From the NCBI GenBank assembly GCA_004298675.1, contig SCRI01000025.1, positions 8,211 to 72,210 on the forward strand: a stretch of 64,000 nt of DNA. Reading direction: 5' to 3'. The notes under the pieces are model-generated. The model was not told the origin of the DNA. It did no database searches and worked only from the letters and a program-made list of their open reading frames with translations. Origin of the DNA: a bacterium. Lineage in GTDB: Bacteria; Vulcanimicrobiota; Vulcanimicrobiia; Vulcanimicrobiales; SCRA01. This document shows positions 1-64,000 of this stretch, piece after piece (the stretch's first letter is position 1; each line of letters begins with the position of its first letter). The translations under genes were made by a program, and so were the position numbers.

Positions 1-1271
1 ACCACTGCCGTCGTGTAGCGGGTGAAGTAGCGTTTCGCCGCTGCTTGCAGCTGCGCGGGTGTGACGCGGGAGATCGCGGCGAGCAGCCGCTCTTCGTAGT
101 CGGCGCCCGCGCCCTCACGCGCGAAGTTCCCCGCCAGCCACGAGCGATCGGCTAGCGTCGCACTCTCGAAGAGCAGATTACCGCGAGCCTGCGCCTTCGC
201 CAGGCCCAGCTCCACCTGCGTCAGGGGCCCTGCCGCCAGCGTATCGACAACCGACGCCACGGTTCGCACCGCCAGCGCCGGATCGCCGCCGGCGCCGTTG
301 GCGTACACGATCACCGCGGAGGGCACGGTATCGTAAAAATAGAGGCTCCCCACCGGCATCTCCGCGGCCGTCGGCGTCGGCACGAGCGGCGGCGCCAAAC
401 CGCGCCCGACGGCGTGGCCGATGAGCGACTCCAGAACGAAAACCGGCGCAAAGTCCGGCGCTCCCGGCGCGGGGGCATCGTAACCTAAGACGATCCACGT
501 CGCCGCAATGTCGCGATGGGTGACGATCTCACGCGAGCTCGCCTTGACCGGAAGCTGACTGGACACCACCACCCAGCCGGCATGGCGATCGGGAAGCGCC
601 GCCGCAACGGTACGCTCCGCCTCCTGCAGCCCCGGAGCCGCTGCGCCGGCGCCCACGATGATCGCGCCGCCCGCCACGTAGTTCTCGCGAAAAAAATCCG
701 CCGCGTCGACAGGCGTAATCTGGGCGATGGCGGGGGCGCTGCCCCAGGCGGGGAGAGCGGCGCTGGTCTTGGCCAAATACACGCTTCTGACCATTTGAGC
801 GCCGACACCCAGCCCGTCCCTGCTGGCCGCCAGCGCGCGCTGCGTAACGTAAGCCGCGGCGCGCTCGAGTGCGGGAGCGCCGAAGTCGGGATGGGTGAGC
901 GCGGAGGCGAAAAGCACGGCGACCGCCGCGAAGTTACTGGGCGCGGCCTCGAGATAGAAGTGCGTCTCCTGCCCTTCCACCGTATACGTGATGGAGCCGC
1001 CGCTGAGCGCCGCAGCCAACTCCAGCGGAGTTCCGTGAACGGGTGTCTCGAGCAGCGCTTGAGCCACCACCGCCGCCAAACCAGAGCGATTACGCGGTTG
1101 GCGATCCAATCCCGCCGGGACGAAGACCTGCATTGCCGTCACCGGAGCGCTCTCCGACGTGAGGTCGATGATGCGCGGCGCCGCAACCGCAAGCGCTGCC
1201 GCGGCATCCGCGGGCGGCGCCGGCAACAGGCCCGCCGCTGCCAACGCGACGGCGAGCAGCCACGCCTTCAT
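1..1271 (-). CDS. M16-fold protein, second of tandem pair (3' end outside window)
   Basis: Secreted or periplasmic protein of the M16 (insulinase/pitrilysin) fold, cut by the window edge after about 423 codons. The N-terminus is a signal peptide (hydrophobic stretch followed by ADA). The middle shows the usual M16 two-lobe pattern, but where catalytic members have HxxEH after a GLAH segment this protein reads GLAAVVAQA, so no zinc site is visible. The ATG overlaps the TGA of the preceding M16 gene by 4 bp (ATGA), which implies translational coupling and a heterodimer. Family and secretion are read from the sequence; lack of peptidase activity is inferred. Confidence 0.8.
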   Translation of the reverse strand, partial: MKAWLLAVALAAAGLLPAPPADAAAALAVAAPRIIDLTSESAPVTAMQVFVPAGLDRQPRNRSGLAAVVAQALLETPVHGTPLELAAALSGGSITYTVEGQETHFYLEAAPSNFAAVAVLFASALTHPDFGAPALERAAAYVTQRALAASRDGLGVGAQMVRSVYLAKTSAALPAWGSAPAIAQITPVDAADFFRENYVAGGAIIVGAGAAAPGLQEAERTVAAALPDRHAGWVVVSSQLPVKASSREIVTHRDIAATWIVLGYDAPAPGAPDFAPVFVLESLIGHAVGRGLAPPLVPTPTAAEMPVGSLYFYDTVPSAVIVYANGAGGDPALAVRTVASVVDTLAAGPLTQVELGLAKAQARGNLLFESATLADRSWLAGNFAREGAGADYEERLLAAISRVTPAQLQAAAKRYFTRYTTAV

Positions 1272-2566
1272 CGCGCGCCGGCTCCGCTCGCCTGCGCCGG
1301 AGTCTGCGCCGACAGCGTCGCCACCGCCGGCACCGCGCGCAGATATTTGCGCGCGATCTCTGCCACGTACTCGGGCGTGAGCGAACGGGCCAACGTCAGG
1401 TACTCTCCTTGTTCGCCACCGTTGAGCGGCGCATATTCGGGCGATCCCTCGACAGCGTACCAGCCGAGATTGTCGGCCTGTGCCTGTACGCTCTGCAGAT
1501 CGCGCAGCACATGGTAGATATACTCCCGGCGCGCCGCTTCGAAGGCCTGCGTCTCCAGCGGCCGCTGCACGGCCGCGAGCGCGTGCTCCACCACGTCCCG
1601 AACCGCTGGTGAGGCGTCGCCCGTGACTTCCAACAGGAGAATCCCCGGGTCATGGAGTGTGATGAACTGACCGACGGCATCGGCATCCGGCACCTGCGCA
1701 CGCAACGCTCGCGAGATGGAGCCGTAGCGCCCACCCAGCAGATAGTCCGCGAGAAAATCCATCGCGGTCGCGGCGCGCTGATCCTCGATGGGCGGCCCTG
1801 CAAAGGCCATGCCGAAGGCCGGACCCGCCGCCGACTCCCCCTCGCTGTTGGGCGGCGCGGAGGCAGGGACCGAGATCAGCGCTGCCTCCGCCGGTACTCC
1901 CGCGGCCTGGCCTCCGAAGGCACGCATCACGGCGTCTCCCGCGGGAGCCCCGGTCACGACCGCAATCGTGTTCTCAGCGCGGAAGGCGCGCTTGGCAAAC
2001 GCAACCACTTCGGGATAGGTGATCGCGTCCAGTTGCTGCACCGCTGGAAGCGCCGCGTAGCGATCCGGGCCGCGCTCGAAGAGCGCACCGAAGAGTCGCG
2101 CACGCAGTTGCGCGTCGGGATCCGCGCCAGCAGCGGCGGCCTCCACGGCCACCGATTCCCGCGCGCGCTTGAAACCGTCCGGCGTCAGCGTAGGGCGGAC
2201 GTAATCGTAGAACGCCGCACGCGCGATCTCCGCCGCCGCCGCTGCCGGCACGACGGCCGTTATCTGCACCGCGTCAGGGAAGGTCGTGATCTGCAGGCGT
2301 CCGCCGACGTCTTGAACCAGCACCGCCAGAGGCTCGCGCCGGCCGGCGGAGGCGGCTACCGACTCGGCCGTAAGCTGCGCGAGCCCCGCTAGCGGCTCCG
2401 CGAAGCCCGCCGACGGTGCACGGAACCAGAGCTCGACAGCGCTCAAGCGCGCGGAACTCGCGCTCCGCACGATGGTGCGAGCGGGATGCTCGCCGGCGGC
2501 TGCTCCGGCAAGCGGAGCGGCCGCAACGGCCAACGCGAGTACGGCGGAACACAGGCGGCAGATCAT
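1268..2566 (-). CDS. M16-fold protein, first of tandem pair
   Basis: A 432-residue M16-family protein. I chose the internal ATG because it starts a clean signal peptide (MICRLCSAVLALAVAAA, then AGAAAG); the upstream open frame is arginine/proline-rich and overlaps ftsH. The zinc motif position reads GLAQLTAE instead of GLAHLLEH, so the metal ligands are missing. In known heterodimeric M16 enzymes one subunit keeps the motif; here neither gene shows it. It begins 10 bp after the ftsH stop, so the pair is probably co-transcribed with ftsH. It may be a chaperone-like or binding protein in the envelope rather than a protease. Confidence 0.8.
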   Translation of the reverse strand: MICRLCSAVLALAVAAAPLAGAAAGEHPARTIVRSASSARLSAVELWFRAPSAGFAEPLAGLAQLTAESVAASAGRREPLAVLVQDVGGRLQITTFPDAVQITAVVPAAAAAEIARAAFYDYVRPTLTPDGFKRARESVAVEAAAAGADPDAQLRARLFGALFERGPDRYAALPAVQQLDAITYPEVVAFAKRAFRAENTIAVVTGAPAGDAVMRAFGGQAAGVPAEAALISVPASAPPNSEGESAAGPAFGMAFAGPPIEDQRAATAMDFLADYLLGGRYGSISRALRAQVPDADAVGQFITLHDPGILLLEVTGDASPAVRDVVEHALAAVQRPLETQAFEAARREYIYHVLRDLQSVQAQADNLGWYAVEGSPEYAPLNGGEQGEYLTLARSLTPEYVAEIARKYLRAVPAVATLSAQTPAQASGAGAR

Positions 2567-2576
2567 CCTGCCGGCG

Positions 2577-4493
<1,917 letters not shown>

Positions 4494-4595
4494 CGCGTTT
4501 AACCATTGGCGGGTCGGCCGATGCGCGGCCGGAGCCCGTTCCTTTCTGAGCCGTTCCGGCAGGACACGGGCGTGCCTGCGGGGGACGCTAGCTTC

Positions 4596-5192
4596 CTAAT
4601 CCCGGTATACCCATGGGTGGAGTCGAGCGAGGTACGGGAGGTGGCGGTACGATTCCTGGTAATCCAGACCGTACCCTACAACGAATTCATCCGGGGCCTC
4701 CATTCCCACGTACTCCACCGGCACTTCCACGCAACGGTGGTATGGCTTGTCCAGGAGGGCGCAGGCGGCAAGCGATGCCGGTCCCCTGCCGCCGAAGACC
4801 GCGCGCAGATAGTGCAGGGTATGGCCGTTGTCGACGATGTCCTCCACGATCAAGACGTGGCGCCCCTCCAAGCTCTCCGAGGTGTCTTTCAAGAGCCGGA
4901 CCTCTCCCGAAGAGCGCCGGGCGTTGCCGTACGACGAGACGGCGATGAAGTCGAGCGTGATCTGGTCGGGTGCCATGCCGGCCCGCTGGAGCGCTCGCGC
5001 CAAGTCGGCGGTGAAGAACAGCGCGCCCTTGAGCACGCCGACCACCAGAACCTTGCGGTCGCGATAGTCGGTTGCGATGCGCGCGGCCAGACGGTCTGTG
5101 GCCATACGAATCGCCTGATCGTCGAAGACGACCGCCGCGATGCCTTCGGGAAGCGTCGTTTCAGTTTCGGTCCGGTTCACTATCCTCACCAT
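4596..5192 (-). CDS. hpt: Hypoxanthine phosphoribosyltransferase
   Basis: Purine salvage enzyme joining hypoxanthine or guanine to PRPP. It has 198 residues, slightly longer than typical bacterial Hpt. The PRPP-binding motif VEDIVDNGHT is at 116-125 and the flexible-loop SSYG at 86-89. The start overlaps the tilS 3' end by 32 bp. The tilS-hpt-ftsH order is a widely conserved bacterial arrangement, which supports all three calls. About 100 bp separate it from ftsH, so ftsH could also have its own promoter, but I find no convincing hexamers there. Confidence 0.95.
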   Translation of the reverse strand: MVRIVNRTETETTLPEGIAAVVFDDQAIRMATDRLAARIATDYRDRKVLVVGVLKGALFFTADLARALQRAGMAPDQITLDFIAVSSYGNARRSSGEVRLLKDTSESLEGRHVLIVEDIVDNGHTLHYLRAVFGGRGPASLAACALLDKPYHRCVEVPVEYVGMEAPDEFVVGYGLDYQESYRHLPYLARLHPWVYRD

Positions 5193-6141
5193 CGGTCGTG
5201 ACGCGCCGTTCGAGCATGCCGGCGCCGATCACCACTTCTTCACCTTTGCGAACGAAGAATCGTCCGCGCCGCCCTTGGGCGGCGGCCTCAGCCAGCCGGT
5301 CGAGATGCTCGAAGGCCAGGTCACGGCCACCCAGCCACAAGCGCAAAACGCGCCGTAGCAACGGGCGTGGAAGCTCGCCGATCCGCTCGTCCAGCCCCCC
5401 CTCTTCCGCCGCCGACAGGCTCAACGCCTCCGCGGCGCGCTCGTCGAGATAGGCGTCCTCCTCACGGGCCAGGTGCGCCAAGCGAGCGATGGCCTGGTCA
5501 GCCGAGGGTTCCACCTCACGTAGATGCTGCAGCAGCACACGGAGGCGGTTGCGCCGGTAGCGGGCGTCGGCGTTGGTCTCGTCCAGTGCGTACGGCAGCC
5601 CATGGGCATGGCAATAGGCCCGCAGCTCGCCGTGCCCACGCCCCAGCAGGGGCCGCAACAGCACCAAGCCGCTACCCATGGGCCGCTGCTGCGGCATCCC
5701 GGCCAGGCCGCGCAATCCGGTACCGCGCACCAGCGCCAGCAGCACCGTTTCCACCTGATCTTCCAGGGTATGCGCAGTGGCGATCGCCGTACAGCCCCGC
5801 GCCAGCGCCATCGTCGCCAGCGCGTCGTAGCGGCCGGCACGCAGCGTCGCCTCGTCACCAGCCGGCCCTTGCAGCACCGTGCTCTGGAACGGCAGGCCCA
5901 AGCGCGAGGCCACGCCCAGGGCCACCCCTTCGTCCCGCTCCGCCGCCGCCCGCAGCGCGTGGTTCACGTGCAATACCACCAGCGGGAGGCCAGATACACG
6001 GGCCGTCGCGGCAGCCGCAGCCGTCAGCGCCACGGAATCCGGTCCACCGCTGCAGGCCAAGGCGACGCCGCCTGGGGGCGTAGCCGCCAGCGCCTCGGCC
6101 AGGCCATGCTCCAACTCCTCGAACGGCTTGGCTCCCCTCAT
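5161..6141 (-). CDS. tilS: tRNA(Ile)-lysidine synthase
   Basis: N-type ATP pyrophosphatase that converts C34 of the CAU-anticodon tRNA-Ile to lysidine, so that it reads AUA. The P-loop-like SGGPDS is at residues 31-36, and HVNHALR follows near 58, both diagnostic. At 326 residues it is on the short side; the C-terminal substrate-recognition region is reduced compared with E. coli TilS (about 430), as in many non-proteobacterial forms. The ATG overlaps the smpB stop by 4 bp. Confidence 0.94.
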   Translation of the reverse strand: MRGAKPFEELEHGLAEALAATPPGGVALACSGGPDSVALTAAAAATARVSGLPLVVLHVNHALRAAAERDEGVALGVASRLGLPFQSTVLQGPAGDEATLRAGRYDALATMALARGCTAIATAHTLEDQVETVLLALVRGTGLRGLAGMPQQRPMGSGLVLLRPLLGRGHGELRAYCHAHGLPYALDETNADARYRRNRLRVLLQHLREVEPSADQAIARLAHLAREEDAYLDERAAEALSLSAAEEGGLDERIGELPRPLLRRVLRLWLGGRDLAFEHLDRLAEAAAQGRRGRFFVRKGEEVVIGAGMLERRVTTDGEDSEPDRN

Positions 6142-6635
6142 CGCCGGGCCCGCTCCAGCTCCCGGCGCGCCTCGCGCTCCCGCACGCTCTCGCGCTTGTC
6201 GTGCAGCTTCTTGCCCCGCGCCACACCCAGCGCGATCTTCGCCCGCCCGCGCGACCAGAAGAGACGCAACGGGACGATCGTGAGCCCCTTTTCCTGCGTC
6301 TTGGCGATCAAACGTTTGATCTCGGCGGCATGCAGCAGCAGCTTACGCGGCCGCAGCGGCTCGTGCGGCTCGATGCGGCCCGGATCGTACGGCGCGATAT
6401 GCATCCCTACCAGCCACACCTCGCCGCTGCGCACCCGCGCGTAGGCTTCAGCCAGCGAGCCGCCGCCGCGGCGCAGGCTCTTGACCTCCGTGCCCTGCAG
6501 CACTAAACCGGCATCCACGGTCTCCAAGATCTCGAATTCATGGCGAGCGCGACGATTGTCGATGGCGGGCGAGCCGGTGCCTTTGGCCTCCGCCTCGGCC
6601 TTGGCGGCGAGCCGTTGCTGCTTGTTCTTCGTCAC
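6138..6635 (-). CDS. smpB: SsrA-binding protein SmpB
   Basis: Partner of tmRNA in trans-translation, rescuing stalled ribosomes. It has 165 residues: a basic N-terminus, the conserved core (NRRARHEFEILETVDAG, then GTEVKSLR) and a basic C-terminal tail (KKLHDKRE and following) that enters the empty mRNA channel. The tmRNA gene itself is not in this window. It overlaps tilS by 4 bp and starts 6 bp after the thioesterase stop codon, so the run from the phosphoesterase gene to ftsH looks like one long transcription unit. Confidence 0.96.
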   Translation of the reverse strand: MTKNKQQRLAAKAEAEAKGTGSPAIDNRRARHEFEILETVDAGLVLQGTEVKSLRRGGGSLAEAYARVRSGEVWLVGMHIAPYDPGRIEPHEPLRPRKLLLHAAEIKRLIAKTQEKGLTIVPLRLFWSRGRAKIALGVARGKKLHDKRESVREREARRELERARR

Positions 6636-6641
6636 GTTAGT

Positions 6642-7052
6642 CTACGAAAGACCCTTGTCGACGAACTTGCCGCTGGCCTCGCAGAGCAGCGTGCCTTCGG
6701 CATCGCACAGCGTCGACTCGACGGTCAGTACGTGACGCCTGCGCTCGGTGATGCGGCCACGCAACTCCAGCGGCGCGTCGACGGGGGCTGGCTTGCGGAA
6801 GCGCACGTTGACGCTGGCGGTCATGCCGCTTGCCCCCGCGCGCAGCGCGGCATGGGCCATAGCCTCGTCCAGCAGGGTCATGACGATGCCGCCGTGCAGG
6901 ATCCCGCGCCAGCCTTGGAACTGCATGGGGATGCTCACGCGCGCGTGCACGCCGTCGTCACCGTCAGGTTCGAAGCGCAGGTGCAGACCGATGGGGTTGT
7001 CGGAGCCGCATGCAAAACAGGTGCCGTCGTCGACCGGCGCTAGATCACTCAT
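6642..7052 (-). CDS. PaaI-type hotdog-fold thioesterase
   Basis: Predicted acyl-CoA thioesterase of 136 residues. The N-terminus CFACGSDNPIGL and the HGGIVMTLLDEAM helix are typical of the PaaI/YbgC-like hotdog family, where the GG and the acidic residue of the long helix form the active site at the dimer interface. The start is the ATG that overlaps the end of the TPR lipoprotein gene by 8 bp; the longer open frame upstream lies inside that gene. The substrate cannot be read from sequence. Confidence 0.85.
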   Translation of the reverse strand: MSDLAPVDDGTCFACGSDNPIGLHLRFEPDGDDGVHARVSIPMQFQGWRGILHGGIVMTLLDEAMAHAALRAGASGMTASVNVRFRKPAPVDAPLELRGRITERRRHVLTVESTLCDAEGTLLCEASGKFVDKGLS

Positions 7053-7884
7053 TAGCGCCCCCTTCGCGCCGCACCCGGCGCGCATCCTCGACGCGGCCTT
7101 GATCCTCCAGCGCGCGCGCCAGCAGCGCGCGCCCGTAGCGGCCACCCTCACCAACGCCGTGGGGGTCGAGCTCGAGGCAGCGCTCTAAGAAACGCACGGC
7201 TGCGGCGCCATGACCGCCCGCCAGCGCGGCTTCACCCAAAAGGTAATAGGCGTCGGCATAGCCCGGCAAGCTATTGGTCACGTCGATCAAAGCCGCCAGC
7301 GCGCGCACGGGCTGACGCAAGACCCGCAACTCGAGCTGCGCCAGGTATTCGCCGGCCAACGGATCGCGCGGTTCGATACGCAGGGCCTGCGTCAACTCGC
7401 CCTTGGCCTCCGCCGCGCGGTGGAGGTCGAAGGCGAGTATCGCCAACCCCACGTGGGCAGCGGCCGCATGCGGGTCCAGAGCCGCGGCGCGCAGGAACGC
7501 GGCGCGGGCACGCGCCCGCAGATCGAGGCCGGCGCGCGTGGGAAGCAGCTCCGCGAATCCCGCCAGGGCGCTGGCGGAGGCATCGGCCGGTACCTGCGCG
7601 GCTCGCTGCTCCAGCTCGTCAACCAGCGCCGGAACGGCGTGGCCGGCGCGCACCGCGGCGGCCGCGTAGAATGCGTCGGCCAGGGCGTCACCGGGACGCG
7701 CGGCGTGGGCGGCGTCAAATTCGTCCCGCGCCCGTCCAAACGCGCGGGCGTAGAAGTCGTGCAGCCCCGCGTCCATCGCGCTCGTATAGTCGGCAGCGCG
7801 ATCGGCACCCGCGGCGGCCGCGCCGGCTGCGCTGCACGCGGCCAGCATCAAGCTCAGCGCGGCGGCGCGCCACGCGGCGCGCAT
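7045..7884 (-). CDS. TPR-repeat lipoprotein
   Basis: A 279-residue lipoprotein with a short signal peptide and lipobox LAAC (acylated Cys17), then alanine-rich helical repeats with tetratricopeptide character (for example the segments around FYARAFGRARDEFDAAH and AYYLLGEAALAGGHGAAAVRF). Such proteins scaffold envelope complexes; no specific partner is visible. The ATG shares one base with the phosphoesterase stop (TGATG), and the stop overlaps the thioesterase gene by 8 bp, so translation is coupled on both sides. Confidence 0.8.
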   Translation of the reverse strand: MRAAWRAAALSLMLAACSAAGAAAAGADRAADYTSAMDAGLHDFYARAFGRARDEFDAAHAARPGDALADAFYAAAAVRAGHAVPALVDELEQRAAQVPADASASALAGFAELLPTRAGLDLRARARAAFLRAAALDPHAAAAHVGLAILAFDLHRAAEAKGELTQALRIEPRDPLAGEYLAQLELRVLRQPVRALAALIDVTNSLPGYADAYYLLGEAALAGGHGAAAVRFLERCLELDPHGVGEGGRYGRALLARALEDQGRVEDARRVRREGGANE

Positions 7885-8609
7885 CACCGGCCGAGCGTAA
7901 GGCGCTGAGCCAACTGCTCCGGCAAGCTGCAGGCATGGATCTTGCGCTGAACGCGCTCGATCTCGTACGGCACGCGCAGCACGCGCACCAGCCTCAGCTC
8001 CGGCTCGTAGAAGCCGAACGAGGCGGCCGGATTGAAGTCTCTGGGCTGGCCGACGCTGCCCACGTTGACGATGTAGCGGCACTCCGGGTCGAGCACGATC
8101 TCGCCGCCCTGCGTGAGCGATTGATGCGTGATCCGGCCCTGTGCATTCAGCACGTAGCACTCCGCGATGTGCGAGTGACCGATGAAGATCAGCGGCGCGT
8201 CGCTGGCGCCGAAGGCTCGCGCCGCCGCCGCGTCGTCGAGAATGTATTCGAAATAGCGCTCCGGCGAGCCGTGCACCATGAGAAAGTCGCCGACGCGCAT
8301 CTCGTAATCGAGCGATCCCAGCCAACGGCGCGTCTCGTCGTCGATGACGCCTTGCGTCCAAACGATCGCGCGACGCGCGATGGGGTTGAAATACTCGACG
8401 CCGAAGTTGTCGATGGCCGCCACGTCGTGGTTGCCGAGCACGCAGCGCGTGTCACGTTCGCGCAGCAGCCGCGCGCACTCGTTCGGATTGGGACCATAAC
8501 CGACGACGTCTCCTAGACAGAGGACGTCGTCGTCCGCGCGTAACTCGGCGCAACACGCCTCGAGCGCCTCGAGGTTCCCGTGAATGTCCGAGAGGATGGC
8601 GTATCGCAC
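7884..8609 (-). CDS. YfcE/MJ0936-like metallophosphoesterase
   Basis: Calcineurin-like phosphoesterase of 241 residues with the full set of metal motifs: SDIHGNLEAL at the N-terminus, GDVVGYGPNPNECA, LGNHD, and GHSH. The GYGPNPNE signature places it in the diadenosine-tetraphosphatase-like/YfcE-type branch that usually acts on small phosphodiesters; the substrate is unknown. It is followed by the TPR lipoprotein with a 1-bp overlap and preceded by moeA with a 15-bp gap. Confidence 0.88.
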   Translation of the reverse strand: MRYAILSDIHGNLEALEACCAELRADDDVLCLGDVVGYGPNPNECARLLRERDTRCVLGNHDVAAIDNFGVEYFNPIARRAIVWTQGVIDDETRRWLGSLDYEMRVGDFLMVHGSPERYFEYILDDAAAARAFGASDAPLIFIGHSHIAECYVLNAQGRITHQSLTQGGEIVLDPECRYIVNVGSVGQPRDFNPAASFGFYEPELRLVRVLRVPYEIERVQRKIHACSLPEQLAQRLTLGR

Positions 8610-8624
8610 CGCGGTGGCCTTCGC

Positions 8625-9875
8625 TCAGGGCAAGGGGTATACCTCGACGTGCTCCCCCGCAGCCAGCTCTCCGCGCTCTGGGGCCACGCGCACGTAGCCG
8701 TCGGCGCGTGCCAGCAGCGCAACGTGACTCGACCGCAGACGCAGCGGGCGCGCCACCGTTGCGGCACCGTCGCGCACGAGCGCAACGGGCACGAACCACG
8801 TCCAATCGCGCCGTCCGTGAATCGCCGTGGCGAGACGCGCGGTCAGCGGCGCCGGCACCGGCGCAGCGGCGCCGCAGAGCGCATCGATCAGCGGGCGCGC
8901 GACGGCTAGCAAAATAGTGACGGCGGAGGTAGGGTTCCCGGGCAGACCCACGATCGGCTTGCCCCCGGCGAGCGCGAACACGGTCGGCTTTCCGGGCTTC
9001 ACTTTGATGCCGTGGACGACGACGCCGGGCTCGCCCAGCGCCTCGAGCGCTCGCGGTGTGAGATCGCGCACGCCCACGCTCGATCCGCCGGTCAGCACCA
9101 CGGCGTCGCAACGCGTTAGCGCCTCACGCAACGCGTGCTCGAGCTCGCGCTCGTCGTCGCGCACGTGCGGCAACTGCAGCGCTCGCGCCCCCATGCGCTC
9201 CAACACGGCCCCGATCGCGTAGCGGTTGGAGTCGCGCACCTGTCCAACGCCCGGCTCGCTCGCCGGCGGGACCAACTCGTCGCCGGTCGAGAGCACGCCG
9301 ACCGTTGGACGCGTCAGCACCGCCACACGCTCCCAACCCAGCGTCGCCAGCAGACCCATGTCGACACCGCGCAGACGCCTGCCGCGGCCCAGCACGACCT
9401 CTCCGCGCGTGAGGTCCTCACCGGGCTGCGTCACGTACTCGCCCGCCCGTACGGACGCGCGCGCTTCGACGGCAGCGTCCCCCGCCGCGCGCGTCTCTTC
9501 CTGCGGAATGACGGCATCGCTACCCTCGGGCAGCACGCCGCCGGTGGGAATGCGCATCGCCTCGCCGCGTCCCAGCGGTTGCGGCGGCGGCAGGCCCATG
9601 CGGATCTCACCGGTCACGCGCAGGGTCACGGGCGTGCTCGCGAGATCGGCGGCGCGCACGGCGTATCCATCCATCATCGAGCGCGGATCCCGCGGGACGG
9701 CAGCCTCCGCGCGCGCATCGCGCGCCAGGACGCGTCCCACGCCGTCGGCCAAGGGAATCTCCTCGACGGAGCGCAGCGGCGGGCGCCACAGCGAGAGAAA
9801 TCGCGCTACCGCGGCCTCCGGCGCCGGCAGGCGCGCCGCGTCGAAACCGCGTTCGGGTAGGAGTGCATCGCTCAT
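8625..9875 (-). CDS. moeA: Molybdopterin molybdenumtransferase MoeA
   Basis: Inserts molybdate into adenylylated molybdopterin, the last common step of molybdenum-cofactor synthesis. It has 416 residues, normal length. Signatures are SMMDGYAVRAAD near residue 66, RIPTGG, STGDEL, TGGSSVG and VGLPGNP. It is the only cofactor-synthesis gene in the window and lies about 28 kb from narG, whose product needs this cofactor. It is divergent from serS; the 60-bp gap must hold promoters for both directions. Confidence 0.95.
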   Translation of the reverse strand: MSDALLPERGFDAARLPAPEAAVARFLSLWRPPLRSVEEIPLADGVGRVLARDARAEAAVPRDPRSMMDGYAVRAADLASTPVTLRVTGEIRMGLPPPQPLGRGEAMRIPTGGVLPEGSDAVIPQEETRAAGDAAVEARASVRAGEYVTQPGEDLTRGEVVLGRGRRLRGVDMGLLATLGWERVAVLTRPTVGVLSTGDELVPPASEPGVGQVRDSNRYAIGAVLERMGARALQLPHVRDDERELEHALREALTRCDAVVLTGGSSVGVRDLTPRALEALGEPGVVVHGIKVKPGKPTVFALAGGKPIVGLPGNPTSAVTILLAVARPLIDALCGAAAPVPAPLTARLATAIHGRRDWTWFVPVALVRDGAATVARPLRLRSSHVALLARADGYVRVAPERGELAAGEHVEVYPLP

Positions 9876-9935
9876 TGACGGTAAGAACGCCCTTTCTACT
9901 TCTAGCAGTTTCTTCCGGAAGGGCTCGATCCGTTC

Positions 9936-11210
9936 ATGCTCGATCGCACGTTACTCCGCCACGACCCCGAGGCGGTCCGCCGCTCGCTGCGCCGTCGCGG
10001 CCAGGACGAGAGCAGCGTCGACCGCCTCGTCGAGCTGGATCGCGCGGCGCGCGAAGCACAGACACGGTCGGACGCACTGAAAGCGGAGAAGAACGCGCTC
10101 TCCGCTACGATTGGAAAGGCCGCCGACAAGAAGGCGGCCGCCGCCGCGTTGCGGCCGCGGCTTGCGGCGATCGACGCGCAGATCGAAGCCTCCGACGCGG
10201 CCTGCGCCGCGGCGGGCGCAGAGATCGACGAGCGCATCCAACAGCTCCCCAATCTCCTAGCCACCGCCGTTCCCGACGGCTTGGACGAGAGCGCCAACGT
10301 TACCGTACGCACGTGGGGGACGCCACGCGCCTTCGATTTCGAACCGAAACCACACTGGGATCTCGGCGAGGCGCTGGGTATCCTCGACTTCGAGCGGGCC
10401 CGTAAACTGGCCGGCGCGCGCTTCGCTGTGTTCAGCGGCGACGGCGCGCGGCTGGAGCGCGCCATCACCGCGTTCTTCTTGGACCGCGCCGCCCGGGCCG
10501 GCTACCGTGAGATGGCGCCACCCATCATCGTCAACCGCGAAACCATGTGGTCGACCGGTCAGCTCACCAAGTTCAGCGATGACATGTTCCATCTCGACGA
10601 TTGGGATTTCTTCCTGATTCCAACGGCGGAGGTGCCGCTGACCGCGCTGCATCGCGACGAGATCCTCGACGGCGCGATACTGCCGGCGCGCTACACGGCC
10701 TATACGCCCTGCTTCCGCAAAGAGGCGGGCGCCGCTGGGCGCGACACGCGCGGACTGATCAGGCAACACCAGTTCGACAAGGTGGAACTGGTCTGGCTGA
10801 CGCTGCCCGAAGCGAGCTTCGACGCGCTCGAGCAACTTACCGCGGACGCCGAGCGGCTGCTCCAAGAGTTGGAGCTGCCGTTCCGTACCGTCGCGCTGTG
10901 CGGCGGCGACACGGGCTTCAACGCGGCGATGACCTACGATCTGGAGGTCTGGCTGCCCAGCCAAGGAGTCTATCGAGAGATCAGCTCTTGCAGCAACTGC
11001 ACGGACTTTCAAGCGCGGCGCGCGAGCATCCGCTTCCGGCGCGAGCCCAAAAGCAAGCCCGAGTTCGTGCACACCCTCAATGGCTCGGGTCTGGCGGTGG
11101 GGCGAACGCTCATCGCCGTCCTAGAAAACTACCAGCAAGCCGACGGAAGCATCCGCGTGCCCGCTGCACTGGTTCCTTACCTAGGCGGTCAGCGCACCAT
11201 CGGGGGCTAG
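9936..11210 (+). CDS. serS: Seryl-tRNA synthetase
   Basis: Class II aminoacyl-tRNA synthetase of 424 residues. The N-terminal long coiled-coil arm (about residues 28-100, rich in Ala, Lys and Glu) contacts the tRNA-Ser variable arm. Class II motif 2 is [20 protein letters not shown] and motif 3 is [20 protein letters not shown], both intact. A tRNA-Ser gene lies 8 kb downstream. The end is 15 bp from the convergent repressor gene. Confidence 0.97.
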
Positions 11211-11225
11211 CGCAGAGCCCACGCC

Positions 11226-11534
11226 TCACGCGAGCAGCTTGACGAACGTCTCCGTGAGGCGCTTGAGCTCGCGCTGGTTCACGCCGCCCTCGGCCTTCGG
11301 CCGAATGCACTCGGCCATGCTGTTGGCCATCAACTGCACGGTCGCACGCTCGAGCGCGGCCCGCGCCGCCGCCATCTGCTGCGCGATGGCGTGGCAGTCC
11401 CGCCGCTCCGCAATCATGCGCTGAATGGCACGGACCTGACCTTCAACGCGCCGCAGGCGCGCCGTCACGTCCTTGACGACCTCCTCCGGCACGCTCAGCG
11501 GGGCGCCGTCGTTCTCCCGACCTGCTGCAACCAT
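11226..11534 (-). CDS. CsoR/CstR-family transcriptional repressor
   Basis: Small all-helical repressor (DUF156, 102 residues). Relative to copper-sensing CsoR, the first and last ligand cysteines are present (C47, C76, spacing 29), but the position of the intervening histidine is Ser72. A Cys-Cys pair at this spacing without the His is the pattern of CstR, which senses persulfides rather than copper. I prefer ATG 11534 over the GTG two codons upstream, because a -10 box ends 6 nt before that ATG. It is divergent from the DUF2892-RND operon and probably represses both directions. Confidence 0.88.
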   Translation of the reverse strand: MVAAGRENDGAPLSVPEEVVKDVTARLRRVEGQVRAIQRMIAERRDCHAIAQQMAAARAALERATVQLMANSMAECIRPKAEGGVNQRELKRLTETFVKLLA

Positions 11535-11540
11535 GTCCAC

Positions 11541-11569
11541 AGTATACCCTACCCCGTACCGCTTGACAA
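11541..11569 (-). promoter_or_regulatory. Promoter of the CstR-like gene with operator copy 1
   Basis: On the minus strand, TTGTCA (11569-11564) and TATACT (11546-11541) are 17 bp apart, each matching the sigma-70 consensus in 5 of 6 positions. The element TACCCTACCCCGTA (11545-11558) lies between and over them and resembles operator copy 2. Transcription would start close to the ATG at 11534, giving a leaderless mRNA. Confidence 0.65.
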
Positions 11570-11592
11570 GATATACCCTACGGGGTAGTGTA
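11563..11592 (+). promoter_or_regulatory. Promoter of the DUF2892-RND operon with operator copy 2
   Basis: A perfect -35 TTGACA lies at 11563-11568; a weak -10 is TAGTGT at 11586-11591 (17-bp spacer). The inverted repeat TACCC-TACG-GGGTA (11574-11587) fills the spacer, so bound repressor would occlude RNA polymerase. TACCC/GGGTA arms are typical of CsoR/CstR-class operators. The -35 region overlaps that of the opposite promoter. Confidence 0.65.
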
Positions 11593-11627
11593 ATAGCGCG
11601 ACTACTTCGCGCCGAACGGGATGCATC

Positions 11628-11879
11628 ATGAACGAGACTCCACTAAGCCAACACCTCACGCGCGCCGCCTGTGACAACGGCTGGCGGATCGAAGCGCGCG
11701 TCCGCTCCATCGCCGGCGCCATGATCCTGGCCAGCTTGGCTTTAGCGCTGCTGGATCGGCGCTGGCTGTGGCTGACCGTATTCGTGGGCGCCAACTTGCT
11801 GCAGTCCGGACTCAGCGGCTGGTGTCTGCTCTCCAATCTGCTGGCGCTGCGCTCGCGGCGTACAGGTACCGATGCGTAA
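11628..11879 (+). CDS. DUF2892 (YgaP-like) inner-membrane protein
   Basis: An 83-residue protein with two hydrophobic helices (about 27-43 and 48-68) and the DUF2892 layout: an Arg-rich start (EARVRSIAGAM) and a Cys in the second helix (SGWCLL). In other bacteria this domain is fused to, or encoded beside, rhodaneses and is often controlled by CstR-type repressors; here the rhodanese domain is absent. It is the first gene of the operon and its stop overlaps the adaptor gene by 8 bp. The precise role is unknown. Confidence 0.75.
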   Translation: MNETPLSQHLTRAACDNGWRIEARVRSIAGAMILASLALALLDRRWLWLTVFVGANLLQSGLSGWCLLSNLLALRSRRTGTDA

Positions 11880-13047
11880 TCTCTCGCTGATCGGACTCGC
11901 GGCGGCGCTGCTGCTCTCGGCGTGCGCTCCGCGCCACGCCCAACCCACGTCTCAACCCGCCGTCGCGGTCGGCGTGGCCAGCGCGCGCCCGGTTCGCAGC
12001 GCGGCGCGCTTGGAAGTAACGGGCACGCTGCGAGCGCGCGAGCTCGCTGTCGTTGCCGCGCAGCAGCCCGGCCGGGTCACCTCGATGCTGGTACGCGAGG
12101 GCGACTACGTCGGCGCCGGGCAGGCGCTAGCGATCATCGATCGCGCGACCTATGCCGCGCAAGCCGGCAGCGCCTCCGCCGCCGGAAGCGCCGCGAAGGC
12201 CGCCGTCGACGCCGCAAACTTCGAGGTTCAAGCCGCCCGCGCCGCGAGCGCGGGCAGCAGCGCTAAGGCCGAGAACGCCCGCCTGCGCGCGCAGCGCTTC
12301 GAGTCCCTGTACGCGCAAGGCGCCGTCTCCCGCCAGGAGCGCGACGACGCGGCGGCGGCGGCCGCTGCCGCCGTGGCGGAACTCGCCTCCGCCCACGCGG
12401 CTGAGGCCTCCGCACGTGCCCACAGCGCCGTCGCCGCAGGCGAGGCGGCAGCCGCCGGCGACCGCAGCACCTTGGCACAGGTGACGCTGAGGCAGACGAC
12501 CGTGACGGCACCCTTCGACGGCATCATCACCAAGCGCTGGCTCGACAGCGGCGCATACGCCAACGCCGGCTCGCCGATCGCCACCGTCGAATCGTCACGC
12601 CAACTCGAGCTCGACCTCTCCATCCCCGAAGACGCCGCCGCCACGCTGGCGCCCGGTGCAACGGTTCCGGTGCGCATCGATGCGTGGAGGGGCGGTTCAT
12701 TGACCGGGCGGATGCGCGCACTGGTTCCTGACGACGGTTCCGGAACGCACGCGTACACGGCGATTCTCGAGATCGCCTATCGCCCCGGTCTGCTGCCGGG
12801 CATGTTCGCGCGCGCCGAGATCGCCGGACGCCCGCTCGAGGGCATCGCCATCCCCGTCTCGGCGCTGATCACCCGCGCCGGCCAGAGCGGCGCGTTCTTG
12901 GTCGAAGGCCACCGCGCGCGCTTCCAACCGGTGACGCTGTTGAGCACGGAGGGAACAACGGCGATAGTGAGTGGTTTAGCCGGCGGCACCGCCGTCGTGC
13001 GGACGCCGGATGAGCTCAGCGACGGGGAAGAGGTGGCGGTTCAGTGA
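11872..13047 (+). CDS. RND efflux periplasmic adaptor lipoprotein (HlyD/MFP family)
   Basis: Membrane fusion protein of 391 residues that links an RND pump to the outer membrane. The lipobox LSAC gives lipidated Cys18. A lipoyl half-motif (RVTSMLVREGDYVGAGQALA) is followed by an alanine-rich coiled-coil hairpin (about 100-200), the second lipoyl half (VTAPFDGIITKRW) and beta-barrel/membrane-proximal domains. It overlaps the pump gene by 4 bp (GTGA). No outer-membrane channel gene follows, so the pump must borrow one encoded elsewhere. Confidence 0.93.
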   Translation: MRNLSLIGLAAALLLSACAPRHAQPTSQPAVAVGVASARPVRSAARLEVTGTLRARELAVVAAQQPGRVTSMLVREGDYVGAGQALAIIDRATYAAQAGSASAAGSAAKAAVDAANFEVQAARAASAGSSAKAENARLRAQRFESLYAQGAVSRQERDDAAAAAAAAVAELASAHAAEASARAHSAVAAGEAAAAGDRSTLAQVTLRQTTVTAPFDGIITKRWLDSGAYANAGSPIATVESSRQLELDLSIPEDAAATLAPGATVPVRIDAWRGGSLTGRMRALVPDDGSGTHAYTAILEIAYRPGLLPGMFARAEIAGRPLEGIAIPVSALITRAGQSGAFLVEGHRARFQPVTLLSTEGTTAIVSGLAGGTAVVRTPDELSDGEEVAVQ

Positions 13048-16000
13048 GCGGACACTTCCGCGGTGTTGGGCGTATCGTCCGCTACTTCGTCGACTCCAAG
13101 CTGACGGCGCTGCTGGTGCTAGCGGCAACGCTCTTCGGAATCTTCGCCGTATTGGCTACCCCGCGCGAGGAGAATCCGCAGATCACCGCGCCCGCGGCGG
13201 TCGTGACGGTCTCCGACCCCGGTATCGGCCGCGCTCAAATCGAACAGAACGTCACCAAGCCCATCGAGCGCGTCCTGCAAGAGATTCCCGGCGTCGAGCA
13301 TCTCTATTCGACCTCCAGCGAAGGGCTGGCCACGGTCATCGTGCGCTATTACGTCGGCGAGGACAAAACCCGCTCCTACGTCGATCTGTACAACCAGTTG
13401 ATGGCCAACCGCGCGGTGCTTCCGCCGGGTGCCCAGGATCCGGCCGTCACGCCGCTCGATGTCGACGACGTCCCCATCGTCGTACTCACCCTCTCCGGCA
13501 GCCGCTACGACGACGTCACGTTGCGTGCGCTGGCGCACCGCCTCGCGGATGCGGTCCAGCCGGTCCCCGGCGCGAGCGTGATCTCCATGAGCGGCGGGCG
13601 CGAACAGGCTGTGGACGTCGCGCTCGATCCGGCTAAGCTCGCCGGCTATGAAATCTCCCCGCAAGACATCGAGCGGGCACTGGGCGTGACCAACGTGGAG
13701 CAGGCGACGGGTTACGTGGCAGGCGGCGGCCACCGCCTGCTGCTGCACGCGGGTACGCCGCTGAGCACTCCCGCGCAAGTAGCCTCGCAGATCGTCGCCG
13801 TTCGCGCAGGCGTGCCGATCGCGTTGGGGGACGTGGCGGGCATCAAGCTCGCTGCGCCGCCCCTGGAGCACATTACCACGTTTGCCGACCGCGCCAACCC
13901 GCAGCCGGCGACGGCCATCAGCGTTGCCGTCGCCAAGAAACGGGGCAGCAATGCCGTGACGGTAGCGCGCGGCGTGCTGGCGGCCGCACGGGGCGTGGAG
14001 CTGCCGCCGGGTATCGCGCTCAGCGTCACGCGTGACGATGGCGCCAAGGCCAACGCCGCGGTCAACGAGCTGATTCGCCGGCTGTTGGAGGCCATCGTCA
14101 TCGTGACGCTCCTGCTGCTGGTGGCGCTAGGCCGGCGTGAAGCGGTGATCGTAGCGATCGCGATCCCGTTGACGCTCTTCATCACGCTGGGCATCGCGCT
14201 GCTGGCCCACCAGACGATCAACCGTATCACGCTGTTCGCCCTGATCCTGGCGTTGGGTCTGTTAGTCGACGATGCGATCGTGGTCGTGGAGAACATCCAT
14301 CGCCATCTGCGTGGAGGCTCTACCGACGTCAAAGCGACGATTGCCGCCGCCGTCGAGGAGATCGCCAGCCCCACGATCCTGGCGACGATCGCCGTGATCT
14401 TCGCGTTCGTTCCGATGGCATTCGTCACCGGCATGATGGGCCCGTACATGCGCCCCATCCCCTTCAACGTCCCGGTCGCGATGGTGGTGTCGCTGGTCGT
14501 GGCCATCGTGGTCACGCCGTGGGCCGCGCAGCGCATGCTGGGCACGGGCGCGCACGGCGCGCACCACGGGCGCCGTCCGCAGCGCTGGGAGCCGCTCTAC
14601 CGGCGTGCCCTGACCGCGCTCTTGACGCGTCCGCGCGCCCGCGGCATCTTCTTCGTCGCGCTGGCGGCGGCACTGGGCGTGGCGCTGCTGCTGCCGCTGG
14701 GTAAGGCCGTGCAGTTCCGCATGCTGCCCGACCAAAACGAGAGCACGTTCCTGGTCACGCTCGACGAGCCCGCCGGCACCGACCTACCCACGACCACCCG
14801 CGCCGCACAGGCCCTGACCGCGCGTCTGATGGCCGATCCCAACGTCGCGAACGTGGAGACGTTCGTCGGCCACCACTCCATCCCAGACTTCAACGGACTG
14901 CTGCAGGGCGTGATCTTCCGCGACGCGCCGTGGTACGCCGACCTGCGTGTGAACCTGGTGCCCAAGGATCGGCGCAAGATCGCCTCGGCAGATCTGGTGC
15001 GCCAACTGCGCGGGCCGTTGCAATCGATCGGTGCGGGCTTCGGCGGCCTGGTGAAGATGGTCCAGGAGCCCCCTGGGCCACCGGTGCGCGCCACCGTCAT
15101 GGCGCGCGTTTTCGGACCCGATCCCGAGATCCGCGCTCAGATCGCGCGCGGCTTGCTCCCGCTCTTCCGCCGCGAAGGTGGCGTGGTAGACGTTGATTCA
15201 ACGCTTCGGGCACAGCCCGTGCGCGTGCAAGTCTCCGTGGATGCGCGCAAGGCCGCGCTCGCCGGCGTCAGCGCGGCTCAGGTGGCGGAGGATCTTGCGA
15301 TCGCCTATGGCGGTGCGGTCGTCAGCACGCTGCACGACACACGCACGCCCGAGCCGGTCTCCATCTACCTGCGTTTCGCGCCGTTCGCACGGGCCGATCT
15401 CGGCACGCTGGGCGCAATCGCCATTCCCACGGCGCACGGCAACGTGCCACTCTCCGCACTGACCACGCTGTCGATGGTCAGCGCTCAACAGCCCTCGTAC
15501 CGCGAAGACGGCCGGGGCGTGGACTACGTCACCGCCGAGATGGCCGGGCGCAGCTCGACCTATGCCGTCATCGACATGCTGCTGGCGCGGCTGCACCACC
15601 CGCTGCCGGCCGGATACTCCATCTCATGGGACGGCGAATGGAAGCTGACGCTGGACGTCTTTCGTGACCTTGGGCGCGCCATGGGTGTGGCCGTCGTGCT
15701 GATCTACCTGCTGCTGGTCGCGCGCTTCCGCTCGTTTTACATTCCAGTCGTCGTCATGGCCGCGATTCCCCTGGGTATCATCGGCGTGATGCCGGGTTTC
15801 GCGCTGCTGGCACCACACGGCGTCTACTTCAGTGCTACCGCGATGATCGGCGTGATCGCACTCTCCGGAATCGTGGTGCGCAACTCGATCGTCTTAGTAG
15901 AGTTCATCGAAGACGAACTGCGCGGCGGCATCGGCCTACACGAAGCCGTGATCCGTGCCGGCACCGTCCGAGCGCGCCCGATTCTACTCACGGCCGCAGC

Positions 16001-16214
16001 CGGCGTCTTCTCCTCCGCTGTCATCGCCGCCGACCCCGTCTGGAGCGGGTTGGCCTGGGCGCTGGTCTTCGGGATGACGGCCAGCGCACTGCTCTCCATC
16101 ATCGTCGTCCCGCTGTTGTACGCACTGGTCGCCAAGACCGATCCCCTCGTTCCCGGCGCGCAGCCCGTGCACGCGCGCAGCGTGGAGCCGGTCACGGCGA
16201 CCAGCGCATCCTAG
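13044..16214 (+). CDS. RND-family efflux transporter permease (HAE-type)
   Basis: Proton-driven inner-membrane pump of 1056 residues with 12 predicted transmembrane helices and two large periplasmic loops. The proton-relay aspartates in helix 4 are present (LLVDDAIVVVENI, D409 and D410, equivalent to D407/D408 of AcrB). The TPREENPQI motif after helix 1 fits the AcrB/MdtB-like class; the long metal-relay features of CusA are not evident, so I do not call it a metal pump. The start is a GTG overlapping the adaptor stop. Under CstR-like control, the exported compound may relate to reactive sulfur stress, but this is inference. Confidence 0.93.
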   Translation: MSGHFRGVGRIVRYFVDSKLTALLVLAATLFGIFAVLATPREENPQITAPAAVVTVSDPGIGRAQIEQNVTKPIERVLQEIPGVEHLYSTSSEGLATVIVRYYVGEDKTRSYVDLYNQLMANRAVLPPGAQDPAVTPLDVDDVPIVVLTLSGSRYDDVTLRALAHRLADAVQPVPGASVISMSGGREQAVDVALDPAKLAGYEISPQDIERALGVTNVEQATGYVAGGGHRLLLHAGTPLSTPAQVASQIVAVRAGVPIALGDVAGIKLAAPPLEHITTFADRANPQPATAISVAVAKKRGSNAVTVARGVLAAARGVELPPGIALSVTRDDGAKANAAVNELIRRLLEAIVIVTLLLLVALGRREAVIVAIAIPLTLFITLGIALLAHQTINRITLFALILALGLLVDDAIVVVENIHRHLRGGSTDVKATIAAAVEEIASPTILATIAVIFAFVPMAFVTGMMGPYMRPIPFNVPVAMVVSLVVAIVVTPWAAQRMLGTGAHGAHHGRRPQRWEPLYRRALTALLTRPRARGIFFVALAAALGVALLLPLGKAVQFRMLPDQNESTFLVTLDEPAGTDLPTTTRAAQALTARLMADPNVANVETFVGHHSIPDFNGLLQGVIFRDAPWYADLRVNLVPKDRRKIASADLVRQLRGPLQSIGAGFGGLVKMVQEPPGPPVRATVMARVFGPDPEIRAQIARGLLPLFRREGGVVDVDSTLRAQPVRVQVSVDARKAALAGVSAAQVAEDLAIAYGGAVVSTLHDTRTPEPVSIYLRFAPFARADLGTLGAIAIPTAHGNVPLSALTTLSMVSAQQPSYREDGRGVDYVTAEMAGRSSTYAVIDMLLARLHHPLPAGYSISWDGEWKLTLDVFRDLGRAMGVAVVLIYLLLVARFRSFYIPVVVMAAIPLGIIGVMPGFALLAPHGVYFSATAMIGVIALSGIVVRNSIVLVEFIEDELRGGIGLHEAVIRAGTVRARPILLTAAAGVFSSAVIAADPVWSGLAWALVFGMTASALLSIIVVPLLYALVAKTDPLVPGAQPVHARSVEPVTATSAS

Positions 16215-16239
16215 CCATCACTCGAATAAGGAGTCGAAC

Positions 16240-16647
16240 ATGTCCATCACGAGCCTCCGGTACGGCAATGCCGTCACCACCAAACTCTCCTACGCCGACG
16301 CCGTCGAGCGCGCCAAGGCCCTGCTCAAAGACGAGGGCTTCGGCGTTCTCTGCGAGATCGACGTCACCAAGACGCTCAAGGAAAAGATCGGCGCGGAGTT
16401 TCGTCCGTACGTGATCCTGGGTGCCTGCAACCCGCAGTACGCGCACCAGGTGCTCTCCCAGGAGTCGCATGTCGGCTTGCTGCTCCCCTGTAACGTCGTC
16501 GTCCAGCAGGGAGCGGAGGGCACCGTCGTCTCCGCCGTTGACGCTTCCGCCATGCTCAGCGTGGTTGGAAGGCCGGAGTTGGAGCCGATCGCGCGGGAGG
16601 TCAACGCGAGGTTGGGCCGCGTGCTGGAGCGCATCGCCGCCGCGTAA
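16240..16647 (+). CDS. DUF302 domain protein
   Basis: A 135-residue DUF302 protein. Visible family features are the SYADAVERAKALLKDEGFGVL helix-strand start, IDVTKTLKEKIG, and the YVILGACNPQYAHQVL segment with its Cys, near the LLPCNVVV strand. A clear Shine-Dalgarno AAGGAG (16228-16233) precedes the ATG. It ends the efflux operon, 25 bp after the pump gene. DUF302 proteins often sit next to CstR/DUF2892/sulfur genes; the biochemical function is not established. Confidence 0.88.
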   Translation: MSITSLRYGNAVTTKLSYADAVERAKALLKDEGFGVLCEIDVTKTLKEKIGAEFRPYVILGACNPQYAHQVLSQESHVGLLLPCNVVVQQGAEGTVVSAVDASAMLSVVGRPELEPIAREVNARLGRVLERIAAA

Positions 16648-16772
16648 ACGTCAAGACTTCTTTACGCCCACTTACGAGTGTGTGACAGCGCTCACGCCGC
16701 TCCGTGCCGAAGAGAGGAGGCGACGGCTCCCCCGGCCGCCGCCTTCAGCTATCTCACCGGGGGAGCTCTATC

Positions 16773-17327
16773 TTGTCTACTTCTTTGCAGGTCGCTTTTG
16801 GCAAATTCGTCTCCGTTCGCTTCGGCGCCGAGGCCTGGTCTAAACTACTTCACGACTCCGCTCTCAACGCGAGCATGGACCTGGCTTCCGCGGGCAATCG
16901 CGGCGACGCACTGGCTCTCTTGCTGATGGCCACGGCGCGCGTTACGAGCGAACAATCCGCGGCCGTGCTTGAAGAGCTCGGAGCTTTTCTCGCAGGTCAG
17001 CTGCTGTCGCGGTACCGCGAGCGCATCGACCCAGCCTGGACGACTATCGATCTCGTGGCGTTCGCCAGCCGCGCGCTTGCGCTTTGGTTCGCGCGCAACG
17101 AGACCGCGCATCTACCGGCCATGCGCTGCATCCGCACTGGCGAGCGGGCCATGCGGATCGTGTACGCGTCGCGCCGGCGTCTGTGTCCGCTGATTCGCGG
17201 CTTGATCTTCGGGGCGGCACAGCGGCGCGGCGAGACGCTCGTGTGGACGGAAGAGCGTTGTCTGCTCAAGGGCGCGAGCTTCTGCGAGATCCTGGTCGAG
17301 TTGCAGGGGCGTGCGCCGGCGGCGTAG
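16773..17327 (+). CDS. H-NOX (HNOB) fold-like protein, probably without haem
   Basis: A 184-residue protein whose pattern matches haem-NO-binding domains: a start like LQVAFGKFVSVRFGAEAWSK, a long helical middle, then MRIVYASRRRLCPLIRGLI and a closing Cys/Gly strand (EERCLLKGASFCEILVEL). The YxSxR triplet that grips haem propionates in H-NOX is present (YASRR), but no histidine sits about ten residues before the PxR-like turn where the proximal haem ligand should be. I chose a TTG start because GGGGGAG (16759-16765) lies 7 nt before it; an ATG at 16704 is in frame but lacks a ribosome site. Role unknown. Confidence 0.55.
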   Translation: MSTSLQVAFGKFVSVRFGAEAWSKLLHDSALNASMDLASAGNRGDALALLLMATARVTSEQSAAVLEELGAFLAGQLLSRYRERIDPAWTTIDLVAFASRALALWFARNETAHLPAMRCIRTGERAMRIVYASRRRLCPLIRGLIFGAAQRRGETLVWTEERCLLKGASFCEILVELQGRAPAA

Positions 17328-17366
17328 CGCCGCAGGGGATGCGCTACGAGCGCGCAATGGTCTTGC

Positions 17367-18332
17367 ATGCAGACGCGCTTGACCGAGATGCTCGGCATCA
17401 CCCATCCCATCCTCAATGCCCCCATGACACCGCAAGCGGGCGGTGTGCTGGCACGCGCGGTCTCTGAAGCGGGCGCGTTCGGCATCGTCGGCCTGAACGA
17501 GGACGAGCGGGCGGAGCAGATCGCCGAACAGGTCGCACTGATCACGGCTGACGGTTTCAAAAAACCGTTTGGTATCGGCCTCGTCATTTGGGTACTCGAG
17601 CGCCGCCCCGATCTGCTGGACCTGGCGATCGCGGCCAAGCCCACGCTGGTCAGCATCTCCTTCGGGGACCCCGCGCCCTACGTCGAGCGGCTCCATCGCG
17701 CGGGCATCCTCGTCGCCTCGCAGGTGCAGTCGCGCGACTCCGCCCAGCAGGCTGCGCGGGCCGGAGTTGATGTCGTCGTGGCGCAGGGCACGGAGGCAGG
17801 CGGCCACACCGGCGCCGTCGGGACGCTGCCGCTCTTGCAGATCGTGCTGGATGCCGTCGACGTCCCGGTGGTCGCGGCGGGGGGTATCGCCAGCGGCCGC
17901 GGTCTCGCCGCGGTGCTGGCGGCAGGCGCCGTCGGGGCTTGGATCGGAACGCCGTTCTTGGCGGCGGCGGAGAGCCGCACCCCCGAGCAGGCGCGCGACC
18001 GCATCGTGGCCAGCGACGAGACCCAGACCGTGCTCACGAGCGTCTTCGATCGCGCGCAGGGGAAGCCGTGGCCCTCGCAGTTCCGCGGGCGCGCGCTGCG
18101 CAATCGCTTTACCGAGCAGTGGCACGGCCGCGAAGAGGAGCTGCTTCAAGCAGCAGGCGCGCTGGACGAGTTCCGCCGCGCCAAAGCCGAGCGCGATTAC
18201 GGCATCGCCAACGTCTATGCCGGGCAATCGGTCGGCATGGTATCGACGCGTACGACCGCCCGCGAGATCGTCGAGCGTATCGCTGCAGGTGCGGAGGCAC
18301 AGTTACGGCGAGCCGCCTCCTTGGTGCGCTAG
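17367..18332 (+). CDS. Nitronate monooxygenase family flavoprotein
   Basis: FMN-dependent TIM-barrel enzyme (2-nitropropane dioxygenase family, 321 residues). Typical elements are PILNAPMTPQAGG at the start, QGTEAGGHTG (phosphate binding, about residues 145-154) and VVAAGGIASGRGLAAVLAAGA. Family members oxidise nitronates such as propionate-3-nitronate; some act as enoyl reductases, so the substrate is open. It stands alone on the plus strand, 40 bp after the H-NOX-like gene. Confidence 0.88.
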   Translation: MQTRLTEMLGITHPILNAPMTPQAGGVLARAVSEAGAFGIVGLNEDERAEQIAEQVALITADGFKKPFGIGLVIWVLERRPDLLDLAIAAKPTLVSISFGDPAPYVERLHRAGILVASQVQSRDSAQQAARAGVDVVVAQGTEAGGHTGAVGTLPLLQIVLDAVDVPVVAAGGIASGRGLAAVLAAGAVGAWIGTPFLAAAESRTPEQARDRIVASDETQTVLTSVFDRAQGKPWPSQFRGRALRNRFTEQWHGREEELLQAAGALDEFRRAKAERDYGIANVYAGQSVGMVSTRTTAREIVERIAAGAEAQLRRAASLVR

Positions 18333-18410
18333 CAGCCGTCGATTCAGCGTTTGTTCATCCCAGCGCTCTAGCGTGAAGCGGGTACGAATCGCACCATCGG
18401 GAGGTGCTCG

Positions 18411-19610
18411 ATGTCCGCTTCGACGTCACTGGTGAACGTGCCGATAGGCACCGCAATCCTGTTGGCCCTCGCGTCGTGCTCCGGCTCGGGCGGCATGAGC
18501 ACCGGCGCCACTCCGGTGGTTGCCCCCAACGCCATGGTGCCGGCTCCGATGGCCACGGCAGCGCTGCGCACGGCGGCGGATCCGTCGACTCCCGAAGACA
18601 ACGCAGACGATCCGGTCGACGGCACCTCGATTCTCAAGCGCCTCAACCATATCACGACGATCGGCTCGACGGTCGATCCGAGTAACGGAGATCAAAATCC
18701 GTACGGGCTAGCCGTAGCCTCCGTCGATGCCGGCGCCATCGAGCCCGGCGATCTCGTGGTCTGCAACTTCAACAATGCCGCCAACGTGCAGGGCACGGGC
18801 ACCACGATCGTGGCGCTCCATCCCAAACCCGGCTCAACGCCGCGGCGGGTAGCGCAAAAGAGTGCGCTCTTGGGCTGCACCGAGGTCGCGCTCGCGCCCA
18901 ACGGCAACATCTGGGCCTCAGCCTTCGCCGCCAACGACAACCCCATCGTCGCACCCGACGGTACGCTCCGGACCACGCTGCCGGGCGGACCATGGCACGG
19001 CCCGTTCGGGCAAACGTTCGCACCGCATCCCGGGAGCTTCGGCAGCGCCGCGTTCTACGAGAGCAATGCGGGTGACGGCACGATCGTACGCATCGGCATC
19101 GGCGCCAACTCACACTTCACGTTCGAAGTGATCGCCAGCGGCTTCGCCGTCAACCACGGCGCCCCCGGCAGCATCCTCGGCCCTTCGGGATTGCAATACG
19201 ACCGGCGCCACGATCGCCTCTACATCGTCGACGGCGCCGACAATACGCTCGTCGCACTGCGCGGCGTCTCGACGATCCCTGCCGGCGGCGTCGTCGTCCA
19301 CGGTACGTCGTTCAGCGGACCGTTCGCCAAGCGCGCGCGGCTGATCTTCTCGGGCACACCGCTCAACGGCCCGATTAGTTCGGCCCTGCTGCCCGATGGC
19401 CACCTGGTGTTGGGCAACACGCTCGATTCCAGCGGCTTCAATTTGATGGTGGAGATCGCGCCCAACGGCCGCCTCCTCGACGTCAAGAACGTGGACACCG
19501 GCGCGGCTGGGGCGCTCTTCGGCATGGCCGCGACCGGTCACGACAACGCCGACACCGCGCTCTATTTCAACGACGACAACGACAATACGGTCAAGGAACT
19601 CACGCCGTAA
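18411..19610 (+). CDS. Beta-propeller lipoprotein of unknown function
   Basis: A 399-residue secreted lipoprotein (lipobox LASC, Cys23). After a low-complexity linker to about residue 60, the protein is built of repeated strands with SMP-30/NHL-like turns (NPYGLAVASVD, GCTEVALAPNGNIWAS, PSGLQYDRRHDRLYIVDGADN, SSALLPDGHLVLGN), consistent with a six-bladed propeller. Substrate or partner cannot be told. The ribosome site GGGAGGTG lies just before the ATG. It is convergent with nothing and is followed by the tRNA-Ser gene. Confidence 0.75.
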   Translation: MSASTSLVNVPIGTAILLALASCSGSGGMSTGATPVVAPNAMVPAPMATAALRTAADPSTPEDNADDPVDGTSILKRLNHITTIGSTVDPSNGDQNPYGLAVASVDAGAIEPGDLVVCNFNNAANVQGTGTTIVALHPKPGSTPRRVAQKSALLGCTEVALAPNGNIWASAFAANDNPIVAPDGTLRTTLPGGPWHGPFGQTFAPHPGSFGSAAFYESNAGDGTIVRIGIGANSHFTFEVIASGFAVNHGAPGSILGPSGLQYDRRHDRLYIVDGADNTLVALRGVSTIPAGGVVVHGTSFSGPFAKRARLIFSGTPLNGPISSALLPDGHLVLGNTLDSSGFNLMVEIAPNGRLLDVKNVDTGAAGALFGMAATGHDNADTALYFNDDNDNTVKELTP

Positions 19611-19665
19611 CGTCCGCAGGCCTCACGCTCTCAACCGTGAAGTATCGCCCGATCCGCGCCGTCGT

Positions 19666-19755
19666 GGAGGGGTGGCAGAGCGGTTGAATGCAGCGGTCTT
19701 GAAAACCGCCGAGCCCGCAAGGGTTCCGTGAGTTCGAATCTCACCCCCTCCGCCA
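19666..19755 (+). tRNA. tRNA-Ser (anticodon UGA)
   Basis: A 90-nt cloverleaf including an encoded CCA (19753-19755). The acceptor stem GGAGGGG (19666-19672) pairs with CCCCTCC (19745-19751). The anticodon loop CTTGAAA gives anticodon TGA; the stem is GCGGT/ACCGC. A long variable arm (class II tRNA) and a T-arm with GTTCGAATC complete it. The 3' end is 4 bp from the convergent gene that follows. Confidence 0.97.
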
Positions 19756-19759
19756 GGAA

Positions 19760-20431
19760 TCAGTCCAGATGTGGGCCCCAGCCTTGGAAGATGGACCGGC
19801 AGCGCTCCGCCGTCCGCGACAGTGAGAGCGTGGGGCGCGACTGATCGAATTGCGCGATCCATTGCTCCGCCAAACGGTCGATCTCGCGCATCTGCGACTC
19901 CACTTCGCCGGCCGTGACGTCGCCGGCAACGACCGGGTATGCCGCCGCTGCATCAAAGAAAACGCGATTCACCCGTACCTGAGTACCGCACAAGAGCTGC
20001 AGGGCATACGCCGCGGGCAGTAGCGCGCCTTGCGGGTCGTTGGATGTCCAAACATAGAGCGTGCGGCGTTCGCGCGAGAGCGCGTCGAGACGTCCGTGCA
20101 GCACGTAGCGCCCTCCCGTCGACAGCACGCGTTCCAGCGCGAAGGGCTGACAAGCCAGCGTGTCGGATTCGTGGACGCCCTCGTCATGCGCCATCCAGCG
20201 CAGCATATTCAGAAGACGCGTGCGGGCGGCGGCGTCCTCGTCCGTGGAACGCTCCGGGTCGCGCTCCCACGCGCTTTCGAGCACCTGCTCGCCGGCTCGC
20301 ATCCCGCCGGCTACGCAGGCACGCACGGCGGCGTCGAAGGTCTGGACGCGCGCCTCGCGCATGCGCGCCCCGCGCAGATGCGCGAAACTCTCAAGAGACG
20401 TGTACGGGATCTCGGTGATGTGTTCGATCAT
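19760..20431 (-). CDS. Degenerate RecB/Cas4-like PD-(D/E)XK protein
   Basis: A 223-residue protein with no certain assignment. The stretch GGRYVLHGRLDALSRERRTLYVW (positions 107-128) has the shape of the GxxDxxxxxxxxxxxxDYKT core of RecB-type nucleases, with D116 kept. However, the second acidic residue and catalytic lysine are replaced (LYVWTSN at 125-131), and the four-cysteine iron-sulfur motif of Cas4/AddB is absent. If related, it is probably inactive as a nuclease. It lies alone between tRNA-Ser and the inositol monophosphatase gene, on the same strand as the latter. Confidence 0.5.
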   Translation of the reverse strand: MIEHITEIPYTSLESFAHLRGARMREARVQTFDAAVRACVAGGMRAGEQVLESAWERDPERSTDEDAAARTRLLNMLRWMAHDEGVHESDTLACQPFALERVLSTGGRYVLHGRLDALSRERRTLYVWTSNDPQGALLPAAYALQLLCGTQVRVNRVFFDAAAAYPVVAGDVTAGEVESQMREIDRLAEQWIAQFDQSRPTLSLSRTAERCRSIFQGWGPHLD

Positions 20432-20555
20432 GGCTCCCCCGCGACGTTCGTGCGCCCCGGTACCGCACGTAGACTTGTCTAGGAGAGATGATAGCGAATC
20501 CCAATACGCGGCGCATCAGGGAAAGCACCGAATCTTCCTGCCCGAAATACCTAGG

Positions 20556-21323
20556 TTAGGCGAGAAGTGCCAGCATCTGATCGTGAACCAAGCCGTTGCT
20601 TGCCACGATCGCGGCGGCGCCCAACGCGTACGGCGAGCCGGCACCGTCGCTCACGTGCCCGCCGGCCTCGCGCACGATCAGGCTTCCAGCTGCAACATCC
20701 CATGGATGCAGCCCGTACTCCCAAAATCCGTCAAATGCGCCGCGTGCCACATAGCAGAGATCGAGTGCCGCCGCACCGACGCGGCGCACGGCGTGCGAGC
20801 GGTCGCTGAACGCCACGAAGTTCCCGAGATTGCGGCTCATGCCGGCAGGCCCGGGCTTGAAGCCGGTACACAACAGCGACTCCGAGAGTTGCGCCGTTTC
20901 GCTGACGTACAGCGGCGCGCCATTGCGTGTTGCACCGCCACCGCGCCTGGCGGCGTAGATCTCATCGAGCGTGGGATTATAGACCACCCCGGCCTCCATG
21001 ACCCCATCACGCTCGTAGCCGATCGACACGCAGAAGAACGGAAAGCCATGCACGAAATTGGTGGTGCCGTCCAGAGGGTCGACGATCCAGCGCTCCGTAC
21101 CCGTCCCCGGCGTGGCGCCGGTCTCCTCTCCATAAAACGCCGCCCCCGGCCGCGCGCCCAGCAGCCGCGCCCGCAGCAGCGCCTCGCTCGCGCGGTCGGC
21201 CTGCGTCACGAGGTCCGCGCGCGAGCTCTTGTGACCTAAGTCGAGAGGGCCACCCAGGTAGCCCAAGAGAACGTCCCCCGCGGCGCGCGCCGCTTCGATA
21301 GCCAACTCCAGAACGTCGTTCAC
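20556..21323 (-). CDS. suhB: Inositol monophosphatase family protein
   Basis: Mg2+-dependent, Li+-sensitive-type phosphatase of 255 residues. Metal-binding motifs are GEETG near 69-73 and WIVDPLDGTTNFVHG near 79-93, plus the C-terminal HPWDVAAGSLIVREAGG. It likely hydrolyses myo-inositol-1-phosphate or related sugar phosphates; SuhB also has an RNA-polymerase role in some bacteria, not testable here. The 124 bp separating it from the next minus-strand gene show no obvious terminator. Confidence 0.92.
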   Translation of the reverse strand: MNDVLELAIEAARAAGDVLLGYLGGPLDLGHKSSRADLVTQADRASEALLRARLLGARPGAAFYGEETGATPGTGTERWIVDPLDGTTNFVHGFPFFCVSIGYERDGVMEAGVVYNPTLDEIYAARRGGGATRNGAPLYVSETAQLSESLLCTGFKPGPAGMSRNLGNFVAFSDRSHAVRRVGAAALDLCYVARGAFDGFWEYGLHPWDVAAGSLIVREAGGHVSDGAGSPYALGAAAIVASNGLVHDQMLALLA

Positions 21324-21368
21324 AGCGGGCCGCCTTACCAGCCGCCTTCCGGAGGTTCCTCCTCAACG

Positions 21369-21893
21369 ATGGCCGGGATTCCCATTCGAAAGCGTGGCGC
21401 GCCGCTGGAGATGTCTCCCGGACGACGGATCGCCGTCTTGGTGTTGGAGACGTTTCTCTACATCGTCTGGCTGGGCTCTCTGGCCGGCGTCGCCCTCATC
21501 GCCGCGCCGGCGGCGTTTGCCCACGCACCAGCCGAAGTTGCCGGGGCGATCGTGGGCGCCTCGCTACGCGCGTTGACGGTGGTGGCGTGGATCTGCGGTG
21601 GGCTCACGCTCGTCATCTGGCTGGCGCGCATCCGGCGCGAGGGACGCATGGCGCTCCTGGGCGCGCTGCTGGTCGCGGCCACCGACTACGCCCAGTGGAG
21701 CATCGCGCCGCGCATGGACGCCATCGTTGAAGCCGTGCATGGCCCGCTCGCCTCGCTCCCGCAGGACGACGTCCGCCGCACCACCTTCGACGCTCTGCAC
21801 CGCCGCAGCACGGGGATTTACGGTGCGGTGCTCGTGTTTGGCTTCGCGGCCGCCGCACTCGCGGCGGCACGCCGGCCGGCCGACCGCCGTTGA
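21369..21893 (+). CDS. DUF4149-like integral membrane protein
   Basis: A 174-residue membrane protein with four predicted helices (about 22-48, 66-84, 92-108 and 148-166). The layout, including the PAAFAHAPAEVAGAIVG turn after helix 1, matches the DUF4149/TMEM205-like family of unknown function. It is divergent from the suhB-like gene. Its stop codon overlaps the -35 box of the downstream metal-operon promoter, so it is likely a separate unit. Confidence 0.6.
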   Translation: MAGIPIRKRGAPLEMSPGRRIAVLVLETFLYIVWLGSLAGVALIAAPAAFAHAPAEVAGAIVGASLRALTVVAWICGGLTLVIWLARIRREGRMALLGALLVAATDYAQWSIAPRMDAIVEAVHGPLASLPQDDVRRTTFDALHRRSTGIYGAVLVFGFAAAALAAARRPADRR

Positions 21894-21919
21894 CTTCTCC
21901 GCAAGTCACCGGCTAGAAT
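21890..21919 (+). promoter_or_regulatory. Promoter of the MgtE-like/NRAMP-like operon
   Basis: TTGACT (21890-21895) and TAGAAT (21914-21919), each 5/6 to consensus with an 18-bp spacer. The -35 overlaps the TGA of the preceding gene. Transcription would start near 21926, giving a leader of about 140 nt before the first small ORF. Confidence 0.7.
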
Positions 21920-21925
21920 GGTGTG

Positions 21926-22061
21926 GCTCATTTTCGGCGCGCAAACGCGCCCAGCGAAGGGAGGTGACGTGCTCTCGATGACCAGCGACGGCTCAAGTAG
22001 ATGCTCCTGCTTCTACGAACCCGCGATTGCGGATGACCCTCTACCGACGATTCCGGAGGTG
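21926..22061 (+). promoter_or_regulatory. Structured 5' leader, candidate metal-responsive RNA
   Basis: The leader holds three hairpins in order: GGCGCG-CAAA-CGCGCC (21936-21951), a GTAGA/TCTAC stem with internal GC pairs just after 21992, and CCGC-GATT-GCGG (22021-22032). They are followed by the ribosome site GGAGGTG (22055-22061). I could not match it by eye to the M-box or the Mn2+ (yybP-ykoY) riboswitch consensus, so the class is open. Confidence 0.4.
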
Positions 22062-22068
22062 TACTCCC

Positions 22069-22248
22069 ATGACAGCGATGTTCGGGCTCCTGCGCCGCTG
22101 GGTTGCGAGGCGCGCCGACCTGTCCTTTTCGCAACCGGTCGATGCAGCGGCGTTGCGCTGCGTCTGTTCGCGCTTCCATAGCCTGTATCTCCGCCCCGGA
22201 TACCGCGAGCTTGTCCGCCCCGCACGGGACAAGGCGGAGCGGCCATGA
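22069..22248 (+). CDS. Small ORF at head of metal operon
   Basis: A 59-residue basic ORF starting MTAMFGLLRRW, with strong Shine-Dalgarno GGAGGTG 7 nt upstream and a 4-bp ATGA overlap into the MgtE-like gene. Two cysteines (CVC) occur mid-sequence. It resembles no family I know. It could be a small regulatory protein, or a leader peptide whose translation opens the downstream start. Confidence 0.5.
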   Translation: MTAMFGLLRRWVARRADLSFSQPVDAAALRCVCSRFHSLYLRPGYRELVRPARDKAERP

Positions 22249-23564
22249 GCTTCACCGCGGGCTTTCTCTCCGAACTCATCGGACGCGAGGTGACGTACGC
22301 GGAGGGAACGCGCGAAGTAGCGGTGGGCCGGGTGGCCGATTTTCTGGTGAACGCGCCGCAGCAGGCCTTCCCGCCGATTGACGGCGTCGTCATCAAGACG
22401 GGCGGAAAGAACGATCTCTACGCCCCCTTCAGCACCGTTATCGAGATCGGCACGCGCGGCCCGGTACGGTTAGGCACCAAGCCGGAGCTCGCTCCCTTCG
22501 CTCACGAAGACGCGCTCTATCTCGTCGCCGATCTCTTCGATCGCCAAATCGTCGATACCAATGGGCGCAAAGTGGTGCGCATCAACGATCTCGAAGTAGC
22601 CAACGTCAACGGCGTGCTGCGCGTCGTCGCCGCCGACGTCGGGCTGGCTGGGCTGCTGCGCCGGCTGGGGCTGCGCTCGTTCGCGCGCCGCTTCCTGCCG
22701 AAGGTGCACGAGAACATCCCACGTGCTTTGATCGCCTGGGATGCCGTGGCGCCGATTCAAGACGTCAGTCCAGACCGCGTCCGCCTCAAAGTCGAGAAGA
22801 GCCGTCTGGCGAAACTCCATCCCTCCGATCTGGCGGAGATTATCTCCGATCTCTCCGCCGCCGACCAAACGCGCGTCATCAAATCTCTAGACGACGAGAC
22901 CGCCGCCGACGCGTTCGAGCACCTGGACATCGAGACGCAACAGACGATCCTGGAGGACTTGGGAACCGAGCGCGCCGCGGACATCGTGGAGGAGATGGAT
23001 GCCGACGACGCCGCCGACCTGCTGCACGAGTTGGACGAGGAGCGCCGTCAGGAACTGCTGGCGGAGATGGAGCCGGAAACGGCCGGCGAGCTGCGGGAAC
23101 TGGCCACGTACGACCCCGACACCGCGGCCGGGTTGATGACCAAGAACTACCTCTGGATCTATCCGCATCGCACCGCGGCAGCAACGATGGACAAGCTGCG
23201 CGAGATGTCGCCCGAGACGGACTTCATCTACTATCTGTTCGTCACGGATCAGAGCCGGCGGCTGCTCGGAGTGCTCTCGCTGCGTCAGTTGATCCTGGCC
23301 CAGCCGCAGTCAACCATCGAGTCGATCATGGAGACCGACGTCGTCACCGTACACCCGCAGCAGACCGCCGAGGACGTCGCCCGCACGATCGCACGCTACG
23401 ATTTGCTAACGGTTCCGGTGGTGGACGACGACGGCATCATGGTGGGCATCATTACCGTCGACGACGCCATCGATGCCATCCTGCCGGAGAAGATCCGCAA
23501 ACAGATCCCCCGGTTCACCGCGCGCCATCACCACGCGGCCGCCGACATTCACGTTCTTTCGTAG
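22245..23564 (+). CDS. PRC-barrel/MgtE_N/CBS metal-sensor protein lacking the channel domain
   Basis: A 439-residue soluble protein. Residues 1-135 look like one or two PRC-barrel domains (GREVTYAEGTREVAVGRVADF, and VDTNGRKVVRINDLEV). Residues 190-290 are an MgtE N-domain of acidic helical repeats (LHPSDLAEIISDL, MDADDAADLLHELDEE), and 300-415 are two CBS domains. In MgtE these two parts bind Mg2+ and gate the pore, but the five-helix transmembrane domain is missing here. The NRAMP-like gene starts 12 bp downstream, so this protein probably senses Mg2+ for that transporter. Confidence 0.9.
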   Translation: MSFTAGFLSELIGREVTYAEGTREVAVGRVADFLVNAPQQAFPPIDGVVIKTGGKNDLYAPFSTVIEIGTRGPVRLGTKPELAPFAHEDALYLVADLFDRQIVDTNGRKVVRINDLEVANVNGVLRVVAADVGLAGLLRRLGLRSFARRFLPKVHENIPRALIAWDAVAPIQDVSPDRVRLKVEKSRLAKLHPSDLAEIISDLSAADQTRVIKSLDDETAADAFEHLDIETQQTILEDLGTERAADIVEEMDADDAADLLHELDEERRQELLAEMEPETAGELRELATYDPDTAAGLMTKNYLWIYPHRTAAATMDKLREMSPETDFIYYLFVTDQSRRLLGVLSLRQLILAQPQSTIESIMETDVVTVHPQQTAEDVARTIARYDLLTVPVVDDDGIMVGIITVDDAIDAILPEKIRKQIPRFTARHHHAAADIHVLS

Positions 23565-23576
23565 ACCGGAGACCAC

Positions 23577-24917
23577 ATGAACCCGCCCGACGCGATCGAA
23601 GCCCGTCCGACCGCCACGGCCTCTGCCGCCGCGCGCCGTCCCGCGCGCTGGCGCTCGCTGCTGATGTTTCTGTCGGTGGTGGGGCCGGGACTGATTACCG
23701 CCAACGCAGACAACGACGTAGGCGGTATCACGACGTATTCGCTAGCCGGAGCGCAGTTCGGCTACGAGCTGCTCTGGCTGCTGATCCCGGTCACGGTAGC
23801 GCTGGTGGTGACGCAGGAGATGTGCGCGCGCATGGGCGCGGTCACCGGCAAGGGCTTGGCCGATCTCATCCGTGAGAACTTCGGCGTCAAGGTGACGTTC
23901 TGGGTGCTGGTCACGTTCGTGCTGTGCGACCTCGGCAACACCGCGGCGGAGTTCGCCGGCATCGCCTCCGCCGCGCCGATCCTGCACTCCTACATGCCAA
24001 TCTTCAACAAGTACTGGTTGACCATCGCGGGCGCGGCCTTCGTCTTCTTCGTGGTGACGCGCGGCTCGTATCGCGTCGTCGAGAAGATCTTCCTGGTCTT
24101 CTGCACGGTCTACCTAGCATACATCGTCAGCGGCATCCTGGTTCACCCGCAGTGGCACGAAGTGGCCCGCGCCATGATTGCCCCCCATTTCACGGCCTCG
24201 AGCGCTTACATGCTGATGGCGATCGGCGTCATCGGCACGACGATCTCGCCGTGGATGCAGTTCTACATTCAGTCGGCGATCGTCGAGAAGGGCGTAAAGA
24301 TCAAGGAGTACCCATACTCCCGCATCGATGTCGTCAGCGGTGCCTTCTTCACGGACATCGTGGCCTTCTTCATCATCGTCGCCTGCGCCGCCACCATCTT
24401 CGTCTTCAATGCGCACGCTCCGCACGGCCATCAGATCATCATCAACGACGCCGGCGACGCCGCCGCGGCACTGGCGCCGCTGGCGGGCAAGTACGCCTCC
24501 CTGCTCTTCGCGGTCGGCCTGCTCAACGCGGCACTCTTCACGGCGTCGATCCTTCCGCTTTCGACGGCCTACTACGTGTGCGAAGCCTTCGGCTTCGAGT
24601 CGGGCGTGGAGCGCCGCTTTCGCGAAGCCCCCGTCTTCTACTCGCTCTACCTGGGCTTGATCGTCATCGGCGCCGGCCTCGTGCTGATCCCCGGCGCGCC
24701 GCTGCTGCAGATCATCTTCTACTCGCAGGTCCTCAACGGGGCGCTGCTCCCGGTGATCCTGATCCTCATGCTGCTGCTCATCAACAACCGGCGCCTCATG
24801 GGGACGTACGTCAACGGCCGCCTGCTCAACACCATCGCCTGGGCCACCGTGGTGATCGTGGGCGTGCTGACCGTGGTCTCGACCATCCAACTGATCTTTC
24901 CGCAGTTGGGGAGTTAG
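23577..24917 (+). CDS. NRAMP-family divalent metal transporter with altered metal site
   Basis: Polytopic membrane protein of 446 residues, about 11 helices, NRAMP (SLC11) family. The helix-1 motif DPGN reads DVGG (D47-G50), so the aspartate is kept and the asparagine lost. The helix-6 MPH motif reads SPW (S224-W226), so the soft methionine ligand that favours Mn2+/Fe2+ is gone. Loss of that methionine is characteristic of NRAMP-related Mg2+ transporters. With an MgtE-type Mg2+ sensor as operon partner, Mg2+ is the likeliest substrate (inference). Confidence 0.88.
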   Translation: MNPPDAIEARPTATASAAARRPARWRSLLMFLSVVGPGLITANADNDVGGITTYSLAGAQFGYELLWLLIPVTVALVVTQEMCARMGAVTGKGLADLIRENFGVKVTFWVLVTFVLCDLGNTAAEFAGIASAAPILHSYMPIFNKYWLTIAGAAFVFFVVTRGSYRVVEKIFLVFCTVYLAYIVSGILVHPQWHEVARAMIAPHFTASSAYMLMAIGVIGTTISPWMQFYIQSAIVEKGVKIKEYPYSRIDVVSGAFFTDIVAFFIIVACAATIFVFNAHAPHGHQIIINDAGDAAAALAPLAGKYASLLFAVGLLNAALFTASILPLSTAYYVCEAFGFESGVERRFREAPVFYSLYLGLIVIGAGLVLIPGAPLLQIIFYSQVLNGALLPVILILMLLLINNRRLMGTYVNGRLLNTIAWATVVIVGVLTVVSTIQLIFPQLGS

Positions 24918-24923
24918 CCGATC

Positions 24924-25253
24924 CTAGACGCCTCCGGTCATGCTAGCTTGACCGAGGTGGAACGTAAGGGCGGCGCAGGCCGCGCCCAACGCGACGAGCA
25001 GCGTCGGAACGGGGCCACCGGTGCGCTTCGCGGCAATCGCGCCGGCTTGAATCAGCAGGGCCGCCGCCAGCCAGAGCGCGGGGTGCAGCCAGTGCACGCG
25101 CCCACCAGCGGCCATTAGCCACACCCCCAACAGCAGTTGAACGGCCAGCGCCCACAGCGCCACACGCCGCCCCAGCGGCTGCCAGATAGCCCACAGCACG
25201 GCGACGATGACCACGAAGGCCCAGACGTAGTGGAGCGCGAGCGGCGTCTGCAT
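24924..25253 (-). CDS. Small membrane protein, unknown function
   Basis: A 109-residue protein with four hydrophobic segments (about 8-22, 30-48, 55-72 and 82-98) and a conserved-looking HYVWAF start and WLHPALW loop. It may belong to a cytochrome b561/CopD-like small membrane group, but no haem histidine pair is convincing. It is convergent with the NRAMP-like gene and divergent from the PucR-type regulator. Confidence 0.6.
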   Translation of the reverse strand: MQTPLALHYVWAFVVIVAVLWAIWQPLGRRVALWALAVQLLLGVWLMAAGGRVHWLHPALWLAAALLIQAGAIAAKRTGGPVPTLLVALGAACAALTFHLGQASMTGGV

Positions 25254-25313
25254 GGCGGAGCCTTCGACGTTTGGCCGAAGGAACGCCTTGCCGTCCTGCC
25301 TGAAGTAAAAGCA

Positions 25314-26510
25314 ATGACCACCGACGAGTTGCTCGCGTTTGCCGAGAGCCTAGCGCGGATCTCGGCCGCCGGCGGCGGTCCCAGAGCCTACGCCTCCCAC
25401 TTGGCCGCGCGTTGCGGCGGCGCGGTGTTGGTGGAAGACGCGGAGTGGCATCATCTTGCCCTAGCGGGTTCCGGAGACCGCAGCGTACCCGCCTCGGCGC
25501 GCGAGCTCGTGCGCCAGGCCAAGCACCGTGACGGCGATCTGATCCACTTGAACCTCGCCGACGGCAGCCGGGGCCTGGCATATCCGATGAGTGCCGGCGA
25601 CTCTGAGGTGGGCTGGCTGGTCGTGCTGGCGCAAGACAGCACCATGCCCGCCGATCTGGCACCCTTAGTCCGTCTCACCGCGTCGTCGATCGCGGTCGAC
25701 CTCGTGCGCGAGGCCGGGGGCGTCAAGGGGCGCCGGCGCTCGTTCTGGGACCGGCTCTTGAGCGGCACCTACGACGATGCCGCGGCCGTCCGCGACGACG
25801 CGGCGGCGCGCGGGATCACGATCGCACCCTCGTACGTCGCCGTGGCCGTGGAGGCCGAGGGCCTCGACGAGAGCATGGCCGCGCGTCAACTCTCCGACGT
25901 CCGCAAGCTCTGCTTGGCACACCTGCACCATCAGAGCGCGGAGACGGTCACGATCGACCGCGCCGCCGGCTTCATCTTCCTGGTGCCCTCGCCGCTGCCG
26001 ATCGACGCCCAGAACATTGCGCTGGCTGCCTCCATGCTCCCCAAGCACGCGGGTAAGGCCAAACTCGACGCAGCCCTGGTGGGCGGCGTGGGTACGCGTG
26101 CCGACGACATCCTCGAGACGGCGCGCAGCGTCAACGAGGCGCGCGAGGCCCTGGTCATCGTGCGCCGCCTCTTCGGCGTAGGGCGCGTGGGCGCGTGGGA
26201 GGATCTTGGACTCTATCCGCTGCTCCATCGCGGCGCCAGCCGTGACGAGCTGCAGCGCTTCGCGGAGCGTACGCTCGAGCCGCTGCGGGCCTACGACGAG
26301 AAGAACCACACCGAGTTACTACGGACGCTTGCACTGTACTTCACCGTACGCCAAAACGTGAAGACGGCCTCGGAGAAGCTCAACGTCCATCGCCATACCG
26401 TTTTCTACCGGTTGCGGCAGATTGCCGAGATCTGCAACCGTGATCTCGACAGCGCCCACGACCAATTGGCCCTGCGCGCAGCGCTGGCCATCGACACGCT
26501 CCTGACCTAA
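25314..26510 (+). CDS. PucR/CdaR-type transcriptional regulator
   Basis: A 398-residue regulator. Residues 1-130 look GAF-like, 140-310 are the GGDEF-like central region usual in the CdaR/PucR family, and the end is the PucR helix-turn-helix (LLRTLALYFTVRQNVKTASE, then LNVHRHTVFYRLRQI). It lies 21 bp before the glutamine synthetase gene in the same direction, so it may control nitrogen metabolism and its own operon. I chose ATG 25314 because the longer frame upstream overlaps the divergent gene. Confidence 0.85.
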   Translation: MTTDELLAFAESLARISAAGGGPRAYASHLAARCGGAVLVEDAEWHHLALAGSGDRSVPASARELVRQAKHRDGDLIHLNLADGSRGLAYPMSAGDSEVGWLVVLAQDSTMPADLAPLVRLTASSIAVDLVREAGGVKGRRRSFWDRLLSGTYDDAAAVRDDAAARGITIAPSYVAVAVEAEGLDESMAARQLSDVRKLCLAHLHHQSAETVTIDRAAGFIFLVPSPLPIDAQNIALAASMLPKHAGKAKLDAALVGGVGTRADDILETARSVNEAREALVIVRRLFGVGRVGAWEDLGLYPLLHRGASRDELQRFAERTLEPLRAYDEKNHTELLRTLALYFTVRQNVKTASEKLNVHRHTVFYRLRQIAEICNRDLDSAHDQLALRAALAIDTLLT

Positions 26511-26531
26511 AGAGCCGCCAAGTAGGACGAC

Positions 26532-27854
26532 ATGAACAAAAGAGATCTCACGCGCTTGATCAAGGAGAGCGGCGTCCGTTTCCTCCGGATGCAGTTCGTC
26601 GACATCTTCGGCATCACCAAGAACGTGGTCATCCCGGCCGGCGAACTGGAGCGCGCGCTCGACGGCCGCGTCACCTTCGACGGCGGCAGTATCGCCGGCT
26701 TCGCGCGCTCGGAGGAGGTCGACATGATGCTCAAGCCCGACCTCAACACGTTCGCGATCTATCCCTGGACAACCGAACAGGAGACCGAGGCACGACTCAT
26801 CTGCGACATCGTGCAGTCGGACGGCGAACCTTTCGAAGGCTGTCCGCGCACGACGCTCAAGCGCGCCGTAGCGCAGGTACACGAGATGGGGTTCACGCTG
26901 GGCAGCTGCGTGGAGGCGGAGTTCTACGTGTTCCAGCGCGACGAGCAGGGCAATCCGGTCATGAACCCTTCCGAGCGCGGCTCCTACTTCGACTTCTCGC
27001 CCTCCGACGTCGGCGAACACGCGCGCCGGCACATGGTGGCGACGCTCGAGACGATGGGCTTTCACATCGCCTCTGCCCACCACGAGCACGGCCCCGGCCA
27101 GCACGAGATCGACTTCAAGAGCGCCGATGCCCTCACCACCGCCGACAACGTCGTCACGCTGCGCAACGTCGTGCGCCATCTCGCGCTCGAACGCGATCTG
27201 CATGCCACGTTCATGGCCAAGCCGCTAGGTGACGGCGCCGGCAGCGCGCTGCATATCGAAATCGTCCTGCGCGAGGGCGAACGCAACGCCTTTGCCGACG
27301 ACAGCGGCGAGCGCGGCCTCTCGCCGACGGCGCTCTACTTCATCGGTGGACTGCTCGCTCACGCCCCCGCCATTACCGCGATCGCCAACCCCACCGTCAA
27401 CTCCTACAAGCGCTTGGTGCCGTTCTGGGATGCACCCATCCTCACGGTTTGGAGCGAGCGTAGCGCCAACAGCATGGTGCGCATCCCCTCCGAGCGCGGC
27501 GACGACACGCGCATCGAGCTGCGCAGCCCCGACGCATCATGCAATCCGTACCTGACGCTGGCCGTGATCCTGGCTGCCGGCATGGACGGGATTCGCAATG
27601 AGCTGCTGCCGGGGCAGCCGCTCGCCGGCAGCACCTACGAGCTCAGCGAGCGCATGCGCGCCGAACGCGGCATCCGCGAGCTGCCGCACTCGCTACGCGA
27701 GGCGTTGGCCGAGCTGGACCGCGACCCGGTCATCCGCGGAGCGTTGGGAGACCACATCTACCACGCCTTCCGCGAAGCCAAGGCCGCCGAGTACGAGCGC
27801 TACCGCCGTGCCGTGCATCCCTGGGAGCTGGACGAATACCTTACCCTGCACTAG
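26532..27854 (+). CDS. glnA: Glutamine synthetase, type I (alpha-like)
   Basis: Makes glutamine from glutamate, ammonia and ATP. It has 440 residues, matching the GSI-alpha branch. The beta-grasp start, EAEFYVF (metal site), GPGQHEIDF, and the C-terminal HPWELDEYLTLH are all present. The adenylylation-loop tyrosine of GSI-beta is not visible. An arginine in GFARSEEVDM sits where Bacillus GlnA has the feedback-inhibition Arg62, so it is probably controlled by product binding. Its 3' end overlaps the convergent histidine kinase gene by 14 bp. Confidence 0.95.
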   Translation: MNKRDLTRLIKESGVRFLRMQFVDIFGITKNVVIPAGELERALDGRVTFDGGSIAGFARSEEVDMMLKPDLNTFAIYPWTTEQETEARLICDIVQSDGEPFEGCPRTTLKRAVAQVHEMGFTLGSCVEAEFYVFQRDEQGNPVMNPSERGSYFDFSPSDVGEHARRHMVATLETMGFHIASAHHEHGPGQHEIDFKSADALTTADNVVTLRNVVRHLALERDLHATFMAKPLGDGAGSALHIEIVLREGERNAFADDSGERGLSPTALYFIGGLLAHAPAITAIANPTVNSYKRLVPFWDAPILTVWSERSANSMVRIPSERGDDTRIELRSPDASCNPYLTLAVILAAGMDGIRNELLPGQPLAGSTYELSERMRAERGIRELPHSLREALAELDRDPVIRGALGDHIYHAFREAKAAEYERYRRAVHPWELDEYLTLH

Positions 27855-29793
27855 AACTGTGGCGCGGCGGCGCATCGGCGCACGGGCGCAGCGTGAGACG
27901 GAAACACGAACCTGCGCCACCGCTCTCACGCAAGACGAGCGTTCCGCCGACGGCCTGCGCGAGCTGGCGGGAGATATAGAGCCCGAGGCCCGTCCCCGGG
28001 TGCGCGCGGACCTCTCCGTCCAGCCGCACGAAGCGCTCGAAGATGCGCTCGCGATCGGCGGCTGGAATGCCGGGGCCCGCGTCGACGACGTCGACGGTGA
28101 CGTCCTCGTCTTCCACGCCTATCTCGACGGCGATCTCTCCGCTTCCGCCGGCGTACTTCGCGGCATTCGTCAGCAGATTCGTGAGGATGCGCAGAACGTG
28201 GTCCGGGTCCGTATGCGCAGCCAGGCCCTCTCCGTGCGAGCGCACAACGAAGCGACACTCGGGGTACTCCATCGCCACCGCGGCGATGGCGCGGCGCACG
28301 ATCCCCTCCACGCTCGCGGTTCGTAACTGCGCGTGCGGCATCCCCCGTTCGAAGTTGGCGGTGGTCAAGACATCGTCCACGAGCCGAATGAGGCGGTCGG
28401 CCTCGCCGTCGACGATCTGTAGTGCCTCCTCGCGCTGCTGCGCGCTCACGGCATCGCCGCGATGGATCAGCACGCTGATGAAGCCTTTGATGCTGGTCAG
28501 TGGCGTACGCAATTCGTGGCTGACGGTCGAGACGAAATCTGACTTCATCTGCGCGATCTCTTCGAGTTCGCGCAGTTGGCGGATCTCGAGACCGCGAACC
28601 TCCGCGCGGGCCACGGCCAGTCCCGCGAAATTCGCAAAGATTTGCAGTGCGCGCGCGCTCTCGTTCGCGATGTGCCCGCTGCCATGTGGCAGCTCGGGAG
28701 CAAGGAACCCGATGATGCGGCCGGAGGCGTCGACGAATGGAAACGTCAGCGCCTCCGGCGCGGCATAGTAGCCTTCCGCAGTCCGCCGCTCCGCAGCGAG
28801 CCGGCGCGCCACCTCGTCCGCGGCGATGATCGCGCCGACCGGCTCGCTGACGACGCGACCGAGCACGGCGCGGCGCACGAAGAGGCCCCGTTCCTGGTCC
28901 AGCAACGCGATCTCGCCGCCCGACAAGTCGAACGTGCGCAGCGCCGCCCGCAAGATCGCGAGCAGCAAATCGTCCAGGCGCTCCTCGGCCAGCAAGTCAG
29001 CGGAGACGCGCAGTACCTCGGCCATCCGGCGCGCCGCCGTCTCGCGCTGCGTGGCCAGGCGCGCGTTCTCGACCGCCACGCTCGCCAGCGCCGCGAACAT
29101 CTCGATAGCGCGAATAACTTCGTCGTTGGGGAAGCGGCGTTCGGCGGGGTCGTCGGGCGTGAGCAGACCGATGATGCGGCCGTGACGATCGAAGAAGGGA
29201 AAGGCGATCAGGTCCCGTTCTTGCCAGGCGCCGGGTTGGCTGCGGGACACGTCGGCCAACTCGGGGTAACGGCGCAGCGCTACCGGCATGGCTAACTCCC
29301 GCGCGCGCTCGCCAGGCACGTAGTAGAACGTGTCGCGCACGCGAAACTCCGGCGCGAGGATCTGTTCGATGAGCCGCGGATCGACCACCGTGCCAAGCAG
29401 CGGCCCGATGCGCGCGGGTGGGAAGCCCACGATCGCCGCGCGCATGAAGGGTTGATCCGGAGAGTCGCGCAGGTAGAATGCTCCGGAACAGAAGCCGAAG
29501 CTCTCTAAGGTCGCCGCAAGCAGCCGATCGAGAACCACGGAGATCGAGTGTTCCCGCAGCAGCGTGGTGCTGATCTCCAAGATCGCGCGCGTCAGCTCGC
29601 GGCGGCGCACGACGCGGGCCGCGCCGGCGTGGATCGTCGATTCGAGCGCGGCCAGCCGCTCGCGGAAGCGGCGCCGCTCGCGCACCCTGCGGCGCCGCTC
29701 CAGGGCCCAGAGTGCGCCTGCAGCTGCCGTCGCAGCAAGCGCGAACGCTAGCGGAGCCAGTTCAACCACGATACCTGCAGTATCGGCCGGCAC
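27841..29793 (-). CDS. GAF-domain sensor histidine kinase
   Basis: A 650-residue kinase with one N-terminal membrane helix (about 8-30) and an Arg-rich stop. It carries two GAF-like sensor domains (about 75-245 and 255-400), a HisKA domain with phosphoacceptor H426 in STVSHELRTPLTS, and an HATPase domain with the N-box NLLTNAAKYA, DAGPGIP and GTGLGLYIS. No response regulator is adjacent, so it is an orphan. The start is uncertain; I took GTG 29793, since the longer frame runs into the RidA upstream region. Confidence 0.88.
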   Translation of the reverse strand: MPADTAGIVVELAPLAFALAATAAAGALWALERRRRVRERRRFRERLAALESTIHAGAARVVRRRELTRAILEISTTLLREHSISVVLDRLLAATLESFGFCSGAFYLRDSPDQPFMRAAIVGFPPARIGPLLGTVVDPRLIEQILAPEFRVRDTFYYVPGERARELAMPVALRRYPELADVSRSQPGAWQERDLIAFPFFDRHGRIIGLLTPDDPAERRFPNDEVIRAIEMFAALASVAVENARLATQRETAARRMAEVLRVSADLLAEERLDDLLLAILRAALRTFDLSGGEIALLDQERGLFVRRAVLGRVVSEPVGAIIAADEVARRLAAERRTAEGYYAAPEALTFPFVDASGRIIGFLAPELPHGSGHIANESARALQIFANFAGLAVARAEVRGLEIRQLRELEEIAQMKSDFVSTVSHELRTPLTSIKGFISVLIHRGDAVSAQQREEALQIVDGEADRLIRLVDDVLTTANFERGMPHAQLRTASVEGIVRRAIAAVAMEYPECRFVVRSHGEGLAAHTDPDHVLRILTNLLTNAAKYAGGSGEIAVEIGVEDEDVTVDVVDAGPGIPAADRERIFERFVRLDGEVRAHPGTGLGLYISRQLAQAVGGTLVLRESGGAGSCFRLTLRPCADAPPRHSSSAG

Positions 29794-29891
29794 GCGGATG
29801 CGTTCCACGCTCGCCGGCCACCAGGGCACCCGCACGCCGGCGTGAAAAGCAGACTGCCCGCGACCACGATCCCGCACGGAAGGAGCTCCAC

Positions 29892-30272
29892 GTGCTCGTC
29901 GACACCATCGAAACCACCCACGCACCACGCCCTATCGGGCCCTATAGCCAGGCTATTCGCGTGGGCGACCTGCTCTTCTGCTCTGGACAGGTTGGGCTCG
30001 ATCCGGCCTCCGGTAAGCTCGTGAGCGGGGGCCCAAAGGCCGAAACCGAGCGCGTCATGGAGAACGTGCGCGGCCTACTCTCCGCCGCGGGTATCGGCCT
30101 GGAGCACGTCGTGAAGACGACCATCTTCCTGGCGGATATGGCCGATTACGCCGACGTCAACACGGTCTACGGCAGTTACTTTAGCGGCGGATACCCCGCG
30201 CGCACCACCGTGGCGGTGGCGGCGCTGCCGGCCGGGGCCAGCGTCGAGATCGACGTCATCGCACGGATCTAG
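29892..30272 (+). CDS. ridA: RidA family enamine/imine deaminase
   Basis: A 126-residue trimeric enzyme that removes reactive 2-aminoacrylate-type enamines made by PLP enzymes. IGPYSQAIRVGDLLFCSGQ, the substrate-binding Arg in PARTTVAVAALPAGA and the final glutamate in VEIDVIA are intact, so it is a true RidA. The start is a GTG with AAGGAG (29879-29884) at good distance. Its 3' end overlaps the convergent TPR gene by 17 bp. Confidence 0.93.
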   Translation: MLVDTIETTHAPRPIGPYSQAIRVGDLLFCSGQVGLDPASGKLVSGGPKAETERVMENVRGLLSAAGIGLEHVVKTTIFLADMADYADVNTVYGSYFSGGYPARTTVAVAALPAGASVEIDVIARI

Positions 30273-31446
30273 GCGCCGCCTCCTGCCGCGAGAGCGCTAG
30301 TTTCGCCAGCCGCGCCGCCTGCACGTTGTGCAGCGACGCCGCGGTCCGGTATTCCTTGAGCGCCGCCTCGTGGCGGCCCAGCTCATCCTCGATGACCGCG
30401 AGGTTGAAGTGGAGGATGCCGTCGCCCTCATCGATCGCGAGGCCCTTGAGGGTGACGGCCTCGGCCAATTCGTGCTGCCCCTGGGCATCGTAATCCGCCG
30501 CGGTATCGTAGTAGGCCTCGAGTTGGAAGGGATCATCGGCGATGGCACGATGATAGAATTGCAGCGCGGCCGCCCGGTCGTTGGTCAGGTCCGCCAGCAC
30601 ACCGAGATTCACGAGCACCGAGGCGTCGCGCGGATCGAGTGCCTCCGCCCGCTCCAAGAACGGACGCGCCGAACGCGTGTCCTTCAAGCCCAGGTAGGCG
30701 TCACCGAGATTGTTGAGCGCCGCGATCAAAGCGGGTTGCAGCGAGAGCGCTTCACGCAGCGGCTGGAGAGCCTCGGAGTAGCGTTCTTTGGAGATGAGGG
30801 CGCTGCCGATACCGTTATAGCCGGCCGCGTCGTTGGGGGCAAGATCGACCGCGTGATGATAGGCCGTCAGCGCCTCATCGGTTAGCCCCGCGGCATCGCA
30901 GGCCACCCCGAGGTCAACGGCATACCCGGCATCCCGGGGATGGTCTTCCGCGTCCTGCCGCGCGCGAGCGACGAACGCATCCAAATCCCCGTGCATGCGA
31001 TGCATGGCGACCAAGTGCGCAAACCCCTCCGGCAATGGCAGACTCGCGCGGAACTCGCGAATCGCATCACCGTAGCGCTGCTCCAGCGCGTAGACGCCGC
31101 CGAGGCGATTGTGGATCTCGTGCGCATCGCCCCGCGCCAGTGCGTCGCGATAGAGCTGCTCCGCGCGCCTGAGATCGCGCGCGCGATAATAGAAGTCACC
31201 CAACAGCACCATCGGTCCGCGTTCCGCAGGGTGGGCCGCGACGTAGATGGACAACTCCGAAATGGCGCCGGCAAGATCTCCGCTATCGGCGCGCTGCTCC
31301 TCGCGCGCGATGATCGACGGGTCGCTGGGCATGCCGTAGATCGTCTCGCCGCTGGGCATCTTCACGACGGTTCCAGCCGACGCGCGCGGTGCCATGGAAA
31401 CGAGCGCCAGGATGGCGCAGACCGCGATCGTGATGGTTGTGCGCAT
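30256..31446 (-). CDS. Secreted TPR-repeat protein
   Basis: A 396-residue protein with a signal peptide (MRTTITIAVCAILALVSMAP, cleavage near ASA) followed by about nine tetratricopeptide repeats, for example the units around residues 205-235 and 240-270 with the W/L-G-Y-A-F-A-P pattern. It probably acts as a periplasmic scaffold. The start is ATG 31446 with GAGGTG just upstream; the GTG three codons earlier is less likely. A TATACT -10-like box lies at 31485-31480 on the minus strand. Confidence 0.82.
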   Translation of the reverse strand: MRTTITIAVCAILALVSMAPRASAGTVVKMPSGETIYGMPSDPSIIAREEQRADSGDLAGAISELSIYVAAHPAERGPMVLLGDFYYRARDLRRAEQLYRDALARGDAHEIHNRLGGVYALEQRYGDAIREFRASLPLPEGFAHLVAMHRMHGDLDAFVARARQDAEDHPRDAGYAVDLGVACDAAGLTDEALTAYHHAVDLAPNDAAGYNGIGSALISKERYSEALQPLREALSLQPALIAALNNLGDAYLGLKDTRSARPFLERAEALDPRDASVLVNLGVLADLTNDRAAALQFYHRAIADDPFQLEAYYDTAADYDAQGQHELAEAVTLKGLAIDEGDGILHFNLAVIEDELGRHEAALKEYRTAASLHNVQAARLAKLALSRQEAAPRSVR

Positions 31447-31509
31447 GGCACACACCTCGGCTGGGGACGCGTCTCGCCCTTAGTATACCGCCGTGACAGG
31501 GAAAGACGA

Positions 31510-31546
31510 GGCCCCCGGTGCGCTCGTTCGAGGCGCTCCGGGGGCC
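31510..31546 (-). terminator. Strong GC hairpin, probable terminator on minus strand
   Basis: GGCCCCCGG (31510-31518) pairs with CCGGGGGCC (31538-31546). Inner GCGC/GCGC and CTCG/CGAG pairs extend it to an almost closed stem. On the minus strand it is followed by TCGTCTTT, a short T-rich tract. It lies after the small ORF and before the TPR promoter, where a stop would be expected. Confidence 0.5.
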
Positions 31547-31560
31547 ATCACGCATCCCCT

Positions 31561-31612
31561 TCCAGCGGAGGATGTCCTGGGGGCGGCCCCGTCCAGCGGG
31601 GGACGCCCTGGG
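31561..31612. repeat. Two 21-bp hairpin repeats, 31-bp period
   Basis: TCCAGCGGAGGATGTCCTGGG (31561-31581; 21 nt split here as TCCAGCGG-AGGATGT-CCTGGG) is repeated at 31592-31612 with 18 of 21 matches. Each copy folds as CCAG/CTGG. An A-T pair in copy 1 is a G-C pair in copy 2. Confidence 0.55.
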
Positions 31613-31647
31613 CCCAGTCGTGGATCGGGCGTCGACAGCCCTTCCGG

Positions 31648-31764
31648 CTAGACGCCGCGGGAGAGGCCCTCCTCACGTACCAGCGTCCCCTTCTCGCGCA
31701 ACTCCTCGCGCACGTCTCTCTCGTACTCGCGGTTTGCTTGCGCCTCGAGCGCCTGGTACTCCAT
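31648..31764 (-). CDS. Small charged helical protein (38 aa)
   Basis: A 38-residue ORF, MEYQALEAQANREYERD and onward, almost entirely charged helix ending GLSRGV. AAGGAG lies 7 nt before the ATG, which favours this start over an ATG five codons upstream (31779). A TAGAAT -10-like box is at 31819-31814. It is too short for family assignment, but its amino-acid pattern is non-random and its ribosome site is strong. The rest of the gap between the TPR and LysR genes holds only the hairpins listed separately. Confidence 0.45.
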   Translation of the reverse strand: MEYQALEAQANREYERDVREELREKGTLVREEGLSRGV

Positions 31765-31879
31765 TGCCTTCTCCTTCATATCATCTCGCAAGAAAATTTC
31801 TTCCTCTGGCAAGATTCTAACACGGAGAGAATCGCGCTAACCATCCCCCCAATGGGTGGATTTCGAGAGACGAACGGCC

Positions 31880-32800
31880 CTAAGCGCTCCGGCGGCTCGC
31901 CGCACGGCGCGGGGCCTCCTCCATCTCCCGCTTGGCGATCTCCATGAAGGCCGAGAGAGCCGGCGAAAGCCACTTGTCGCGATGGCGGATGAGTTGGATG
32001 TGCTGACGGAAGGCCGGCACCGCGCAAGCGAGGGCCGCGACTCTGCCCTCCTCCAGCTCGACGCGCACCGACGTCCGCGCCGTCACGGCCAGCCCTACTC
32101 CGGCCTCGACGCAACGCTTGATGGCCTCCACGCTGCCGAACTCGACCAGGGGCCCCGGCGAGGCGCCGCAGGCCGCCATAGCGGTAAAGAGCGGCTCGAG
32201 ATACGTGCACGCCAGCCGCGGCACGACGAAGGTCTCGCCCGCCAATTCCTCCGGCCGCACCCGTTTGCGCGGTGCTAGGCGATGGTCGTGGGGGGCGATC
32301 ACGATCAGCGACTCGCTCTGCAGCACCTCGGTCGAGATATCGGCTTGACGCACGCGTTCGTCGGCGAGAAAGGCGACGTCGAGCGTGCCGCCGCTCACAG
32401 CCGCCAGCAGACGCGAGCAGGCGTCGGGACGAATGGTCAGACGCACCTCGGGATAACGCTCGCGCATGCTCTGCAGCGTGCGCGGGAGCAGATCGGCGCA
32501 GAGCCATTCGCAGGCCCCCACCGTCAACAGACCGGCGGGCTCTCCGCCCTCGGGCACCGAGTTGAGCGCCTCACGCTCGAGGTTCACCAGACGCTCGGCG
32601 TAACGGACCAGGCGTCGCCCGCTCTCCGTCAGCGCGATGCGTTTGCCCAAGCGCTCGAACAGCGGGGATCCAAGCTCGCGCTCGAGCGCCTGGACCTGCG
32701 CGGAGAGACTCGACTGTGCGTAGTTCAACTCCTCTGCGGCGCGCGTGAAACTCAAGGTCTTTGCCACCGTGAGAAAAGTCGAAAGGTTGCGCAGTTCCAT
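31880..32800 (-). CDS. LysR-family transcriptional regulator
   Basis: A 306-residue regulator. The N-terminal winged helix is MELRNLSTFLTVAKTLSFTR, then AAEELNYAQSSLSAQVQALE, followed by a linker helix and a periplasmic-binding-protein-like effector domain (about 90-290). I chose ATG 32800 because GGAG lies just upstream and LysR proteins start this way; an upstream ATG would add 14 residues. The target is unclear: the divergent neighbour is a small membrane protein gene. Confidence 0.9.
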   Translation of the reverse strand: MELRNLSTFLTVAKTLSFTRAAEELNYAQSSLSAQVQALERELGSPLFERLGKRIALTESGRRLVRYAERLVNLEREALNSVPEGGEPAGLLTVGACEWLCADLLPRTLQSMRERYPEVRLTIRPDACSRLLAAVSGGTLDVAFLADERVRQADISTEVLQSESLIVIAPHDHRLAPRKRVRPEELAGETFVVPRLACTYLEPLFTAMAACGASPGPLVEFGSVEAIKRCVEAGVGLAVTARTSVRVELEEGRVAALACAVPAFRQHIQLIRHRDKWLSPALSAFMEIAKREMEEAPRRAASRRSA

Positions 32801-32869
32801 GCTTTTCTCCATCGACGTGTTCGATGCAAACCATCGAATCAATCGTGCACAACTATCCTAGCATGAAGG

Positions 32870-32875
32870 TACAAT
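32870..32875 (+). promoter_or_regulatory. -10 box of small membrane protein gene
   Basis: TACAAT (5/6), with a poor -35 TGCACA at 32846-32851 (18-bp spacer). It lies 33 bp before the ATG at 32908. Confidence 0.4.
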
Positions 32876-32907
32876 GGCGCTGAGGACATGCGGTAGAGGT
32901 AGCAACG

Positions 32908-33165
32908 ATGATCGAAGCAGCAAGCATCCTGACGGCGCTCATCGCGCTGGCCTACGCAAGCCAGCGCTGGGGTTACGACAGCAGAGACCGTGTGGAGAGC
33001 TCCGAATGGGCACGCCGCGGCGCGTGGTCCGCACGCACCGCCGCGCCAGCCGTTCAGGCTGCAGGCGCGGGGCGGCAATGCCGGCAGGGCCGGTATTCCG
33101 CCAGCGCGGCGGCACGGGCGTTCGAGAAGGCCACGCGATGGCTGCCGCTGATTCGCCGCGCGTGA
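32908..33165 (+). CDS. Small single-span membrane protein
   Basis: An 85-residue ORF. An N-terminal hydrophobic helix (about 4-18) is followed by RWGYDSRDR and SSEWARRG, resembling tiny membrane proteins of other high-GC bacteria with an RWGxDSRD sequence after the helix. GAGGT is placed 7 nt before the ATG. The last third overlaps the convergent MGMT-Ada gene by 112 bp, so the C-terminus could be shorter in relatives. Function unknown. Confidence 0.5.
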   Translation: MIEAASILTALIALAYASQRWGYDSRDRVESSEWARRGAWSARTAAPAVQAAGAGRQCRQGRYSASAAARAFEKATRWLPLIRRA

Positions 33166-33833
33166 ACGCAACTCGGCAGACAGTAGACGTGGGTCGTGTC
33201 GCTGCCGACGAAGCGCTCGCCACAGCGTGCCAACCGTTCCAGCTCCAATACGTCGACGCCCTCGCCCTCCAGCAGCAGGCGCTTGGCGGAGGAGCCCAAC
33301 GCATACTCACCGAGCGATCCGTCGGTACGAACGACGCGGTGACAGGGCACCAGCAGCGGCACCGGATTGCCACCGAGCGCGGATCCCACCGCGCGCACGG
33401 CTTGGGGTCGGCCGATCTCCCGCGCCACCCAACCGTACGGACGCACCTCACCGAGCGGGATCTCCAGCGCCTTCTCCAAGACCGCGCGCTGGAACTCGCC
33501 ACAGCCGCGCAGATCAAAACGCACGCGCGCGCGCCGATCTCCGGCTAGCCTGCGCGCCACCGCCTGCGCCGTCCCGCGGGGCGGCAACCCCGCATACACG
33601 CGACGGTGGAAGCGCTCGAAATGCTCGCGCTCAAAGGCCGCCTCGCCCCGCAAAGCGGGGACTACGGCGCTGATGCCGCGCTCGCTGAAGGCGACGAAGA
33701 GCGGACCGACCGCGCTCTCCTCGCGCCAGTACCGGTCCGCCAAGCCTACCCGCTCGAGCACTGCGGGCAGCAGCGTTGCAGGCGCAGGGCGTGCGCGCAG
33801 GCTCCTCAACTCCGCCACGATCCGTTCCTCCAT
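33054..33833 (-). CDS. Methylated-DNA-cysteine methyltransferase fused to a C-terminal Ada zinc domain
   Basis: A 259-residue repair protein. Residues 110-195 are the O6-alkylguanine transferase core with acceptor C164 in PCHRVV. Residues 205-255 are an Ada metal-binding domain with four cysteines C218, C222, C250 and C253, which in E. coli Ada bind zinc and take methyl groups from phosphotriesters. In E. coli the zinc domain is N-terminal and followed by AraC helices; here it is C-terminal and no AraC domain exists. It begins 1 nt after the sigma-factor stop, so the two are one unit. Confidence 0.9.
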   Translation of the reverse strand: MEERIVAELRSLRARPAPATLLPAVLERVGLADRYWREESAVGPLFVAFSERGISAVVPALRGEAAFEREHFERFHRRVYAGLPPRGTAQAVARRLAGDRRARVRFDLRGCGEFQRAVLEKALEIPLGEVRPYGWVAREIGRPQAVRAVGSALGGNPVPLLVPCHRVVRTDGSLGEYALGSSAKRLLLEGEGVDVLELERLARCGERFVGSDTTHVYCLPSCVHARRISGSHRVAFSNARAAALAEYRPCRHCRPAPAA

Positions 33834-33834
33834 C

Positions 33835-34425
33835 TCACGATACCTCCGCCGCGTTCAACGCTTCGCGCAGCTTGCCCACGCCGCGATGCACGTAGACTTT
33901 CACCGTGCCGAGCGGCTGCCGCAGAATCTCCGCGATCTCCGCGTAGGTCAACCCGTCAATGTGGCGCAGCGTCAGCGGCGAGCGCAGGCGCTCGGGCAGC
34001 GCCGCGATCGCTGCGGCCAACCCGCGTGCCGCTTCGGCGCGCTCGACGACTGCCTCAGGGCGCTCCCAGGGGCGATCGGCCAACTCCAAGGGCGTGCCGT
34101 CATGACGCTCTAGCGGAACGCGCGGCACGCTCTTCCGGCGCACGCGGTTGCGCACGACGTTGAGCAAAATGCGATAGAGCCACGGCCGTAGCGCCAGCGC
34201 GCCTATCCGTTCCGGCCCGTAACGCGCCAACGCGCGATAGGCTCGCACGAAGGCGTCCTGGGCGGCCTCCTCGGCGTCTCCGGCGTCGCCCAACAGATGA
34301 TACGCGCAGCCGAAGAGGCGATGTTGGTAGCGGGCTACCAGCGTCTCGAACGCACCGTCTAGATCGGCGGCCAACGCCGCCAATAACGTTCGTTCCCGCT
34401 TGCCCGCTTCGACCGAGCCTTGCAC
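33835..34425 (-). CDS. ECF-type RNA polymerase sigma factor
   Basis: A 196-residue sigma factor. Region 2 covers FETLVARYQHRLFGCAYHLL, then GDAEEAAQDAFVRAYRAL; region 4 covers IAALPERLRSPLTLRHIDGL and YAEIAEILRQPLGTVKVYVHRG. No anti-sigma gene is next to it; instead it is followed directly by the alkyl-DNA repair gene. I took the GTG start at 34425 for a family-like length; an ATG at 34494 inside the palindrome is an alternative. Confidence 0.85.
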   Translation of the reverse strand: MQGSVEAGKRERTLLAALAADLDGAFETLVARYQHRLFGCAYHLLGDAGDAEEAAQDAFVRAYRALARYGPERIGALALRPWLYRILLNVVRNRVRRKSVPRVPLERHDGTPLELADRPWERPEAVVERAEAARGLAAAIAALPERLRSPLTLRHIDGLTYAEIAEILRQPLGTVKVYVHRGVGKLREALNAAEVS

Positions 34426-34476
34426 GCCAACAGAAACACGGAGCGGCTGCAATCCGTTACAGAGTCCCGCCCCGCA

Positions 34477-34494
34477 ATGGGACCAAAGTCCCAT
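34477..34494. promoter_or_regulatory. Perfect palindrome, DosR-box-like operator
   Basis: ATGGGAC-CAAA-GTCCCAT, seven-base arms. The GGGAC-N4-GTCCC core equals that of the mycobacterial DosR box (GGGACTWWAGTCCC). It lies in the divergent region between the sigma-factor gene and the unknown gene starting at 34553. Confidence 0.5.
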
Positions 34495-34552
34495 GCGCAA
34501 GAGCGCTTCGCCGCAGGGTGGGCCGCGCGCAAGTCCGCGAAATGCACCTGTG

Positions 34553-35218
34553 ATGCATCGCACAGAGGCACTTCCGCCGCCGATCGACCCAGCCTGGCAG
34601 GCGTGGGTCACGGAGTGCTGCGACCCCTACGCTTGGCGCAAGCTCCACGCCGCGGTTGCCGGCATGGCCGCGACCCCACCGACGCTGGCTGACGTGCTCT
34701 CATGGCAAGACAGCGGCATCGTGCCGCCGGCCGATCAGGCCTGGGCGTTGGGCGAGGTCCTCTTCGATGCGGGCATCGCCTGCGCCAGTGGTCTCGCCGC
34801 ACTATGGTTCGCCGGCCGCCTGCCGGCGATCGTCTGCATCATGGCATCGCGCGGCGGCCGCTGGCCCCAGATCCTTCACGCGCTGGCCTTGGCAACGGCA
34901 CCGCGCGCAGTCGTCGATTCACAACCCGGCGGCCTCGCGCTCGTTCCCAGCCCCTATCGCGAGATCGTCACGCTCACCGGCACCGAACGCGCCACGTTGC
35001 GCGAGCTTTGGCGCACGTGGGGTGGACGGCCCCGCCTTCCGGCACCGACCTCCGGATACTATCGCGGCCTGCACGAGATCGTCGCCGACGTCGACGCACC
35101 TCCGGCGGAGCGCCGGCGCCTGCTCGATGCGATGCTCTGCGCCGACCTCCCCAGCGGCTGGCCGCACGCGGGTCACGGCGAAAGCGAACCCGCGAATCTG
35201 CGCGCTGCCAGCGGCTAA
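34553..35218 (+). CDS. Protein of unknown function
   Basis: A 221-residue ORF, the only sizeable frame on this strand between the sigma-factor gene and narI, with composition like real proteins (PPADQAWALGEVLFDAGIA; GYYRGLHEIVADVDAPP). No motif recognised and no signal peptide. It ends with a 4-bp convergent overlap with narI. The start could be ATG 34493 or 34553; I favour 34553, leaving the palindrome upstream. Confidence 0.45.
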   Translation: MHRTEALPPPIDPAWQAWVTECCDPYAWRKLHAAVAGMAATPPTLADVLSWQDSGIVPPADQAWALGEVLFDAGIACASGLAALWFAGRLPAIVCIMASRGGRWPQILHALALATAPRAVVDSQPGGLALVPSPYREIVTLTGTERATLRELWRTWGGRPRLPAPTSGYYRGLHEIVADVDAPPAERRRLLDAMLCADLPSGWPHAGHGESEPANLRAASG

Positions 35219-35889
35219 GGGCGGGCGCCCCGGCGGTACCACATGACGACCTGGTAAGGACGCCAGAGGTAACCCAACGGCAACGACACCAGATGAACCA
35301 GGCGCGTGAACGGGAAGAGCACTACGAGCAGGAACCCACCGGCCGCGTGGAGCTTCACGAGCATTGGCAGCGGGGTCACGGACTGCAGCGACGGCGAAAG
35401 CGTCGCCAGCGACCAGAGCCAGGCACCCGCGGTTGCCGGATACCAGAGGCCGCCAAAACGCAACGTCACCGCGATCGCGGCACCCAGCACCACCTGCCCC
35501 AACAGAACCAGCAGCAGGACCACGTCCATCGGCGTCGTCACCGCGCGCACGCGCGGGTTCAGCAGCCGGCGCGTAAACAACGCGACCAGTCCCGCGATCG
35601 AGAGCAGACTCAAACCGACACCCAGCACCTCGAGCGGGTAGGCGCGCCCGCCTCCGAGCAGATCGATCCACGGTTGCGGTGCCAGCCACGCCAGCGTATG
35701 CGCGGCGAGGATGAAGAGGATCGCGTAGTGCCACGGCACGGAGCCCCAGAAGAGCCTCGAGCTCTCGAGAAACTGCGAGGAGAGGCTCGAGTACGAGAAG
35801 CGGGCGCCGACGAAACGGTAGATTCCGACGACGACCGCGAGAGCCACGGCAAGATAAGGGAAGACCGCAAACCAGAAGAGCTCAGACAT
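35215..35889 (-). CDS. narI: Respiratory nitrate reductase gamma subunit (cytochrome b)
   Basis: Membrane subunit that takes electrons from quinol and passes them to NarH. It has 224 residues and five helices. Haem-b ligand histidines are visible in VPWHYAILFILAAHTLAW (helix 2) and VKLHAAGGFLL/TRLVHLVSLP (helix 5). The start is ATG 35889, overlapping narJ by 8 bp. Last gene of the nar operon; no nitrate transporter follows. Confidence 0.95.
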   Translation of the reverse strand: MSELFWFAVFPYLAVALAVVVGIYRFVGARFSYSSLSSQFLESSRLFWGSVPWHYAILFILAAHTLAWLAPQPWIDLLGGGRAYPLEVLGVGLSLLSIAGLVALFTRRLLNPRVRAVTTPMDVVLLLVLLGQVVLGAAIAVTLRFGGLWYPATAGAWLWSLATLSPSLQSVTPLPMLVKLHAAGGFLLVVLFPFTRLVHLVSLPLGYLWRPYQVVMWYRRGARP

Positions 35890-36418
35890 CGCGTGTCCCT
35901 CCCACGGGAACGGCGGCGAACAGCGCCTCCAGCGTGGCACCAAGCGCGCGCAGCAGCGCGCCATAGGGGTTGCCACCATCGAGCGCGGCGATCATCGTGC
36001 GCAGCGCCGGCGCGATCAGGTCGATGGCGATCTCCCGGGCCAATTCGTCATCCTCACAGACGGCGGCGAAGCGCACGATCGCGGAGAGATGATCCGGCAG
36101 ATCCCATTCCGGCAACGTAAAGGCTTGCGCCGCATAGGTCTGGCGCAGCATCGACATGAGCGCGCCGCGCTTGAAGCTTTCACCGAAGAGATGGTAGCCG
36201 ACGTACGGACAGCAGACGGGGCTGAGATCGAACGTCGTCGTGTACCGCTCCTGGACGCGCGCGAGCGGTTCGCCGCCAAGCGCATTCACCGCCCCTTCCA
36301 CGTCCGGCTCCGGGCCGAACGTGGAGGACAGCCGCCGCACGCGCTCCTGCAGATCCGCGCCCGGATACTCCAAGAGATCGGCGAAACAGGCGAGACGCGC
36401 ACGCTGCTCTACACTCAT
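35882..36418 (-). CDS. narJ: Nitrate reductase assembly chaperone
   Basis: Private chaperone (NarJ/TorD family) that holds the NarGH complex while molybdenum cofactor is inserted. It has 178 residues, all-helical. The family stretch TTTFDLSPVCCPYVGYHLFG is followed by KRGALMSMLR. It overlaps narH by 4 bp and narI by 8 bp, as expected for a tightly coupled operon. Confidence 0.93.
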   Translation of the reverse strand: MSVEQRARLACFADLLEYPGADLQERVRRLSSTFGPEPDVEGAVNALGGEPLARVQERYTTTFDLSPVCCPYVGYHLFGESFKRGALMSMLRQTYAAQAFTLPEWDLPDHLSAIVRFAAVCEDDELAREIAIDLIAPALRTMIAALDGGNPYGALLRALGATLEALFAAVPVGGTRDV

Positions 36419-37908
36419 GCTCCCCGTTTCGGCCTGGCACGGAAGCCAAAGCCGGTCTCGCCTTTCTGCGAGAGCGGATCGTTCCAGAGTTCCTCGATCG
36501 CGGCATCCCGTTGATAAGGCGGGATGACGAATCGCTCGTCGTACGTGGGCAGCGACGTGAGTTTGAAGATTCCGTCGGCCTCATCCGGAGTCAGGCCGAC
36601 CTCGGCCAGCATCGACCCCGCCTTCTCCTTGCTGATATCGCCCACACTGACGGAGCGGCGGTGCGCGCGAACGGCGATCAACCGCCGCAGCACGTAACTG
36701 ACCGGCGCGATGTCGCCCGCCGAGAAGAGGTTGGCCATGAACTGGAGCGGTACGCGCGCTTTGTCGATCGTGCCGAAGAACTCGGTCTCCTCGATGTCAT
36801 ACGAGCCCTTCTTCATCGAAGCCATGACCGGCGAGAGCGGCGGAATATAGAACAGCATCGGCAGCGTCCGGAACTCCGGATGCAGCGGGAGAGCGAGATG
36901 CCAGCGCTTGACGAACTTGTAGACGGGGGAACGCTGAGCCGCGTCGATCCACTCGTCGCTGATGCCGTTCTTCTTCGCCGCAGCGATGACGGCGGGATCG
37001 AAGGGATCGAGAATCATCTCGCGCTGCGCCTCGACCAGGCGTTGCTCATCCACCTTGGCGGTCTCCTCGATGCGGTCCGCGTCGTACAGGACTACGCCTA
37101 GGTAGCGGATGCGCCCCACACACGAGTGGAAGCACGCCGGCGCCTGACCCGTCTCCAGGCGCGGGAAGCAGAGCACACACTTCTCCGATTTGCCGGTCGA
37201 CCAGTTGTAGTAGACCTTTTTATAGGGGCAGCCGGAGATGCACATGCGCCAGCCGCGGCATTTCTCTTGGCTGACCAGCACGATGCCGTCCTCGCCGCGC
37301 TTGTAGATCGCCCCCATGGGGCAGGCGGCGGAACAGCCGGGATTGGCACAGTGGTTGCAGATGCGCGGGAGATAGAAGAATACCATGCGCTCCAGGTCTG
37401 TGAGCTGGCGGCGCTCTTCTTCATCCAGGCCCTTCAGGTTGGGATCGTTGGCGGCGTAGACCGGCGAGCCACCGAGATCGTCGTCCCAGTTCGGGCCGGC
37501 CTCGATGTCCATGTACTCGCCGCTGACCATCGAGACGGGGCGCGCCGTGGGCTGATCGTCGCCCTCGGGCGCATCGAAGAGATCCTGATACTTGTAGGTC
37601 CAGGGCTCGTAGTAGTCGTCGAGCTGAGGCAGACGCGGATTGTAGAAGATGTTGCCGAGCGCGCCGCCTTTGCGCTGCAGCTTCAGGCGCAGCTCGTTGC
37701 CGTCGACCATCCAGCCGCCGCGGTACTTCTCCTGATCCTCCCAATGCGTGGGGTAGCCCGTTCCGGGCTTCGTCTCCACGTTGTTCCACCACATGTACTC
37801 GGCGCCCTTACGATCCGTCCATACATTCTTGCAGGCGACGGTGCAGGTGTGGCATCCGATGCACTTGTCCAGATGGAACACCATGGAGATCTGGCGGCGA
37901 ATGTCCAT
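36415..37908 (-). CDS. narH: Respiratory nitrate reductase beta subunit
   Basis: Electron-transfer subunit of 497 residues with four iron-sulfur clusters. The first cysteine set is CIGCHTCTVACK (C16, C19, C22, C26). The next are CNHCANPGCSAACP and CRGWRMCISGCP, where a Trp replaces one Cys as in the 3Fe-4S cluster of NarH, then CVLCFPRLETGQAPACFHSC. The start is ATG 37908 with GGGGAG upstream; the longer frame runs inside narG. It lies 11 bp after the narG stop. Confidence 0.97.
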   Translation of the reverse strand: MDIRRQISMVFHLDKCIGCHTCTVACKNVWTDRKGAEYMWWNNVETKPGTGYPTHWEDQEKYRGGWMVDGNELRLKLQRKGGALGNIFYNPRLPQLDDYYEPWTYKYQDLFDAPEGDDQPTARPVSMVSGEYMDIEAGPNWDDDLGGSPVYAANDPNLKGLDEEERRQLTDLERMVFFYLPRICNHCANPGCSAACPMGAIYKRGEDGIVLVSQEKCRGWRMCISGCPYKKVYYNWSTGKSEKCVLCFPRLETGQAPACFHSCVGRIRYLGVVLYDADRIEETAKVDEQRLVEAQREMILDPFDPAVIAAAKKNGISDEWIDAAQRSPVYKFVKRWHLALPLHPEFRTLPMLFYIPPLSPVMASMKKGSYDIEETEFFGTIDKARVPLQFMANLFSAGDIAPVSYVLRRLIAVRAHRRSVSVGDISKEKAGSMLAEVGLTPDEADGIFKLTSLPTYDERFVIPPYQRDAAIEELWNDPLSQKGETGFGFRARPKRGA

Positions 37909-37919
37909 CGTGACTCCCC

Positions 37920-41533
<3,614 letters not shown>

Positions 41534-41537
<4 letters not shown>

Positions 41538-42034
41538 CGAGTGCTCCTACTCACGAGGGCACGCCGCACGCCGGTCAGACGCTTGCGCCAGATGACCGCC
41601 ATTGCGACGAGCGCGACGATCGCAAAGAGCAGGCCCAGCAGCGGAAAGCGCGCCGCGTCCCGCTGCGGCGCCGCGCTCGCGACGGCGCCCAGATACGCGA
41701 TGACGTCGGCTCGCTCCGCCGCCGTGAGCGGATGCCGCGCGAAGACCGGCTGCATCGACGGAAAAGCGATCGTCGCCAAAACCGGCTCCAGATTCTTCGC
41801 GCCGCCGTAACGCGTGAATACCGTCGTCAGATCGGGGCCATACGTTCCGCCGGCCGCCCCCGCGCTATGGCATGCGATGCACGGCGTGCCTCCGTTCTGC
41901 ATGCGAACCGCGCCGCTGAACAACCGCGCCCCCAACGCCGCATCTCCGCCCGCAGGCGCCTGCGCCGACACGAGCCCCGGCACGGCGATCGCCAGGAACA
42001 GCAGGACCAACATCCATCCCACGCGTGCTGCCAT
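41534..42034 (-). CDS. Membrane-bound monohaem cytochrome c, first gene of nar operon
   Basis: A 166-residue class I cytochrome c: signal sequence or N-terminal anchor (about 8-25), haem motif CIACH at 52-56, probable axial methionine M94 in FPSMQPVF, and a C-terminal membrane helix (about 130-149). It faces outside the cytoplasmic membrane and may exchange electrons with NarI or another partner, recalling NarC of Thermus nar operons. I chose ATG 42034 over GTG 42040, since the -10 box ends 6 nt before this ATG, predicting a leaderless message. Confidence 0.85.
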
Positions 42035-42040
42035 GGCCAC

Positions 42041-42076
42041 ACCCTAGCCCGCCGCGGTTCCACCCCGGTTCCACCC
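42041..42076 (-). promoter_or_regulatory. nar operon promoter with two 11-bp direct repeats
   Basis: CGGTTCCACCC occurs twice in perfect tandem (42055-42065, 42066-42076; plus-strand reading). On the transcribed (minus) strand, 8 bp separate the repeats from TAGGGT (42046-42041), a -10-like box, which is 6 nt before ATG 42034. No good -35 is present. SARP-type activators bind repeats of exactly this 11-bp period, 8 bp from the -10. Confidence 0.7.
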
Positions 42077-42130
42077 GCCCCCGTGGCGATCACGCGAGCA
42101 TCGCGTGCGCAGTCGCAACGTCAGCGGCGG

Positions 42131-42265
42131 GGCGAGCGACGTCGCCCCTGAGGGGGCTCTGAGGCGCGCGCGGAGCCATGGATGGCGAGAGCGCGCGCGA
42201 AGGCAGTAGGAGCGGTGCAGGATCGCACCGCGACGCGCGGCCCCTCAGGGGCGATGTCGCTCGCC
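42131..42265. repeat. 26-bp inverted repeat flanking an 83-bp spacer
   Basis: Left arm 42131-42156 and right arm 42240-42265 match as inverted repeats in 24 of 26 positions (arms start GGCGAGCGAC). The spacer contains CGGTGC/GCACCG and CGCGCGC elements. It lies between the nar promoter and the regulator gene stop. It could be a two-way terminator or remnant of a small mobile element; no transposase is near. Confidence 0.6.
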
Positions 42266-42292
42266 CAGACGCGGGCAAGCGCGCACAGGAGC

Positions 42293-43420
42293 CTAGGCGC
42301 GCATGGCGTGGTAGAGGGCTTGGGTTTCCTCGAGCGGGAGGACGCCCAGTTCTTCGTGCAGAGCGCGGGCGCACATCTGGTACTGGCGCAACGCATCGGC
42401 GCGGCGGCCGTGGCGCCAGAGGAGCGCCATGAGATCGCGGTGGACGTCCTCGAGACACGGGTCGACTTCGAGAGTGCGGCGGTAGGCGGCAACGGCAGCC
42501 TCGACCTCCCCGCCGTCGTCATGGAGGCGTGCGGCCCGGCGCAGCACAGTCATGTACGTCTGACGAAGCTCGCTCCGGCGCTCTCGGCACCAGTCGCTAT
42601 ACGGCTCGTCCTCGAGATAGTCGCCAACGTAGAGCTGTGCCGCGGCTTCGAAGGCGGCAAGGGCTGGTTCCCGGCAGCCCAGACGCTCCTGGCGCACGCC
42701 CTCATTGGAGGCGGCGAGGAACTCCTTGGCATCCAGACGGTGGGGCGACGCAACGTCAAAGGCGTAGCCCTCGCCCTCGGTCATGACAAACGCGGCACGC
42801 GAGCCGCCGGCAGCCCCGAGGCCGCGGCGCAAGTAGTGGACCGCCACTTTCAGCATCGTGACGGCGTCCTTAGGTGGCAGTTCCGGCCAGAGCATCTCCA
42901 CGAGCTCGTCACGGGCGACGATCCGGCCATAGTTGGTGAGCAGGATCTTCAGCACCGTCAACGGACGCCGGCGCACGAAGCCGCCGGCAGGCAGGACGGC
43001 GCCGCCGCGCGTCGCCGTGAAGGTGCCCAGACAACGCAGATCGAGGGTCGTGGCGACGGTGCGGCGCTGCTCCAAGAGGATCAAGACGTTGCCCGAGGCC
43101 TCATCGGGGCGCATCGCAACCCCTGCGGAGAGGTGCAGCGGCCGTCCTTGACTGTCGCTGGCGACCAGCCCGCTTGGCCGCGCGGCGCCAGCCGCAGCAT
43201 CGTTCAGGCTGCGTTTGATCGGGCAGCGCGCCCCGCTGCAGAGCGGCCGCCCGTCGGCATCCCGGCAGACGACGATCTCGTAGCAGCGGTGCCGTAGCGC
43301 CTCGCGAGAACTCCGGCCGAAGAGCCTACCGGCGGCCGCACTCCAGCCGACGATGCGCCAGCGGCCGTCGATGAGAACGCTCGCGGTACCGGCGCCAAGC
43401 GGCGCCCCCGAATCTTCCAT
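42293..43420 (-). CDS. PAS-SARP (BTAD) transcriptional regulator, probable nar activator
   Basis: A 375-residue regulator. Residues 10-115 are PAS-like with four cysteines (C46, C52, C61, C66: a CYEIVVC, then PLCSGARC pattern) that could bind an iron-sulfur cluster or zinc. Residues 125-205 are an OmpR-like winged helix (PLTVLKILLTNYGRIVARDE). Residues 228-375 are a BTAD/TPR helical domain. This is the SARP architecture with a sensor added. It lies directly upstream of the nar promoter on the same strand. Confidence 0.88.
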   Translation of the reverse strand: MEDSGAPLGAGTASVLIDGRWRIVGWSAAAGRLFGRSSREALRHRCYEIVVCRDADGRPLCSGARCPIKRSLNDAAAGAARPSGLVASDSQGRPLHLSAGVAMRPDEASGNVLILLEQRRTVATTLDLRCLGTFTATRGGAVLPAGGFVRRRPLTVLKILLTNYGRIVARDELVEMLWPELPPKDAVTMLKVAVHYLRRGLGAAGGSRAAFVMTEGEGYAFDVASPHRLDAKEFLAASNEGVRQERLGCREPALAAFEAAAQLYVGDYLEDEPYSDWCRERRSELRQTYMTVLRRAARLHDDGGEVEAAVAAYRRTLEVDPCLEDVHRDLMALLWRHGRRADALRQYQMCARALHEELGVLPLEETQALYHAMRA

Positions 43421-43512
43421 GCGCAGACCCTCGCGGGCGGCGGTTACACGACGATCATGGCCGATCGCCCCTGCGGGCGTGGGGAAACTGCCGAGAAGGA
43501 ACTGAGAACCCG

Positions 43513-44958
43513 CTACTTCACGAAGAAGGTGGCGTCACCGGGCATCACGGGGACAAACGTCAAGACGATCACGGCCACGGCGCAGATGGCAACGGCGATC
43601 CACGGCAACTGCGACGGCGGGCGTACCTCGGGATGGCTAAAGCGCTCCACTCTGGCGTACATCGCGCGGATCACCTTGAAGTAGACGTAGAACGAGACGG
43701 CCGAACCGATCACGAGCAGTGCGCCCAGCGGCCAGTAGCCGGTATGGATGGTCGTCGAGAGGATGAAGATCTTGCCGAGGAAACCCGCGGTGATCGGCAT
43801 CCCAGCCAGCGAGAGCATGAAGAAGGTCATGGCCGCGGCTAACAGCGGCTGGCGCGCAGCCAAGCCCTCGTACGCCACCAGTTGCGTCCCCTCTTCGCGG
43901 TCGCTCGAGAGCAGGGCGGCCACCGCGAACGCGCCGAGGTTCATGAACGCATACGCCGCCAAGTAGTACACGGCGCTGCGTATCCCCAACTCCGTCGCGC
44001 CGGCAAGCGCGGCGACGATATAGCCGGCTTGCGCCACGGCCGAGTAGGCCAACAGCCGCTTGATATCGGTCTGCGCGAGCGCCCCCAAATTTCCCACCAG
44101 CATCGACGCGGCCGCAAAGATGAAGGTTGGAAGCAACAGCCAGTGGGCGTCCGGCTGGGGAATGGCGGTGTAGATGACGCGTGCCAGCGCCGCCAGGGCC
44201 CCCGCCTTGGTGGCCACCGACATGAACGCGGTGACGGGCAACGGTGCCCCTTCGTAGACGTCGGGTGCCCAGATGTGGAACGGCACCAGCGCCAACTTGA
44301 AGGCCAGACCGATCAGGAAGATGCCCATCCCTAGCGCATAGAGGCCGTGAATCCCGGTAGCCGGGTGGATCAATGCGGAGATGGTCACCGTCCCCGTCGC
44401 CCCGAACAGCAGCGCCATACCGTACAGCAGGAAGCCCGAAGCGGTCGAGGAGAGGACGAGGTACTTGAAGCCGGCCTCTTTCGCAACTTCGCGATCGCGC
44501 GCAATGGCGCACAGACAGTAGAGCGACAACGAGAGGATCTCGAGGCCCAAGAAGAGCGTCATTAGGCTCCCGGCGCCAGCCATGATCATCGCGCCGGTGG
44601 AGGACCAGAGCACCAGCGCCACATAAGCGGGGCGATCCTCGCTGACGCCGCGGCGATTGAACAGCATCAGCGTTACCAGCGTGGAGAGCAGCACGATCTC
44701 CTGGAAGACCACGCTCAGCCCATCGAGCACGAAGCCCCCGCCAAACGCGAGATAGTGGACACCGTACGACAGCGAGGCGTAGAGTCCAGCCATGATCGTG
44801 GCCATCACACCCAGGAGTATGGCGGTACCGTTGGCGATGCGGCGGGGCAACAGCAGATCGGCGAGTAGCGCGATCACCGCGGTGCCGCCGACGATCATCG
44901 CCGGCAGCAGCGCCTGATAGTCGAGGGTCTGGACGTATTGAAGGTAACCGCCCATCAA
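43513..44958 (-). CDS. nuoN: NADH-quinone oxidoreductase subunit N
   Basis: Antiporter-like membrane subunit of complex I, 481 residues, about 14 helices. The conserved helix-7 lysine region (GLAFKLALVPFHIWAPDVYEG) and the broken-helix LAYSAVAQAGY are present. Last gene of the 14-gene nuo operon. Its ATG overlaps the nuoM stop by 4 bp. Confidence 0.96.
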   Translation of the reverse strand: MMGGYLQYVQTLDYQALLPAMIVGGTAVIALLADLLLPRRIANGTAILLGVMATIMAGLYASLSYGVHYLAFGGGFVLDGLSVVFQEIVLLSTLVTLMLFNRRGVSEDRPAYVALVLWSSTGAMIMAGAGSLMTLFLGLEILSLSLYCLCAIARDREVAKEAGFKYLVLSSTASGFLLYGMALLFGATGTVTISALIHPATGIHGLYALGMGIFLIGLAFKLALVPFHIWAPDVYEGAPLPVTAFMSVATKAGALAALARVIYTAIPQPDAHWLLLPTFIFAAASMLVGNLGALAQTDIKRLLAYSAVAQAGYIVAALAGATELGIRSAVYYLAAYAFMNLGAFAVAALLSSDREEGTQLVAYEGLAARQPLLAAAMTFFMLSLAGMPITAGFLGKIFILSTTIHTGYWPLGALLVIGSAVSFYVYFKVIRAMYARVERFSHPEVRPPSQLPWIAVAICAVAVIVLTFVPVMPGDATFFVK

Positions 44959-46418
44959 TGCGAAGCCTCCGAGACGGTAGCCGGAGCGGCGGCTGCAACG
45001 CTCGCGGCGACGTTCACCACGTCATGGGCGGCCGGGGCCGCGAGATTCGGCCAGAGACCGAACAGCAGCAGCGCTGCGGCAAGCGGAGCCACCGCAACGA
45101 TCTCCCACCACGCCAAATCGGGGCGGACCGGCAGGTCTTGGACTTCAGGGCCCCAGACCACCTTGAGCAGCACGCGCAGCATGTAGACCGCTGCCAACAC
45201 GATTGGAATCAGCGCGATCGCCGCGTACCAGTGCTGCCCCGAGCCCCAGACACCGATCAGGATCAGCAGCTCGCCCGCGAATCCGGCCAGGCCTGGCAGG
45301 CCCAGCAGCGCCATCGATCCGACCATCATCGCGCCGCCGAGCTTGGGATTGTTGATGCCCAGGCCGCCCAGCCTGCTGATGGCGCGCGTCTCCTCGCGCT
45401 GCTCTACGTATCCCACCACCAAGAACATGACGGCGTTGAACAAGCCATGGGCAACCGCGTAGACCAGCACGCCGACGATCGCCAGCTGGTTGAAGCTTAA
45501 GATCCCCAGGAAGAGCAGGCCCAAGTGGGAGAGCGACGAGTACGCCAGTACACGTTTGGCGTCGTCGTGCCACATCGCCACGAGCGCACCGTAGATCATC
45601 GCGATCAGACCCAGCAGCGAGAGCAGCGGCGCCCAGCGGTGCATCTCCTGCGGAAAGAGTCCGAAGCCGATGACCAGGAATCCGAAGATGCCGCTCTTCG
45701 ATTGCACCGAAGAGATCACCGCGGCCAGCGGTGCGGGGCTGGCGGTGTACGTGTCGGGCATCCAGGTGTGGAACGGGAAGAGCGGCGTCTTCACGGCATA
45801 CGAGAAGGCGAAGCCGACGAAGATCCACCATGCTGCCCCCGCCGCCAGCGACTGCGCATGGGCGGCACCGATCACGTCGGTGGTTCCGGCGAGGATGCCG
45901 TAGGCCGCGGTAGCCAGCAGCAAGCCCAGACCCGCGGTGCCATTGTAGATCAGGAAACGCCAGGCTGCGGCCGTCCCCTCGCCCCAGTTGACGAGCATGA
46001 TGAAGACCGGCACGAGCATCGCGTCCCAGAAGAGCGCGAAGACCAGCAGATCGCGCGCCAGGAACAGGCCCATCATCGTGCCTTCCAGCAGCAGCATCTG
46101 CGCCATGAAGTCGCGCTCGCGCTGCACGTTCGTCACGATCGCAGCCGCCAGCGTGATCAGCGCCAGCATGGCGCAGAACAGCAGCGCGATCTGCGAACTG
46201 CCGAAGTGGAAGGCTGCCGTCCAGGGCGAGTCCGTGAACCACGGATAACTCACCTGATGCCCCACCCTGCCGTACTGCAGCGCCACCAGCAGCAACTCGG
46301 CCGCGCTCACCACGATGCCGGTGCCGCGCGCGATGCCGTCGCCGGCCTTGGGCAGCGCAAACATGGCGAAGCCGAGAACGATGGGCAGCAGCACCACCCA
46401 GAGCAACGAATCGGCCAC
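44955..46418 (-). CDS. nuoM: NADH-quinone oxidoreductase subunit M
   Basis: Antiporter-like proton-pumping subunit, 487 residues. Signatures include FAFSYAVKTPLFPFHTWMPD and VLAYSSLSHLGLLFLGI. The start is a GTG with GAGG close upstream, 2 bp after the nuoL stop; the longer open frame upstream lies in nuoL and is arginine-rich. Confidence 0.95.
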   Translation of the reverse strand: MADSLLWVVLLPIVLGFAMFALPKAGDGIARGTGIVVSAAELLLVALQYGRVGHQVSYPWFTDSPWTAAFHFGSSQIALLFCAMLALITLAAAIVTNVQRERDFMAQMLLLEGTMMGLFLARDLLVFALFWDAMLVPVFIMLVNWGEGTAAAWRFLIYNGTAGLGLLLATAAYGILAGTTDVIGAAHAQSLAAGAAWWIFVGFAFSYAVKTPLFPFHTWMPDTYTASPAPLAAVISSVQSKSGIFGFLVIGFGLFPQEMHRWAPLLSLLGLIAMIYGALVAMWHDDAKRVLAYSSLSHLGLLFLGILSFNQLAIVGVLVYAVAHGLFNAVMFLVVGYVEQREETRAISRLGGLGINNPKLGGAMMVGSMALLGLPGLAGFAGELLILIGVWGSGQHWYAAIALIPIVLAAVYMLRVLLKVVWGPEVQDLPVRPDLAWWEIVAVAPLAAALLLFGLWPNLAAPAAHDVVNVAASVAAAAPATVSEASH

Positions 46419-46420
46419 TT

Positions 46421-48313
46421 CTACCTCACCACCGCGATATAGACGATGATCGCCGCGGCGCCGCACAGCAGCGTCAAGGCATAGGTGCGAACCAAACCAC
46501 TCTGCCAGCGCCGGAAGAGCAGCCCGAGCACTCCGGCGTCGGTAGCCACGTCTCGCACCAGCACGGCGTCGATCAGTTTGGGATCGATGATGCGGGCGCA
46601 CAGCGCCGCCAAGGCGCGCGCGGGCGTCACGAAGAGCGCGTCGAGCAGCTCGTTCCAGTAGTAGAGCTTGACCAAAAAGGCCGGCTGTGCCGCCGCCTCG
46701 CGCTCCAAGCGCGCAGGCGCTTGCGCCAGCGCGCCGGCGGTCCCATACTGCAGGTACGCGATTCCGGCACCCACGATCAGCGCGATGAAGAGCGGAATCT
46801 GCGTGGAGAGGAACTCACCGCCCCAAGCCGCGGCCGGCGCGACGTCGGTACCGCCAAAGATCGGCGCGAGGAACTCCGCGAATCCCTCGTGGGGCCAGTT
46901 GAGCCAGCCGATGACCACCGAGCCCGCGCCCAACAACGCTACCGGCAGCCCCATCACCCAGGCGGGAACGTGACCATGTGCATGCGCGCCGTGCTCGTCT
47001 CCGCGGAAACTGCCGGCAAAGGTCACCCACATCATGCGCGACATGTAATAGGCCGTGAGAGCCGCGGCCGCCACGCCTAGCAGCCAGAGCACGGGATGGC
47101 CGTGGGCCAAGGTTTGATAGACCACGGCATCCTTTGAGACCCAGCCGCTGAAGAGCGGCACGCCGATGATCGCGCACGTGGCCGCCAGCATGCTCCAAAA
47201 GGCTACCGGCATGCGCTTGGCGAGGCCCCCCATCTTGCGCACGTCCTGCTCGCCGGCCAAATTGTGGATGATGACGCCCGATGCCAAGAAGAGGCACGCC
47301 TTGAAGAACGCGTGCGTGTAGAAGTGCAATACGCCGGCGCTGTACGCGCCCACGCCCACGCCCATGATCATGTAGCCGATCTGCGACATGGTGGAGTAGG
47401 CCAGGATGCGCTTGATGTCCCACTGCACCACGCCCAACACGGCTCCCGCGAGAGCGGTGAGGGCGCCGATCACGCCTACCGTCTCCATCGCGCCGGGCGC
47501 ATGCTGGTAGATCGGCCAGCAGCGCGCCACCAAATAGACGCCCGCGGTGACCATCGTCGCGGCATGGATCAAAGCGGAGACGGGAGTCGGTCCCTCCATC
47601 GCATCGGGCAACCACGTGTGCAGCGGCAGCTGCGCCGACTTCGCGCAAGCGCCGGCTAACAGCCCGAGCGCAATCAACGTCATCACCGGACCCGGCCCCT
47701 GCGCCGCCTTGGCGAACACGTCGGCATACGAGAGCGACCCAAACGTGGCGAAGAGCGCGAAGATCGCGAGCATGATGCCGACGTCGCCCACGACGTTCAT
47801 CACGAACGCCTTGCGCGCCGCCTCGACCGCGATCGGCCGCTCGATCCAGAAGCCGATCAGCCAGAAGGAGGCGAGGCCCACCAGGCCCCAGCCCACCAGC
47901 AGAAAGACGAAGTTATCCGCCATGACCAGCGTGAGCATGGCGAAGATGAAGAAATTCAAGTACGCGAAGAAGCGCGCCTCGGCCCGGTCGCCCTCCATGT
48001 AACCAATCGCGTAGACGTGGATCAAGAAGCCGACGCCCGTGATGATCGTCAGCCAAATGAACGAGAGGCGATCGACGAGCAGGCCTACCGTAATGCCCGG
48101 TGCCCAGGTGAACATGGTGACGTGGACGCCGGCGGGCTGCGCCGCGACCGCCGGCCACAACGCCAGCGTGCCTACGAAGGCGGCACCGATGACGGCGCAG
48201 GCCAAGGGCCCCGCGAAGCGGCGCAGCAGCGGCCCGCAGGCCCAGATCGCAACCGCCCCCGCAATCGGCAGCAGCCACACGATCAACGGCCAAGAAATAA
48301 CGCTCGACTCCAC
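46421..48313 (-). CDS. nuoL: NADH-quinone oxidoreductase subunit L
   Basis: Largest antiporter-like subunit, 630 residues, with the extra C-terminal lateral helix region. The core motifs are GWGLVGLASFWLIGFW, CAKSAQLPLHTWLPDAMEG and ILAYSTMSQIGYM. It lies 7 bp after nuoK. Confidence 0.96.
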   Translation of the reverse strand: MESSVISWPLIVWLLPIAGAVAIWACGPLLRRFAGPLACAVIGAAFVGTLALWPAVAAQPAGVHVTMFTWAPGITVGLLVDRLSFIWLTIITGVGFLIHVYAIGYMEGDRAEARFFAYLNFFIFAMLTLVMADNFVFLLVGWGLVGLASFWLIGFWIERPIAVEAARKAFVMNVVGDVGIMLAIFALFATFGSLSYADVFAKAAQGPGPVMTLIALGLLAGACAKSAQLPLHTWLPDAMEGPTPVSALIHAATMVTAGVYLVARCWPIYQHAPGAMETVGVIGALTALAGAVLGVVQWDIKRILAYSTMSQIGYMIMGVGVGAYSAGVLHFYTHAFFKACLFLASGVIIHNLAGEQDVRKMGGLAKRMPVAFWSMLAATCAIIGVPLFSGWVSKDAVVYQTLAHGHPVLWLLGVAAAALTAYYMSRMMWVTFAGSFRGDEHGAHAHGHVPAWVMGLPVALLGAGSVVIGWLNWPHEGFAEFLAPIFGGTDVAPAAAWGGEFLSTQIPLFIALIVGAGIAYLQYGTAGALAQAPARLEREAAAQPAFLVKLYYWNELLDALFVTPARALAALCARIIDPKLIDAVLVRDVATDAGVLGLLFRRWQSGLVRTYALTLLCGAAAIIVYIAVVR

Positions 48314-48320
48314 GATGCGG

Positions 48321-48641
48321 CTACCCCTTCAACAACATGGCGTCGTCCACGTTGCTCTGGGCGCGCGGACGGAAGAGTATGACGACGATGGCCAACCCGA
48401 TCGCCGCCTCCGCGGCGGCGACGGTGATGACGAGAAACGTGAAAATGTGTCCCGCATTGTTGAGCCAGGCACGGCTGTACGCCATGAACGACAGGTTCGC
48501 GGCATTCCACATCAGCTCGATCGACATCAGCGTGATCAGAGGATTGCGCCGCAGCACCACCCCCAGCACGCCGATGAAGAACATCAGCGCCGAAAGCGCG
48601 GCATACGCGTTGGGGTCGACGGACATCTGCACCGGAACCAT
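48321..48641 (-). CDS. nuoK: NADH-quinone oxidoreductase subunit K
   Basis: Three-helix membrane subunit, 106 residues, with the channel glutamates in SIELMWNAANLSF and TVAAAEAAIGLAIV. The ATG shares a base with the nuoJ stop (TGATG). A second ATG five codons in is also possible. Confidence 0.95.
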   Translation of the reverse strand: MVPVQMSVDPNAYAALSALMFFIGVLGVVLRRNPLITLMSIELMWNAANLSFMAYSRAWLNNAGHIFTFLVITVAAAEAAIGLAIVVILFRPRAQSNVDDAMLLKG

Positions 48642-49276
48642 CAGCGCGTCGCCCCCATGGGACGTTCGGGCTTCGCGATCGCCTCGCGCTCGGCGGCTTT
48701 GCGCCGCCGCTCCGGGACCGCCGCCCCCGCCAGTACCACCACGCCAATCACGGCCACCAGCAGTACGAACGCGGTCAACTCGAAGGGCAAGAGATACGTC
48801 GTGAAGAGCGCGCGGCCGAAATCGGCGACGCTGCCGAAGGCGCCCTCCGCGCCCGGTGTGATGGTCACCGCGGGAATCTCACCGCGTGACACCGGCAGAA
48901 CCGTCGCGGCCCCGAGCATGCCGCCGCCCGAGGGAATCTGCGCGCGCAAGAGCCCATAACCCAACGCCACCAGGGCCAACGCCCCGACGATCAGCGCCGG
49001 CAGCGTGAGCTTGGTCAAGCGGTTGGGGCCGGGAGCCTCGATGCTCGTGCCCGCGCCGAGCAAAGCAATGACGAAGATGAACAGGATCAGAATGGCGCCG
49101 GAGTAGACGATGATCTGGATCATCGCCAGAAACTCCCCTGAGAGCGTCAGGTAGAGCACGGCTAGCGCCGCGAAGTTGGCGAGCAGCGCGACGACGCTGT
49201 GCACCGGATTGCGCGCCGAGATCACGCCGATGGCCGAGGCAATAAGCGCCACGGCCAGGATCGCGAAGACAGCCAT
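48641..49276 (-). CDS. nuoJ: NADH-quinone oxidoreductase subunit J
   Basis: Five-helix membrane subunit, 211 residues; IQIIVYSGAILILFIFVI is the diagnostic helix with its pi-bulge. The start is ATG 49276, 1 bp after the nuoI stop. The segment between helices 4 and 5 is longer than in E. coli, and the C-terminus is charged. Confidence 0.93.
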   Translation of the reverse strand: MAVFAILAVALIASAIGVISARNPVHSVVALLANFAALAVLYLTLSGEFLAMIQIIVYSGAILILFIFVIALLGAGTSIEAPGPNRLTKLTLPALIVGALALVALGYGLLRAQIPSGGGMLGAATVLPVSRGEIPAVTITPGAEGAFGSVADFGRALFTTYLLPFELTAFVLLVAVIGVVVLAGAAVPERRRKAAEREAIAKPERPMGATR

Positions 49277-49277
49277 A

Positions 49278-49916
49278 TTACTGGCCCCCCTTGAGCTGCT
49301 CCGGTTCTCCGACCAGCTCGCCACCGGCGGGCGTCGGCATATAGGTCTTTCCCTTGGAAGTGAGGATGTCGATGCCGCGCCAGGTCGCCAGATAGCCCTT
49401 CTCGGGTTCCATGGTGGACTTCACGCGCGCGACTTCGCCCAGATCGGCCGGCAGGCCGCCGGGGCGCTCGAGCGGTGACTCTCCCACACCGAACTCCGCC
49501 GGCACGAGCAGCTTACTCTTGTCGTAGATCAAGGAGCTACGCGTGTAGTTCGCCATCTCGAAGCGCGGCGTCAGCGTGATGGCATCGGTCGGACACGCCT
49601 CCTCGCACATCCCGCAGAAGATACAGCGCAGCTCGTCGATCTCGTAGCGGTAGGCGTAGCGTTCGCCGGGCGAATGGCGATCTTCCGGCGTGTTCTCCGC
49701 TCCGACCACGGTGATGGCATTGGCGGGGCAGGCGATCTGGCAGAGCTCGCAGCCGATACAGCGCTCCATGCCGTCTTCGTAGCGGCGCAGCTCATGCAGG
49801 CCGTGGAAGCGCGAGGCATGAGCACGCTTGACGAACGGATAGTCGATGGTCGCCTTGCGGCGGAACATGTATCCGAACGTGGTGGCGAGCCCCTTGAAAA
49901 TTGCGATGATGTTCAT
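49278..49916 (-). CDS. nuoI: NADH-quinone oxidoreductase subunit I
   Basis: Peripheral-arm subunit with two [4Fe-4S] clusters (CIGCELCQIACP and CIFCGMCEEACP), carrying electrons to NuoB. It has 212 residues; the C-terminal 80 residues extend beyond the ferredoxin core and are acidic/proline-rich. Confidence 0.96.
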   Translation of the reverse strand: MNIIAIFKGLATTFGYMFRRKATIDYPFVKRAHASRFHGLHELRRYEDGMERCIGCELCQIACPANAITVVGAENTPEDRHSPGERYAYRYEIDELRCIFCGMCEEACPTDAITLTPRFEMANYTRSSLIYDKSKLLVPAEFGVGESPLERPGGLPADLGEVARVKSTMEPEKGYLATWRGIDILTSKGKTYMPTPAGGELVGEPEQLKGGQ

Positions 49917-49955
49917 GATGCCAGTCCTCGGGGAGATCCGGGAGTCCGCAACGTG

Positions 49956-50948
49956 CTAATACCAGAACGCCACGACGATGGCCGTGACCAGAAGATTGAG
50001 CGTGGCGAGCGGCAGCAGTACCTTCCACCCGAAGGCCATGAGCCGGTCGTAACGCAGGCGCGGCAGCGTGCCACGCAGCCAGATATAGAAGAATAGAAAC
50101 GCGAACACCTTGAGCACGAAGTAGAGCAGGCCCAACAGCGGGTGCCCTACCGCGCCCGGCCCGTTCCAGCCGCCCAAGAAGAGCAGCGTGGCCAGGCACG
50201 AGACCGTGATCATGTTGATGTACTCGGCGATGAAGAACAAGCCGAAACGCAAGCCCGAGTACTCGGTGTGGAAGCCCGCCACGAGTTCGGACTCGGCTTC
50301 CACTAAATCAAACGGCACGCGATTGGTCTCGGCCACCGCCGTGATGATGTAGATGATGAAGCCGAGTAGCTGCGGGACGATGAACCAGACGCGGCTCTGG
50401 GCCTCGACGATCCCCGTCAGCGAGGTGGTGCTCGCCTGCAGGATGACGCCGATGACCGACATCGTCATCGCCAGCTCGTAGCTGACCATCTGCGCGGTGG
50501 CACGCACGCTGCCCAGCAACGGATACTTCGAACCGGATGCCCAACCCGCCAGCGAAATGCCGTAGACGCCGATCGAGGTAATGGCAAAGACGTACAGGAT
50601 GCCGGCGTTGACGTTGGCGATCGACCACGGACCGTGCTCGCCTTGCGAGAACGGGATCACGGCGTAGGCCAACAGGGCCGTGAAGACGGCGATGAACGGA
50701 GCCAAGCGGTAGATCAGCGGGTCGGCGCTGTTGGGCGTGAGGTCTTCTTTGAAGATCATCTTCAACGCATCGGCGGCCGGCTGGAGCAGCCCCCAGGGGC
50801 CAACCTTGTTCGGCCCGACGCGCAACTGCATGTAGGCGAGCACCTTGCGCTCAGCCAGCATCGTGTACGCGAAGAGCGTGACCACGATGATCAAGAGCAC
50901 GAGGCTCTTGATCGCGACGAGCAGCCACAACGGCAAGGCTTCGATCAT
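49956..50948 (-). CDS. nuoH: NADH-quinone oxidoreductase subunit H
   Basis: Eight-helix subunit that forms the quinone chamber, 330 residues. YTMLAERKVLAYMQLRVGPN and AETNRVPFDLVEAESELVAG are intact. The start is ATG 50948, overlapping the nuoG stop by 4 bp; the longer frame upstream lies inside nuoG. Confidence 0.96.
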   Translation of the reverse strand: MIEALPLWLLVAIKSLVLLIIVVTLFAYTMLAERKVLAYMQLRVGPNKVGPWGLLQPAADALKMIFKEDLTPNSADPLIYRLAPFIAVFTALLAYAVIPFSQGEHGPWSIANVNAGILYVFAITSIGVYGISLAGWASGSKYPLLGSVRATAQMVSYELAMTMSVIGVILQASTTSLTGIVEAQSRVWFIVPQLLGFIIYIITAVAETNRVPFDLVEAESELVAGFHTEYSGLRFGLFFIAEYINMITVSCLATLLFLGGWNGPGAVGHPLLGLLYFVLKVFAFLFFYIWLRGTLPRLRYDRLMAFGWKVLLPLATLNLLVTAIVVAFWY

Positions 50949-53365
50949 TCTCCCTGCGCCCCCGCGAGGTTGAGCGCCTGACGCCCCTTGCGTATCAACA
51001 CGACATCGGCATGCACGCTGCCGCAATCATCGGCTAGCACGTTGACCGGCGCCTCGGGCAGCTCGGCGATCACGCCGATCGAGCCCCGCGCCACCTTCTT
51101 CGACGTCACCACCGTTAGCCCGTCGACGGCTCCCAAGCCATTGCGTACCGTCACCGTATCACCGTCCTCCAACCCCAACTCCTCGACGTCGCCGGGATGG
51201 AGGTACGCCGTTGGATGCGGGCGCAGCGGCTCGAACGCCGTGTCGTGCGCCGAGGTGCCGCCGCCGGCGTAGAGCCGTGGAACGGAGTGAACCGTGAAGG
51301 CACCCTGCGCGGGCGTCGCGGCCGGCCTGACCGTGCGCGCAAGCACCGGGCTCGTGAACGAGAACGCCCGCGCCAGTTCCGGTGCCGCGGCCGCGGCAGC
51401 CAACTGCTCGAGCTCGGAATCACTGGGCATCTGCAAGCCCATGGCATCGCCGAGCAGGGCGAGGACCTCGCGATCGGTGAGCGGCTCACCGGCCTGCGGA
51501 GCACAAGAGATCGCCAGCTGTTTCACCTCGCCGTCCATGGTCGTGGTGGAACCCGTCTTCTCGAACGCGGCCTTGACCGGCAGCACGACATGGCTCTTGA
51601 CCGCGGTCTGCGTCATGAAGAGCTCGGTGGTCACGATGAAGGGCACCCGCTCCAGCGCCGCCCGCACCAGCGCGCCGTTGGGATACGCCAGCAGCGGGTT
51701 GGCGCCGAAAATCAGCAACGCCTTCAGCTCACCGCTCGCAGACGCACGCAGCATGCCCTCGGTATCGAGGCCCGCCTGTGGCGCGGGGCGATAGCCGGGC
51801 TGCAGCGCGGGGTGCATCCCCATGGACTCGGCACCGCGTGCGTTGGCCGCGTAACCGACGACGATCACGCCGGCGCCTTTGTCGGCGTCGCGCAGGAGGC
51901 CGATCAGCCGCTCGATGGCCGCGGCCTCGGAGGCACCACGGCCGTCCCAGATGACCACGACTCGCTCCGCGCCGCGCAGCAGGCGCGCCAATGTCTGCGC
52001 CGGCGGCTCGCCGGCGCGCTTGGGCAAGTCTTCACCGCGCCGTACGTTCTCCGCAGCCTCGTTCAGCATGCTCGCCGCATCGCCCTCGGTGGGGAAGTGG
52101 CGGAAGTGGACGGGCCAATTCGGCTTGACGTCTCCCAGGTGCACCAGCGTTGCACCGCGGCGCTCCACCGCGTAGCGCACGCGCAAATCAAAGACGGGCG
52201 CCAGCTCCACTGAATTGGTACCAAGCTCGATGATGAGGCTGGCGTCGTCGAGATCGTGGACCTGCGCCGCCAAGCGCCCAGGGGTAGCGGTCAACTCGTC
52301 GTGCAGGCGGTAGTCCACGTTGGCGGAGCCGAGGCCGCGCACGACGTGCTGCAGCAGGTAGGCCTCCTGGTTCGTAAGCCGCCCGCCGCCGATGGCGCCG
52401 ATGGCCTGCGGCCCGAAGTGCTCGGCGGCATCCTTGAGCGTCGACGCGGCCAGGTCGATGGCGTCGCTCCAGGCGAGATCCACCCATTGATCCTCGCCGG
52501 AGCGGACCATGGGCGTGTTCAAGCGGCGCTCGTCCGTCAGGTAGGAGATGTTGTAGCGGACGCGATCGCAGATCCAGTCACCCGCCGGGTCGCCGTGGGG
52601 ATCGATGGTCTCGTGGTCGTAGCGCGTGCGCTGCAAGACGTCGAAACGCGAGTCGGCGAACGTGGAGCAGCCCACCGGACACTGCGTGCAGACCGTCAGC
52701 GTCGGCGTGACGTCCCACGGCCGTGCCTTGAAGCGATAGGTCTTCGACGTAAGCGCGCCCACCGGGCAGAGCTCGGTGGTATTGCCCGAAAAGTAGGAGT
52801 CGTACGGCTGGTCGCCTTCGGTGGCGATGATCGTGTAGACGCCGCGCGAAGCGGTGACGAGATTGCGCTCCCAGGTGATCTCGTTGTCGAAGCGCACGCA
52901 GCGCTGGCAGAGCACGCAACGCTGCTCGTCCAGCACGATCGTCGGCCCCAGGTCCACCGCCTTGGGCTTGTTCATCTTCGGCATGCCGCTGCGCGAGGCT
53001 ACGTCGCCGTAGGCCATCGCATAATCTTGCAGGACGCATTCGCCGCCCTTGTCGCAGACGGGGCAGTCCAACGGGTGGTTGAGCAGCAAGAACTCCACCT
53101 GCGCGCGGCGTCCGGTCTCGACGGCTTCGGAGATCGTGTCGATCACCATACCGTCGGTGACGCGCGTGTTGCAGCCCAACTGCAGCTTCGGCTGTCCCTC
53201 GATGCGGATCAGACACATGCGGCATAGCCCAGCCGGCTCGAGTTTGGGATAGTAGCAGAAGTTCGGGACGTGGTGACCGATCCGCTTCGCGGCCTCGATC
53301 ATCAACTCGCCCTCCGGAGCCTCCACCTTGACGCCGTCGATCGTGACGGTCACAGTCTTTGCCAT
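50945..53365 (-). CDS. nuoG: NADH-quinone oxidoreductase subunit G
   Basis: Large iron-sulfur subunit, 806 residues. Its N-terminal 2Fe-2S ferredoxin has NFCYYPKLEPAGLCRMC. His-Cys3 and 4Fe-4S sets follow (DCPVCDKGGEC, CVLCQRCVRF, and a CTQCPVGC set at about 226-233), then a molybdopterin-oxidoreductase-like, cofactor-free region. It starts 20 bp after the nuoF stop. Confidence 0.95.
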   Translation of the reverse strand: MAKTVTVTIDGVKVEAPEGELMIEAAKRIGHHVPNFCYYPKLEPAGLCRMCLIRIEGQPKLQLGCNTRVTDGMVIDTISEAVETGRRAQVEFLLLNHPLDCPVCDKGGECVLQDYAMAYGDVASRSGMPKMNKPKAVDLGPTIVLDEQRCVLCQRCVRFDNEITWERNLVTASRGVYTIIATEGDQPYDSYFSGNTTELCPVGALTSKTYRFKARPWDVTPTLTVCTQCPVGCSTFADSRFDVLQRTRYDHETIDPHGDPAGDWICDRVRYNISYLTDERRLNTPMVRSGEDQWVDLAWSDAIDLAASTLKDAAEHFGPQAIGAIGGGRLTNQEAYLLQHVVRGLGSANVDYRLHDELTATPGRLAAQVHDLDDASLIIELGTNSVELAPVFDLRVRYAVERRGATLVHLGDVKPNWPVHFRHFPTEGDAASMLNEAAENVRRGEDLPKRAGEPPAQTLARLLRGAERVVVIWDGRGASEAAAIERLIGLLRDADKGAGVIVVGYAANARGAESMGMHPALQPGYRPAPQAGLDTEGMLRASASGELKALLIFGANPLLAYPNGALVRAALERVPFIVTTELFMTQTAVKSHVVLPVKAAFEKTGSTTTMDGEVKQLAISCAPQAGEPLTDREVLALLGDAMGLQMPSDSELEQLAAAAAAPELARAFSFTSPVLARTVRPAATPAQGAFTVHSVPRLYAGGGTSAHDTAFEPLRPHPTAYLHPGDVEELGLEDGDTVTVRNGLGAVDGLTVVTSKKVARGSIGVIAELPEAPVNVLADDCGSVHADVVLIRKGRQALNLAGAQGE

Positions 53366-53385
53366 CTCGCCTCTGTCCTCGCCGC

Positions 53386-54654
53386 TTAGACCTGGATAGC
53401 CGCGACGCGCTCAGCGCCCCGCAAGAACTCTTCGGGGAAGCGCTTCACCACGCTCTGCAGGAACGGTACGCTGGCATCGCCCAGCGCGCACAGGCTATGG
53501 CCGGCGATCTTGTCGCCAACCGTGCCCAGCAAGCTCACGTCCACCTCGCGGCCGTGACCGTGCAGCAGCCGCTCGAGCATCGCCTCCGACCAATGCGTTC
53601 CCTCGCGGCACGGGGTGCACTGCCCGCACGACTCGTGGGCGTAGAAACGCTGTAGCACCCAGGCTGCGTCGAGCATGTCGGTGGTGTCGTCCATGACCAC
53701 CATCGCGCCGGAGCCCAGCATAGAGCCGGCCGCGGCGATCGAGTCGAAGTCGTACGGAAGATCGAGGTGCTCCTCGAACAGGCACGCGGAGGAGCCGCCG
53801 CCCGGCTGCAGCGCTTTGAACGTGCGGCCTTCGAAGAGGCCGCCGGCAAGCTCGTAGACCAGCTCACGGATGGGCGTACCCAACGGCACTTCGTAGTTAC
53901 CGGGCTTACGCACGTGGCCCGAGATGGAGACGATCTTGGGTCCAGGTGACTTCACCGGTCCGATCGACGCGAACCACTCCTCGCCGCGCTGCATGATGTG
54001 CACGACGCAGACCAGCGTCTCGACGTTGTTCACCACCGTCGGCATGTTGTAGAGACCGGAGTTGGCGGGGAACGGCGGCTTGAGGCGCGGCTCGCCGCGC
54101 TTGCCCTCTAGCGAATTGAGCAGCCCGGTCTCCTCGCCGCAGATGTAGGCGCCGGCACCGCGATGGGCCACCAGTTCGCAGGACCAGTCGGAGCCGCAGA
54201 TCTTCTCGCCCACCAGGTTGGCGGCGCGCGCCTGCTCCAGCGCACGCATGAAGATCTCGTAGCCCTGCCGCATCTCGCCGCGAATATAGATGAATGCCCG
54301 TGCGGCCTTGATCGCGTAGGCGGAGATCATGATCCCCTCGATGATCTGATGGGGCGTCTGTTCCAACAGCATGCGATCCTTGAACGTGCCGGGCTCGGCC
54401 TCGTCGCAGTTACAGACGAGGTAGCGCGGACGGCCATCCTTGGGGAGGAACGACCACTTGCGTCCGGTGGGAAAACCCGCGCCGCCACGGCCGCGCAGAT
54501 TCGACTTCATCACCATGCCGACGATGGCGTCGGGCTCCATCTCGCGCACCGCACGGCGCAACTGTTCGTAGCCTCCGCGGCTGCGGTAGACGCCGATGTC
54601 GGTGAGATCGGCCTCACCGATGCCCTTCGTCAGAACCGGCTCGTAGCTCGCCAT
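53386..54654 (-). CDS. nuoF: NADH-quinone oxidoreductase subunit F
   Basis: NADH- and FMN-binding subunit, 422 residues. The GRGGAGFPTGRKW nucleotide motif, GAGAYICGEETGLLNSLEG, and the N3 cluster ligands (ESCGQCTPCREG) are present. The start is ATG 54654, sharing a base with the nuoE stop (TAATG). Confidence 0.97.
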   Translation of the reverse strand: MASYEPVLTKGIGEADLTDIGVYRSRGGYEQLRRAVREMEPDAIVGMVMKSNLRGRGGAGFPTGRKWSFLPKDGRPRYLVCNCDEAEPGTFKDRMLLEQTPHQIIEGIMISAYAIKAARAFIYIRGEMRQGYEIFMRALEQARAANLVGEKICGSDWSCELVAHRGAGAYICGEETGLLNSLEGKRGEPRLKPPFPANSGLYNMPTVVNNVETLVCVVHIMQRGEEWFASIGPVKSPGPKIVSISGHVRKPGNYEVPLGTPIRELVYELAGGLFEGRTFKALQPGGGSSACLFEEHLDLPYDFDSIAAAGSMLGSGAMVVMDDTTDMLDAAWVLQRFYAHESCGQCTPCREGTHWSEAMLERLLHGHGREVDVSLLGTVGDKIAGHSLCALGDASVPFLQSVVKRFPEEFLRGAERVAAIQV

Positions 54655-55424
54655 TAGTAGTTGTGCTCCATGACCGTGTCGTCGTGCGGGGCCGGCACCA
54701 TCCCCTCCACCAGCTCGGGATCGGCCATGCGTCCGGGCGAGGAGATGGGCATGATGCCGAACTTGCGGAAGCGCTCCGCGATCGTGCGCCCGGTCTGATC
54801 GATACCGCCGCCGTTGTTGGCGTTGGGCACGCCCACGGCGCCCGCGCTCTTGCGGGAGGCGCGCGACCACTCGGGCCCGCGCACCTTGCGCTCGGGCTGC
54901 TCGGACTGCGCGAGCGGCGCCACGGGATAGGTGCCCGCGATGATGGAGTCGAGGATCTCGTCCACCATCTCCGGCGTCATGTCGTAGACGAAGTTCAGGT
55001 TGACTTGCATACACGGGGCGCGGTCGCAGGCGGCCAGACACTCCACTTCTTCGTAGGTGAAGAGGCCGTCGGCCGTGGTCTCCAGGTGATCGATACCCAG
55101 GCGCTCGCGGAAGCGCTCCATGATCTGCCGCGCGCCGCGCAGCGAGCACGAGAGATTGCGGCAAACTTGCAGGTTGTACTTGCCGATGGGACGCCGGTAG
55201 AACAGCGTATAGAACGAGATCGTGCTCTGGCACTGCGCGCGCGTCACGTCGCAGACCTCGGAGATGTACTCCACGGCCTCAGGCGTCACGAAGCCGAGGC
55301 GTTCCTGGAAGAGATGCACCAGCGGCAGCAGCGCGCTGCGCTCCTGCGGATACTGCGCGAGGATGGCGTCGATCTGCGGCTCCAACTCCGTCTTCAAGGT
55401 TTCGAAATCACTACTCGTCATCAC
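54654..55424 (-). CDS. nuoE: NADH-quinone oxidoreductase subunit E with C-terminal extension
   Basis: Thioredoxin-fold 2Fe-2S (N1a) subunit. The first 165 residues are standard: VCRNLSCSLRG and VECLAACDRAPCMQVN hold the four cysteines. The remaining 90 residues (after IIAGTYPVAPLAQ) are a low-complexity tail absent from E. coli NuoE. The start overlaps the nuoD stop by 4 bp. Confidence 0.94.
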   Translation of the reverse strand: MMTSSDFETLKTELEPQIDAILAQYPQERSALLPLVHLFQERLGFVTPEAVEYISEVCDVTRAQCQSTISFYTLFYRRPIGKYNLQVCRNLSCSLRGARQIMERFRERLGIDHLETTADGLFTYEEVECLAACDRAPCMQVNLNFVYDMTPEMVDEILDSIIAGTYPVAPLAQSEQPERKVRGPEWSRASRKSAGAVGVPNANNGGGIDQTGRTIAERFRKFGIMPISSPGRMADPELVEGMVPAPHDDTVMEHNY

Positions 55425-56698
55425 CGATCTACCTCGCCGAAGACCGGGTCAAGGGACCCGATCATCACCACCACGTCCGCAATCAGGTTGCCCGCGGCGA
55501 TTTTCCGCAGCGCTTGCAAGTTATAGAACGACGGCGGCCGCGTGCGCACGCGCCACGGCTTGTTCTCACCGCTGCTGACGATGTAGTAGCCGATCTCGCC
55601 ACGCGGCCCCTCGACGGCGCCGTAGACGTCGCCGGCCGGGACGCGGAAGCCCTCGCTCACCAGCTTGAAGTGGTAGATCAGCGACTCCATGGAGAGGCCG
55701 ATCGAGGGCTTGGGCGGCAGCGCCACCGCCGGTTCGTTGATCATGATCGGGCCCGGCTCCAGTTTCTTGCGCACCTGCGCGATGATGCGCATCGACTCTT
55801 CCATCTCGTCCAGACGCACCAGGAAGCGTGCGTAGCAGTCGCCCTCGGTGCGGGTCGGCACGTCGAACTCGTACTCCTCGTAGGTGGAATACGGCTCGAT
55901 CTTGCGCAGATCGTAGGCCACGCCGCTGGCGCGCAGCGCCGGGCCGGTCAAGCCCCACGCCACCGCATCCTCCGGTGAGATGATCCCAACGCCGATCTCG
56001 CGATCGGTCCAGATCGGGTTCTGCTGCAGTAGATCGCGCAGATCGCGCATGCGCCGCGGAAACTTCGCGATCAGCTCGTCCAGGCGCTCGAGGAAGCCCT
56101 CCGGCAGATCGCCGTTGATGCCGCCGACGCGGAAATAGGTCATGTTCATGCGGGCGCCGGAGGCGGACTCGATCAGATCGAGGATATTCTCGCGCAGATC
56201 CACCGTATAGAAGAACGGCGAGATCGCGCCCAAGTCGATGGCGTGCGTACCTAGCCAGATGCAGTGCGAGGTGATGCGCGTCATCTCCGCCATCATCACG
56301 CGAATCTGCTGCGCGCGCCGCGGCACCTGGTCGGTGATCCCCAGCAGCCGCTCCACGCCCCGCACGAAGGCGAAGTTGTTGGTGAGCGGCGCGAGATAGT
56401 CCATACGGTCGATGACCGTCAAGGACTGATTCCAGAAGAGATTCTCAGCCGACTTTTCGATGCCGGTGTGCAGGTAGCCGATCTCCGGCTCCGCGCGCGT
56501 GACCGTCTCGCCGTCGATGCCGAGCACCACTTGCAGCACGCCGTGCGTCGAGGGGTGCTGCGGCCCCATCGAGAGCACCATCTGGTCATCGTTGCGGGAG
56601 ACGACTTCGTAGGGTTCGGGCTCGAGGACTGCAGTGGGATCGCCGAAGTTGTTCGGATTACCCTCGCTGCCGATCCAATCCGGAAGATGATCGCTCAC
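55421..56698 (-). CDS. nuoD: NADH-quinone oxidoreductase subunit D
   Basis: 49-kDa-type subunit lining the quinone site, 425 residues. [13 protein letters not shown] and the family end [12 protein letters not shown] are intact. It is separate from nuoC, unlike the NuoCD fusion of E. coli, and overlaps it by 4 bp. Confidence 0.97.
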
Positions 56699-57318
56699 GC
56701 CTTCTCCTCGCCGCTCTTGCCGTTGCCGTGATGCAGGCGCTCGTTGATCTCCTGGCGCAGGCGCTCGGCGGCCTCGCGGGTGGGCGGTATGCGGGACCCC
56801 ACGTTCTCCTTGCCCGGAAACGGCGGGCGCGGCGTGCGGTCACGCCCGGGGCCGCGCACGGGATAGTCCTTGCGCAGCGGATGCCCCTCCCAGTCGTCGG
56901 GCATCTCGATGCGCCGCAGATCCGGGTGGCCGCTGAACGGGATGCCGAAGAGATCGAACACCTCGCGCTCGGCCCAGTTGGCGCAGGGCCACAGATCGTA
57001 GACCGTGGGCACGCTCTGGCCTTCGTCCACACCGCAGAGCACGCGCGCGCGCCTCGGTTTCCCGATCTCCGCAATCGTGGCTGCGTGCGTGGGCAGCACC
57101 GTGAGCAGGTAGACCACGTCGAAGCGCGGCTCGCGCTTCAGATAGTCGGCGCCGCCGACGTCGGTGAGGTGGCTGAAGCCGCGGGCTTTCAACTGCGTGA
57201 GCACACCCCGCAGCTCGGCGGGCGTGGTACGGATGATCTCGTCGACGTCGTCGATCGCGGGGCGCACGGCCGTGGGATCGACCACCGTCGAGGTGGTCTT
57301 GGTGGAACGTGGTTGCAT
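56695..57318 (-). CDS. nuoC: NADH-quinone oxidoreductase subunit C
   Basis: 30-kDa subunit, 207 residues; the signature is [20 protein letters not shown], then [19 protein letters not shown]. The start is ATG 57318, 22 bp after nuoB; the longer frame runs into nuoB. Confidence 0.95.
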
Positions 57319-57340
57319 GAAGCCGGCTCTACTCTCTACC

Positions 57341-57820
57341 TTAGGCCCGTGCGAAGATGCCGCCCCGGCCACCCGTGCGGATCTGCTGCTGGATGAGGTT
57401 GATCGCGTAGATCAATCCGTCCGGCGTCGGCGGACAACCCGGCACGTAGACGTCGACGGGGATGATCTGATCGATGCCTTGCAGGATGGCATAGTTGTCG
57501 AAGACGCCGCCGGAGCTGGCACAGGCGCCCATCGAGATCACCCACTTGGGCTCGGCCATCTGATCGTAGAGCCGGCGGACGATCGGAGCCATCTTGTTCG
57601 AGACGCGCCCGGAGACGATCATCAGGTCGGCCTGGCGCGGCGACGAACGGAAGACCTCGGAGCCGATGCGCGAGATGTCGTACTGAGGGGCGGGGACCAC
57701 CATCATTTCGATGGCGCAGCAGGCCAAGCCCATCGTCAGCGGCCAGACGCTGGAGCTCTGGGCCCAGCGCGCCGCCTCGTCGATCTTGGCCAGGAACAGG
57801 TTGTTCGCGCTCATCTCCAT
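57341..57820 (-). CDS. nuoB: NADH-quinone oxidoreductase subunit B
   Basis: Carries the terminal cluster N2, which reduces quinone; 159 residues. The tandem cysteines are in [10 protein letters not shown], and [10 protein letters not shown] and [11 protein letters not shown] supply the other ligands. The start at 57820 (MEMSANN) overlaps nuoA by 10 bp; ATG 57814 is also possible. Confidence 0.97.
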
Positions 57821-58239
57821 GTGAAACCGCCTCGCTTCCAAACGTACGCATAGCCGATCGCCAACACGACGATGAAGATCACCATCTCGGCCAGGAAAAA
57901 CATGTGGAGCGAGCGCATCTGCGCCGTCCACGACAGGTATGACGCGGCCTCGTCGAGGTGCGGGTTGCCGAACGTCTGGGAGTGCATCTGGATCGCCCAG
58001 GGATAAAACGACGCGGCCTCGACGTCGAAGATCACGAAGAGCATGGCGATCAAATAGAACCGGACCGGGAAGCGGGTGGTGATCGCGCTGGTGGGCGGCA
58101 CGCCGCATTCGTACGACTCGGACTTGGCCGGGGCCGCGCGGTAGCGGTTCCGGGCCATGAGTCCCGGTAGGATGTTGAGAACTAAGGCGAGCAACAGCGC
58201 CACAATGATGAATGTGGCAACCTCTGCGTAAGGCGTCAT
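57811..58239 (-). CDS. nuoA: NADH-quinone oxidoreductase subunit A
   Basis: Three-helix membrane subunit, 142 residues, with the conserved cysteine loop [10 protein letters not shown] and [14 protein letters not shown]. First gene of the nuo operon. The upstream 90 bp to the divergent lipoprotein must hold the operon promoter, but I see no clear hexamer pair. Confidence 0.95.
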
Positions 58240-58332
58240 ACCTTGTGAAAAGTTGAACAAGCTTCCCGCGCTTCCTTTCGACCATCCTTGGCCGCGAAAA
58301 AAGAAACTGTCTTTCATTATAAGGAGCACTCC

Positions 58333-58692
58333 GTGAAGAACATTGCCGGCGCCGCCGGGCTGGCGCTGCTGCTGGGCCTGGCCGGCTGCTCGAACTTCAA
58401 CTACCCGGTCGGCGTCCAGCAATTCGGCAGCGTCACGGGCACGCTGATCGACACGACCACGCAGCAGCCCATCGGAGGCGCGGGCGCCAACGTGCAGTGC
58501 GGCGGCCAGGCCACGCATCCCGATCAAAGCGGCGGCTTCACGATCGGCGGCATCGCCATTGGAGTGGTCTCCTGCGCGATCAACGCCGTCGGCTACCAAT
58601 ATGCCCAGATCGACAACGTCACCATCACCGCCGGCAACACCACCCAACTCGGCCTGGTCAAGCTGACGCCCACGCTGCGCGCCGGCGGCTGA
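58333..58692 (+). CDS. Small lipoprotein with carboxypeptidase-regulatory-like domain
   Basis: A 119-residue lipoprotein: a GTG start (AAGGAG at 58321-58326) and lipobox LAGC (Cys19). The mature part is one beta-sandwich ([20 protein letters not shown] and following, [10 protein letters not shown]) of the CarboxypepD_reg type. It is divergent from nuoA. Substrate-binding or structural role unknown. Confidence 0.75.
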
Positions 58693-58702
58693 GCCGCGCC
58701 GG

Positions 58703-59758
58703 CTAGAGACGCTGCGAGATGCGCGTGCGCAAGGCCTCGATGCCTTCGCCGCTGAGCGTCGAGACCGGCAACGCGTCCGGAGGCAGCAGCGCTCGCGCCA
58801 CGGTATCCAGCCGGTCGATCTTGTTAGCGACTCGAATCACCGGCGCGGCCGCCAGCCCCAGATCGGCAAGGATCTCGCGCACGCTCTCCTCCTGCCGCGG
58901 CCAATCGGGGTTCGAAGCATCGAAGACTTCCACCAGCACATCCGCGTGCTGCAGCTCCTCGAGCGTTGCCTTGAAGGCCGCCACCAGCTCCTTGGGGAGA
59001 GCCGTGATGAAGCCCACGGTGTCCGCGATCAGCGCCGATCGGCCCGGCCCGAGGTAGGCTCTGCGCAGCGTCGTGTCGAGCGTGGCAAACGGCTGATCGG
59101 CTACATAACTCTCCGCGTTCGTGAGACGGTTGAGCAACGACGACTTCCCGGCGTTCGTGTAGCCGACTAGCGCCGCGAGCGGCTCGCCCTTGCGGCCCGC
59201 GCGCTGCACGTCACGCTGACGCCGTACCCGCTCCAGATCGCGCTCGAGCGCGGCCACGCGCAGGCGGATGCGCCGCCGGTCGACTTCCAGCTTGGTCTCG
59301 CCGGGGCCGCGCGTGCCCACGCCGCCGCCCAAGCGCGAGAGCACGGTACCCAATCCCGCCAGGTTGGCGGCACGGTGGCGCAACTGCGCCAACTCCACCT
59401 GCAGCTTCCCCTCGCGGCTGCGCGCGCGTTGCGCGAAGATGTCCAGGATCAGCATCGTGCGATCGACGATCGGCAGCGGGACGATCTTCTCGAGGTTGGT
59501 GCGCTGGCGCGGCCGGATATCGTTGAGCACGAAAAGCGCGGTAGCCCCGTCGCGCTCCGCGATCTCTGCCAGCTCGCGCGCCTTGCCTACCCCCACCAAC
59601 AGAGCCGGGTCGACGGCGGCGCGCTGCTGAACCACCACGCCCGCGACCTCCGCGCCGGCGGCCTCGACCAGCGCGAGAAACTCCTCCAGCTCAGGCGCCA
59701 GCGGACGTTTGGGAAGGTCGAGGTCGACGGCGACGACGAGTGCTCGCGTGGGATTCAC
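58703..59758 (-). CDS. hflX: GTPase HflX
   Basis: Ribosome-splitting GTPase induced by stress, 351 residues. The N-terminal HflX domain (GVGKARELAEIA, IVDRTMLILDIFAQRARSRE) is followed by a long helix and G domain: G1 GYTNAGKSS, G3 DTVGF, G4 NKID. The C-terminal domain of E. coli HflX is shortened. It overlaps the GMC oxidoreductase stop by 4 bp. Confidence 0.95.
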   Translation of the reverse strand: MNPTRALVVAVDLDLPKRPLAPELEEFLALVEAAGAEVAGVVVQQRAAVDPALLVGVGKARELAEIAERDGATALFVLNDIRPRQRTNLEKIVPLPIVDRTMLILDIFAQRARSREGKLQVELAQLRHRAANLAGLGTVLSRLGGGVGTRGPGETKLEVDRRRIRLRVAALERDLERVRRQRDVQRAGRKGEPLAALVGYTNAGKSSLLNRLTNAESYVADQPFATLDTTLRRAYLGPGRSALIADTVGFITALPKELVAAFKATLEELQHADVLVEVFDASNPDWPRQEESVREILADLGLAAAPVIRVANKIDRLDTVARALLPPDALPVSTLSGEGIEALRTRISQRL

Positions 59759-61350
59759 GCGGTACCGGCCAGCGAGTGCGCCAGCGCCGTCGCATGACGA
59801 GCCGCGAGGGCGTAGATCGAGAGTTGAGGGTTGGCCCCAATGCTGGTGGGGAAGACCGACCCGTCGATCACCGCGAGATTCTCCAGCTGAAAGTGGCGCC
59901 CAGCCTGGTCGACTACGCCGTGCTTGGAGTCGCCGCCCATCGCGCAGCCGCCCATCACGTGCGCGCTCACCACGCGCGCGCGCAGCGTCTCCATCGGCAG
60001 GCTAAGGATGGCGGCTCGCGCCTGCGTCCACGACGTGTACGCCACGGCGTCCTCGTGCAGCGGCAGCACGCTGCGCGCGCCGGCGGCGAACTGGATCTCC
60101 GCCATCCGCAGCAGCGCGCGGCGCGCCCCCTCCCAGAGATACGGCGTGATCGGATAATCCAGTACGGGACTCCCGTCACCGTTCAGCTCGACCGTGCCAC
60201 CGGGGCTGCCCTCATTGAAGCCGTCGCGCAAGAGCGCGATGAGCGCCTGCGCGTACGGCAAGCGTTCCATCATGGCGGCGTGCGCGCGACCGTAGCCCGT
60301 GAGCGTGCTAGCCATCAGCACCGGATGCAGCGGCGGCACCTCGAGCTTGAAGCCGACGGGCCCGTCGATGGCCTGCGTACCGAGAAAGTGATCGGAGTAG
60401 ATCGACTGCGGCGCGCCCGCGAAGCCGTCTACACGCTCGGGCATGATCGCCGCGCTGACCAGGGTGGGGTGCAGGAACGTTCGCCGCCCCAGCAGATGAT
60501 AGGGATCGGGCGCGGAACTGCGCAGCAGGAGCGCCGGGCTGCCGATGGCGCCGCACGCCAGTACGACGTGGCGCGCGCGAATCGTGACCGTGCGTCCGCT
60601 GGGGCGCACGCCGTCCTCGTCCAGCGCGCGGCAGAGCACTTCGCGCACCCGCCCGTGCTCGAGCGTCAAGCGCTCCGCACGCGCGCGGCTGAGGAGCACC
60701 GCGCCGCGCTCGAGCGCCGCCGGAATGGTGGTGACCAGCATCGACTGCTTGGCGTTGGTGGGGCACCCTAGATCGCAGTAGCCGAGGTTCCAGCAGCCTT
60801 TGACGTTGCGCGGCACGACGGCCGTGGGGATTCCCAGACGCTGCGCTCCAATGCGCAGCAGGGAGTTGTTGCGGTTGGGCTCGCTGATCCACGGGTGCAC
60901 GTTCAGCCGCTGCTCCATGCGCTCGAACCACGGCGCCAGCGCCTCCACGCTCAATTCGCGCAGACCGTGGACCCGCTGCCAATACTCCAGCGTCGACGGC
61001 GGCGTGCGGAAGCTGCTGGTCCAGTTCACGGTCGTGGAGCCGCCCACACAGCGCCCTTGGAGAATGTTGATGCCTTTGTCCTTGGTCTTGCGCGCGGCCG
61101 ACTCTTGATACAGCTGCGGATACGCCTCCTCTTCGAGCATGTGAAAATCGCGCGAGCTCTTGAGGGGCCCCTCCTCGATCAGGACCACGCGCAGCCCCGC
61201 TCGAGCCAGAATCTCCGCAGCCGTTCCACCACCTGCGCCGGTGCCGACGATCGCCACGTCGCCTTCGAAGCGCGCATCCGCCGTGAGTTTCGAAGCATCA
61301 TGGGCCTGCCAACCGGAGGCAAGGCCTTGCGCAATTGGGTCCGGCAACAT
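59755..61350 (-). CDS. GMC-family oxidoreductase
   Basis: FAD enzyme of 531 residues. The Rossmann motif GTGAGGGTAAEILARAG is near 36-52, and CVGGSTTVNW is the GMC signature. A cysteine-rich stretch GCWNLGYCDLGCPTNAKQSM and the C-terminal catalytic region with SAHVMGGCAMG follow. It resembles membrane alcohol/long-chain alcohol dehydrogenases. The start is ATG 61350, 2 bp after the Tat-subunit gene stop. The alcohol substrate is unknown. Confidence 0.85.
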   Translation of the reverse strand: MLPDPIAQGLASGWQAHDASKLTADARFEGDVAIVGTGAGGGTAAEILARAGLRVVLIEEGPLKSSRDFHMLEEEAYPQLYQESAARKTKDKGINILQGRCVGGSTTVNWTSSFRTPPSTLEYWQRVHGLRELSVEALAPWFERMEQRLNVHPWISEPNRNNSLLRIGAQRLGIPTAVVPRNVKGCWNLGYCDLGCPTNAKQSMLVTTIPAALERGAVLLSRARAERLTLEHGRVREVLCRALDEDGVRPSGRTVTIRARHVVLACGAIGSPALLLRSSAPDPYHLLGRRTFLHPTLVSAAIMPERVDGFAGAPQSIYSDHFLGTQAIDGPVGFKLEVPPLHPVLMASTLTGYGRAHAAMMERLPYAQALIALLRDGFNEGSPGGTVELNGDGSPVLDYPITPYLWEGARRALLRMAEIQFAAGARSVLPLHEDAVAYTSWTQARAAILSLPMETLRARVVSAHVMGGCAMGGDSKHGVVDQAGRHFQLENLAVIDGSVFPTSIGANPQLSIYALAARHATALAHSLAGTA

Positions 61351-61352
61351 CG

Positions 61353-61841
61353 TTAGCCCACCCGCGGCGGCCCGGGGTATCCGGTAGCGGGCCAGACAGC
61401 GGGATTGCCGTACCAGGCGGCCATCGTCAACTGATGCAACGCGTCGTAGGCGGCGCGCAGCTGCACGAGGCGGTGGTGGCGCCACGCCCTCAAAAATGCA
61501 TCCACCTGACGTGGATCGGCAGCGTGCCACGGCTCGCTCACGCCCGCGAGCAGACGCCGCGTCAACGGAAAGCCCAACAGCGTCAAGAGCTGGCTCAGCT
61601 CGCGCTGCGCGCGCAACGGGAGACCGGCGATCGCACGCTCGACGCCGCCGGCCACGCCACGCAACGCCCGGGCACGCGCCGCAGCCTGCGCCGGCAACGC
61701 ACCGTCCAGCAACACGGCTGCAACGGCGGCGATCACGGCGTCACGGCCCTCGGGTGCAAGATGCGGGCCGTAGGCCGCGCCCGCGGCAAGCACCGCGCCG
61801 GCACCCACGCCGCCGGTAATGAGGCGGCGCCGCGTCAGCAT
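61353..61841 (-). CDS. Tat-targeted small subunit of GMC dehydrogenase
   Basis: A 162-residue helical protein beginning MLTRRRLITGGVGAGAVLAA, a twin-arginine signal. Such small subunits (gluconate dehydrogenase gamma-like) carry the GMC partner, which has no signal of its own, across the membrane. The two genes are 2 bp apart. Confidence 0.78.
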   Translation of the reverse strand: MLTRRRLITGGVGAGAVLAAGAAYGPHLAPEGRDAVIAAVAAVLLDGALPAQAAARARALRGVAGGVERAIAGLPLRAQRELSQLLTLLGFPLTRRLLAGVSEPWHAADPRQVDAFLRAWRHHRLVQLRAAYDALHQLTMAAWYGNPAVWPATGYPGPPRVG

Positions 61842-61919
61842 CGCACGAACCTGCTCTGCATCCCTTGCCCTCGAATTCGAGAAAGGCCGCCTCTTCGCGC
61901 GGCACGAACCGACGCTGCC

Positions 61920-63503
61920 ATGCGCCGCTGGAACGGCTGGGGCGACGACAGCGTTCGTCTCGCGTTACCCGAAACCGCGCTGGCCCTTCTAGGGCAGCGG
62001 GTGGGCACACCTTTGCCGATGTGTGACGCACCGCTCGAGCATGTGATCGCCGGCGCGCAGCCGGCGCGCCTCCCCGAGCACCCGCTGATCGACGTATCCG
62101 CCGAGACGCGCGTGCGTCACGCGCGGGGGCAGAGTCTGCCCGATTGGCTCGCGCTGCGCTACGCGCGCCTAGGACGCCTGCCCGACGGCGTGGCCTGGCC
62201 CGAGTCCTCCGAGGACGTGCGCGAGCTGCTCGCGCTGGCGGCGCGTTGCGGCGCGCGCGTGATTCCGTACGGCGGCGGCACCAGCGTGGCCGGCCATCTG
62301 ACGCCGCCGGATGATGCCGCACCCGTGCTCACCGTCTCGCTCGCGCGCATGCGCTTGCTGCACGAGCTGGGCCCGGAGAGCAGACTCGCAACCTTCGGCG
62401 CCGGCGTCAACGGACCGGACCTCGAGGCTCAGTTGCGCGTCCACGGCTACACCCTGGGACACTATCCGCAGTCGTTCGACTACTCCACGCTGGGCGGCTG
62501 GATCGCCACGCGCTCATCGGGGCAGCAATCGCTGCGCTACGGACGCATCGAGCAGCTCTTCGCGGGCGGGAGCGTCGAGACACCGCGCGGCACGCTGCGC
62601 GTCAAGACCGTTCCGGCGTCGGCCGCAGGGATCGATCTGCGCGAGCTGCTGCTCGGCTCCGAGGGGCGTATCGGCATCATCACCGAGGCCGCGGTGCGCA
62701 TCCGCCCCCTGCCAGAGCACGAGTCCTTTCACGCCTGGTTCTTCCCCGAGTGGGAGAGCGGCGAGATGGCGACGCGTCAAGCCGTGCAGGACGCGCTGCC
62801 GCTCTCGATGCTGCGCCTCTCCAACGCCGAGGAGACGCGCACGACGCTGCAGCTGGCGGGAGGCGGCCGGCTGGTGGCGACGCTGGAGCGTTATCTGGCG
62901 CTGCGCGGCGCACGCCAACGCAAAGTGCTGCTGATCGCGGGCGTCAGCGGCGGACATCGCACTTGCCGCGCCACGCTGGCGGAGCTGCGGCGCCTGTGCC
63001 GCCGTCACGGCGCAGTCTACGCCGGCAGCGGCATCGGCGAGCGCTGGCGCGCACAACGCTTCCGCGGCGTCTACCTGCGCAACACGCTGTGGGAGCACGG
63101 CTATGCCGTGGAGACGGTAGAGACTGCCGTGGACTGGCCGCGCGTGCGTTCGACCATGGCCGCCGTCGAAGCCGCGGCACGCGGCGCCTTCGCGGACGGG
63201 CGGATTCATGCGTACGCACACCTCTCGCATGTCTACCCGCAAGGCGCCAGCGTCTACAGTACGTTCATCTACGCGCTCGAGCCGGATTTCGAGGCGAATC
63301 TCGAACGCTGGCGCGCACTGAAACGTGCCGTCAGCGAGGCCATCGTCGCCTGCGGCGGCACCATCAGCCACCAACACGGCGTGGGCACCGATCACGCGCC
63401 CTACCTGGCCGCGGAGAAGGGCCGCTTGGGCATCGAGGCCATGCGCGCGCTCTTCCGCAGTTTCGATCCAGACGGCATCATGAATCCAGGGAAGCTCTGC
63501 TGA
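61920..63503 (+). CDS. FAD-binding oxidase of the alkyl-DHAP synthase family
   Basis: A 527-residue protein. The FAD-binding PCMH domain has IPYGGGTSVAGHL and GHYPQSFDYSTLGGWIATRSSG; the C-terminal ISHQHGVGTDHAPYLAAEKG, then DPDGIMNPGKLC, is diagnostic for alkyldihydroxyacetonephosphate synthase/D-lactate dehydrogenase-like enzymes. The SHQHGVG histidines are those used by ADPS. ADPS makes the ether bond of ether lipids; the next gene, a GlpD, fits a glycerophosphate context. Confidence 0.82.
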   Translation: MRRWNGWGDDSVRLALPETALALLGQRVGTPLPMCDAPLEHVIAGAQPARLPEHPLIDVSAETRVRHARGQSLPDWLALRYARLGRLPDGVAWPESSEDVRELLALAARCGARVIPYGGGTSVAGHLTPPDDAAPVLTVSLARMRLLHELGPESRLATFGAGVNGPDLEAQLRVHGYTLGHYPQSFDYSTLGGWIATRSSGQQSLRYGRIEQLFAGGSVETPRGTLRVKTVPASAAGIDLRELLLGSEGRIGIITEAAVRIRPLPEHESFHAWFFPEWESGEMATRQAVQDALPLSMLRLSNAEETRTTLQLAGGGRLVATLERYLALRGARQRKVLLIAGVSGGHRTCRATLAELRRLCRRHGAVYAGSGIGERWRAQRFRGVYLRNTLWEHGYAVETVETAVDWPRVRSTMAAVEAAARGAFADGRIHAYAHLSHVYPQGASVYSTFIYALEPDFEANLERWRALKRAVSEAIVACGGTISHQHGVGTDHAPYLAAEKGRLGIEAMRALFRSFDPDGIMNPGKLC

Positions 63504-63504
63504 C

Positions 63505-64000
63505 GTGAGCTTGCCGCGGCGCGAGCAGACGTGGGAGCGGCTGCGGGAGCCCTGGGACGTGCTGATCGTGGGCGGCGGGATCACCGGCGTGGGGATCCTG
63601 TTGGAGGCGGCGCGACGCGGTCTGCGGGCCGTGCTGGTGGAGCGCGGCGACTACGCCTGCGGCGCGTCGAGCCGCTCCTCCAAACTCGTGCACGGCGGGC
63701 TGCGCTATCTCAAAGAGGGCCGGCTCGCGCTCACGCGCGAGTCGGTACGCGAACGCGAGGCACTGCTGCGCGCGGCCCCGGGCCTGGTGGAGCGGCTGCC
63801 CTTCGTGCTGCCGCACTACCGCGGACAGCGGCCGGGAGCGGCGAGCGTTGCCGCGGGTTTGGCGCTCTACGACCTCTTGGCGGGACGGCGCACGCGCCGC
63901 CGCCTCGATGCGCGACAAACATTGGAGCTGGTGCCGGAGATCGAGCGGCAAGGACTGCTGGGGGCGCACGGGTACGGCGACGCCTGGACGGATGATGCGC
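63505..64000 (+). CDS. glpD: Glycerol-3-phosphate dehydrogenase (GlpD-like), 5' part
   Basis: FAD-dependent dehydrogenase, first 165 codons visible, cut by the window end. The dinucleotide motif is IVGGGITGVGILLEAARRG, followed by ASSRSSKLVHGGLRYLKEG, specific for GlpD. The start is a GTG 1 nt after the preceding stop codon, so the two are one operon. Confidence 0.88.
   Translation, partial: MSLPRREQTWERLREPWDVLIVGGGITGVGILLEAARRGLRAVLVERGDYACGASSRSSKLVHGGLRYLKEGRLALTRESVREREALLRAAPGLVERLPFVLPHYRGQRPGAASVAAGLALYDLLAGRRTRRRLDARQTLELVPEIERQGLLGAHGYGDAWTDDA

Follow-up and report, generated by a model that had tools for sequence, protein, structure and literature searches.

The window, by which we mean the whole 64,000-nucleotide stretch of DNA that was analyzed, carries a nitrate reductase operon on the minus strand. 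A membrane-anchored c-type cytochrome (41534..42034, -; Pfam Cytochrom_C), likely starting at ATG 42034 and in a NarC-like position, is encoded first, followed by narG, the nitrate reductase alpha subunit (37920..41537, -; TIGR01580, 1547.5 bits against a cut-off of 1084), narH (36415..37914, -; TIGR01660, 661.6 bits against a cut-off of 524), the narJ chaperone (35882..36418, -; PF02613) and a narI-like membrane subunit (35215..35979, -), whose function was inferred from position and synteny. The 798-aa narH open reading frame as listed was over-extended, homology beginning near its residue 300. The narI-like gene was kept 3' of NarJ in L031, L032, L034, L037, L038 and L049. A regulator of 375 aa (42293..43420, -) is encoded upstream of the operon, and its own upstream neighbor is a NuoN gene (43513-44958; Pfam). 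Elsewhere in the window, the gene at 33835-34611 (-) belongs to the sigma-70 family, and the one next to it (33054-33833, -) encodes methylguanine methyltransferase and Ada zinc-binding domains.

An interspersed element bounded by inverted repeats (42115..42285, no strand assigned) lies between the regulator and the nar promoter. It is ~170 bp long with 32-nt arms that are 91% complementary, and the genome has ~6 more near-full copies at 95-98% identity, frequently at the ends of contigs; the element resembles a MITE or REP and was inserted there. The inverted repeat at 42124-42272 was considered as part of the switch and rejected, as it belongs to this multi-copy element.

The regulator was assigned the architecture PAS-wHTH-BTAD, SARP-type, using Pfam, AlphaFold and PDB matches. 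The PAS sensor domain (residues ~10-120; 43061..43393, -) was recognized from the model and its PDB matches, with Pfam PAS found in homologues. It is followed by a winged-helix DNA-binding domain (residues 124-225; 42746..43051, -; Trans_reg_C PF00486, 37.8 bits, above cut-off) and a BTAD domain (residues 229-374; 42299..42736, -; PF03704, 88.7 bits against a cut-off of 22.1). In the AlphaFold model (mean pLDDT 80), strands and helices in PAS-like order precede the wHTH. Matches to the C-terminal 250 residues of the model were AfsR, with Z 21.0 over 241 residues, and EmbR, with Z 20.2; the N-terminus of the predicted model matched PAS domains including those of PpsR and FixL (Z ~12). An OmpR-type winged helix followed by BTAD is the domain order of a SARP, and the two Pfam matches confirmed an earlier note on this DNA that had placed a SARP protein directly upstream of the operator. 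Classical antibiotic SARPs of actinomycetes have an N-terminal wHTH, an actinomycete host and an antibiotic target; here a PAS domain precedes the wHTH, the host belongs to Eremiobacterota and the target is nar, and the protein is therefore termed only SARP-type, by fold and promoter rule. AfsR positions that contact the DNA backbone (R94, K95, W74 and P79) are kept as R198, R199, W178 and P183. H195-Y196 in the recognition helix occupy the positions of AfsR S91/R92, and the base-reading residues T88 and R92 of AfsR are replaced by V192 and Y196, so the AfsR half-site cannot be transferred to this regulator.

Conserved cysteines accompany the PAS fold, as in cysteine-PAS sensors. Across 23 PAS-BTAD sequences C46, C61 and C66 were invariant and C52 varied; of the four-cysteine PAS sensor proposed earlier, the fold (model, Z ~12) and three of the cysteines stood and the fourth did not. 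Because the oxygen-sensitive DnrS of Thermus is a precedent, oxygen or redox state is the signal we prefer, sensed via the three conserved cysteines, a guess by analogy to which we give an even chance. In Eremiobacterota relatives a GAF domain takes the place of PAS ahead of the same wHTH-BTAD, so the sensor was exchanged while operator and target stayed. In Thermus DnrS, an N-terminal cysteine motif was noted (CAHLVQGKDPFGRPLCARCP; L111 4837-4950); its C-x14-C-x2-C pattern resembles the regulator PAS motif (E 1e-6 over 37 residues) and is an alternative candidate oxygen sensor of DnrS.

At the nar promoter, CGGTTCCACCC was found twice, at 42055-42065 and 42066-42076, as perfect tandem 11-bp copies. 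Read in operon sense (42076 -> 42032), the order is GGGTGGAACCG GGGTGGAACCG, cggcgggc, TAGGGT, gtggcc and ATG. The upstream half-site (42066..42076, -) and the downstream half-site (42055..42065, -) each have the core GGAACC, and the 3' end of the latter is 8 bp (cggcgggc, 42054-42047) from the -10 element TAGGGT (42041..42046, -), which is without a -35 and is kept as TANNNT in relatives. The two repeats described in the earlier note and their spacing, like the missing -35, were thus verified in the letters. The nar operon message is probably leaderless, since only six bases separate the -10 from the ATG (42034) of the cytochrome c gene. No nearby sigma-70 promoter with a -35 was found around the nar start. 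Within the window there was no other perfect 11/11 tandem with period 11, and the hexamer-11-hexamer-9-TANNNT geometry occurred at a single place. By a published rule (PMC10936776), the target promoters of SARPs carry direct repeats with a period of 11 or 22 bp, the 3' one ending 8 bp short of the -10; the nar promoter has this spacing. Taken with the co-occurrence in the class and the recurrence in other clades described below, the candidate operator is very probably the cognate site of a SARP-type activator.

Two other readings bear on the promoter itself. The GGAAC motifs, present at the window operator and at the sites of relatives, could belong to an ECF sigma-factor promoter as its -35, GGAAC being a typical ECF -35 core. 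The distance between the motif and the -10, however, is 10 or 21 bp as against the 16-17 expected, the motif stands in two copies exactly 11 bp apart, and the homologous position in Proteobacteria has GTNACC with the geometry unchanged; we regard an ECF promoter as extremely improbable. The regulator might also be a repressor that blocks the promoter from the repeats, which overlap the -35 position, where a repressor could act too. Against this, a promoter without a -35 looks activator-dependent, and AfsR and DnrS are activators, which leaves repression very improbable.

The exact operator pattern occurred once in the 3.03-Mb genome, and the preferred activator is therefore pictured as a local switch. 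A genome-wide regulon in its own genome was rejected, as matches with two mismatches numbered 10 against 20 in the reversed control. A single CGGTTACAC is present at 43441-43449, 27 bases before the regulator start, and had been taken earlier as a hint of autoregulation. This was not supported: the half-site is real but, as evidence, at chance level, no second copy was found 11 bp from it, the single copy is not conserved, and an operator pair upstream of the regulator gene was found for 0 of 14 regulators checked.

The operator was searched as GGAACC-N5-GGAACC-N9-TANNNT across 117 genomes of the class (Eremiobacterota). Eight sites were found in 6/117 genomes, as against 2 sites in the reversed control, and the regulator was found in the same 6/117. 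NarG was present in five of these six and in no other of the 117; the sixth genome (G116) is 74% complete, and its contig L053, on which the site and cytochrome c lie, stops a short way beyond them. Coincidence in the same six of 117 would arise by chance at ~1 in 3 billion if genomes are independent, with only 5 genera represented. The regulator gene of G050 is oriented divergently to the nar operon, which the operator still faces. The repeats are conserved with the regulator-nar linkage in 6/6 Eremiobacterota genomes, which, at the level of sequence, supports the earlier proposal that a SARP-type PAS regulator acts on the nar-promoter repeats.

With only 5 genera behind the sites, the regulator, nar and the operator may have moved between genomes as a set. 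A stronger form of this would have the repeats functionless and kept through a recent spread of the whole regulator-nar block. The three do co-occur as a block, and one chloroflexotan locus (L153) has the linkage intact without the repeats; yet intact linkage with degraded repeats was not found in Eremiobacterota, the members differ in gene order, orientation, flanking sequence and the 5-nt and 9-nt spacers, and NarG falls to 60-64% identity between members with the hexamers exact. The 11-bp geometry also outlasts half-site replacement between phyla, and a second exact site stands before an unlinked coxB in two genomes. Mere hitchhiking of the repeats is accordingly held to be highly unlikely.

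The second exact operator before the unlinked coxB was seen in G013 and G116 (L127 1501-1532; L130). The coxB behind it has a C-terminal cytochrome c domain and is divergent from a globin-like gene. In three Eremiobacterota loci (L004 870-1406, -; L053 ~11020-11490; L003 220-690, -) a P-loop protein comes first behind the operator, before cytochrome c; it is MobB-like by eye, and the L004 copy is without a Pfam match.

Proteobacterial and chloroflexotan homologues were drawn from one scan of genome contigs. A common layout of hexamer, 11-bp period, 9 nt and TANNNT was found beside homologous regulators in both phyla, with a half-site that differs by clade: GGAACC in Eremiobacterota, GGAAGT in Chloroflexota and GTNACC in Proteobacteria. 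The conservation of the 11-bp period in related genomes, put forward in the earlier note as a check, was thus seen within Eremiobacterota, and the geometry recurred in Chloroflexota and Proteobacteria. GTTACC-agtct-GTAACC-9-TACCGT (L034) and GTCACC-ggagt-GTCACC-9-TATTTA (L049) lie 3' of PAS-BTAD genes, and L039 and L070 have tandem arrays of GTNACC half-sites. The pattern G[GT]NACC-N5-G[GT]NACC occurred 17 times in the 9.9 kb downstream of proteobacterial regulators and twice in the remaining 679 kb of the same loci, a roughly 580-fold higher density beside the regulators. Full geometry was present in 13/22 proteobacterial loci as against 0.73 in shuffles (0/300 shuffles as high), and a scan of periods 7-15 and gaps 4-14 peaked at period 11 only. 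The strict consensus was absent in 9/22 proteobacterial loci, several of which have near-matches or divergent gene order. The exact GTNACC and TANNNT pattern gave no exact match in the genomes of L037, L048 and L049, because -10 boxes or half-sites deviate.

Four Chloroflexota loci (L037, L151, L152 and L153) have the regulator adjoining cytochrome c-narGHJI, and three of them show GGAAGT-like repeats with an 11-bp period, separated from a TA-box by 9-10 nt; in L153 a search found no repeats despite the regulator-nar linkage. The recognition helix has HY in all six Eremiobacterota (GGAACC), HE in three Chloroflexota (GGAAGT) and HA in L153. Half-site and recognition helix thus appear to covary, a suggestive pattern with few independent points. 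Other Chloroflexota BTAD regulators, not near nar (L052, L060, L069 and L073), likewise tend to be followed at short distance by direct repeats of 11-bp period ahead of a TA-box, seen in 7-8/17 loci of the period scan. The repeat rule may be general for BTAD regulators. A single monophyletic clade of nar-only regulators was rejected, as the nar label would have to change 5 times along the tree; the placement of DnrS, on a long branch, is uncertain.

Pho boxes have the same 11-bp period and distance to the -10. The repeats might accordingly serve another OmpR/PhoB-class winged-helix activator as Pho-box-like sites (TGTCA-N6-TGTCA), the BTAD protein acting elsewhere, and proteobacterial sites such as that of L049 (TGTCACCGGAGTGTCACC) do resemble Pho boxes. 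The cores GGAACC of Eremiobacterota and GGAAGT of Chloroflexota, however, are unlike the Pho box, and the operator is confined to genomes with the BTAD regulator and, in proteobacterial loci, concentrated beside it to the degree given above. We consider service to another activator quite improbable, and the SARP-type regulator is retained as the protein proposed to bind the repeats.

Homologous regulators were found beside several kinds of respiratory operon. They adjoin nar in L034, L038, L049, L070 and L074, and stand beside idrP1P2BA-like clusters in L040, L048, L054, L058, L065, L068 and partly L066. These clusters encode two MauG-type (MauG/CCP) peroxidases, a Rieske subunit and an AioA-like subunit; the idr assignment rests on gene order and family, and by TIGR models the large subunit is of arsenite-oxidase type. 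The idr literature examined names no such regulator. Further regulators are encoded beside type II DMSO-reductase-family enzymes (L047, L051 and L056), nosZ (L036) and a bd-like oxidase (L043). The idr-like loci carry GTNACC-type operators, with two operators in succession in L054 and L068. In proteobacterial loci the first gene after the operator usually encodes a small protein of ~100 aa (...SFVARIWLE...WRGHIRHVQGEEE.YFQ...). The L040 copy (5734-6030) is without a Pfam or NCBIfam match, and similar open reading frames are present in L036, L038, L048, L049, L051, L054, L056, L058, L065, L066, L068, L070 and L074.

Anatomy, predicted fold, exact site, co-occurrence and conserved geometry were computed directly, and from these we infer binding, activation and signal. 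With high confidence, we propose that the SARP-type PAS regulator binds the tandem repeats and activates cytochrome c-narGHJI. Its PAS domain would sense a redox or anaerobic signal. By analogy to AfsR, two protomers would then bind head-to-tail on the two 11-bp repeats in place of a -35 and, as in the AfsR initiation complex, would bring RNA polymerase to the TAGGGT -10 box, holding on to sigma region 4. The cytochrome c-narGHJI operon would thereby be switched on from a probably leaderless start. We also lean, with less assurance, toward a widespread and hitherto unrecognized family of one-component respiratory regulators in at least three phyla, in which a redox sensor (three-cysteine PAS, or GAF) joined to a SARP unit would switch alternative-acceptor operons (nitrate, iodate-reductase-like, type II DMSO-reductase, N2O and oxidases) via one promoter layout, the half-site changing with the recognition helix.

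These results offer a concrete candidate operator and a testable mechanism for BTAD-type respiratory regulators, Thermus DnrS being the one member studied in the literature found, and a candidate regulator and operator for iodate-reductase-like clusters. The SARP promoter rule appears here far from antibiotic synthesis, outside actinomycetes, in an uncultured soil bacterium. The cysteine PAS motif, also found at the DnrS N-terminus, becomes a candidate oxygen sensor.

The nearest known system is DnrS of the Thermus thermophilus nitrate respiration conjugative element, a GAF-BTAD protein encoded beside nar that is oxygen-sensitive, an effect attributed to its GAF domain, and needed for Pnar transcription; this literature gives no DNA site for it (PMC5748679, PMC7694296). 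Both proteins adjoin cytochrome c-narGHJI, as do those of the four Chloroflexota loci (L037, L151-L153) and several Proteobacteria, and the wHTH-BTAD C-terminus of DnrS is 31% identical to that of the regulator (E 5e-18). DnrS differs in adding GAF domains and in working with the CRP-type DnrT; the regulator has no GAF, and is therefore a DnrS homologue that was not filed as DnrS. Oxygen sensitivity and the need for Pnar are known for Thermus DnrS only. The Thermus Pnar/Pdnr intergenic region contained no 11-bp or 22-bp hexamer repeat with at least 5 matches, and no convincing repeats were found in L111 or in Deinococcus (L112). Full-text literature searches returned nothing relevant on a SARP with nitrate reductase or on PAS-BTAD in denitrification. 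A BTAD activator of nar is thus already known in DnrS, and the novelty claimed earlier for SARP-type nar control gives way on the idea and survives for the operator site. Against the published work found, the operator, the SARP geometry outside actinomycetes, the PAS/GAF exchange and the links to iodate-reductase-like, type II DMSO-reductase, nosZ and oxidase operons, all read from sequence, appear to be new.

AfsR and other Streptomyces SARPs share the wHTH-BTAD fold, 11-bp direct repeats, the 8 bp to the -10 and the want of a good -35. AfsR has a C-terminal NOD-TPR where the regulator has an N-terminal PAS, and the two differ in half-site and base-reading residues; Streptomyces SARPs serve secondary metabolism in an actinomycete, whereas the regulator is tied to nitrate respiration in a non-actinomycete. 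Mycobacterium tuberculosis EmbR likewise combines the wHTH-BTAD fold (Z 20.2) with an extra signal-input domain, but in EmbR this is a C-terminal FHA and other genes are controlled. In enterobacteria, FNR and NarXL activate narGHJI upon anaerobiosis and nitrate (summarised in PMC6282519). Those proteins and their DNA sites are unrelated to the ones described here, where one soluble one-component protein appears dedicated to the operon.
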